This document shows positions 1-41,462 of a stretch of 41,462 nt of DNA, one piece after another (position 1 is the stretch's first letter; the number at the start of each line of letters is the position of its first letter). The notes beneath the pieces are model-generated. The model was not told the DNA's origin and did not search any database. It was given only the letters and a program-made list of their open reading frames with translations. The DNA is taken from assembly GCA_021738485.1 (NCBI GenBank), contig JAIPBX010000017.1, positions 1-41,462 of the forward strand. Direction: 5' to 3'. A program made the position numbers and the translations under genes. The DNA is from Bacteroidales bacterium. Its GTDB lineage: Bacteria; Bacteroidota; Bacteroidia; Bacteroidales; JAIPAH01.

Positions 1-196
1 CTTTGAGCTTGTGGGGGAGATGGCTCTTGGTTTGTATCCATTCATGGAAGGTGTCTTCATCCATTTGCTGATACTTGCCTATGGTGGCCCTGTCCAAACT
101 CGTCTCCTGGCGAATCTGACTCTTATTGAGGCCTTTACTTGTGAGTTCTTGTACTTTGTACCACATCTTGATTTGTATTTTTCGTTTTTGTTTCAT
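1..196 (-). CDS. istA: IS21-family transposase IstA, N-terminal fragment (runs off window)
   Basis: Translation from complement 196: MKQKRKIQIKMWYKVQELTSKGLNKSQIRQETSLDRATIGKYQQMDEDTFHEWIQTKSHLPHKLK; HTH typical of IstA. Confidence 0.75.
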   Translation of the reverse strand, partial: MKQKRKIQIKMWYKVQELTSKGLNKSQIRQETSLDRATIGKYQQMDEDTFHEWIQTKSHLPHKLK

Positions 197-288
197 CGTC
201 TTGGAGTATTAACCTTGGTGTATTTTTTCCAAAGGTCTTACTCTTTCCTTTTTGCTGATTTACTTTTGCCAAAAATTGCTGATTTACA
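1..288 (-). mobile_element. IS21-family insertion sequence, partial (terminal end plus 5' part of istA)
   Basis: Minus strand encodes an IstA-like N-terminus. Beyond its start are two direct copies of TTGCTGATTTAC (252-263 and 277-288), i.e. minus-strand TGTAAATCAGCAA...GTAAATCAGCAA, resembling IS21 multiple terminal repeats beginning with TG at about 288. Confidence 0.75.
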
Positions 289-326
289 ATTGCGAAAATT
301 TGACGATTGCAAGTTACTGCTTACAT

Positions 327-914
327 TAATAGATATCGTGTCGTAAAAACTACCGTAAAGCTTCCCTCTTAAAGCCTCCCTTTAGGGAGGTTTGGAGGGT
401 GACACCTGGTAGCTTGAAACCAGCAAAAAAGCCGGCCTTCCATTTCAACTACCCACACCCCACCCCTAAATCCCCTGAAGGGGACTTGAAGAGGGATAGA
501 TAATTACCTCTTTTGTTTGATGAATAATATAAATAAGCTTTAATAGATATCGTGTCGTAAAAACTACCGTAAAGCTTCCCTCTTAAAGCCTCCCTTTCTC
601 GCCTTCATTGCATTTCGGCGGGACGCTGTAGGGAGGTTTGGAGGGTGACACCTGGTAGCTTGAAACCAGCAAAAAAGCCGACCTTCCATTTCAACTTCCC
701 GAACCCCACCCCTAAATCCCCTGAAGGGGACTTGAAGAAGGTTAGATTATTACTTCTTTTGTTTGATGAAAAAATAAATAAGCTTTAATAGATATCGTGT
801 CGTAAAAACTACCGTAAAGCTTCCCTCTTAAAGCCTCCCTTCACCGCCTTCATTGCATTTCGGCGGGGCGCAGTAGGGAGGTTTAGAGGGTAAAACCGGG
901 TAGCTTGAACCTAC
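327..914. repeat. Interrupted tandem repeat: two full units (327-540, 541-785) and one truncated unit (786-914)
   Basis: TAATAGATATCGTGTCGTAAAAACTACCGTAAAGCTTCCCTCTTAAAGCCTCCCTT recurs at 327, 541 and 786. Units 2 and 3 carry an extra GC-rich insert (CGCCTTCATTGCATTTCGGCGG) absent from unit 1. Confidence 0.9.
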
Positions 915-924
915 CAGAAATTCT

Positions 925-3147
925 TCATCCAATACGTGTCACCTTATCAACACCTTTCACTTTCAGCAATTTATGGAATAAGGCATCAAGATATTTGGTA
1001 TCTGTCACAAAGACTTTTATATGCCCTACAAAAGTCCCTTTATTGCTGCTGAAAGACACCGATTGCATATTCACTTTCAGGTCGTTGGAAATCACCTCTG
1101 AAATGTTGTTGACCACTCCCAGTTCATCCTTGCCGGTAATACGTAATTCCGACAAATAGGAAGCTTCTTCATCGGGATTATACCACTTGGCATCGATAAT
1201 GCGATAGCCGTACTTCTCCTTTAGTTGTTTGGCATTGGGGCAGTTGGTACGATGAATCTTTATTCCCTGGTCAACGGTAACAAACCCAAAAATGTCATCA
1301 CCGAATACAGGCTTACAGCAATTAGCCATATGATAATCATTGATTCGTTCCCCGTCAATAAGCAGCGACGTCTTATCGGCTTTCCCCGATGGTTTTTTCT
1401 TTGGTGGGGCTTTATCCGTTTTGATTTCTTGCGCTGTTTCCCGGACTGGCTTTTGCGCCGGTTCATTGTCTGCTGCCAGGATTTTTTTCAAATCCGATAT
1501 ATCTATTTCCCGGCTACCGATACCCTGGTAGAGATCCTGGGCGGAGTTCAACTTATAATGCTGGATAAGGTCTTTAACAATGCGGTCATTAAACTCCATC
1601 TTCTGTTGACTAAGCTTACGTTGTAAGATGGCTTTGCCTTCATCCACATCTTTGTACTGGATCCTCCTGAGGGCCCTTCGAATCTTATTTTTTGTCCGGT
1701 TAGATTTCACAAAATTCACCCAATCGGGAGAGGGTTTCTGATTGTTGGCGGTGAGTATTTTAACCTGATCGCCATTCTGTAACTCATGCCGGATAGGGAC
1801 ATTCTTTCCGTTTACTATCGCGCCCATACACTTGTCACCCACTTTGGAATGGATTTGATAGGCAAAATCTAAAACCGTCGCGCCGGTGGATAATTTTTTC
1901 AGATCATTCTGAGGCGTAAACACAAAGATTGTATCCTTGTAGAGATCGATTTTCGCATGTTCTTTTCTATCCAGTTCGTTAGGATCAACTTGTTCCAGCA
2001 TCTCCCGAATCGATTTCAGACGCTCTTCGTTGCTGTCCTGGCTTTCGCCTTCTTTATATTTCCAGTGCGCAGCTTGCCCTTTTTCGGCATTTTCGTCCAT
2101 ACGGCGGGTACGTATCTGCACCTCCACCCAACGGTTGCGGGGGCCTTTCACAGTAGTGTGAAGGGATTCATAGCCGGTGGCTTTCTTAGGCGTCGACACC
2201 CAATCTCTCAACCGGGTGGGATTCGGCTCATACTCATTGGTGATAAAAGAATAAACCCGCCAGCAATCCGTTTTTTCATCCTCGATAATATTATTAAGAA
2301 TAATACGAATGGCAAACACATCATACACCCTCTCAAAGGGGACATTCTGGTTTTTCATTTTTTGCCAGATAGAATGTATGGATTTAGAGCGTCCTTTTAT
2401 CTCAAAATCAAAACCATATTGTCTTAAAGCAGTTTCAATGGGTTGCGTAAATTCCCGGATATACTTAGCGCGGGCTTCTTTGGTTTCCCTGAGCTTCCGA
2501 CTGATATCATTATATATCTCAGGGTACATCGAATACATGGCATTTTCTTCGAGTTCCGTTTTCAGGTTATAAAGCCCCAAACGGTGAGCCAGCGGTGCAT
2601 ATAAAAAGGAAGTCTCCTCCGCTGCGCGCTCCCTGGTTTTTTTATCCACTCCTTCAAGGGTACGCATTATATGAACGCGGTCGGCCAGTTTTAGTAGGAT
2701 GACTCGTATATCCCCAGCCAGCGACAGCAGTAGATTCCTGAAATTCTCAGAGTATAAGGAGGGTTTTTCTACATATATGTCTGAAATCTTTTTAAAATCT
2801 CTGATTATCGAGGCCACGGTTGAACCGAAACGCTTCCCGATCTTATCAACAGAGACTTCACACACATAGGGGACGTTGTGTAACAGCGCGGCAATAACAG
2901 AGGTAGCCCCCAGTCCTATCTGATCTACCAATAAATGCGCCACTTCAAGGGGATGAAGAATATACAATTCATTGTCTTTCCTTCTTTTTTCGCCACAGTG
3001 CGACTCCAAAAACCGGTAAGCATCCTTCACTTTTTCTATTTCCTGCTCTGTTGTATGGGAATATAGGTCATCAAGCAATTGCCGGTATTTGGCTTCAAGC
3101 TTTTTTTGCTCTTCAGGTTCTATCATACGCCTTCTTCTTGTCAACAA
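925..3147 (-). CDS. relA: RelA/SpoT-family (p)ppGpp synthetase with degenerate hydrolase motif
   Basis: 740 aa; synthetase region GRSKSIHSIWQKM...YDVFAIRI...GYESLHTTVKGP...VEVQIRT; TGS-like and C-terminal ACT regions; HD region AALLHNVPYV. Confidence 0.92.
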   Translation of the reverse strand: MLTRRRRMIEPEEQKKLEAKYRQLLDDLYSHTTEQEIEKVKDAYRFLESHCGEKRRKDNELYILHPLEVAHLLVDQIGLGATSVIAALLHNVPYVCEVSVDKIGKRFGSTVASIIRDFKKISDIYVEKPSLYSENFRNLLLSLAGDIRVILLKLADRVHIMRTLEGVDKKTRERAAEETSFLYAPLAHRLGLYNLKTELEENAMYSMYPEIYNDISRKLRETKEARAKYIREFTQPIETALRQYGFDFEIKGRSKSIHSIWQKMKNQNVPFERVYDVFAIRIILNNIIEDEKTDCWRVYSFITNEYEPNPTRLRDWVSTPKKATGYESLHTTVKGPRNRWVEVQIRTRRMDENAEKGQAAHWKYKEGESQDSNEERLKSIREMLEQVDPNELDRKEHAKIDLYKDTIFVFTPQNDLKKLSTGATVLDFAYQIHSKVGDKCMGAIVNGKNVPIRHELQNGDQVKILTANNQKPSPDWVNFVKSNRTKNKIRRALRRIQYKDVDEGKAILQRKLSQQKMEFNDRIVKDLIQHYKLNSAQDLYQGIGSREIDISDLKKILAADNEPAQKPVRETAQEIKTDKAPPKKKPSGKADKTSLLIDGERINDYHMANCCKPVFGDDIFGFVTVDQGIKIHRTNCPNAKQLKEKYGYRIIDAKWYNPDEEASYLSELRITGKDELGVVNNISEVISNDLKVNMQSVSFSSNKGTFVGHIKVFVTDTKYLDALFHKLLKVKGVDKVTRIG

Positions 3148-3159
3148 AAATATATTAAA

Positions 3160-3194
3160 AAACGCCTGAAAAGCAATCTTTACAGGCGTTTTTT
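3160..3194 (-). terminator. Rho-independent-like terminator downstream of floA
   Basis: AAAACGCCTG...CAGGCGTTTTTT stem-loop between floA stop and relA start. Confidence 0.7.
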
Positions 3195-3215
3195 CCGCAT
3201 CAACAAAGGTAATAA

Positions 3216-4268
3216 TTATTCTTTGTCATCATCGGATGACTTTTTCCCGGAATCATCATCATCTTGTCCGATTTGTCCACTTTCATACCCGGACTGGGAT
3301 GTATCCTCCGGTGGTTCGGAAATGGATTTTCTCATACTTGTATCTGCTTGAATATTTTCAAGGCGGTAATAATCCATAACGCCAAGATTTCCATTGACGA
3401 GGGCTTCCGAAACGGCTTTAGGAATTTGCTTTTCAGCTTGTATAACTTCTGCGCGGGCTTCCTGCGCTTTAGCTTTCATTTCCTGCTCCTGGGCCACTGC
3501 CATAGCTCTACGTTCCTCGGCTTTGGCCTGGGCAATGTTTTTATCAGCGTTAGCCTGGTCGATCTGCAGACCGGCCCCAATATTTTTACCAATATCAATA
3601 TCGGCAATGTCAATTGAGAGAATTTCGTAGGCGGTCCCCGAGTCCAGACCTTTCTCCAATACTACGCGTGATATAGAATCCGGATTTTCCAGGACGGATT
3701 TGTGGCTTTCGGCCGAACCGATAGAGGAAACAACCCCTTCACCAACACGGGCAAGCACCGTTTCTTCACCGGCACCGCCGACAAGTTGGCGGATATTGGC
3801 CCGAACGGTAACCCGTGCTTTACAGATGAGCTGAATACCGTCTTTTGCCACAGCTGTAATTGGTGGGGTTTCTATAACTTTGGGGTTTACAGACATCTGA
3901 ACGGCTTCCAGGACATCACGGCCGGCCAGGTCAATAGCCGTGGCCGTTTTGAACGTGATATCCATATTTGCCTTGTCGGCAGATATTAATGCATTCACCA
4001 CATCCCGTACATGACCCCCGGCCAGGTAATGAGCTTCAAGATCATTCCGCACCAGGCTTAGTCCTGCTTTCGTAGATGAAATCATGCTCCGGACAATAAC
4101 CTGCGGGGGTATTTTTCGCCAGCGCATGAAAACAAGCTGCAAGAGTGAAATACGAACTCCCGATAATAGGGCCGTAAACCACAGCCCCACCGGGATAAAG
4201 TAAAAGATGATCCATAGGGCAAATATTGATGCTATGCCTATGGCAATATAAACAGCAACGCCTTCCAT
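3216..4268 (-). CDS. floA: Flotillin-like protein FloA
   Basis: [12 protein letters not shown]...[27 protein letters not shown]...[22 protein letters not shown], characteristic of the FloA/UPF0365 family. Confidence 0.95.
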
Positions 4269-4270
4269 TT

Positions 4271-4735
4271 TTAAGTATTTTTAGGTTTTACAATGATTTT
4301 ATTTGATTCTATTTTTGTGATTTTAACCGACGTGTTAGGATCGATATAACCGGAATACGATTTTACTTCATAATAATCGTCATTAAACCGGGCTTTTCCC
4401 ATAGGAGAAAGTCTTGAAATGGTTACTCCCTCATCTCCCACTTTCGGTTGATATTTTTCAAAATGTTCCACCTTTCCCTGTATTTCTGAATTCAGCATAA
4501 GACGCCGCCAGGTTTTCCCTTTAAGGGCAAAATAAAGCACTACAACCGTCACCAGCACGGTCGACCCCAGAAAAATGATCCCCGTCTGGCTGCCATACTG
4601 CTCATAAGTTTGCCATATAGCCACCACGATGAGTCCCGAACCAATAATACCGGCCACAGTAGTGCCGGGTATAACAAGGATTTCTAAAAGCAAAAACAAA
4701 AGTCCGAGGACTATCAGCGTAATCAATAACGTCAT
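4271..4735 (-). CDS. NfeD-family membrane protein
   Basis: N-terminal TM segments plus C-terminal OB-like region ([53 protein letters not shown]); adjacent to floA. Confidence 0.85.
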
Positions 4736-4741
4736 AGGGTC

Positions 4742-5014
4742 TTATTCAATTTTCACTTTGAGTTCTCTTCGGATCATCTCATCATTTACAGGCTTCAATT
4801 CATTAAAGCTTCCTTCCAGCACTGAACACTTTCCTTTGTAATGGGCTATCATGGCACTTTGCTCCGCTTGCTCGGGCGTATGTTCGCAGACATCTATCAG
4901 GGCATTGATAACATGATCGAAGGTGTTCACATCGTCATTGTAAAGCACCAGCTCATAAGCCCCTGTTTTCTCTTGTTTTTGGTCTATTGCCGGCTTTTCT
5001 TTTTCTTGTCCCAT
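4742..5014 (-). CDS. clpS: ATP-dependent Clp protease adaptor ClpS
   Basis: YELVLYNDDVNTFDHVINALIDVCEHTPEQAEQSAMIAHYKGKCSVLEG matches the ClpS core. Confidence 0.92.
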   Translation of the reverse strand: MGQEKEKPAIDQKQEKTGAYELVLYNDDVNTFDHVINALIDVCEHTPEQAEQSAMIAHYKGKCSVLEGSFNELKPVNDEMIRRELKVKIE

Positions 5015-5107
5015 GGCAGTTTTTTAACAGACCTTAAAATTAAATATTTATTGCCTACCGGAAAAATTTTTTTGTTATATTTTTGTTCAATAAAGACGGG
5101 AAGAAAA

Positions 5108-5755
5108 ATGAGCGGTAGTAAAAACCTGTTAATAGAGCAACTGCGAGAAACGCTGAATAAAACCCTGCCGGGGAATGCAGCCCATAAACTTTTGGAGCCG
5201 CAAACGCGACGGCGTTATGACAAACACACTCCTCTTGTTCATCCCCGCAAGAGTAGCATCATGATTATCATATTTCCTTCCGGGGATTTTTTCAGTACTT
5301 ATACGATTCTGCGCCCTAAATATGATGGGATTCACAGCGACCAGATTGGGTTCCCCGGCGGTCAGAAAGAATGGCAGGATGATAATCTTTTGGACACTGC
5401 TATTCGTGAAACACAGGAAGAAATTGCCGTAACTATCGATAAAAACGAAGTCCTGGGGAAACTGACTGATATATATATTCCTCCCAGCAATTTTATGGTG
5501 GCTCCCTATATTGCCTTTCGCGAAAGCAAGCCTTCTACTGAGCGGCAACCTTCGGAAGTAGAAAAAATCATTGAAGTAAACCTCAGAGAGATCATAGCTC
5601 CTGATGCCATTGTCAGCCGCAGCTTATATGTCGAACACTACGGGGAAGTGCATGTACCTTGTTTTATGGCCGGTGAATATGTCATCTGGGGAGCAACGGC
5701 AATGATCATGTCTGAGCTAAGAGAAGTCTTAAGAAAAATCTTTGCCGCAGGATAG
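5108..5755 (+). CDS. NUDIX hydrolase (CoA pyrophosphatase type)
   Basis: Nudix box GGQKEWQDDNLLDTAIRETQEEI; start chosen at ATG 5108 rather than the long ORF start at 4841. Confidence 0.88.
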   Translation: MSGSKNLLIEQLRETLNKTLPGNAAHKLLEPQTRRRYDKHTPLVHPRKSSIMIIIFPSGDFFSTYTILRPKYDGIHSDQIGFPGGQKEWQDDNLLDTAIRETQEEIAVTIDKNEVLGKLTDIYIPPSNFMVAPYIAFRESKPSTERQPSEVEKIIEVNLREIIAPDAIVSRSLYVEHYGEVHVPCFMAGEYVIWGATAMIMSELREVLRKIFAAG

Positions 5756-5827
5756 CAGGGTAGTATTCCAATCATTTTTACGTGTTGTGCTTTTAGCCCT
5801 TCTGGTTGAGTTGAGAGAATAAAAAAT

Positions 5828-5859
5828 CGTATCACTCAAAGCTCCGAAAGAGCGATACG
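5828..5859. repeat. Short palindromic element, copy 1
   Basis: CGTATCACTC-AAAGCTCCGAAA-GAGCGATACG; arms pair with one mismatch; related to 12866-12899. Confidence 0.55.
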
Positions 5860-6171
5860 TAATATTCCTGCAACCTTAACCCTTTCGCCAGTATCCCAAT
5901 CAACTTCAATAAGTCGGGCTACCAGCCTTCCACTTTTGCCCCTAAATCTCCTAATGGTGACTAAATAAGGACTTGAAGAAAGGTATCGGATTAAAAATTT
6001 TGATTGATGAAAAAGTTGACGTATCCAGTAAAAATCGAGACATTCTCTTTAGCCGGTAATCAGGGGTTTTGGGTATTTGACATTACAAACCACATAAGAC
6101 ATTTAAAATCCCATCGTGTTTCTGCCAGGAAGGTATAAATGCCTTACGTGGTTCAGGATTACCGCAGTATG

Positions 6172-6594
6172 CTATTCATCAATTTTTATTTCATGATGAA
6201 TATTAGCTACATCCTTCAGCATATGCGTCACTCCGCAATATCTATCCTGCGAGAGGTTGACGGCTTTCTCCAGTTTCTCCCGGGGTAAATCTTTCCCTCT
6301 AAAATGATAAATCAGTTTAATAGAATCGTAATGTTTCGGGTGTTCTTCGGTATTGTTAGCTCCAACTTCTATATAAAACTCATCCGGTTCCACACGCATT
6401 TTTCTGAGAATCGAAATAACATCCATAGCGGTGCATCCGGCGAGCGAGGTGAGAAGTAATGGTTTTGGCCGTGGCCCCCTGTCTTTACCGCCCACTTTTT
6501 CGTCGGCATCTATCATAAATGTATGACCGTTGACTTCTGCTTCAAAAGCCATGTCTTTGTCTAAAGATACTCTTGCTGTAGTAGTTTTACCCAT
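6172..6594 (-). CDS. OsmC-family protein
   Basis: SLAGCTAMDVISILRKMR and DRYCGVTHMLKDVANIHHEIKIDE, the two Cys motifs of the OsmC family. Confidence 0.9.
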   Translation of the reverse strand: MGKTTTARVSLDKDMAFEAEVNGHTFMIDADEKVGGKDRGPRPKPLLLTSLAGCTAMDVISILRKMRVEPDEFYIEVGANNTEEHPKHYDSIKLIYHFRGKDLPREKLEKAVNLSQDRYCGVTHMLKDVANIHHEIKIDE

Positions 6595-6659
6595 AATTAT
6601 TTGTTTTTAGATTTTTAGTATTTAACTCAACATTTTCAACAATCAGGACGTAGTTTAGT

Positions 6660-7715
6660 TTATTTGCCTTTAAAGAAACCGGGAATAATTCCGGCTCTGA
6701 GGGAATCGACCCTTTGTTTACGGTTATCATACAAATAAACAATGCCTTTCTGCTGGTAATCTACAGCATCGGATACAATAATATGGTGATTCATAACTCC
6801 CAGGGCATAAAAAAGTTTATCCCCTTCTTCCAAAAAAGGCTTTTGCGAAAGTGTGTTTTCTGAAATACTCATCCGGTAAACGCCCTGGTTAAGATAATAA
6901 AGCGTGTCCTGGTTGTTATTGATGCACAGTTCGCTGGGGTTTAATTCCTTGTGTTTAAACTGTATCCGCTCTTTTATGCTATGATCAACGGCATTGATGC
7001 AATACAAAGCCGGAGTCTCTTCATTGGTATATCCCCCGCTGCATAGCACCCAGACATTTCCTCTTTTATCCACCACCATACTGTTGGGTTCCTTTGTAAC
7101 TTTTATAGAATCTATGAGCTTGTTAGCCGCCGGATCAATAACCATAATTTTGTTATTAGCCAATTCGGGATGATTCAATTGCGACCAGTTAGCCACAAAG
7201 ACTTTTCCCGAGGTTTTCACCATCACCTCCGAACTGCGGCCGATATCCAGGTGTCCTTCAACTGTTTGATTTTCTATGTCGATAATTGTCAGTGAATCGC
7301 TGTACAAATCGCTGACATAGGCCATATCCCCCTTTGCGGGCAGGATTCGGCGCGGTGAAGTAAAGCCTGTATAGGTCGCTTTAGACTTAAAGGTCTTAAG
7401 AGACACCTGTTCTATCTTCGATGAATTGTTTACCACAATAAATGCCGTAGTATCGTGGAGGATCATGGATTGGGAAACATCTCCCAAAGGCCTGTTATTA
7501 GCTTCATAAAAAAGCCTGTTGTATATCTTCGATGAATCAAAGGAGTAAAAGGAAACCGAACTGTTACTGTGCGAAAAATTTCCTTCGTTGACAATAAAAA
7601 ACCCTTCACCATCCAGAAAAGTCTCACTGGATTGCTGAACTTCCCCGAAATCTTCTTCTTCACAGGAAGCAAACATGATAATAGCTATCCAAAAAAATAG
7701 CAGCTTTATTTTCAT
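6660..7715 (-). CDS. BtuG-like surface lipoprotein, YncE/beta-propeller type
   Basis: Lipobox-like MKIKLLFFWIAIIMFASCEEE; repeated propeller blades; last gene of the riboswitch operon; 4-bp overlap with the TonB receptor gene. Confidence 0.75.
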   Translation of the reverse strand: MKIKLLFFWIAIIMFASCEEEDFGEVQQSSETFLDGEGFFIVNEGNFSHSNSSVSFYSFDSSKIYNRLFYEANNRPLGDVSQSMILHDTTAFIVVNNSSKIEQVSLKTFKSKATYTGFTSPRRILPAKGDMAYVSDLYSDSLTIIDIENQTVEGHLDIGRSSEVMVKTSGKVFVANWSQLNHPELANNKIMVIDPAANKLIDSIKVTKEPNSMVVDKRGNVWVLCSGGYTNEETPALYCINAVDHSIKERIQFKHKELNPSELCINNNQDTLYYLNQGVYRMSISENTLSQKPFLEEGDKLFYALGVMNHHIIVSDAVDYQQKGIVYLYDNRKQRVDSLRAGIIPGFFKGK

Positions 7716-9646
7716 AAATCAAAGAGATTAATTTTTAAAGAAAAATGATAATTCCTTCCCGGCATAGGATGCCAGGCCATAACCTGGTAATCCGTATCAA
7801 AAAGGTTGTTTACCTTAAAAGATAGTTCCCCCTTAAAATCATCTTGCTGAAAGTGATACCCTAAACCTGCATCAGTAATGCTGAAGGCAGGCATAAAAGC
7901 GTCATTTTCCGGGGTAGTATATCGTTTTCCCGTATAGCAATAGGTAATGTCAGCATACCATTTCTTATACTTCAAAAAAGTGTATGAGGAAAAAGTGTGT
8001 TGCGGGACATAAATCAATTGATTATTTGTTTCGTTTTCCTTTGCTTTTGATTTGTTATAAGTCCGGGTAAAGTTATAGGAGGCCCTGGTCATAAGTTCTG
8101 TTGTTCCTTGTTGCCAGGTAACACTGATGCTGTTTTCCACACCCTTTGAAACCACACTTTTCAGGTTACGTGGTGTCCAGTAACTCATCACCGAGTCGGG
8201 GGACCAGGATATCCAATCATCAATGGCCGATCGAAAACCTGTTACTTCAGTTTCGATTTTAAAATCATTGGTTATCTTTTGGGAATATTCCGCTCCAAGC
8301 TCCCACGAAATACCCCTTTCGGGTTCCAATGCACTATTTCCTCCCGGTGACCAATATAGATCATTCATGGTAGGGAGCCTGTAATTTCGTGAAAGATTAG
8401 CTTTTACAAACAAATCCCTGTTTGCCAGAACTTTATAATCCATACCCACAGAAGGGATCACGGGAATTAATGAACCGTCAATCCATTGCTGCCGAAGCAT
8501 TAAACGGGATACCAATCGTTTCGAAAAGGTATATTCCAATCCGGCGAAAGCCGTTATCCTGTTTCTTTGCTTTTGCCCTTCATAATTGTTGGAGCGTACC
8601 CTGGTCCGCTGATGTTTCATACTGGTTTCCAAAGTCAGCTTCGGGGTAAGGGGTTTTTGGTATTTCACTGCCGATACCATGCGGTAAGAGTAATTGTCCG
8701 AATCGATACGGGCAATATCATTTTTGTAATTCAGGTAATCGTAAAGGTAGGCGGTGCGCACACTAAGGGTGGAGCTTTTAAGTTGTTTTTTCCAATGCAC
8801 AATAGAACGGAGAAAGCTATTTTCCTGCTCTTCATCCCTCGAAGAAGCATTTACGCCAAGCGGCGGAGCAATATTCCGATGATGATTCTGCCCCCACACA
8901 TGCAAAGTTACCACATCGTCGGGCCCGAGTTTCCAGTACATCTCCTGCAGCAAAGATGTTTGAGAATAACCGGCATTTTCCCGCACTTCTACAGGCGGAT
9001 CATTCCTGTTTTTAAAATTATTTTTAAAGGAGAAATCGTTATCGGAAGTGGCATAATGCAGGCGCGTGCGACTTTGAAATTCAGAGTTGCCTATTTTTAA
9101 AGAAGCGTTGGTTTTGTATGTATCAAAACTTCCGAACCGCTGCTCCAGTTTCATCCTGAAGTTCTCCGACCAGTCAATCTCATTTTTAATGCTGATACTT
9201 CCGCCAAGGCCTCCGCTACCCTTGGATATACTCCCACCGCCGTGGCGAAGAGAAACTTTGTCGGCAGCAAAAACGGGTATCATCGAAAAATCGGTCTGGC
9301 CCAGCATAGGCGAGCTGATTTCCACGCCATTCCACAACACTTTGGTATGAGAGGCACTTGTGCCGCGAAAAGAAGCTGTGGCCAGGGCGCCCTGACCATA
9401 AGATTTTATAAACATCGGAGAATGCCTCGAAAGCAATTCCGAGAAAGAGGAAGTGGAGTATTGTTCAAGCGCCGTGGAGTCTATCCGCGTCTTTTTATAA
9501 CCACTCATTTTTCTGATTTTCGTGGCTTTTACGGTAATACCCTCCAGCGAAGTAACCTCATCACCCACTCTAATCGTATCCTGGGCGATTAGAGAAAAGG
9601 CAGGAAACATCAACAAAACCATTATATAAAATCCGCGATTCATCAT
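7712..9646 (-). CDS. btuB: TonB-dependent receptor, BtuB-like (cobalamin)
   Basis: Plug (FSELLSRHSPMFIKSYGQGALATASFRGTSASHTKVLWNGVEISSPMLGQTDFSMIPV), C-terminal barrel (NLFDTDYQVMAWHPMPGRNYHFSLKINL); cobalamin riboswitch upstream. Confidence 0.85.
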   Translation of the reverse strand: MMNRGFYIMVLLMFPAFSLIAQDTIRVGDEVTSLEGITVKATKIRKMSGYKKTRIDSTALEQYSTSSFSELLSRHSPMFIKSYGQGALATASFRGTSASHTKVLWNGVEISSPMLGQTDFSMIPVFAADKVSLRHGGGSISKGSGGLGGSISIKNEIDWSENFRMKLEQRFGSFDTYKTNASLKIGNSEFQSRTRLHYATSDNDFSFKNNFKNRNDPPVEVRENAGYSQTSLLQEMYWKLGPDDVVTLHVWGQNHHRNIAPPLGVNASSRDEEQENSFLRSIVHWKKQLKSSTLSVRTAYLYDYLNYKNDIARIDSDNYSYRMVSAVKYQKPLTPKLTLETSMKHQRTRVRSNNYEGQKQRNRITAFAGLEYTFSKRLVSRLMLRQQWIDGSLIPVIPSVGMDYKVLANRDLFVKANLSRNYRLPTMNDLYWSPGGNSALEPERGISWELGAEYSQKITNDFKIETEVTGFRSAIDDWISWSPDSVMSYWTPRNLKSVVSKGVENSISVTWQQGTTELMTRASYNFTRTYNKSKAKENETNNQLIYVPQHTFSSYTFLKYKKWYADITYCYTGKRYTTPENDAFMPAFSITDAGLGYHFQQDDFKGELSFKVNNLFDTDYQVMAWHPMPGRNYHFSLKINLFDL

Positions 9647-10626
9647 CTTTTAAGTAGGCGTTTAACACAATTTATTTTATGGCCGGTCATCTTCAGCAAA
9701 TATGCTCCAGGTGTTAAAGCACTCATGTCAATGGTTAACCGGGAATCCTCCATCGCCAGCTTCTTCATTCTTTGCCCGCTAAGTGTGATAATTTCAACCG
9801 AGCAGGGATAAGCCCTGGTTTCGACGCTCAGATGGTCAGCAACGGGATTGGGGTACACTGTCGCCTGTATTTCCTGGTGCTCCACGGAGTTTATAGAATT
9901 CACATCATTTATCACCGCCATAGCATCAAGATCAAACCCACCGGAAGGAAATTGAGTCGGCCAGGGATCATTCACAATATTTCCTTCACTATCATAGGTG
10001 GCAGCGGTTTCATCAAGTGTCCCCACCGCATCCCTGATTCTGACATGGGTGATATGGCTCAGGTCCAGTGCCGAACTGTCGGTAAGGACCGATAAATCGA
10101 ATGGCGTCCCGTAAAACACCTTGTATTTTCCTGCAAAGTTATGAACTTGCTGAGGGTCCAAAGTTCCAAAACTCCCGATTTGCGTTTCCGTCTGCGTTAA
10201 TGATACCGCCGGAAACCGCACAAAATGCTGCCCGTCGGAACTCACCTCCACGAAAGCCAGTTCAAGAAATTCTTCCGAAAAGCTATTTTCATAAATGGCA
10301 AAGTCAAATCCCTGCCCGTTAGCCACGGGAATTTCGAGGTGGTAGGTAGCCGTGCCGCCATCGCCCAGGCTAACCACCTGGCCATCGGCTTTTCCGGTGG
10401 CATTGCCAGGCTCGCCGTAGGTGGCTTTCCCGAGACTTGTATCAGTGATGTTGAGAAAACCCCGCTGCACTTGTAATTCAGCGGCCCATCTTTTTATAAC
10501 CGAACTGTCGGCATGTATGGCCGTACTCCCTTCGTTACCAGGGGGCGGGGCATACTGCCCCACCCCTGTAACAGAGATTATGAGTAATAGGAATAAGTTA
10601 AAATATGCTATAATGGCTTTTTTCAT
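9643..10626 (-). CDS. Secreted cell-surface protein with T9SS type A sorting domain, cobalamin-locus associated
   Basis: Signal peptide; GFDFAIYENSFSEEFLELAFVEVSSDGQHFVRFPAVSL...GGFDLDAMAVIN; C-terminal YPNPVADHLSVE...TPGAYLLKM...VKRLLKR. Confidence 0.75.
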   Translation of the reverse strand: MKKAIIAYFNLFLLLIISVTGVGQYAPPPGNEGSTAIHADSSVIKRWAAELQVQRGFLNITDTSLGKATYGEPGNATGKADGQVVSLGDGGTATYHLEIPVANGQGFDFAIYENSFSEEFLELAFVEVSSDGQHFVRFPAVSLTQTETQIGSFGTLDPQQVHNFAGKYKVFYGTPFDLSVLTDSSALDLSHITHVRIRDAVGTLDETAATYDSEGNIVNDPWPTQFPSGGFDLDAMAVINDVNSINSVEHQEIQATVYPNPVADHLSVETRAYPCSVEIITLSGQRMKKLAMEDSRLTIDMSALTPGAYLLKMTGHKINCVKRLLKR

Positions 10627-10633
10627 AATCCGG

Positions 10634-12322
10634 TTATTTTACGATAATCTTTTTGCCCATGGCCTGGCCGCTTTGGCTGATTAATCGCACTACCAAAACC
10701 CGGGAACGATATTTATCGACAGAAATACTTGATGTTGTTTTATTTCGCGGTTGCCCGGAATAAATTTTCCGTCCGTCGATAGTATAAAGCTGAAGCGCTT
10801 TAACCGGTTTCTTACTTTCAACGATGAGCCGGCTATTCGATTGATAGATACGGGCCTCCCACTCAGCGCGGTCCTGAATCGCTGTCACAGCTTCCGGAGC
10901 AGCCGCCGGGACATCAGGAGCGGTAGCTTCCGGGTCAAAACCATAAGAACATCCATAACGCATGCCATCGGAAAGCACCGTACCCAAACCATCATTCATC
11001 TGCCATAAGGTTGAGTCGCTACGAAGCCATGTGCTCCACCAGTCCGGATCACCGCCAATTCCGCTATGGGTAACTTCCTCCCCTTCATAAATTATATCAT
11101 TCAGGAAGCCACCTCCTGTGGTGATTTCAAGGTAGGCATCCGTTTCAGAGATATCTGCAAGCATTTGTTCGGCGGTCACTTCCCCGTCATAACGGTAGCC
11201 CCAGGCCATTGAAACCGGTTCTGTCCCGTCATTCCAGTCAATGACAAGCATAGCTTCCTTGGTACCTTCGCCGATCCAAAAATCCACCTGGTCATAGGCA
11301 AACTCATTCACCACTTCCAGATCGAGAACCATAGCTTCGGGGGCTATACCCACTTCCACCGGTTCCTGAACCTGTTCGCCTTCCAGGTTATAAATAAGGT
11401 AGTTGCCATAGGTCTCATAATCACTTTCCGTGATATGCAGGTAATCATTGGCCGGGTCATACTCAACGGCGGCCGGAACCTCTTCTATAAAATCAAAATT
11501 CGTCTCCTGCGTGTTAATGTCATAACTTGCAATTGTAGAAGATAACGGAATATAAATTTTATCATAAGCCATCACCGAATTCCCATAATATCCGTAGTAA
11601 TCGCCGTTGATGACGGTCGTTTCAATTTCGTCTTCAAACACATCATAGCGGCTCACTGAAAAGCTGTTTTCGCCGGCATCGCTGAAATTGGTGTTGACCG
11701 TATAGATTATATTATTTTTCCTGAAAACTTCTTTAAGGCCCTGGGCGTTTGCCCCGAAATTGATTTCGCGGCTCAACTGGAGGGATGTTAAATCCACTAC
11801 GGCCAGCTTCCCTTCGGCTGTACTCCATGCTCCGGGGACGGCCACATAAGCGGAATCCATATAAATCTCCATGCCGGCGGCTTCTCCGGATAGTTCTATG
11901 GTCTCCAGGGTTTGCAGACTTGTCTTGTCAAGAATTTTCAAACTTTGCGTGGTGACCGGGTATTGCCTTGTAAGCAGCAGTTTGTCTTCATAAACTGCCA
12001 ACTGATTGAGGCCGCTAATTTCGGTGCCGGCCAGTCGGGTCATGCTTTCCACATCATAACGGATAAGCGAATCTTCGGCACATACATAGAGATTCGTCCC
12101 TTCCAGCAAAGCATCCTGCGTTGACTGGGTGTAAATACTGTCGGCTACCTCATACTGATCGGCATTGTGATTGTAATAACTCAACGAAACGTGATCGGCT
12201 TCATTGGAATAGACGCCTCCATTGACGATAAAAGTTTTTAAAAGATCCTGCTGCTGAGCTGTTCCATAATTCCAAAAACCTGAAATCAGGCTGATAAGTA
12301 AGAAAAAAGTAAACTTTTTCAT
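10634..12322 (-). CDS. Secreted beta-propeller protein fused to a second domain, with T9SS-like C-terminus
   Basis: Signal peptide; propeller-like N-terminal half (DUF5074-like); second domain FAYDQVDFWIGEGTKEAMLVIDWNDGTEPVSMAWGYRYDGE; C-terminal LYTIDGRKIYSG...MGKKIIVK. Confidence 0.7.
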   Translation of the reverse strand: MKKFTFFLLISLISGFWNYGTAQQQDLLKTFIVNGGVYSNEADHVSLSYYNHNADQYEVADSIYTQSTQDALLEGTNLYVCAEDSLIRYDVESMTRLAGTEISGLNQLAVYEDKLLLTRQYPVTTQSLKILDKTSLQTLETIELSGEAAGMEIYMDSAYVAVPGAWSTAEGKLAVVDLTSLQLSREINFGANAQGLKEVFRKNNIIYTVNTNFSDAGENSFSVSRYDVFEDEIETTVINGDYYGYYGNSVMAYDKIYIPLSSTIASYDINTQETNFDFIEEVPAAVEYDPANDYLHITESDYETYGNYLIYNLEGEQVQEPVEVGIAPEAMVLDLEVVNEFAYDQVDFWIGEGTKEAMLVIDWNDGTEPVSMAWGYRYDGEVTAEQMLADISETDAYLEITTGGGFLNDIIYEGEEVTHSGIGGDPDWWSTWLRSDSTLWQMNDGLGTVLSDGMRYGCSYGFDPEATAPDVPAAAPEAVTAIQDRAEWEARIYQSNSRLIVESKKPVKALQLYTIDGRKIYSGQPRNKTTSSISVDKYRSRVLVVRLISQSGQAMGKKIIVK

Positions 12323-12444
12323 GTGACTTGGTGTTTTAATTGTTTAACAATTCATCTAAAACCAAGCTCACAGGAAAAAACGGATAGGAATAAATTACGT
12401 ATTAGATAATTTATTCATCGCTTTTATCCCGAAAGCTCAGAATA

Positions 12445-12642
12445 ATCCGATCAATGGCAGGTTTTCTGGCTTGTCACCTTGTTTCGGAACCTTCCCATCC
12501 GCCTGAGGCGGACAGTGGTTAAACCCGAAGTTATTTGTGACTTACAGCAGCGGGAACTGCTCAGGATTCTCACCTGATTCCCTTGTAAGGAAGAGATTGC
12601 GGGACTTTTACCCCGCAATACATCGCTTCCATAACCATTAAT
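12445..12642 (-). ncRNA. Cobalamin riboswitch
   Basis: Minus-strand GGGAATCAGGTGAGAATCCTGAGCAGTTCCCGCTGCTGTAAGT ... GACAAGCCAGAAAACCTGCC, the conserved B12-box core. Confidence 0.93.
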
Positions 12643-12648
12643 CTAATG

Positions 12649-12678
12649 CAAATGTATAAAGATTTCGCGAAGCACAAA
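12649..12678 (-). promoter_or_regulatory. Bacteroidota-type promoter of the cobalamin operon
   Basis: Minus strand TTTG (12675-12678) and TACATTTG (12649-12656), about 18 bp apart, immediately upstream of the riboswitch. Confidence 0.55.
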
Positions 12679-12791
12679 GAGTTATTTTCCCGGTCTTTTT
12701 CCACGGGTGTTGTATCGGATATCTGCCGGATTACGGAGGGAATGAATTAACAGGCGAGTTTGTGAAAAACAGGTATATGTTTATACGTGTT

Positions 12792-13174
12792 TAAGTGCGT
12801 AGGTGTTTAAGTTATTTTGCCATATCTTCTTACAGGATGTTTGATTAGGTAAGATAAAATTTACAACGTTATAACAAAAGATCTGAAAGAGCGTAACGTA
12901 ATTACCTACTTAAAAGTCAGGATTGTGAGACATTGATTTGCAATAATTTATCATCAGATGAGTTTTAACTTTGTGCTTCTTTGAGTCTTGGTGCCTTTGT
13001 GGCAGTACTTCAATAAGGCCACAAAAACACCAGGACATCAGGATTCATGAAGAAAGACGTATAGCGTAATTGGAAAATATTAGTATTTGATATAGAACTA
13101 TTTATTAAAATAACAGTCTTTTAATAAAAGATTTATATTCATTTTTTTCTTCAACTTAAGCACCTAAGCACTTA
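12792..13174. repeat. Region bounded by 22-nt imperfect inverted repeats
   Basis: TAAGTGCGTAGGTGTTTAAGTT (12792-12813) against reverse complement of 13153-13174 (TAAGTGCTTAGGTGCTTAAGTT), 20/22 identical. Confidence 0.6.
12866..12899. repeat. Short palindromic element, copy 2
   Basis: ACGTTATAACAAAAGATCTGAAAGAGCGTAACGT; shares GAAAGAGCG-TA-CGTAAT core with 5828-5859. Confidence 0.5.
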
Positions 13175-13331
13175 CCATAAAAATTTCATAAAAACCCACT
13201 AACAAACTGTTAATCAAACGATATAATGCATCCTTAACCATCTGACACACCCCGACTTAAAATAAATTTTGTATTTTTGTGGTGTAATTTATAAATCATT
13301 TATAACTAACTAAGTACTCAAAAATATATCT

Positions 13332-15539
13332 ATGTACCAGGATAATTATCTAAACATCAGCCCATCGGACTTATCCATCCGGGTACTCAAAAAGCAAAGG
13401 CTTTGGAAGCATCAGCTAGTGACCCAGCTTATCGGGGAAAATTATAAACTAAAACAACTCATCCGCAGCTCTGATAACGTCAGGTTATTCACTGAGGGAA
13501 TACAACGATGGATTGTGGGTTGGCTCAAAGATCGCCCCCATGCATATGCTTTCTATACGAAAAAAGCACACGGAATGGAAGCCTTCTTATCCCTTTCATG
13601 GAGTGAAGTGGCTGCAATAAGAATCCTTGACTATATCGACCATTCGGGACAATATTTTGAAGATCAAAACCTCAAGGGACAAAAAGTCCGTTCGCATCCC
13701 TTCAAGCTTCTTTATAACGACTATTACCTCAGGGAGACAAACACAACCAAGAATTTCTATTTTGATTTAATTGCTCTTTTCAGGCAGTTTAACGGTACGC
13801 TGCCCCAGCAAAAACCTTCTGCAAAGAGAGTCTTTCAATGGATGGGCCAACATCCCTCGGGGTTAGACAAAGACATAATGCAGCGCAGAGAGAAGAACAA
13901 AGCACACATTATCAGCAAAATCATCGACAAGCTGGAAAACGGCACCCTCAGAAAAGCATCTTACAAGCTTGATAAAAATATGACGCGCGATCAGAAAGTA
14001 GCCCAGGTTAAAAAGTGGTGGCAAACAAGTGCCTTTCACCTGGTATTTTCTTTCCGCTCACCTGAAATTATCAACGAGATGCTCGACCACACCCTCGACA
14101 GAAAAACCATGCGCATTATGGAGCAGGCTCGCGAAGCGGGCATTCCCTTTTTCATCAATCCCTACTACTTGTCATTGCTCGACATTGAAAGCCCTTACCG
14201 GGCCGATGCGGTTATAAGAGACTATATCTTTTATTCCGAAGACCTGGTGGAAGAATTCGGGCAGATTGCAGCATGGGAAAAAGAAGACATTGTAGAACCC
14301 GGCAAACCTAATGTGGCCGGCTGGATTCTACCCACCTACAACAATATTCACCGCCGATATCCCGAAGTAGCCATTTTAATCCCCGACACCGTTGGGAGAG
14401 CGTGCGGAGGCTTATGCGTTTCTTGTCAAAGAATGTACGATTTTCAAAACGGCCATCTGAATTTCAATCTTGATAAACTAAAGCCCCATGAAAAATGGCA
14501 TGACAAGCTTAAGCGATTAATGGAATACTTCGAGCATGATTCCCAGTTAAGAGATATCCTGATAACCGGTGGAGATGCTCTGATGAGCTCTGACAAGTCG
14601 CTGCAGGAAATACTCGAGGCGGTCTATACGATGGCCGCCAATAAAAAAGCCGCCAATATAAAACGTCCTGACGGTGAAAAATACGCCGAAATGAAACGCG
14701 TGAGACTGGGAACACGTCTGCCGGCTTATATCCCGCAGCGTATCACCGATAAACTGATTGGGGTTTTAACTGCTTTTAAAGAAAAAGCCTCAGAACTCGG
14801 AATGGAACAGTTTGTCATTCAAACCCATTTTGAATCCGCCCTGGAAATCACTCCCGAAGTGAAAGAAGGCATCAAAAAACTGCTGGATGCCGGCTGGATC
14901 GTAACCAACCAGCAGGTATTCACCGCTGCCGCCAGTCGCCGCGGGCATACAGCCATGCTGCGGAAGGTGCTGAATGATATCGGTATTCTGACCTATTATA
15001 CGTTTTCCGTAAAAGGGTATAAGGAGAACAGGCACAATTTTTCCACCAATGCAAGGGCGGTGCAGGAACAAATCGAAGAAAAATTCGTCGGAACTATCCC
15101 CGAAGAGCATAAAAAATCGATACGTGAACTGGCCGGGAAACCGGAAAAAATCGTGGACAACATTAATGCATTCCGCCGCAGAACCCGCATCCCTTTTCTT
15201 GCCACCGACCGTAATGTACTGAATATGCCCGGCGTAGGCAAGAGCCTTACCTTCAGAACTATAGGAATAACCGAAGACGGACGCCGCATCCTTGAATTCG
15301 ATCACGACGCTACCAGGAGACACAGCCCTATTATCGACCAGATGAAGGAAGTAACTATTGTCGAGTCCAAATCTATCACCCGATACCTGGAACAACTTCA
15401 CGAACTAGGCGAAGACATCCGTGACTACCTGAGTATTTATGGGTACTCTATCGGGGAGAGTGAAGAAAGAATGAACCTGTATGAATATTCAGGCTATGAT
15501 TTTCAAATCACAGATAGGATAACAAATTTCAAACTTTAA
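13332..15539 (+). CDS. KamA-family radical SAM protein (lysine-2,3-aminomutase-like) with N-terminal extension
   Basis: 735 aa; CGGLCVSC (CxxxCxxC); DILITGGDALMSSD; LGTRLPAYIPQRIT; WIVTNQQVFT; NMPGVGKS comparable to the PLP-lysine PGGGGK region of KamA. Confidence 0.82.
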   Translation: MYQDNYLNISPSDLSIRVLKKQRLWKHQLVTQLIGENYKLKQLIRSSDNVRLFTEGIQRWIVGWLKDRPHAYAFYTKKAHGMEAFLSLSWSEVAAIRILDYIDHSGQYFEDQNLKGQKVRSHPFKLLYNDYYLRETNTTKNFYFDLIALFRQFNGTLPQQKPSAKRVFQWMGQHPSGLDKDIMQRREKNKAHIISKIIDKLENGTLRKASYKLDKNMTRDQKVAQVKKWWQTSAFHLVFSFRSPEIINEMLDHTLDRKTMRIMEQAREAGIPFFINPYYLSLLDIESPYRADAVIRDYIFYSEDLVEEFGQIAAWEKEDIVEPGKPNVAGWILPTYNNIHRRYPEVAILIPDTVGRACGGLCVSCQRMYDFQNGHLNFNLDKLKPHEKWHDKLKRLMEYFEHDSQLRDILITGGDALMSSDKSLQEILEAVYTMAANKKAANIKRPDGEKYAEMKRVRLGTRLPAYIPQRITDKLIGVLTAFKEKASELGMEQFVIQTHFESALEITPEVKEGIKKLLDAGWIVTNQQVFTAAASRRGHTAMLRKVLNDIGILTYYTFSVKGYKENRHNFSTNARAVQEQIEEKFVGTIPEEHKKSIRELAGKPEKIVDNINAFRRRTRIPFLATDRNVLNMPGVGKSLTFRTIGITEDGRRILEFDHDATRRHSPIIDQMKEVTIVESKSITRYLEQLHELGEDIRDYLSIYGYSIGESEERMNLYEYSGYDFQITDRITNFKL

Positions 15540-15703
15540 TTCGTCTCCATAATCCTGGCTTTTGCTTACTGTCACTGCAATCTTATTGCAGAACAAATCA
15601 TCCTGCTAATAGATTTTCATCCAAATTTTTAAGAGTTCGTAGGTCGTGGTTAATGGGAAGACTATTTTCAATCCTTGTTGTTCTGGGGTTTGGGGTGTGA
15701 AAA

Positions 15704-15799
15704 AAACCATTGAGCGTGCCAGCAAGTCCGGCAAAGGATACTGCTAGTCTCGCAGGGGTTGCCGAAGCATTAACCTCCACTAAAACCGCTCAATGGTTT
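15704..15799. repeat. Nested inverted repeat (cruciform-like element)
   Basis: AAACCATTGAGCG (15704-15716) / CGCTCAATGGTTT (15787-15799) perfect; inner CGGCAA/TTGCCG and CTGC/GCAG also pair. Confidence 0.75.
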
Positions 15800-16030
15800 A
15801 AGTTCATACAAATTTACATTCAAATCAGGATCAAACCTCATATTGGTGAAATTTGGTCTACAAGATGGAGAAGCCTCATTCGGCCGGCTATGCATAAACA
15901 TCTTTATCCTATAATCCCTACCCTGCCCTGCAAGCATTCCCTCACTTCCTTAATCGTCCTATTCTCCATCCATTCAATCATTCAACTGTCCCTTAATTAA
16001 AAAAAAATCGAAAAAATTTTTTCATTATTA

Positions 16031-16058
16031 TTGTGATTTGTATAAAAGTATATCTTTG
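16031..16058 (+). promoter_or_regulatory. Bacteroidota-type promoter upstream of the RRM gene
   Basis: TTG (16031-16033), 17-bp spacer, TATCTTTG (16051-16058), matching TAnnTTTG. Confidence 0.6.
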
Positions 16059-16091
16059 TCAATGAATTACTAATTACTTAATTTTTATTTT

Positions 16092-16373
16092 ATGAACATT
16101 TACGTAGGGAATCTTCACTATGATTTAAGTGAAGACCAATTAAGAGAAATTTTTGAAGACTTCGGTACTGTCAACTCTGTAAAAATTATTACCGATAAGT
16201 TCTCAGGAAAAAGCAAGGGTTTTGGTTTCGTTGAAATGGCAGATGATACGGAAGCAAATCAAGCAATGGAAGAACTCAATGACGCCGAAGTCAAAGGACG
16301 CAGTATGCGAGTAAATCAAGCCCGCGAGCGTACAGACAACCGGCGAAGCAATGATCGCCAACAGCGCTACTAA
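16092..16373 (+). CDS. RRM-domain RNA-binding protein
   Basis: NIYVGNLHYDLSEDQLREIFEDFGTVNSVKIITDKFSGKSKGFGFVEM; RNP2 and RNP1 motifs. Confidence 0.95.
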   Translation: MNIYVGNLHYDLSEDQLREIFEDFGTVNSVKIITDKFSGKSKGFGFVEMADDTEANQAMEELNDAEVKGRSMRVNQARERTDNRRSNDRQQRY

Positions 16374-16384
16374 ACTCCTATTTT

Positions 16385-16582
16385 ATGAAAGGCTCAGTAA
16401 AGTGGTATAATGACATCAAAGGTTATGGTTTCATCAAGAAAGATGACGGCCAGGATATCTTTGTGCACCGCTCAGGCCTCGAAAAATCTTTCCAGGTTTT
16501 ACAACCCGGTCAGGAAGTAGAGTTTGAGATTAAGCAGGGTGATAAAGGCCCTGTGGCGATAAATGTTGTCCAGCTGGATTAA
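16385..16582 (+). CDS. Cold-shock domain protein
   Basis: MKGSVKWYNDIKGYGFIKKDDGQDIFVHRSGL...VEFEIKQGDKGPVAINV. Confidence 0.95.
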   Translation: MKGSVKWYNDIKGYGFIKKDDGQDIFVHRSGLEKSFQVLQPGQEVEFEIKQGDKGPVAINVVQLD

Positions 16583-16600
16583 TCCGGTTTCACGGAATGC

Positions 16601-16638
16601 AAAACCTGCCTTTGATTATAGCATGGGCAGGTTTTTTT
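16601..16638 (+). terminator. Rho-independent terminator after the cold-shock gene
   Basis: AAAACCTGCC ... GGGCAGGTTTTTTTAT. Confidence 0.8.
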
Positions 16639-16690
16639 ATATCCCTATCTCCGTTAAGTTTTGTTACCTTTGTGAAAAGGCACAATAGCC

Positions 16691-17857
16691 ATGGGATATA
16701 CAAATGACTATCATCATCTGGCAAAGCATTATCATACCGACCAGGACACATTGGCCCTGGAAGATTGGGGCATCACAATAAAAAACGTGGCTTTTCATTC
16801 CCGCTATGCGGAAATATTACCCGGTAAATTTGAGGCGTCCTTTTCCGATGCTAAGGAATTTTTTCTGCAACCCGATCAAAACATAGCCGAAAACCGGGAT
16901 TTTACTTATCCCGTGATAAAAAAGAACCACGACAGCGATGAGAGCAAAGTCATCATCCTGCTTCACGGGCTGAATGAACGTAGCTGGGATAAGTATTTAC
17001 CCTGGGGGAAAGAGCTGTGCCTGAAAACCAGTCACCCGGTTATCCTTTTTCCTATCGCTTTTCATATGAACCGCTCCCCCGCCCTGTGGAGCGATCCTCG
17101 CACTATGACGCGATTAGCCGGCCAAAGGAAAAAAAGATATCCCTCCAACCGCGAGTGCAGCTTTGTGAATGCCGCTATCAGTCAGCGCCTCGGGGAACTC
17201 CCCCAACGATTCTTCCTTTCGGGGCTGGTCTCTTATTTTGACTTATATGATTTGATTTGCCAGTTACAGGACGGTGAACATCCCTGCCTTTCCAATCAAC
17301 CTGAAATCAACTTTTTCGGCTATTCGATCGGTGCTTTTCTGACGGAAATTATGCTTATGTCCGACCCCGAAAAACGGGTGAGCCACAGCCATGCATTTCT
17401 TTTTTGCGGCGGACCGACATTTGATAAAATGTATGGCACTTCGCGCTATATCCTTGATAGTAAGGCTATAGAAAGTATCAGGAGTTTTTTTATTAATAAA
17501 AATTTTAAGATCCCCTTACCGGATAGTGTAGAGGAGGAAATCCAAAAGCTGCACCTGAGAAAAATATTCAATACGATGATTAATTCGATAAAATATCCGG
17601 AATACAGGAATGCCAGGCTTTCCACTCTTGCCGCCAGGCTTAAACTTTTGCCGCTCAGGAAAGATAATGTGGTGCCTGTTAAATCGGTGGAAGAAACTTT
17701 TTCCCGGGCGTGCAGGGAGATCAAACAGGTGGTCGCTCCACAGGATTTCCCTTTCGAATATTCGCATGAAGCGCCTTTCCCACAAAACGGTAATAAAAAT
17801 CAAATTGACCGGGCTTTCAGCCGTATTTTTGATGAAGCAGCGGCCTTTTTGAAATAA
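16691..17857 (+). CDS. Alpha/beta-hydrolase-like protein (DUF6051-like)
   Basis: VIILLHGLNERSWDKYLPWGKEL, nucleophile-elbow-like FFGYSIGAFLTEI, C-terminal LLPLRKDNVVPV. Confidence 0.7.
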   Translation: MGYTNDYHHLAKHYHTDQDTLALEDWGITIKNVAFHSRYAEILPGKFEASFSDAKEFFLQPDQNIAENRDFTYPVIKKNHDSDESKVIILLHGLNERSWDKYLPWGKELCLKTSHPVILFPIAFHMNRSPALWSDPRTMTRLAGQRKKRYPSNRECSFVNAAISQRLGELPQRFFLSGLVSYFDLYDLICQLQDGEHPCLSNQPEINFFGYSIGAFLTEIMLMSDPEKRVSHSHAFLFCGGPTFDKMYGTSRYILDSKAIESIRSFFINKNFKIPLPDSVEEEIQKLHLRKIFNTMINSIKYPEYRNARLSTLAARLKLLPLRKDNVVPVKSVEETFSRACREIKQVVAPQDFPFEYSHEAPFPQNGNKNQIDRAFSRIFDEAAAFLK

Positions 17858-17901
17858 CAAAGATTAGTTACCACCCGCCTTGATTCCCTGAACTTTACGT
17901 G

Positions 17902-18771
17902 TTACTGCAAAATCTGCATCATCAGTGCCGAACACTTATCATTAAACCGTTTCATCTCATTGTGCCCGGCAATTTCGGCCAGGTGGGCGGCCCTTTCCAT
18001 TCCGCCGAAATAGGATTTATAGAAAACACCGAATCCGGCGATGTAGGCTGTAAAATAGTATTTATACCACAACTGGTGGATGGCTACTCCGGCAGCAGCC
18101 CCGTTAAGGAGAAAACTGGCGGCTCCTTCCCACGGATGTCCGGCGTAGACATGCCCGGCTCCGGGAATAAAGCGAGAGAGGTTTCTTGCTTTTTCTTCCC
18201 TATAGGTTTTGGGGATATGATCTTCGGCGTAAAGAGTATACACGCTGTCTTTCCAAAGCACGGATTTCGCAGAGTCTGCAGTAACAGAGTCTACCAGCGA
18301 GAGAAACGTTGCTTTGGCCTCTTTCCATTTTCGGGAATGATTCAGGATAATAATTTCCAAAGGGATCATTGAAGGACTGAGCTGCTGAGAATACCTGTTT
18401 TCTATGCGACGGAAGTTCCATAAGGCTACCTCATGTTTATCCGTCAAAAGGAGGTTAAAAGCTTTTTCATACAAAATCCGTGCTTTCATCGAGTCTGCCA
18501 TACTAAACAAAGGGATGCGGTCCAGTTCGGCAAGAGCATCATCGTAACGGTTGAGGTAGCGGTAGGAGAGTGCTTTGCGGAAGCGAGCTTCATTCATTTT
18601 ATCCCGCCCGGTTTCGAGATACATCGTCCGCTCATACTCAATGGATGCTTCAAACCAATGACCGGCATCGAAAAGGCTGTCGGCCTTTTGCAATGGTTTA
18701 AGCTGTGCGTTCACCTCAGTTAAAAACATTCCGCAAAGGAATGTGAAGATGAAAAAGGATTTTGTTGTCAT
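17902..18771 (-). CDS. TPR-like protein with C-terminal PGAGHVYAG membrane-type region
   Basis: Signal peptide MTTKSFFIFTFLCGMFLTEVNAQ; solenoid-like repeats; LSRFIPGAGHVYAGHPWEGAASFLLNGAAAGVAI; overlaps upstream gene by 56 bp. Confidence 0.75.
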   Translation of the reverse strand: MTTKSFFIFTFLCGMFLTEVNAQLKPLQKADSLFDAGHWFEASIEYERTMYLETGRDKMNEARFRKALSYRYLNRYDDALAELDRIPLFSMADSMKARILYEKAFNLLLTDKHEVALWNFRRIENRYSQQLSPSMIPLEIIILNHSRKWKEAKATFLSLVDSVTADSAKSVLWKDSVYTLYAEDHIPKTYREEKARNLSRFIPGAGHVYAGHPWEGAASFLLNGAAAGVAIHQLWYKYYFTAYIAGFGVFYKSYFGGMERAAHLAEIAGHNEMKRFNDKCSALMMQILQ

Positions 18772-19567
18772 ACTCTTTTTGAAATTCGTTTTCCGTGATT
18801 TTTACCGTCATTACCGTTCCATGGATATTTCCTGCATAAAAGGCGGAAAACACCGTTGCGAAAAACAGTGTTTTAAAATCTTTCCAGCCGTTTTTGCGAT
18901 AGTTCTCCCATGTTACAAAACCCATGCCTCCCACAGTAAGAAATGAAGAGATGCCCTGACCGGTTTTTCCGGCATATATTTTCCCGCTACCCGGTACTAA
19001 TGCCGACATCATTCCGGCTACCCAGGGTGATTTTTTGTTATGGGCTTTCAGCTTTTGGGCGTAACGTTCCATATTACCGGAAGCTTTGGCAATAGGATAG
19101 TAGGAGGTGTCCACCTGATCAAATTGTTGATCAAATGCCTTATAATCTCTTTGCAGCAAAGCAATTCCCGATTTTTCAAAATGTTTTAGATTTTGAAGAT
19201 TATCATCTGTGGTTTTGATATTCTCAAGGGTCTCCAGGGCTTTTTTATAATTTGTAAGATGGGCGTGATTGTAGGCCGCAAAAAAACGGGATTTGTGATA
19301 AAAAGGACTCGGAGAAGACACAAGCTTTAATGCATGGGCCGATCGTTTTAGTTCTTTCAGGGAATACAGACTCCAGCCTTTCATATAATTGAGGCTGTCC
19401 TGGAGGCGTGGGGAAGCATTTTTATATTCCGCCTCATCCAACAGATGAACTACCTCCTTGTGATATTCCCGGTTCATAAGGTGTTCGATGAATCCGGCAT
19501 CCGGACTTTTTTGCCCAAAACCAATTATCATTAGAAACACAAAAAATGGGGTGAGCACGTATCTCAT
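18716..19567 (-). CDS. TPR-like protein with C-terminal PGSGKIYAG membrane-type region, paralogous to downstream gene
   Basis: MRYVLTPFFVFLMIIGFGQ signal peptide; SALVPGSGKIYAGKTGQGISSFLTVGGMGFVTW; 4-bp overlap with the YidD-domain gene. Confidence 0.75.
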   Translation of the reverse strand: MRYVLTPFFVFLMIIGFGQKSPDAGFIEHLMNREYHKEVVHLLDEAEYKNASPRLQDSLNYMKGWSLYSLKELKRSAHALKLVSSPSPFYHKSRFFAAYNHAHLTNYKKALETLENIKTTDDNLQNLKHFEKSGIALLQRDYKAFDQQFDQVDTSYYPIAKASGNMERYAQKLKAHNKKSPWVAGMMSALVPGSGKIYAGKTGQGISSFLTVGGMGFVTWENYRKNGWKDFKTLFFATVFSAFYAGNIHGTVMTVKITENEFQKEYDNKILFHLHIPLRNVFN

Positions 19568-20025
19568 CGGTATAGTTTAACGGGGTCGTTAGATTTTTGA
19601 GTGGAATCGCTAATAGTGAGTGGATGGATATCCAAACCGGCAACTTTGTTGCAACGAGTAAGGCGATCCGAGGCAAGCATAATCCCTTTTACAAACCCAT
19701 ACTCTGCAATAGCCCTTTTACCAAACTGCGAACAAGAGGGATGGTACAGGCATTTTGCCGAAAACTGCTGCGAAATACTGTTTTGGTAAATGTATAGCAA
19801 ACCTCCGAGTGTCACGCTTACAGGGTTGTACTTAACGAAAGCGTTCGTTTCTTCCTTAAAAACATATTCTCTTTCATGAAAATGCGATTTTTCATGAGTA
19901 GCCTCTTTCAAAAACTGCAGATCTTCAACGGCATCCACCCCCTGGGCCATAATTTCCGAAGAAGTAAAGACTACAGACACAAGTAAAATAAGAATCACCA
20001 GGTATTTATTCCACCACTTTTGCAT
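19564..20025 (-). CDS. yidD: YidD-domain protein with apparent N-terminal signal peptide
   Basis: YIYQNSISQQFSAKCLYHPSCSQFGKRAIAEYGFVKGIMLASDRLTRCN matches YidD core; N-terminus MQKWWNKYLVILILLVSVVFTSSEIMAQ. Confidence 0.85.
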   Translation of the reverse strand: MQKWWNKYLVILILLVSVVFTSSEIMAQGVDAVEDLQFLKEATHEKSHFHEREYVFKEETNAFVKYNPVSVTLGGLLYIYQNSISQQFSAKCLYHPSCSQFGKRAIAEYGFVKGIMLASDRLTRCNKVAGLDIHPLTISDSTQKSNDPVKLYR

Positions 20026-20713
20026 TGTCAGGGATTTCGAAGTTTAGATAATAGGGATTCACTTCATCATTTAACTTGATATCCGAATATTTCGTCCGTC
20101 TAACAGTGGAGTCATTTTCGTTCTGATAGCTAATTTCTGTTATTCTTCTGGGCAACATAAATTCGGTGTGCTGATAATAGTCGCTGTAATAAATTTTTCT
20201 TAGGGTGTCCCCTTCATTATTTACATAAGCACTAAATACCGGGGCCATATCTTTATAAACCAACTCTACCTCTGCTATCATGTTTATATCAGCCGGTGAT
20301 TTCCACTTTGTAATCATATAATCGTCTTCATACTTAGTTTCTGTCATCCTGAAACCTTCCTTGCGTAATCCCAAACTTTCTGTCAGGTTGTTGATAAAGT
20401 AATGCAGCAACTCATTTTCTGACGAAAAATAAAAATTCTGTTGAATCATTACTTTGTTCTCTTCAGGATAATAAATCTTCAGCTCCCCTTCTCTGTTTGT
20501 CTTCTTAACAAACTCCTTCGGCTTGTAATGGTGTGTTACATAAATCCCCTTTTCAGGAGAATAGTAGCAGTCTGCCTTATGGGTATACTTTTTCCCATCT
20601 TTCAATGCCTGAGTGGTCATTTCGACACTTACTTGCTTTACAGACTGTGCCGGCAACAGCAGAGGAAAAGCCGCTGTAACCATACACAGAAGCGCTGTTT
20701 TAAATAAACTCAT
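20006..20713 (-). CDS. LolA-like periplasmic/outer-membrane lipoprotein-sorting-type protein
   Basis: Signal peptide MSLFKTALLCMVTAAFPLLLPAQ; LolA-like fold pattern (KADCYYSPEKGIYVTHHYKPKEFV...EGELKIYYPEENKV...); start at 20713 preferred over ORF start 20911. Confidence 0.65.
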   Translation of the reverse strand: MSLFKTALLCMVTAAFPLLLPAQSVKQVSVEMTTQALKDGKKYTHKADCYYSPEKGIYVTHHYKPKEFVKKTNREGELKIYYPEENKVMIQQNFYFSSENELLHYFINNLTESLGLRKEGFRMTETKYEDDYMITKWKSPADINMIAEVELVYKDMAPVFSAYVNNEGDTLRKIYYSDYYQHTEFMLPRRITEISYQNENDSTVRRTKYSDIKLNDEVNPYYLNFEIPDNAKVVE

Positions 20714-20735
20714 ATGATCCGGTTTAAGATTGAAA

Positions 20736-20743
20736 CAAAAATA
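20736..20743 (-). promoter_or_regulatory. Candidate -7 box for the LolA-like/YidD operon
   Basis: Minus strand TATTTTTG just upstream of the preferred start and downstream of a terminator-like structure. Confidence 0.4.
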
Positions 20744-20756
20744 AAGAAAATAAAAG

Positions 20757-20814
20757 AGAGGGTGCCCGGGCGTCCCTCTATGAACACTTACCAGGCCCAA
20801 AATATTTGGGCCTG
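20757..20814 (-). terminator. Double hairpin between the TM2 gene and the LolA-like gene
   Basis: CAGGCCCAAA-ATA-TTTGGGCCTG (20792-20814, perfect) and AGAGGG-TGCCCGGGCGT-CCCTCT (20757-20779), followed on the minus strand by a T-rich run. Confidence 0.6.
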
Positions 20815-20904
20815 ATAAGCAATTTGTTATTAATTTAAGTATTTCCTGACAACCTTGTAACACTTGCCGGTCATCCTTCCAAACATTTTCTCCCGGGTAG
20901 TTTC

Positions 20905-21315
20905 CTACCACATAAAGAAGCTCGGGTTATCCACATAGGGAGAAATATCCTCATAGTTCATAGCCAGAACGATGAGGTCTACCAGTGGAAGAATACCACC
21001 AAATCCACCACAAGTAAGGATATAACCGATACCTGTCAGAGGTTTGGTTCCAAGGTAAAACCGGTGAACACCCAGGTAACCGACAAAGAAGTCCAGAAGA
21101 ATGGCAATCATAGGATCCTTTCCTTGAACCTTTTGGGGAACGAGCATAGGTTGACCGGTTTCGGCCTCGGTAAAAATGTTGAATTGGGCTTCTTCGGCAT
21201 TCTCAAATAATACGTCTACTTTTTCCTGATCAATCGAATATTTCGAAGCGTTCGCTTGTTCAGCAAACAAAGCCGTAAATGAGAATACTACTGCAATAAG
21301 TAAGAACTTTTTCAT
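20905..21315 (-). CDS. TM2-domain protein with signal peptide
   Basis: MKKFLLIAVVFSFTALFAEQANA; DPMIAILLDFFVGYLGVHRFYLGTKPLTGIGYILTCGGFGGILPLVDLIVLAMN. Confidence 0.85.
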   Translation of the reverse strand: MKKFLLIAVVFSFTALFAEQANASKYSIDQEKVDVLFENAEEAQFNIFTEAETGQPMLVPQKVQGKDPMIAILLDFFVGYLGVHRFYLGTKPLTGIGYILTCGGFGGILPLVDLIVLAMNYEDISPYVDNPSFFMW

Positions 21316-21371
21316 AAGACTGAATTTTTGGTTAAACATTTGTTTTAAGAGTATTTAAATATGATTTAAAT

Positions 21372-22133
21372 TTATTTCCGTTTAGTATTATCCGTTAAAG
21401 CTGTCCCCCGTTGATCCTGTATCCGTTGGAAAAAAGGATTGCCGGGAAAACGATCATGAAGTATTTTTTTATATATTTTCGCCCTGGTCTTTTCCTCTGC
21501 AATATCGCAATAATATTTAAACAAAAAATATTTTCCCAGCGTACTACGCAAATAATTATTGCTCTCAGCATGGCTTTTCAGGGCCTGAATATGAATTTTC
21601 TTTTCTGAGTCGATATTGTTTTTAAACGGATTGAGGTTGTACGATGTTTCTACTAATTCAATCAGATTTACATAAAGTGAATATAAATGACCATGCAACG
21701 AGGTTGAATCCTCAGGTGGCGTTTGTTCCTCCAGTAGATTTTTGAGCTTAACATAATCAAATATGGCAGCCGGGTATTTATTTAACGCTAAATTGTAACG
21801 CAGCTTATAAGTTTGCAAAATCAATCTTTGTGTGGGATTAGCAGAGGCTTCTTTTTTCCGGCTTTCAATGTGGGATTTGAATTTATGCAGCGATTCTTTA
21901 TTCCCGTTTTCAATGGCTTGCCACCAAGCCAGCTCTATGCGGAGAAATTGTTCCGTCTGTTTTTCAAAAACCTGCGAATCAATAAGATGCCGGGCTTTTT
22001 CAAATTGAAAATTAAAAATCCCCGAAAGGATTGAATTGACCTTATCAACATTTTCGGCCTCACCCCCACTTCCGGGCTTGATAAGAAATATTATCAGAAC
22101 AATGGTAGGGAATATGGTTTTATTGAAACGCAT
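21372..22133 (-). CDS. Exported helical-repeat-like hypothetical protein
   Basis: N-terminal hydrophobic leader MRFNKTIFPTIVLIIFLIKPGSG then helix-rich TPR-like pattern; no catalytic motif recognised. Confidence 0.6.
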   Translation of the reverse strand: MRFNKTIFPTIVLIIFLIKPGSGGEAENVDKVNSILSGIFNFQFEKARHLIDSQVFEKQTEQFLRIELAWWQAIENGNKESLHKFKSHIESRKKEASANPTQRLILQTYKLRYNLALNKYPAAIFDYVKLKNLLEEQTPPEDSTSLHGHLYSLYVNLIELVETSYNLNPFKNNIDSEKKIHIQALKSHAESNNYLRSTLGKYFLFKYYCDIAEEKTRAKIYKKILHDRFPGNPFFQRIQDQRGTALTDNTKRK

Positions 22134-22300
22134 TATGAGTTTATTATTATGATTAGTCTAAAACAAAGTTAACAATTAATAGATCTTATCAAAAAAATAT
22201 TTCCATAAAATTAATATCACAAAAACACTCTTCTAATAAGATAGTGATATTCTTGATTTTAAAAGAGTTACGAAACTTTATTGAGAGATAGCGTATGTCC

Positions 22301-24256
22301 CTACCCTTGTTGTTGATAAGCAGGTAATGTAAAGGTGAAGCGGCTTCCTTTCCCAACTTCACTCTCCACCCAGATTTCACCGTTTTGTTTTTCAACAAAT
22401 TCCTTACAAATAATAAGTCCCAGCCCGGTACCTCTTTCGTTGTTTGTCCCTTTACGCTTATTCGTTTCGTTCACTTTAAATAATTTCATCTGGTCTTCTT
22501 CGGAAATACCCATTCCCGTGTCTGTCACCGATATTACATAATTACCGTTTTCCTCGTTGATTTCAATGACAATTTCACCTCCTTTGGGTGTATATTTTAT
22601 GGCGTTGGAAAGGAGGTTTCTAACCACGGTAGAAGTAAGGTTATAATCAGCATACACAAAAATGTCGCTGTCAACCTTAGATATTAGGTTGACGTTTTTA
22701 CCTTCGAGGTTCGTTTGCAGCAGCTTTTCACTTTCCTGAATAACTTCAGTAATATTTATTGGCTTAGGATCGAAGGCAATAGAACCGGATTGAGAGCGGG
22801 CCCATTCCATCAGGTTATGAAGCAACCTTAAAGCCTCATTTGAAGAGTAATTGAGTTTTTGAATGATATCAAGCAGCTCTTCCTTGTCATACTCATCAAA
22901 ATCCTCTTTAATCAAATCTGTGTAGGAAACCACCACACTGATAGGCGTTTTTAAATCATGGGCAATTACCCTGAAAAGGGTGTCTTTAGCCACATTTAAA
23001 TCGGTAAGCTTTTCGTTTTTATCAGCGATTTCTTCGTTTTTTTGCTGCAAATTTTTATTATAACTGGTTTTCAGACGATTGTGTCGATAAAGCAAAGAAG
23101 TCAAAACTATCAGCCCTACTATTCCGGCCGCACCGGCTATCAGTTGTTGATTTCGCCTTTTAATTCTAACTTCCTGCAGACGATTTTCTCTGGCAAGAGC
23201 TTTATTCTTCGATTCTTTCCTCTTTAGCCGCAAATAGTTTATCTTATTATCACGCTTTTCATTAAAAATGCTATCGCTGTATTTTTTATGAAGTTTATGA
23301 TACTGATAAGCCTTTTTGTAATCCCCTTTTTTGGCATAGGCTTCTGCAAGAATTTTCGTTACATTCTGCTTATCCCATTTTGCATTGACTTCTTTGGCCA
23401 GTTCATAACTACGTACACCAATGTCAATACTTTTCTCGAGGTCACCTGTCTGCTTGTATACCTTAGCCAGGCCGGCCATGGCATAACTGATCTCCCATTT
23501 ATTATCATAATCATCGGTATTAATAACCTTGGTAAGGGCCTGGATAGCTTTTTCATACTTCCCCATATCCGCATAAACATTACCCATTAAATTTAACATG
23601 CGAAGGCCTTCATTGGGCTTTCCCGCTTCATTTTTAAACTCAAGTGCCTTTTGAGCATGTAGTAAAGCACTATCGTATTTTTTCAGAGAATAGTATGATA
23701 TGCCCATATTAAAATGGTTATGCGATAGTAAATTTGTGTCAGCGATTTGTTTAGCTATTTCCAGGGATTTTTGATGATTCCGGATAGATGGACGGTAATG
23801 CTCTTGCATGTTTTGAATCAGACCGATATTATTCAAACCTATGGCGATACCCCATTGGTTGTCATTTTTTTCCCATATATCAATGGCTTCCATAAAATTC
23901 TCCATAGCATAATCATATTCTCCTTCAACATATTTCACGTATCCTATGCCCCGATACGAAGTAGCAACCATGTTGGGAAGATCACTCTCACGGGCGATTT
24001 TGAGTGCTTTATTATAATAGTAAATTGCAGAATCCGCATTGGAAAATCTTAATTCATCCCCAATCCTGTTAAGTAATTTTGCTTTCTCCCGCGCGTCGGT
24101 ATCTTTTTTAATCTCTTGCCATTGATAAATAAGAGAATCCAAAGAGTTTTGGGCTTGGGCCCAGGAAAAAGGAACAATCATTAGGACAAACAGCAGCATA
24201 AAAACCCCCGCTGAAAAGCAATACCTTAGATTATAATGTTTCAAATAAGTTCGCAT
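22301..24256 (-). CDS. TPR-containing sensor histidine kinase
   Basis: N-terminal TPR repeats, TM segment, DHp FRVIAHDLKTPISVVVSYTDL, catalytic NLLSNAIKYTPKGG / DTGMGIS / GTGLGL; start MRTYLKHYN at 24256 preferred. Confidence 0.9.
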   Translation of the reverse strand: MRTYLKHYNLRYCFSAGVFMLLFVLMIVPFSWAQAQNSLDSLIYQWQEIKKDTDAREKAKLLNRIGDELRFSNADSAIYYYNKALKIARESDLPNMVATSYRGIGYVKYVEGEYDYAMENFMEAIDIWEKNDNQWGIAIGLNNIGLIQNMQEHYRPSIRNHQKSLEIAKQIADTNLLSHNHFNMGISYYSLKKYDSALLHAQKALEFKNEAGKPNEGLRMLNLMGNVYADMGKYEKAIQALTKVINTDDYDNKWEISYAMAGLAKVYKQTGDLEKSIDIGVRSYELAKEVNAKWDKQNVTKILAEAYAKKGDYKKAYQYHKLHKKYSDSIFNEKRDNKINYLRLKRKESKNKALARENRLQEVRIKRRNQQLIAGAAGIVGLIVLTSLLYRHNRLKTSYNKNLQQKNEEIADKNEKLTDLNVAKDTLFRVIAHDLKTPISVVVSYTDLIKEDFDEYDKEELLDIIQKLNYSSNEALRLLHNLMEWARSQSGSIAFDPKPINITEVIQESEKLLQTNLEGKNVNLISKVDSDIFVYADYNLTSTVVRNLLSNAIKYTPKGGEIVIEINEENGNYVISVTDTGMGISEEDQMKLFKVNETNKRKGTNNERGTGLGLIICKEFVEKQNGEIWVESEVGKGSRFTFTLPAYQQQG

Positions 24257-24332
24257 CTTATATGTTTCTCGACCTGTCATGAGATCACAATTACTATTTA
24301 ATAATATTACAAAAACCACGAAAACTCGTCAA

Positions 24333-25019
24333 TTATTGAACCTGATGTTCGCTATGTTTCACTGTTCCGTCTTCGCATTTCACTGTTTTGGCAGGAAAGT
24401 GATGGAAAAGCGAATAATCATGCGTCGCCATTAAAATCGCCCTTCCTGTTTTAGATATTTCAAAAAGCAGCTCCATAATGCCCTCGGAAGTTTCGGGGTC
24501 GAGATTTCCAGTAGGCTCATCAGCCAGGATCACATCCGGGTCGTTAAGCAAGGCCCTGGCAATGACCACCCTTTGTTGTTCTCCCCCGGCAAGCTGATGG
24601 GGCATTTTATGTCCTTTCGTTGTGAGGCCTACTTTCTCCAGCACATTGTTGATACGTGCATCCATAGCTTCCTTGTTTTTCCAGCCGGTAGCCCGCAACA
24701 CAAACCCTAGATTCTTATTCACCGACCGGTCTGTCAGCAAGTTAAAATCCTGGAAAACAACCCCTATCGAACGTCGTAAATAAGGAATTTGCTTTTTACG
24801 GAGCTTGGTCAGATCATAACCGGACACTAAAGCAGAGCCGTGATACACCGGCAATTCACCATATATGGTCATAAGGAGGCTACTTTTCCCCGTGCCGGTT
24901 TTCCCGATGAGGTAAACAAATTCGCCTTTTCGAACGGTCAGATTCACATCCTGCAGGACAAGAAATTCATTTTGATATACCGACAGGTTATTCAGGTCTA
25001 TGATTACATCCAGATCCAT
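24333..25019 (-). CDS. ftsE: FtsE-like ABC transporter ATP-binding protein
   Basis: GKTGTGKSS Walker A, LAGGEQQRV signature, VILADEPTGNLDP Walker B; start MDLDVIIDL at 25019 preferred. Confidence 0.85.
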   Translation of the reverse strand: MDLDVIIDLNNLSVYQNEFLVLQDVNLTVRKGEFVYLIGKTGTGKSSLLMTIYGELPVYHGSALVSGYDLTKLRKKQIPYLRRSIGVVFQDFNLLTDRSVNKNLGFVLRATGWKNKEAMDARINNVLEKVGLTTKGHKMPHQLAGGEQQRVVIARALLNDPDVILADEPTGNLDPETSEGIMELLFEISKTGRAILMATHDYSLFHHFPAKTVKCEDGTVKHSEHQVQ

Positions 25020-25086
25020 AGTGTACAATTTTAATGTCTCAAATTTAATAAAAAGATAGTTGTACGACTCTTTCATGCAAATAAAA

Positions 25087-25121
25087 AAGCTGCCCGGTAA
25101 TTAGTTCTATCCGGACAGCTT
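25087..25121 (-). terminator. Terminator of the Rnf operon
   Basis: AAGCTGCCCGG ... CCGGACAGCTT flanked by A/T runs, after rnfA stop. Confidence 0.7.
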
Positions 25122-25142
25122 AAAAAAAAGACCTTCGATGAT

Positions 25143-25715
25143 TTATACCAGGCCGGCAAAGCCCATAAACGCCAGCGCCAGAATACCGGCAGCTACAAAG
25201 GCTATCGGCACACCCCGCATCCCTTTCGGGACATCCAATAAATCAAGATGTTCGCGGATGCTGGAGAAAAGCAACAGGGCTATACCAAAACCAATGGCAT
25301 TGGCAATAGCAAAAACCACGCCCTGCATCAGGTTATAATCATTCTGCATGGTGAGTATAGCCACACCGAGAATAGCACAATTGGTTGTCATCAGGGGAAG
25401 GAAAATCCCGAGAGCCTGGTAAAGCGGAGGGCTTACCTTTTTCAGGATAATTTCCACCATTTGGACCAGTGAAGCAATCACAAGAATAAAAGTGATCGTT
25501 TGTAGAAACTCCAGGCTGAAAGGGATAAGGATATAGTTCTGTATCAGCCATGTAACAATGGTTGCAATAGTCATAACAAACATCACGGCACCACTCATCC
25601 CCACGGATGTGGATACTTTCCCGGATACGCCCAGGAAGGGGCATATACCAAGAAATTGAGCCAGTACAATGTTATTAACAAATATCGCGGTTATGATGAT
25701 AATGATATATTCCAT
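25143..25715 (-). CDS. rnfA: Rnf electron transport complex subunit A
   Basis: Six-TM subunit; [45 protein letters not shown]. Confidence 0.95.
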
Positions 25716-25733
25716 AGTTCCAGGGTTTTTAGT

Positions 25734-26318
25734 TTATGATGCTTTATTGAATTTGTTCATGATGGCTATCAGGTAACCCAGGGCAATGAAAGCTCCGGGG
25801 GCCAGCACAAATACCAGCATCCCGTCACCGGTAACAAAATCCCAGCCGAAGATAGCTCCGCTGCCCAGTATTTCTCTCACGGCACCTAAAAGAGTAAGGG
25901 CAAAGGTAAAACCCAATCCCATACCCAGTCCGTCAAGTACCGAAGAGATAAAATCGTTTTTAGAGGCAAACGCTTCCGCACGTCCTAAAACAAGACAGTT
26001 AACAACGATAAGCGGGATAAACAGGCCCAGTTGTTCAAAAAGGGCGGGCAGGAATCCCTGCATCACTAATTCGACAATAGTAACAAACGAGGCTATAATG
26101 ACTATAAAGGAAGGAATTCTTACCTTTACAGGAATGAAGTTTTTAATCAGGGTGACCACGGTATTGGACATCAGCAAAACAAAAGTAGTTGCCAGCCCCA
26201 TCCCCAAACCATTTATGGCCGAGGTGGTTACCCCCAGTGTAGGACACAATCCCAGCAGAAGTACAAAAACCGGGTTATCCTTGATAAATCCTTTGGTAAA
26301 ATTTTGCCATTGATTCAT
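25734..26318 (-). CDS. rnfE: Rnf electron transport complex subunit E
   Basis: [38 protein letters not shown]. Confidence 0.95.
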
Positions 26319-26905
26319 TATTTCACTCCTCCTTCTTTTTCGTAAGTTTCATAAGCACGTTTTGTAGCGTCGCAGAAAGCCCTTGAGCTAATTGTGGCGG
26401 CTGTAATTGCATCCACATCGCCGCCGTCTTTCTTCACTTTCAGTTGAAATTGCTCCGGGTTTTTCCCATTAAATTGTTTGCTCCAGTCCGATTTGCTCTT
26501 ATCGATCTTATCCCCAAGCCCGGGCGTTTCCGCATGATTCAATACGGCTGTATTTTCTATCCGGTTGTCGGGTGTAAATCCCACCATTATTTCAAAACGT
26601 CCGCTGTATCCTTTTTCCGTGTAGGTCTTTACGGCAGTTCCCACTTTACTGCCACTTTTGTAGGCAGTATAAAACACCAGCGAATCCTTCCCATTATAGG
26701 CCGGAACTTTTTTATTTTTTATCGTATCAAATTCGGGTAAAACCTTTCCCAGGGCATTTTCCAATTTCGCTTTTTTGGCTGCTGCAATAGGCTCTTTTGT
26801 CACTACATATACGCCTCCCAGGGCAAGTCCGGCAATCATAGTCACTAGAAATAATGCCAGAACCATATTAGGAAAAGTTGATTCAGGTTTTTTCTGTTTA
26901 CTCAT
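26318..26905 (-). CDS. rnfG: Rnf electron transport complex subunit G
   Basis: Single TM, FMN-binding domain; flavinylation-type motif [12 protein letters not shown]. Confidence 0.93.
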
Positions 26906-26947
26906 CGATGTTCGATTTATAGTTTTTCATACCTGTTTTTTCAAATT

Positions 26948-27958
26948 TTACGCTGCCTTAGCCGGTTTATGGCCAAACCGTTTGGGTTTGAACCGGTTAT
27001 TAATTAATGGGGTTGCGGCATTCATCAGCAGAATGGCAAAAGAAACCCCTTCGGGGTAAGAGCCGAAAACACGTATTAAAATCGTGAGGACCCCTGCACC
27101 CACACCAAAAATAATTTGTCCTTTCGCAGATATTGGCGATGATACATAATCAGTAGCCATGTAAAAGACCCCTAGTATCAACCCCCCTGTAACCAGATGG
27201 AAAAAGGGATCGGCATACTGCGTGGGATTGGCAAACCACAGTATTGCCGCCAGTGCGAAAGAGGAACCGAGATAGGCCACGGGAATATGCCAGCTAATCA
27301 CTCTACGGAAAAGCAAATACAATCCCCCGATGACCAGGGCAATTGCCGATATCTCTCCCATAGAGCCCCCCATTTGGCCAAGCATCAGATCTGCATAATT
27401 GGACGTCTGAGAGAGTCCTTCCACGCCTTTTTCCTGCAATACGCCCAATGGCGTAGGGCCTGTCACAGTATCAAGTACTTTATCATCCACACCGGCAAAA
27501 GAAAAATATTCGCGCGATACGATGGGTTTGGGCCAGCGCGTCATTTCCACGGGGAAGGAAATCAGCATAAATACTCTTCCTACCAATGCCGGATTAAATG
27601 GGTTTTTCCCTAATCCTCCAAAAGACATCTTACCCATGCCGATGGCCACTAACGCTCCTACCACCATCATCCACCACGGGATGCTGGAAGGTACGTTGAA
27701 GGCCAACAATATTCCGGTTATAAGAGCCGACCCGTCATTTATGGTTATCGGGCCTTTAATAAGGTATCGCTGAATAAGATACTCAAAAAGATAGCAGGAC
27801 AACACTGCAATAAGGAACACCCGGAGAGCCCCCAATCCAAACATGTAAAATGAAACCAGCATGGCGGGAATCATAGCGATAACAACCATATACATGAGTT
27901 TGGGGATCGAAGTGTTCTGATGAACATGTGGTGAACCAGAGATAACTAATTTATCCAT
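26948..27958 (-). CDS. rnfD: Rnf electron transport complex subunit D
   Basis: SPHVHQNTSIPKLMYMVVIAMIPAML; GLGKNPFNPALVGRVFML; flavinylation-type TGPTPLGV. Confidence 0.95.
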   Translation of the reverse strand: MDKLVISGSPHVHQNTSIPKLMYMVVIAMIPAMLVSFYMFGLGALRVFLIAVLSCYLFEYLIQRYLIKGPITINDGSALITGILLAFNVPSSIPWWMMVVGALVAIGMGKMSFGGLGKNPFNPALVGRVFMLISFPVEMTRWPKPIVSREYFSFAGVDDKVLDTVTGPTPLGVLQEKGVEGLSQTSNYADLMLGQMGGSMGEISAIALVIGGLYLLFRRVISWHIPVAYLGSSFALAAILWFANPTQYADPFFHLVTGGLILGVFYMATDYVSSPISAKGQIIFGVGAGVLTILIRVFGSYPEGVSFAILLMNAATPLINNRFKPKRFGHKPAKAA

Positions 27959-27967
27959 ATTTTACTG

Positions 27968-29314
27968 TTAATTTCCTCGGTTTTTAATCATTTGACCTAC
28001 ATTGGGTTTTCCCACCCGTATATAATCCAGTAAGGGCCGGCCAGAGGGACATGTATAATGGCATGAACCACATTCGATGCAGTCCATGATAAGATTTTCC
28101 TCGGCTCTATCCCAAAGCTCTTTTTCGGCCAACTGAGCCAGGTAAAATGGCTCCAAACCCATAGGGCAGGCCTCGACGCATTTACCACAGCGGATACAGG
28201 TTTTCTGTGTTACGCGGGTAGCTTCTCCTTTGGGAAAAACGATAACTCCTGAGGTTCCTTTAACTATGGGAGCTTCAAGAGAGGTGAGGGCCTTACCCAT
28301 CATCGGACCCCCGTTAACTACTTTGCCCGTATCTTCCGGTAATCCACCCGCTTTGTCTATCAAATCCTGTACCGGCGTACCGATGCGCACCTGCAGGTTA
28401 CAAGGCTTCTCAAGGTTCTTCCCGGTAACCGTGACGACCCTGTCGACAAGCGGTTTATTCTTTTGGACAGCCTCATATACGGCATAGGCTGTGCCTACAT
28501 TATTGACGACACATCCCACTTCGATAGGCAGTTTTCCGGAGGGAACTTCCCGTCCCAAAAGCGCTTTAATGAGTTGCTTTTCTCCACCCTGCGGATACTT
28601 CACTTTTAAAGGCTGAACTTCTATATTCTCATACTGTGATGCTACCTCCGAAAGATATTTTATTGCATCCGGCTTGTTATTTTCTATCCCAATAAGAACT
28701 TTTTCGACACCCAGCCCCTTTTTCAGGAGTTCAATGCCAACCATAAGCTCCTCCCCTTTTTCAACCATCAGCCGATGATCGGAAGTCAGGAAGGGCTCAC
28801 ACTCTACGCCGTTGATAATCAGGTATTCGGCAGTTTTCCCTTCGGGAACTTTCAGCTTGACATGAGAAGGGAAAGTGGCTCCCCCCAGGCCCACAACACC
28901 TTTTTCCTGAATTTTGTCAATGATTTCCTGCTGCGAAGCCGTTATCTCCTTTTTTATTTCTTCGCTGGTATCGATATCTTCTTCCCATTCGTCGCCCTCT
29001 GACTGGATAGTGACTGCCAGGCGCTTATAGCCACTTGTATCGAGGACTTCATCCACTTTTTTTACTTTTCCCGATACCGAAGCATGCACATTCGCAGAGA
29101 TAAAGGCTTCTCCTTTGGCAATCAACTGGCCTGTTTTAACTTGTTCCCCTTTTTTTACCACAACTTTGGACGGTGCCCCCAGGTTCTGAGCCACCGGTAT
29201 ATTCACTGTTTTAGGAATAGGAAGAACTTCGATAGGTTTATCTGCCGATATTTTATATTCCTGGGGATGAATTCCACCCAGTTTAAAAGTTTTTAATGCT
29301 TTCATGGTATTCAT
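27968..29314 (-). CDS. rnfC: Rnf electron transport complex subunit C
   Basis: GGIHPQEYK; GVVGLGGATFPSHVKL; two 4Fe-4S motifs CIRCGKCVEACPMGL and CIECGSCHYTCPS. Confidence 0.95.
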   Translation of the reverse strand: MNTMKALKTFKLGGIHPQEYKISADKPIEVLPIPKTVNIPVAQNLGAPSKVVVKKGEQVKTGQLIAKGEAFISANVHASVSGKVKKVDEVLDTSGYKRLAVTIQSEGDEWEEDIDTSEEIKKEITASQQEIIDKIQEKGVVGLGGATFPSHVKLKVPEGKTAEYLIINGVECEPFLTSDHRLMVEKGEELMVGIELLKKGLGVEKVLIGIENNKPDAIKYLSEVASQYENIEVQPLKVKYPQGGEKQLIKALLGREVPSGKLPIEVGCVVNNVGTAYAVYEAVQKNKPLVDRVVTVTGKNLEKPCNLQVRIGTPVQDLIDKAGGLPEDTGKVVNGGPMMGKALTSLEAPIVKGTSGVIVFPKGEATRVTQKTCIRCGKCVEACPMGLEPFYLAQLAEKELWDRAEENLIMDCIECGSCHYTCPSGRPLLDYIRVGKPNVGQMIKNRGN

Positions 29315-29327
29315 TTTTTATACCCTT

Positions 29328-30386
29328 TTAACCTTCATTATCTTTACTCCTGGAACTATCCGGAGCATCCTTGTTATCTGAATTTGATTGCTGCCCGGAA
29401 CTGCCTTTTTGGGTATTTTTATCATCGGTTTTTGTTGTTTTGGTTACCTTAGCGGCTCCGGCCGTGGCTGCTTCCTTTTTTTCGGCTGTTGCCTTAGCAG
29501 CTTCTTTCTTTTTCGCCGTTTGCTTCTTCAGATTCTCTTTCGCTTTTTCCACGATCTTTTCACTCATCTCAGGGAAATTATCTTCAAGAATAGCATTTGT
29601 CGGACATATCGGAACACACAGTCTGCAGAGCTTACATTTTTTCGGATCTATGTAGGCCAGGTTATTTTCCATGGTAATCGCATCGAAAGGACAAGCCGTC
29701 ACGCATTTGCCACAACCAATACAAGCCACCTCACAATGTTTCTTTGCGGGGCCACCTTTTTCCGTATTGACGCAGGAAATATAAATCCGCTTGCCTTTCT
29801 TTCCCTGGGGGCGCAATTCTATAATATCCCGCGGGCAGGCTTCCACACAGGCATTACATGCCGTACAGTTTTCTTCTACTACTTCCGGGAGGCCTGTTAA
29901 CGGATTCATATGTATCGCATCAAAATCACAAGATTCTTCGCAATCCCCGCAACCCAAGCAGCCATTCGGACATCCGCTTTCACCGGCCGATAAAGCATGA
30001 GCAAACTGGCATGTGTTCGGACCGTCATACAGGACTTTTTGTGGTGCATTGGTTTTGGAGCCATTGCATCGTACCACTGCTACGTAAGGCTCTTGCTTCT
30101 CCGCCTCGAGCCCCATAATGCCGGCAATTTCTTCCATCACCTCATTGCCCCCTACGGGACAATTCATCCCCTCCAGCGTTTCATTCTTCACAATAGCTTC
30201 AGCAAATGCACGGCATCCTGCTAAACCACATCCACCGCAATTAGCAGCGGGAAGAGCTTCTTCCACCTCGTCAATACGAGGATCTTCAATGACCTTAAAT
30301 TTCCGGGCAATGAAATACAGGATAACAGCGGCTGCTGTCCCTAAGCCCGCCATTGAAACGACCGCATATATTACTACTTCTTCCAC
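29328..30386 (-). CDS. rnfB: Rnf electron transport complex subunit B with long Lys/Ala/Ser/Asp-rich tail
   Basis: ANCGGCGLAGCRAFAEAIV; multiple CxxCxxCxxxCP ferredoxin motifs; low-complexity C-terminus. Confidence 0.95.
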   Translation of the reverse strand: MEEVVIYAVVSMAGLGTAAAVILYFIARKFKVIEDPRIDEVEEALPAANCGGCGLAGCRAFAEAIVKNETLEGMNCPVGGNEVMEEIAGIMGLEAEKQEPYVAVVRCNGSKTNAPQKVLYDGPNTCQFAHALSAGESGCPNGCLGCGDCEESCDFDAIHMNPLTGLPEVVEENCTACNACVEACPRDIIELRPQGKKGKRIYISCVNTEKGGPAKKHCEVACIGCGKCVTACPFDAITMENNLAYIDPKKCKLCRLCVPICPTNAILEDNFPEMSEKIVEKAKENLKKQTAKKKEAAKATAEKKEAATAGAAKVTKTTKTDDKNTQKGSSGQQSNSDNKDAPDSSRSKDNEG

Positions 30387-30651
30387 GATATTTTCTTTTT
30401 TGTAGTTCTACCATTTACATGGAATTCTTCAAATAATTGCTGGACAAATGTAAAAACAAAAAATAAAGTTGTAAACGAAGCATCAACGTATTTAAACCAT
30501 CACATATATCTGATAAAGAGTTAAATATATGTTTAATCATTAATAAAAAATATAGCAAAACATTGTAAAATTCAGAGAATCAGAGAGCCATCAAAATAAT
30601 TTGGAATCTGTATAAATTAGGTAAGTATCAGTAATTTAGAATGGATTTCAT

Positions 30652-30682
30652 AAAAAAAGGCCGGAATTTCCGGCCTTTTTTT
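30652..30682. terminator. Bidirectional-looking terminator
   Basis: AAAAAAAGGCCGGAATTTCCGGCCTTTTTTTT, downstream of the T9SS gene (minus strand). Confidence 0.8.
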
Positions 30683-30714
30683 TATTGAAACAAAATATAT
30701 TTAAAACAAATGCT

Positions 30715-33078
30715 TTACCTGACAATGATTTTCTCGGCAAAGGCTTTGTTTTTCAGTTGAATCCTTAAAAAGTAAACTCCATTGGGAAGATTGGAGAGGT
30801 CAATGTTTTCACGGAGACTATTTCCCTGTTTGGAGAAGGTTTTTCTAAAGACTTCACTACCCGATGTATTTCTTATGGTAACCAGTGCATTTCCCGAAAG
30901 TTCAGAATCCAGGGCCATAGTGAATTCACCCTGACTAGGATTCGGGGTGATTGAAAGACCATCATTCTGAGCCGAAACAGTTTCCACATCCGTACAAACA
31001 TCAAAAGTAACCGTCACTTCATCCACTTCGTTCTCAGTACATGGTGACTGAGGCGAAGCCGTTAAAGTAAGGGTCACCTCCCCGTTACTAATGTCTTCAC
31101 TTCCCGGATTGTAAACAGTATTCGCCTGTGTCGGGTTTTCAAATTCACCGTCACCACTGGTACTCCATTGCACCATCGAAGCACTGCTTACTTCGGGGTC
31201 GGTAGTGTAGGAGGATGTGGTACAAATGGTTGTATCATTGCCGGCATTCACCTCAGGAAGGGGCACAATGGTTAGCTCCATAGAATCATCATCCTGCAGT
31301 CCTTCATCATATCCATATCCCGTTAAGGTAAGTGTGACATTTCCGTCTTCGATATCCTGATCACCACGTAGGTAGTTGACTTCCAATTCATCATTAGTGG
31401 GTACAAATTCCCCGTCGCCGGATGTTTCCCAGAGATGTTCATTGGTATATTGCGAGCTTGCTGCTCCGGTATTATACAAATTCGTTTGACAGATAACCGT
31501 GTCAGGACCAGCATCGACAACCGGTTCTTGTGGTTGCTCCAGGTTGAATGACACGATACGGGTTTTCCATGGACCCGTAATGTATTCGGAAGTAAACCAG
31601 AACGTTGTATCGTCCGATGGATCGACGCTCATGGTCGCATAGTCGCCCCAACGTTCAATCCCTGATTGCGAGGAGCTGCCTGCTATCACTTCAATCTCTT
31701 CCGTATTCATTTCCCCCAGGGGTGCATCAGCCGTACGGGCCACGTATCGAATGGAAGGATAGACTTCTTCCTCCCCCGATACCGAAAAGCCCAGGGCTAT
31801 ATCCCCGTTACCGTTCATGGCAATACTTCCAAGCCAACGATGCAACCCGTCATCAGGAGCATACGTAGATTGTTGATGAATCGTCCAATCCCCATCGGTA
31901 TTACGTACTTCATACCAACGGATGCCATGTTCTGCCTGAAAACTCGTCACTACCGCATGATTCATCACCATAGAGAGATGATCATCAAACTTCCTGAATT
32001 TCAAAGGATACATCATCTGACCGATAAAATCATCCAAACCTGTACTTGTATTCGGTTGGGGAACGTTCGTTGATGCCGTAGTGTAATTTTCAGGCTCAAG
32101 GCTGTGTTCAAGGGTTATATCTGAATTAGAAGGATTTTCCCAATCAATAGTAAATTCAAATATCTGAATTTCGCGGGGATTATTACTATTATGCACTATG
32201 TAGTGAGGGATAGAATCCGGTGGTGCAGGGCCATCAAAATCTGCCGGGAGAATTCCGTAGTACTGACTGCTGAGTTGAAAAAACTGTTGTTCAGCGTCCT
32301 CTTCACCGGCAAGCATGGCTTCCCGGTCAAAAGCGGCTACGCCTGCACCCTGGAAGTTGCCGGAAAACATGTTATACGTAGCCACATAAGCATCGGGCCA
32401 TACGCCTATCTTCGGATAATCGTTGAAATCATCGTATTCAAAAGCATAACGATAATATTCGCCTGTGGGATCGGATGTTTTAGAGACGGCTACAAGTTCG
32501 TAATACTGACCGTTAGAAGTTTCTACGGCAAACTGGCTGGCTACCCAACGCTCGGCCGCTTCATCATACACTACAATGGGATCACCATCATTGGACCCTG
32601 TCCAGGGGCCGATGAAACCATCCCACAATGTGGAGTTATCCGCCGGGCCATAAACGGTATTGCCTTCCTTATCGTAAATAGTAAATGACAGATTGATCAT
32701 CTGAAAATAAAAATCTTCGCCAACATCCCCTTCGGTATCGGGAGGATATACACCATTCAAATTTCCGGTTCCTTCAAAATTATGGATTGGGGCTCTCATT
32801 TCCCTTGATCCTTTGTCCTTTTGCACAACGGGGTCTTCAATATCCCGATTATCGTCCTTCTGTGGTGGAATAAACTCGTTTTGAATAATGTTGTCTTTCC
32901 AGCTTCTATTGCGCTCGGAGGGTTTGATAGGTTCCTTATCTCTTAGCGGCTCCGATACATCAAAGTAGGCCGCTTTTTTCACCTTGGTTACTTTAAAGGA
33001 AGTCTCTTCCTGGGCAAATAAAGCACTTCCTAAAAATAACATCATTCCAATTGTAAAAACTAATTTTCTCATAATCAT
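30715..33078 (-). CDS. Large secreted protein with T9SS type A sorting domain
   Basis: Signal peptide; two related repeats VDAGPDTVICQT...WETSGDGEF and VNAGNDTTICTT...WSTSGDGEF; C-terminal SITPNPSQGEFTM...LPNGVYFLRIQLKNKAFAEKIIVR. Confidence 0.88.
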   Translation of the reverse strand: MIMRKLVFTIGMMLFLGSALFAQEETSFKVTKVKKAAYFDVSEPLRDKEPIKPSERNRSWKDNIIQNEFIPPQKDDNRDIEDPVVQKDKGSREMRAPIHNFEGTGNLNGVYPPDTEGDVGEDFYFQMINLSFTIYDKEGNTVYGPADNSTLWDGFIGPWTGSNDGDPIVVYDEAAERWVASQFAVETSNGQYYELVAVSKTSDPTGEYYRYAFEYDDFNDYPKIGVWPDAYVATYNMFSGNFQGAGVAAFDREAMLAGEEDAEQQFFQLSSQYYGILPADFDGPAPPDSIPHYIVHNSNNPREIQIFEFTIDWENPSNSDITLEHSLEPENYTTASTNVPQPNTSTGLDDFIGQMMYPLKFRKFDDHLSMVMNHAVVTSFQAEHGIRWYEVRNTDGDWTIHQQSTYAPDDGLHRWLGSIAMNGNGDIALGFSVSGEEEVYPSIRYVARTADAPLGEMNTEEIEVIAGSSSQSGIERWGDYATMSVDPSDDTTFWFTSEYITGPWKTRIVSFNLEQPQEPVVDAGPDTVICQTNLYNTGAASSQYTNEHLWETSGDGEFVPTNDELEVNYLRGDQDIEDGNVTLTLTGYGYDEGLQDDDSMELTIVPLPEVNAGNDTTICTTSSYTTDPEVSSASMVQWSTSGDGEFENPTQANTVYNPGSEDISNGEVTLTLTASPQSPCTENEVDEVTVTFDVCTDVETVSAQNDGLSITPNPSQGEFTMALDSELSGNALVTIRNTSGSEVFRKTFSKQGNSLRENIDLSNLPNGVYFLRIQLKNKAFAEKIIVR

Positions 33079-33228
33079 GATTTAACTTATCTAATTTTTT
33101 GCATAACTTATTTTTTCTAACAGAAAAACATTTAATATGTTTATCGATTTGACAGACATTATTAAGTTTTAAATAGTTTCCTGAAAGAAGCTACAAATTT
33201 AAAATATTCAGGATTCTTATCATCAAGG

Positions 33229-35940
33229 TTAATTAAAATCGGCTGTAACTCCCAGCCTGAAAACTCTGGGCACCGGATAACGCAGGTAATCAACACCGGA
33301 AGGAATTTCAGGGTCAAGACCATTGTAATCGGTGACAGTAAATACGTTCCGGATGGAAGCATAAACTTTTAGATCAAATTTCTCATTGTATAGACCTTTT
33401 AAATCGTAGCTCAGGGTAATTCTGTCAAGTTTCAGGAATGAAGCATCTTCCAGGTAATAATCAGACAGCAGTTGTCTTTGATCGAAATGTGTATATCCGG
33501 TAGCGATATTTCTTAAGTATCCATTTTCATGGTAAAGTTTTGAATACGCAGAATGGTTTGAGGCCACATTATTGTATAAATAGTTGCCACTCCATATCCT
33601 TCCGGTGAGACTCAGATTGAACTTCCTGTATTTAAAATCTGTATAGAAGCCTATTGTAAAGTCCGGAGAAGCATTTTTATAAAGCTGTTTGTCATCTTCA
33701 TTTATAACCCCATTATCATCGTTGTCATCATATAATCCTTCAATAGGAGTGCCATCGGAAGAATACACCTGTTCGTAGAGATAGAACATACGAACCGGAT
33801 GGTCTGTTGTTTGAAGCATCACATTTTGTCCAACTCCTCCGATGATTGCTCCGGTAACTTTGCTGTAATCGTTATTACCATTGACAATCGATTCGATGGT
33901 GGTATTATGGGTTGTTAGGTTGATTCCCATATGCCAATGGATATCTTTTGTTTTCACCGGTAACCCATTGAGGGAAAACTCGAAACCCTTGTTAGTAATA
34001 CCGCCGCTGTTACTCCACCGATAATAAGTTTCGTTACCAAGCCATACCGGAAGCCTCACTAACATATTAGCGGTTTCACGGCTATACCAGTCTATAGTGC
34101 CATAAACCCTGCTTTCTGCCATACTGAACTCTATTCCTGCATTTAAGGAAGTCGTTACGGGCATCCTAAGATTCCTACTTAACGCTCCTTCACCACCATA
34201 TGGATTAAGGTTAATCCTGCCGCTCTTACCGTAACCCAATCGCACTTTCAACTTATCGAAAAAATCCGTGTTTCTGAAAAATGGCTCCCGGTCCGCGCGC
34301 CAGGCAAAAGAAGCGCCCGGATAACTTTGGTATTTGTTATCCTCTGCAAACCGGGAACTACCCTCGCGAGTATAAGCCAAACTCAAGAAGTAGCGATTTT
34401 TATAATCAAAATCGAGCATTCCAAACAAGGAAGTTCTCGTTTGTTCCACAATGCTATTTTGATCGCTTACAATTTCCTCATTATTACCATTATCAATATG
34501 ACGGATGATAGCGTGCTGTTCTCTTCTGTTTTCCTGATTGGAATATCCGGTTTTCAGATCGATGCTGGAGTGAATTTCTTTGAAATATTCGGAGTAATTG
34601 AGTGAACCCCGCCAGACCCGATCGGTTAGGCTAATCGAGTTATCTTTATCATACACAACTCCATTGCTCGGCGAAAACAATTCGGGCGGTATCCCGACCT
34701 TTTCGCTTTGATCATAGTCCATACCCCCGTAATGGAGATTCAACGAAATTTTCGGAAAAAAATGCATTTGGTATCGCAATCCCAGGCTGGTAAACAGGTA
34801 ATCTTCTGACAAGGTATTATTGATCCTATCGAGTTGTGCCAGTGGATTTTGAGGTGTTGGATAATCGGATTCAGAACCTTCCGAATAGCTGTAATACTCC
34901 CCTCCTGAAGTATGAATGGGCTGAGTGGGATTAAAAAGCAAGGCATTTTGCAGCGCTTCTACAGTGTTTGTATAGTCTCTGGTTGCACGCTGCCGATCCA
35001 TTTTAACACCTTTTACGTTGATATCCATCTCAAGATGATTATCGAGATAAGAAGGCCTCAGCCTTACACTGCCGCCGGTACGCTCAAGGGAAGTGTGTTT
35101 AAGCGTTCCCTCATTATTATCATAACCGATTGAAGCCCTGAATGGCATTGATAAGGAAGCAATATTCCCTGAAAATCCGATATGATGATTGTGGTGAAAG
35201 CTTCTTCTGAAAAGAGCATCCTGCCAATCGGTATTAGCATCGCCAAGGGCATTCAGCGCCTGTTCATTATCCGGATACTTTTCCTGTATAAGATCGCGGT
35301 AAGCAGGGCCATCCACTACCGGAACTGTCGAGGGATTTGTTCCAAATCCCAGCTCACCTTGATAGCGCACATGGATAGAAGAATCGACAGAGGGGGATTT
35401 TGTGGTGATAACAATAACACCGCTGGCTCCCCGCGAGCCATATTGCGTAGTGGCAGCAACATCTTTGAGTACATTGATTTGCCGGATGTCTTCACTATTC
35501 AGGAAGAGCAGAGGATTGTGTGTATCAGTGTAATATTTCGGATCAATGGGGACGCCATCAATGACATATAAAGGTGTGCTGAAGCCACTCAGGTTAGTGG
35601 CTCCCCGGATATTAAGCCGGGAATAACTTCCGGGAGAACCATCGCGGCGACTGATTCTCATGCCCAGGACTTTGCCTTTGATCATTTCTAAAGGGGATAG
35701 TAGAGCGCCGTGATTAAAATCGGAGGTGGAAAGCTGAACGGAAGAAGCGGTTTCGGAAGAAATTCTTCTTTGAAAATTATCCCCCGTTTTAAGCGTATCC
35801 TCCTTATTTTGGTAATGGTCAATACTGTCTTGTTCATCCATCGACCGGGAAAAGGGTTTGGAAATCTCACCGGGAGAACCAATCAATAAGCAACTTGAAA
35901 AAAATAACAGACTCAGGGAAAGCAGGGTTTTGCATTTCAT
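33229..35940 (-). CDS. SusC/RagA-type TonB-dependent receptor
   Basis: Plug GKVLGMRISRRDGSPGSYSRLNIRGATNLSGFSTPLYVIDGVPI...INVLKDVAATTQYGSRGASGVIVITTK; C-terminal DYNGLDPEIPSGVDYLRYPVPRVFRLGVTADF. Confidence 0.93.
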   Translation of the reverse strand: MKCKTLLSLSLLFFSSCLLIGSPGEISKPFSRSMDEQDSIDHYQNKEDTLKTGDNFQRRISSETASSVQLSTSDFNHGALLSPLEMIKGKVLGMRISRRDGSPGSYSRLNIRGATNLSGFSTPLYVIDGVPIDPKYYTDTHNPLLFLNSEDIRQINVLKDVAATTQYGSRGASGVIVITTKSPSVDSSIHVRYQGELGFGTNPSTVPVVDGPAYRDLIQEKYPDNEQALNALGDANTDWQDALFRRSFHHNHHIGFSGNIASLSMPFRASIGYDNNEGTLKHTSLERTGGSVRLRPSYLDNHLEMDINVKGVKMDRQRATRDYTNTVEALQNALLFNPTQPIHTSGGEYYSYSEGSESDYPTPQNPLAQLDRINNTLSEDYLFTSLGLRYQMHFFPKISLNLHYGGMDYDQSEKVGIPPELFSPSNGVVYDKDNSISLTDRVWRGSLNYSEYFKEIHSSIDLKTGYSNQENRREQHAIIRHIDNGNNEEIVSDQNSIVEQTRTSLFGMLDFDYKNRYFLSLAYTREGSSRFAEDNKYQSYPGASFAWRADREPFFRNTDFFDKLKVRLGYGKSGRINLNPYGGEGALSRNLRMPVTTSLNAGIEFSMAESRVYGTIDWYSRETANMLVRLPVWLGNETYYRWSNSGGITNKGFEFSLNGLPVKTKDIHWHMGINLTTHNTTIESIVNGNNDYSKVTGAIIGGVGQNVMLQTTDHPVRMFYLYEQVYSSDGTPIEGLYDDNDDNGVINEDDKQLYKNASPDFTIGFYTDFKYRKFNLSLTGRIWSGNYLYNNVASNHSAYSKLYHENGYLRNIATGYTHFDQRQLLSDYYLEDASFLKLDRITLSYDLKGLYNEKFDLKVYASIRNVFTVTDYNGLDPEIPSGVDYLRYPVPRVFRLGVTADFN

Positions 35941-36101
35941 AAATATAGATTTTGGGTATTAAATATCAATTTATGGCTTGCTGACACGTTTAACAAACTT
36001 ATAAAGAATTGAATGATTTGCAAAAGAACTTAAGGTGATTTGTAGTATAAACAGAAAAAGAAGCCTCACCATAATGATAACCTCAATTTCTTAATTTTCA
36101 C

Positions 36102-36109
36102 TATTTTTG
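36102..36109 (+). promoter_or_regulatory. Candidate -7 box upstream of ettA
   Basis: TATTTTTG about 22 bp before the ettA start; -33 element not clearly identified. Confidence 0.4.
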
Positions 36110-36131
36110 CATCTTTCAAAAGAAACACATT

Positions 36132-37820
36132 ATGGCAGAAGACAATAAAGTAATTTTTTCGATGGTGGATGTAAGCAAACAGACACCACAAGGGAAACAA
36201 ATTCTCAGGAATATTTACCTCTCTTTTTTTTATGGGGCTAAAATCGGCGTCTTAGGACTTAATGGTGCCGGCAAATCCACCCTGTTGCGAATCATAGCAG
36301 GTGAAGATGAACAGTACCAGGGGGAAGTACATTTTTCGCCCGGGTATTCGGTCGGGATGCTTTCCCAGGAACCTCAACTGGATGAAAACAAGAAGGTGAT
36401 AGATGTGGTTAAAGAAGGGGTACAGGAAACCGCCGACCTGCTAAAAGAATACGAGCAGATCAATGAAAAGTTTATGGATGAGGAAATCATGAACGACCCT
36501 GACAAAATGAATGCCCTCATCGAGAAACAAAGCAAAGTGCAGGAAGAGATTGATAGGCAGGGAGCGTGGGACCTTGACTCCAGGCTTGAGCAGGCGATGG
36601 ATGCCCTGCGCACGCCCGACGGCGATCAGCCCATAAGCGTTATCTCAGGAGGTGAAAGAAGACGTGTAGCCCTTTGCCGCCTTCTGCTGAAGGAACCTGA
36701 CATCCTGTTGCTCGACGAACCAACCAACCACCTGGATGCCGAATCGGTTCACTGGCTGGAACAACACCTCCAGCAATACAAAGGAACGGTGATTGCCGTG
36801 ACCCACGACAGATACTTCCTGGATAATGCGGCCGGCTGGATCCTGGAACTCGACAGGGGCGAAGGCATCCCCTTTAAAGGTAATTATTCATCATGGCTGG
36901 AGCAAAAAATGGAGCGGCTGCGCCAGGAAGAAAAGCAGGAGTCGAAACGCCAGAAGGCTTTAAACCGCGAGCTGGAATGGGCCAAAAAAGGGCCGAAAGG
37001 GCGCCAGAGCAAAGGGAAAGCCCGCCTGAACAACTATGAGACCATGATGGCGGAAGATATCAAAGAAAAAGAGAAAAAGGTGGAGATACCCATCCCTAAT
37101 GGGCCCCGTCTTGGAAAAGAAGTGATTGAAGCGGTAGACCTGGCCAAGGGATACGATGATCGCCTCCTTTTCGAGCATATGAATTTCAATCTTCCGCAAG
37201 CAGGAATTGTTGGCGTTATAGGGCCCAACGGTTCCGGGAAAACCACGCTGTTTCGCATGATTATGGGCGAAGAAGAGCCCGATGCCGGTGAGCTGAAGAT
37301 AGGTGATACCGTTAAGATTGGCTATGTCGACCAGCGCCATGCCGATATCGATCCCGACAAAACCGTTTATGAAGTGATAAGCGGTGGCCATGAAACGCTC
37401 GAAATCGGAGGTCTTTCCATTAATGCCCGCGCCTATGTCAGCCGCTTTAATTTTAGCGGCGCCGACCAACAAAAAAAAGTAGGTGTGTTGTCGGGAGGTG
37501 AGCGAAACCGGCTGCACCTGGCCATGACTTTAAAGACGGAGGCCAACGTCATGCTCCTCGACGAACCCACCAACGATATTGACGTGAACACCCTGCGGGC
37601 GCTGGAAGAAGGTATTGAGAATTTTGCAGGCTGTGCCGTAGTCGTCTCCCACGACCGCTGGTTCCTCGACCGAATTTGCACCCATATCCTGGCCTTCGAA
37701 GGCAATTCCACGGCGTATTTCTTTGAAGGTTCTTTCAGCGAATACGAAGAAAACCGACGCAAGCGCCTCGGTGGCGACATCATCCCCAAGCGGTTGAAAT
37801 ATAAGAAGCTGACGAGGTAA
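36132..37820 (+). CDS. ettA: Energy-dependent translational throttle protein EttA (ABC-F)
   Basis: Two ABC domains with GLNGAGKST / GPNGSGKTT, SGGERRRVALCR / SGGERNRLHLA; linker WAKKGPKGRQSKGKARLNNYE. Confidence 0.95.
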   Translation: MAEDNKVIFSMVDVSKQTPQGKQILRNIYLSFFYGAKIGVLGLNGAGKSTLLRIIAGEDEQYQGEVHFSPGYSVGMLSQEPQLDENKKVIDVVKEGVQETADLLKEYEQINEKFMDEEIMNDPDKMNALIEKQSKVQEEIDRQGAWDLDSRLEQAMDALRTPDGDQPISVISGGERRRVALCRLLLKEPDILLLDEPTNHLDAESVHWLEQHLQQYKGTVIAVTHDRYFLDNAAGWILELDRGEGIPFKGNYSSWLEQKMERLRQEEKQESKRQKALNRELEWAKKGPKGRQSKGKARLNNYETMMAEDIKEKEKKVEIPIPNGPRLGKEVIEAVDLAKGYDDRLLFEHMNFNLPQAGIVGVIGPNGSGKTTLFRMIMGEEEPDAGELKIGDTVKIGYVDQRHADIDPDKTVYEVISGGHETLEIGGLSINARAYVSRFNFSGADQQKKVGVLSGGERNRLHLAMTLKTEANVMLLDEPTNDIDVNTLRALEEGIENFAGCAVVVSHDRWFLDRICTHILAFEGNSTAYFFEGSFSEYEENRRKRLGGDIIPKRLKYKKLTR

Positions 37821-37875
37821 GATAAGCGTTTTAGACGGCTTGTTTGTTGTTTAAGATAGTGGAAGGTGCTGTTAT

Positions 37876-38107
37876 CAGGCGCTTAGCCGATTACATCGGT
37901 ATTTTGCTAACCGTTATTGCATTTTCTAGCAATCCGGCTTTTTTTCCTCTGTCATAATCGGCTTAGCACCTGTTTAGCAACTTTTCTTATCACAAAAACC
38001 TGCCATCTCTCGCCATTCCCTCTGGCCCTCACTAAGAGCTGGCAGGTTAGCGATTCGACCTTCCAACTGTTTGGGTAGGCCGGCGGGAGGGCTGCAGATG
38101 GAAGGTC
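37876..38107. repeat. Three consecutive stem-loops in the ettA-globin intergenic region
   Basis: CAGGCGCTTAGCCGATTA/TAATCGGCTTAGCACCTG (37876-37972), AACCTGCCA/TGGCAGGTT (37997-38048), GACCTTCCA(A)CTG/CAG(A)TGGAAGGTC (38057-38107). Confidence 0.7.
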
Positions 38108-38148
38108 TTGGGAAATATGGTTTGTTGAATTTTCTAATCCTATTGCCG

Positions 38149-38538
38149 TTACCTATTCATCAAAAAGCGGGCGGTATAGTCGAAGTAGCCCATGATAAAC
38201 TCCTTGCATTCATCATCCATCGGGTTGTTAAGGATGGCTTTACTCATGTGTCCTATCCAGTGCTGGCGCGCTTCGTCGGTTACGGGAAAGGGAGCGTGCC
38301 TGACTTTGAGCTTGGGATGGCCGCGACGCTCGGAATAGGTTTGCGGGCCACCGAAATATTGGATGACAAACAGAAACAACCTTTCTTTGGCCGGTTCCAG
38401 GTCATCCGGGTACATATCCCGCAACAGCGGATCGTGTCTCAGGCTCTCGTAAAAATCATCTATAAGTTTCCAGAAATTTTCCCTTCCTACCTTGTTATAA
38501 TAAGTCCGTGCTTTTGCCAGGTATTCTTCCGCATCCAT
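38149..38538 (-). CDS. Truncated hemoglobin, group II-like
   Basis: FWKLIDDFYESLRHDPLLRDMYPDDLEPAKERLFLFVIQYFGGPQTYSERRGHPKLKVRHAPFPV. Confidence 0.92.
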   Translation of the reverse strand: MDAEEYLAKARTYYNKVGRENFWKLIDDFYESLRHDPLLRDMYPDDLEPAKERLFLFVIQYFGGPQTYSERRGHPKLKVRHAPFPVTDEARQHWIGHMSKAILNNPMDDECKEFIMGYFDYTARFLMNR

Positions 38539-38598
38539 ATTTTGTTGTTAATCGATTTTCCCCAACAAACAGGTTGATTGCACGATTTGTTTTCGTGA

Positions 38599-39246
38599 TT
38601 AAAGTTTTAACCTTTCGCCCAGAAGACCTTTATGCCAGGCCGGGTTTTGCGAAATATTTGTTCTTTGTTGAAAGAAATATTGGATAATTAGTACAGATGC
38701 GGTCCCGATTAATGCTCCGAAATAGATGTCAATAAAAAAATGCTGAAGTATATAGACTCTGGAAATCCCCACAATCAAAGCAATTAAAAACAAAGGTATT
38801 CCCCATTTGCGATTAATGCTCAGCGCCAGGAAGCAAAACAGTACGAACGCTACAGCGGTATGTCCGGAAGGGAACGTGTGATAGCCATGTACATTCACTC
38901 CCTCCACGAAATTTAGCGCCACATCCTCGCCGAAGAATTTCTTTGGCCGGACCAGATGCGAAAAGAATCCACGCTTTCCCACACCCTGAACGATTAATGT
39001 TTCAAGCAGGATAGCCGCTGTAAAGACAAGGGTTCGATAGTAGTTCACAAAGAGTAATAATACAATGAGTACTGCCGGAATAATCCCGTCTCCTAAATAT
39101 GTAGCATATTTGAAGAAGCTATCCCAAAAAGGAGTATGAAGGTCGTTAAGCCATAAAAGAAATTTACCTTTCGGCAGAAACAGAATAGGTACTGCTATAA
39201 CAAGAAAGACCAGATGCGCCCGTATGAACGGATGAAGATTCTTCAT
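38599..39246 (-). CDS. PAP2-superfamily phosphatase
   Basis: RPKKFFGEDVALNFV; YHTFPSGHTAVAF; GISRVYILQHFFIDIYFGALIG. Confidence 0.9.
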   Translation of the reverse strand: MKNLHPFIRAHLVFLVIAVPILFLPKGKFLLWLNDLHTPFWDSFFKYATYLGDGIIPAVLIVLLLFVNYYRTLVFTAAILLETLIVQGVGKRGFFSHLVRPKKFFGEDVALNFVEGVNVHGYHTFPSGHTAVAFVLFCFLALSINRKWGIPLFLIALIVGISRVYILQHFFIDIYFGALIGTASVLIIQYFFQQRTNISQNPAWHKGLLGERLKL

Positions 39247-39396
39247 TTTTTCTTCAAAAATAGGGAAATTTGTTATTATATAGTTAGTTAGTCGTTTTTC
39301 AACAATAAAATTGTCTATAATCCTTTACAGTCGATTGACGTTGCTGATAAGGGTGAGACTCAGCTCTAATTTTCTTTGCTACCTGTATAATTTCCA

Positions 39397-39601
39397 TAGA
39401 TTTCTCCCTGCGATACTTCACTGTCGCTCAGTATCTTGGTCGAAACGTCTCATAGGGATGGAAAACAAAGAAAAAGGCCAGCAAAAAACGCCGGAAAGGG
39501 TAGCGTTTTTTGCGGGCCTTTTTCACCTTCTGCTCTCCCAAAGCAACAGTCGTTCCGAACAAATCACTGAGCGATAGCGGAGTGATGCAGTGAGGAATCT
39601 A
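39397..39601. repeat. 205-bp imperfect palindromic element with central long hairpin
   Basis: Outer arms TAGATTTCTCCCTGCGATACTTCACTGTCGCTCAGTATCTTGGTCGAAACG and its counterpart ending GGAATCTA; inner 21-nt arms 39471-39491 / 39503-39523 with one mismatch. Confidence 0.8.
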
Positions 39602-39699
39602 AAAAATGGGTCAAAAACCAATCTGATATGGGCTGGTAAATAATCATCTAATTATTATCCGGGCATAAATAGCTGAATTAAACGACTTAAGATTTTTAA

Positions 39700-40404
39700 T
39701 TAATGTTTTAATTCCATGTTCACGTAATCGAGGAATTCCCGTTTTTTGCTTTCGTTTCTAAAATGCCCCATGTACTCGGCAGTAACTGTCGAACTGGATT
39801 TATCTTCAATGCCCCTGGAACTGACACACAAATGGTTGGCTTCAACGATGACGGCAACATCGTTGGTGTTCAGAGAACGACTAATTTCCTCTGCAATCTG
39901 GCGGGTAAGCCGCTCCTGCACCTGCGGACGGCGGGCATAGTAGTCTACGACACGGTTGAGCTTGGAAAGCCCCACTACTTTACCGCTGGATATGTAAGCC
40001 ACGTGGGCTTTGCCCATAATCGGGACAAAATGGTGTTCACAACTGGAGTTGACCGTGATATTTTTCTCTACGATCATCTCGTTGTATTTGTATTTATTGT
40101 CAAAGGCCCGCATTTCGGGTTTATTCTTCGGGTCGAGGCCTTTGAATTTTTCCTTGACAAACATTTTGGCTACCCGGTGGGGTGTTCCGGATAAACTATC
40201 ATCGGAAAGATCCAGCCCCAGTGTTTCCATTATGTCCTGGAAGCGATCTTCAATAAAAGCTATTTTTTCTTCATCACTTAGTTCATGCGCATCCTCTCGC
40301 ATGGGTGTATCCACAGAACCGGGGATATGGTTATCACCTTCGAATTCTACTTTCGCTATCTTCTCGAAGGGAATATTTTTAATGGCTGATCCGTTTGTTT
40401 TCAT
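39700..40404 (-). CDS. folE: GTP cyclohydrolase I
   Basis: NSSCEHHFVPIMGKAHVAYISSGKVVGLSKLNRVVDYYARRPQVQERLTRQIAEEI; SSRGIEDKSSSTVTAEYMG. Confidence 0.96.
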   Translation of the reverse strand: MKTNGSAIKNIPFEKIAKVEFEGDNHIPGSVDTPMREDAHELSDEEKIAFIEDRFQDIMETLGLDLSDDSLSGTPHRVAKMFVKEKFKGLDPKNKPEMRAFDNKYKYNEMIVEKNITVNSSCEHHFVPIMGKAHVAYISSGKVVGLSKLNRVVDYYARRPQVQERLTRQIAEEISRSLNTNDVAVIVEANHLCVSSRGIEDKSSSTVTAEYMGHFRNESKKREFLDYVNMELKH

Positions 40405-40574
40405 AATTCGTTTGTTTAATTTCCAACTTTATTAACGAAGTAATTTTTGTTTTGTTTAAATAAAAAATATAAAAGGTAAACAAAATTTATCTTTTATAGG
40501 GGTACTTTTAGTAAGATGCTCGTTTAAAGACATTTATTTTGCGGATTTAAAACACAAGAAAGTCGTTTAACAAT

Positions 40575-41243
40575 ATGGAAGGAAAGTTTAACACAAGAGA
40601 TGATGCTATCAATCAAATATCCAATGAAATAAAAGAACGTTTTTCCGGGGAGGGTACCGGACACGACTGGTGGCACATTTACCGGGTATGGCGTATGAGC
40701 CGGAATCTGGCCAGTCAGTATGATGAAGCGGATGATTTGGTTATCGAATTAGCCGCCCTAACGCACGATATGGCCGATCACAAACTCATGGAAAAACCTG
40801 AGGAGGGAGAAAAGGAGATACAGGAGTTGTTAAAGCGGCATGAAGTATTGGATGAAGATATTAATCACGTTTTGTATATCTCCCGGAATATTTCTTTCAA
40901 GGGGGCCAATGTAGAGGAACAGATGTCCACCTTGGAAGGAAAAATCGTGCAGGATGCCGACCGTCTGGATGCCATTGGCGCTATCGGAATTGCCCGAACC
41001 TTTGCTTACGGGGGCAGCAAAAAGCATGAGTTATACAACCCGGAAATTTCCGTGGAGCAACATGATAACTTTGAGGCTTACAAAAGCAGTAAAGCGCCTA
41101 CTATCAATCATTTTTACGAGAAGCTGCTATTGCTGAAAGACCGGCTTAACACGGAAGCGGCCCGTAAAATCGCCGAAGAGCGCCATCGTTACATGGAAGA
41201 ATTCCTGGAGCGGTTTTACGAAGAGTGGGAAGGCAAAAGATGA
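40575..41243 (+). CDS. HD-domain phosphohydrolase
   Basis: GTGHDWWHIYRVWRMSRNLA...LAALTHDMADHKL...KIVQDADRLDAIGAIGIARTFAYGG. Confidence 0.93.
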   Translation: MEGKFNTRDDAINQISNEIKERFSGEGTGHDWWHIYRVWRMSRNLASQYDEADDLVIELAALTHDMADHKLMEKPEEGEKEIQELLKRHEVLDEDINHVLYISRNISFKGANVEEQMSTLEGKIVQDADRLDAIGAIGIARTFAYGGSKKHELYNPEISVEQHDNFEAYKSSKAPTINHFYEKLLLLKDRLNTEAARKIAEERHRYMEEFLERFYEEWEGKR

Positions 41244-41383
41244 TGGCCAACTTTGCCTTTTCATTTTGAAACGAGATAGGGCAATTGGCAGTGAGCAACA
41301 GGCAGGAAAATTAATGGCTTTCTTGTCCTTTCATGATATAGGTTGACACGAAGTTTAGTTGAAAACTTCCTTAAATTAGTATT

Positions 41384-41462
41384 ATGAAAAATAAAAGTCA
41401 TCGCCGCTTTAGTACCGTATTTAAAAAAGAGAAAGTAGAGCTTATCGATGAAGGTAAGCTAA
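41384..41462 (+). CDS. Probable IS3-family transposase OrfA, N-terminal fragment (runs off window)
   Basis: MKNKSHRRFSTVFKKEKVELIDEGKL, like the start of IS3-type OrfA; preceded by TTGACACGAAGTTTAGTTGAAAACTT, a possible left terminal repeat. Confidence 0.55.
   Translation, partial: MKNKSHRRFSTVFKKEKVELIDEGKL

Follow-up and report, generated by a model that had tools for sequence, protein, structure and literature searches.

The cassette described here encodes a separate lineage of YidD that carries a predicted export signal and is inherited together with, or fused to, a putative inner-membrane TPR scaffold, and alongside these a protein modelled with a LolA fold. That the parts of the cassette reside in the envelope and are coupled to one another is well supported, and we tentatively propose, with somewhat less than even confidence, that they form an inner-membrane-anchored periplasmic complex which assists a LolA-type carrier of lipids or lipidated proteins. 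The window, by which we mean the whole 41,462-nt stretch of DNA analysed, contains the following features.

17902..18771, minus strand: TPRb (P0004, 289 aa), a paralogue of TPRa with like architecture
18716..19567, minus strand: TPRa (P0003, 283 aa), with a signal peptide, a TPR domain and a C-terminal TM2/DUF5683-like membrane domain
19564..20025, minus strand: exported YidD-domain protein (P0002, 153 aa; Pfam YidD), the second YidD of the genome
20006..20713, minus strand: exported protein with a predicted LolA/LolB fold (P0001, 235 aa), from an AlphaFold2 model and LolA_like matches in relatives
20735..20742, minus strand: TATTTTTG, a weak Bacteroidota -7-like box, TAnnTTTG being frequent in the window
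20787..20819, minus strand: strong inverted repeat, the probable terminator of the TM2 gene (P0005)
20905..21315, minus strand: TM2-domain exported or membrane protein (P0005, 136 aa; Pfam TM2), a usual neighbour of the cassette
21372..22133, minus strand: exported protein without a Pfam match (P0006), an occasional satellite, adjoining the cassette or a few genes away in about ten loci

The four minus-strand genes from the LolA-like protein to TPRb overlap by 20 bp (20025/20006), 4 bp (19567/19564) and 56 bp (18771/18716), just as the original prediction had it; the four-gene module it described is real but too narrow, as the cassette also takes in P0005 and, less often, P0006 (21372-22133). 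The double hairpin and the box that had been pointed out 5′ of the first gene are all present: the stem CTTATCAGGCCC...GGGCCTGGTAAG forms the inverted repeat at 20819-20787, between the P0005 gene and the LolA-like gene, a second, weaker hairpin with a T-rich tail lies at 20779-20757, and TATTTTTG stands at 20742-20735, 22 nt before the ATG of the LolA-like gene. As a promoter, however, the box is a weak call, since the window has 45 occurrences of TAnnTTTG (21+24 over both strands), and the first hairpin more probably ends the upstream TM2 gene. Upstream of the cassette there is a gene for a TPR-containing sensor histidine kinase (22301-24319), and kinase-like genes are also found 5′ of the cassette in loci L057, L093 and L108. 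Elsewhere in the window, on the plus strand, the gene of a small RRM-type RNA-binding protein (16092-16373) and a cold-shock-like gene (16385-16582) lie 11 bp apart.

Of 58 genomes, chiefly of other families within the same order, 18 have relatives of TPRa (P0003), mostly as part of a YidD-TPRa-TPRb cluster. When 85,462 species genomes were scanned by profile, 292 relatives were confirmed, and gene order was counted in the best 80 of these, taken as named loci and reaching down to about 30% identity; by their record names they come from Bacteroidales, from the Marinilabiliales-type genera Breznakibacter, Ancylomarina and Anaerophaga, and also from Spirosoma, Runella, Flectobacillus, Siphonobacter, Chitinophagales, Crocinitomicaceae and MAGs labelled Balneolales. 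Among these best 80 of the 292 relatives the order LolA-YidD-TPRa-TPRb is near-invariant, TPRb being present in 79, TPRa in 73, YidD in 72 and LolA in 68, with several of the shortfalls due to contig ends or ORF calling. The TM2 gene flanks the cassette in 57 of the 80 named loci: those of the Bacteroidales type have it upstream and on the same strand, those of Cytophagales and Chitinophagales downstream and on the other strand. Members of the P0006 family adjoin the cassette or lie a few genes away in some ten loci, and in L117 the family is fused to TPRb, while the genes beyond the cassette vary from locus to locus. A neighbourhood that was not conserved would have counted against the original prediction; the comparison of the relatives' loci shows that it is strongly conserved, as a block of four to six genes that recurs in Bacteroidota and in groups sister to them.

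In three loci (L093, L096 and L117) two paralogous cassettes, one for each YidD class, lie next to each other on the same contig. The gene that precedes the LolA-like gene in class II cassettes, where the TM2 gene otherwise stands, encodes a small signal-peptide protein that contains two hydrophobic segments (L071:4042-4488, L028:179-616, L021:1949-2440 and L063:3859-4257), and the two of these that were scanned matched no Pfam family. Two distant lineages encode a PEGA-domain lipoprotein beside the YidD/TPR core, in the usual place of the LolA-like gene (L153:1154-1624 and L160:3665-4153). Several Cytophagales or Chitinophaga loci have genes for small exported putative outer-membrane barrels (176-256 aa) just 5′ of the LolA-like gene (L087, L090, L098, L100, L110, L111, L114 and L151; L091, L105 and L120).

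YidD is regarded as a small universal helper of membrane-protein insertion that acts on the cytoplasmic side. P0002 clearly matches this family, both in Pfam (PF01809, E=4.5e-17, 62 bits against a curated cut-off of 27) and in TIGR00278 (60.2 bits, cut-off 40), and yet it departs from the location expected of YidD, on the cytoplasmic side and between rnpA and yidC, as it has a hydrophobic, signal-peptide-like N-terminus ending in MAQ and is encoded in an operon with the LolA-like and TPR proteins. The canonical YidD, of 92 aa, is encoded directly after rnpA on another contig (C18) of the same genome, so the reservation attached to the original prediction, that P0002 would be the housekeeping copy if a canonical yidD were absent, no longer applies. 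In a tree of 99 YidD domains, built on about 65 residues, all 14 of the 14 canonical copies are set apart from all module copies by a long branch with a support of 0.977. YidD profile matches are found in 297 of 299 phylum-wide genomes, cassette or not, and a sequence search of the PDB returned no relatives of the exported YidD.

The second YidD and TPRa are strongly coupled. In the 299 phylum-wide genomes, 36 have at least two YidD matches, and 33 of these 36 have TPRa compared to five of the 263 others (Fisher p=4e-35; the 33/36 and 5/263 are manual counts, over genomes that are not independent of one another); the five exceptions, with a TPRa match and no second YidD, are weak matches to the C-terminal domain only. 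The two proteins are even encoded as a single ORF in two rumen Bacteroidales MAGs (L121 and L123), in another family of the same order (L031) and in another class (L153), a count that excludes L097 and L102, with an out-of-frame upstream stretch in a long TPRa ORF, and L127, with masked bases. The fusions in L121, L123 and L031 have a single N-terminal hydrophobic segment and the next one only at the C-terminal membrane domain. Because no hydrophobic segment separates them, the YidD and TPR domains are predicted to lie on the same side, and this would be the exported side provided that the signal works. In the model of the fusion the linker has a pLDDT below 50 and the pTM is 0.65, which leaves the position of YidD relative to the TPR domain uncertain, and Foldseek returned only TPR matches (E >0.02), with no solved match for the YidD fold.

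Every component of the cassette seems to be exported. Judged by hydropathy, as were all signal peptides and membrane spans, the N-terminus is hydrophobic in 51 of 52 YidD, 37 of 37 LolA-like, 61 of 62 TPRa, 51 of 54 TPRb and 48 of 49 TM2 proteins. Together with the single-signal YidD-TPRa fusions, these signal-peptide-like N-termini give good support to the envelope module and periplasmic YidD domain that had been suggested at the outset.

TPRa and TPRb are related over their whole length (hhalign of the two profiles: probability 99.8, E=4.5e-29, 266 columns), so that the likeness first noticed at their C-termini is part of a full-length paralogy. The N-terminal half of both is TPR, with a profile match to the consensus TPR at E=8e-16, and the C-terminal half consists of helices in the model and gives sub-threshold Pfam matches to TM2/DUF5683 (20.7 bits for TPRa against PF05154, under the cut-off of 27.9). 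The motif PGxGxxYAG had been taken for a solenoid, which has to be corrected: it belongs to this membrane domain of the TM2/DUF5683 kind, the solenoid being formed by the TPR half at the N-terminus. The neighbouring P0005, a signal-peptide protein, is a TM2 family member by its match to PF05154 (E=2e-14, 54 bits versus the cut-off of 27.9).

The LolA-like nature of P0001 is visible in its predicted structure. Searched with HMMs by itself, the protein gives no significant Pfam match and none to the LolA family, whereas 16 of 30 relatives match LolA_like (PF17131, best 4e-5). The AlphaFold2 model of P0001, made with 30 sequences (pLDDT 93.2, pTM 0.83), matches crystal structures of LolA and LolB in Foldseek: Pseudomonas aeruginosa LolA with E=1.1e-11 and a probability of 1.00, and Porphyromonas gingivalis LolA3 (9TP6) and LolB (9TPM) with TM-scores of 0.58 and 0.61. 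P0001, whose N-terminus is hydrophobic, is thus modelled as a LolA/LolB-type half-barrel; the LolA-like label given to it earlier holds for the fold, on which the protein's own HMM search is silent. LolA and LolB are told apart by an arginine in the β2-β3 loop of LolA and by the leucine in the β3-β4 loop and the lipobox of LolB (PMC13103446). The β2-β3 loop of P0001 reads SPEKG (52-56) and the family alignment has no conserved arginine there; likewise, 37 relatives have no lipobox, and the β3-β4 loop of P0001, PKE (65-67), is without an exposed leucine. A separate housekeeping LolA (PF03548, E=3.4e-10) is encoded in the same genome, on contig C140, beside an FtsK-like ORF.

The variants of the cassette give some indication of how it was assembled. 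In two distant lineages (L154 and L160) YidD stands with a single TPR-TM2 gene and without LolA; the LolA-like protein may therefore be an addition. This points to an ancestral two-gene core, followed by the duplication into TPRa and TPRb and the joining of the LolA-like protein, and we infer that history ran in this direction. YidD does not seem to be indispensable, because some rumen Bacteroidales have lost it or its third cysteine: L131 and L149 keep the cassette but have no recognisable YidD beside TPRa; in the YidD of L136, L143 and L146 the third cysteine is missing.

How could such a set of proteins work? We tentatively propose that TPRa and TPRb are anchored in the inner membrane via their C-terminal domains and display their TPR scaffolds in the periplasm, that YidD docks on TPRa at the membrane surface, the two being sometimes one protein, and that the LolA-like protein takes up or gives off an acylated cargo (a lipid or a lipoprotein) at the scaffold and ferries it across the periplasm. 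YidD would then be a membrane-surface helper in the hand-over of acyl or hydrophobic groups rather than the cytoplasmic helper of YidC. In the earlier idea of an envelope assembly or lipoprotein-handling module, the envelope part is well supported; lipoprotein handling, which the LolA fold suggests, is putative, and so are the cargo and the direction of transport. It is possible, though doubtful, that the cassette is a lipid or lipoprotein trafficking machine, already present in the ancestor of Bacteroidota and its sister groups, with a YidD domain that has been relocated to the periplasmic side, is docked on or fused to an inner-membrane TPR-TM2 scaffold and works with a LolA-type carrier of its own. 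Flavobacterium johnsoniae is viable without all five of its LolA/LolB proteins and still exposes a surface lipoprotein (PMC11885536), and since it survives their loss, other lipoprotein routes exist in Bacteroidota (PMC11885536). If our proposal is true, the cassette is one candidate for the LolA/LolB-independent routes which this work implies.

Alternatively, the cassette might help to assemble, in the periplasm, small membrane hairpin proteins or outer-membrane barrels, with YidD and the TPR proteins as chaperones, TPRb in a BamD-like part and the LolA-like protein as an accessory. The link of YidD to membrane protein insertion (PMC8082313) fits this, as do the genes of small putative outer-membrane barrels immediately 5′ of the cassette in Cytophagales/Chitinophaga loci and a weak match of TPRb to BamD (TIGR03302, E=9e-4); but the latter scores 18.7 bits against a curated cut-off of 81.4 and may reflect mere TPR likeness, and the barrel genes are not constant neighbours, so that we consider this function unlikely. 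An envelope sensor is improbable as well: here an RseB-like LolA-fold protein would sense mislocalised lipoproteins or lipid and signal via the TPR-TM2 proteins, in keeping with a Foldseek match of the P0001 model to RseB (E of about 2.5e-6) and with the sensor-kinase-like genes that precede the cassette in the window as in a few loci. Against it, the RseB TM-scores are about 0.3, compared to 0.5-0.6 for LolA/LolB, P0001 is without the second domain of RseB, and neither an anti-sigma factor nor a sigma factor nor a protease is a constant neighbour, the upstream genes being variable. An accessory role in type IX secretion or gliding motility is very hard to maintain: GldL is present in the phylum and in the window's own genome, but the cassette does not follow its distribution, as among the 299 genomes it occurs in only one of about 70 same-class genomes with GldL, and about 30 cassette genomes of other classes have no GldL match over the cut-off, which a diverged GldL may escape. 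A defence system was rejected, the five proteins having no match in PADLOC. That P0002 is a plain housekeeping YidD in an odd location, as its Pfam match alone would permit, has next to no chance of being right and was rejected, given the separate canonical rnpA-yidD copy on another contig, the YidD matches in nearly all genomes regardless of the cassette and the distance of module YidDs from canonical copies in the tree.

Periplasmic carriage of lipid or lipidated protein by a LolA-type protein on a membrane-anchored scaffold is thus the reading we prefer. The parts of the cassette are known, but we came upon no account of them as a set or of what the set does; a full-text search of openly accessible journal articles found no paper on YidD together with “TM2 domain”, no relevant paper on a periplasmic YidD paralogue and none that names the module, as the original prediction had allowed might exist, and the two recent papers on Bacteroidota LolA/LolB mention neither YidD nor TM2. 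Such an absence of papers is no proof that the cassette is undescribed. It offers a genetic handle on two questions, the role of the YidD domain and the routes by which lipids and lipoproteins reach the outer membrane in Bacteroidota.

Each component resembles a known system and departs from it. P0001 shares the predicted half-barrel fold with LolA/LolB, including P. gingivalis LolA3 and LolB, and like LolA is soluble and apparently exported, whereas it has no sequence match to P. gingivalis LolA3 or LolB, even at the profile level, and its gene is found with those of YidD and TPR-TM2 proteins and not with ftsK or flexirubin genes. The C-terminal domain of TPRa and TPRb, like the adjacent P0005, resembles TM2 (PF05154) and DUF5683 (PF18935) proteins, from which TPRa and TPRb differ by an additional signal peptide and a TPR domain predicted to be periplasmic, their domain matches being under the curated cut-off. 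With BamD/YfiO-like proteins they have in common that they are exported TPR proteins, but the match, that of TPRb, is far under the cut-off, they are without a lipobox and they possess a C-terminal membrane domain. The YidD of the cassette, finally, shares with canonical YidD (PF01809/TIGR00278) the motif C-x-Y/F-x3-C-S and the RxxRC cysteine, each found in 67 of 71 module copies. It differs in a signal-peptide-like N-terminus of about 25 aa plus a long spacer, in DRxxRC in most copies where canonical YidD has KRxxRC, and in lacking the canonical PWGGxGxDPVP tail; compared to the canonical rnpA-yidD-yidC locus it has other neighbours, and it forms a clade of its own.
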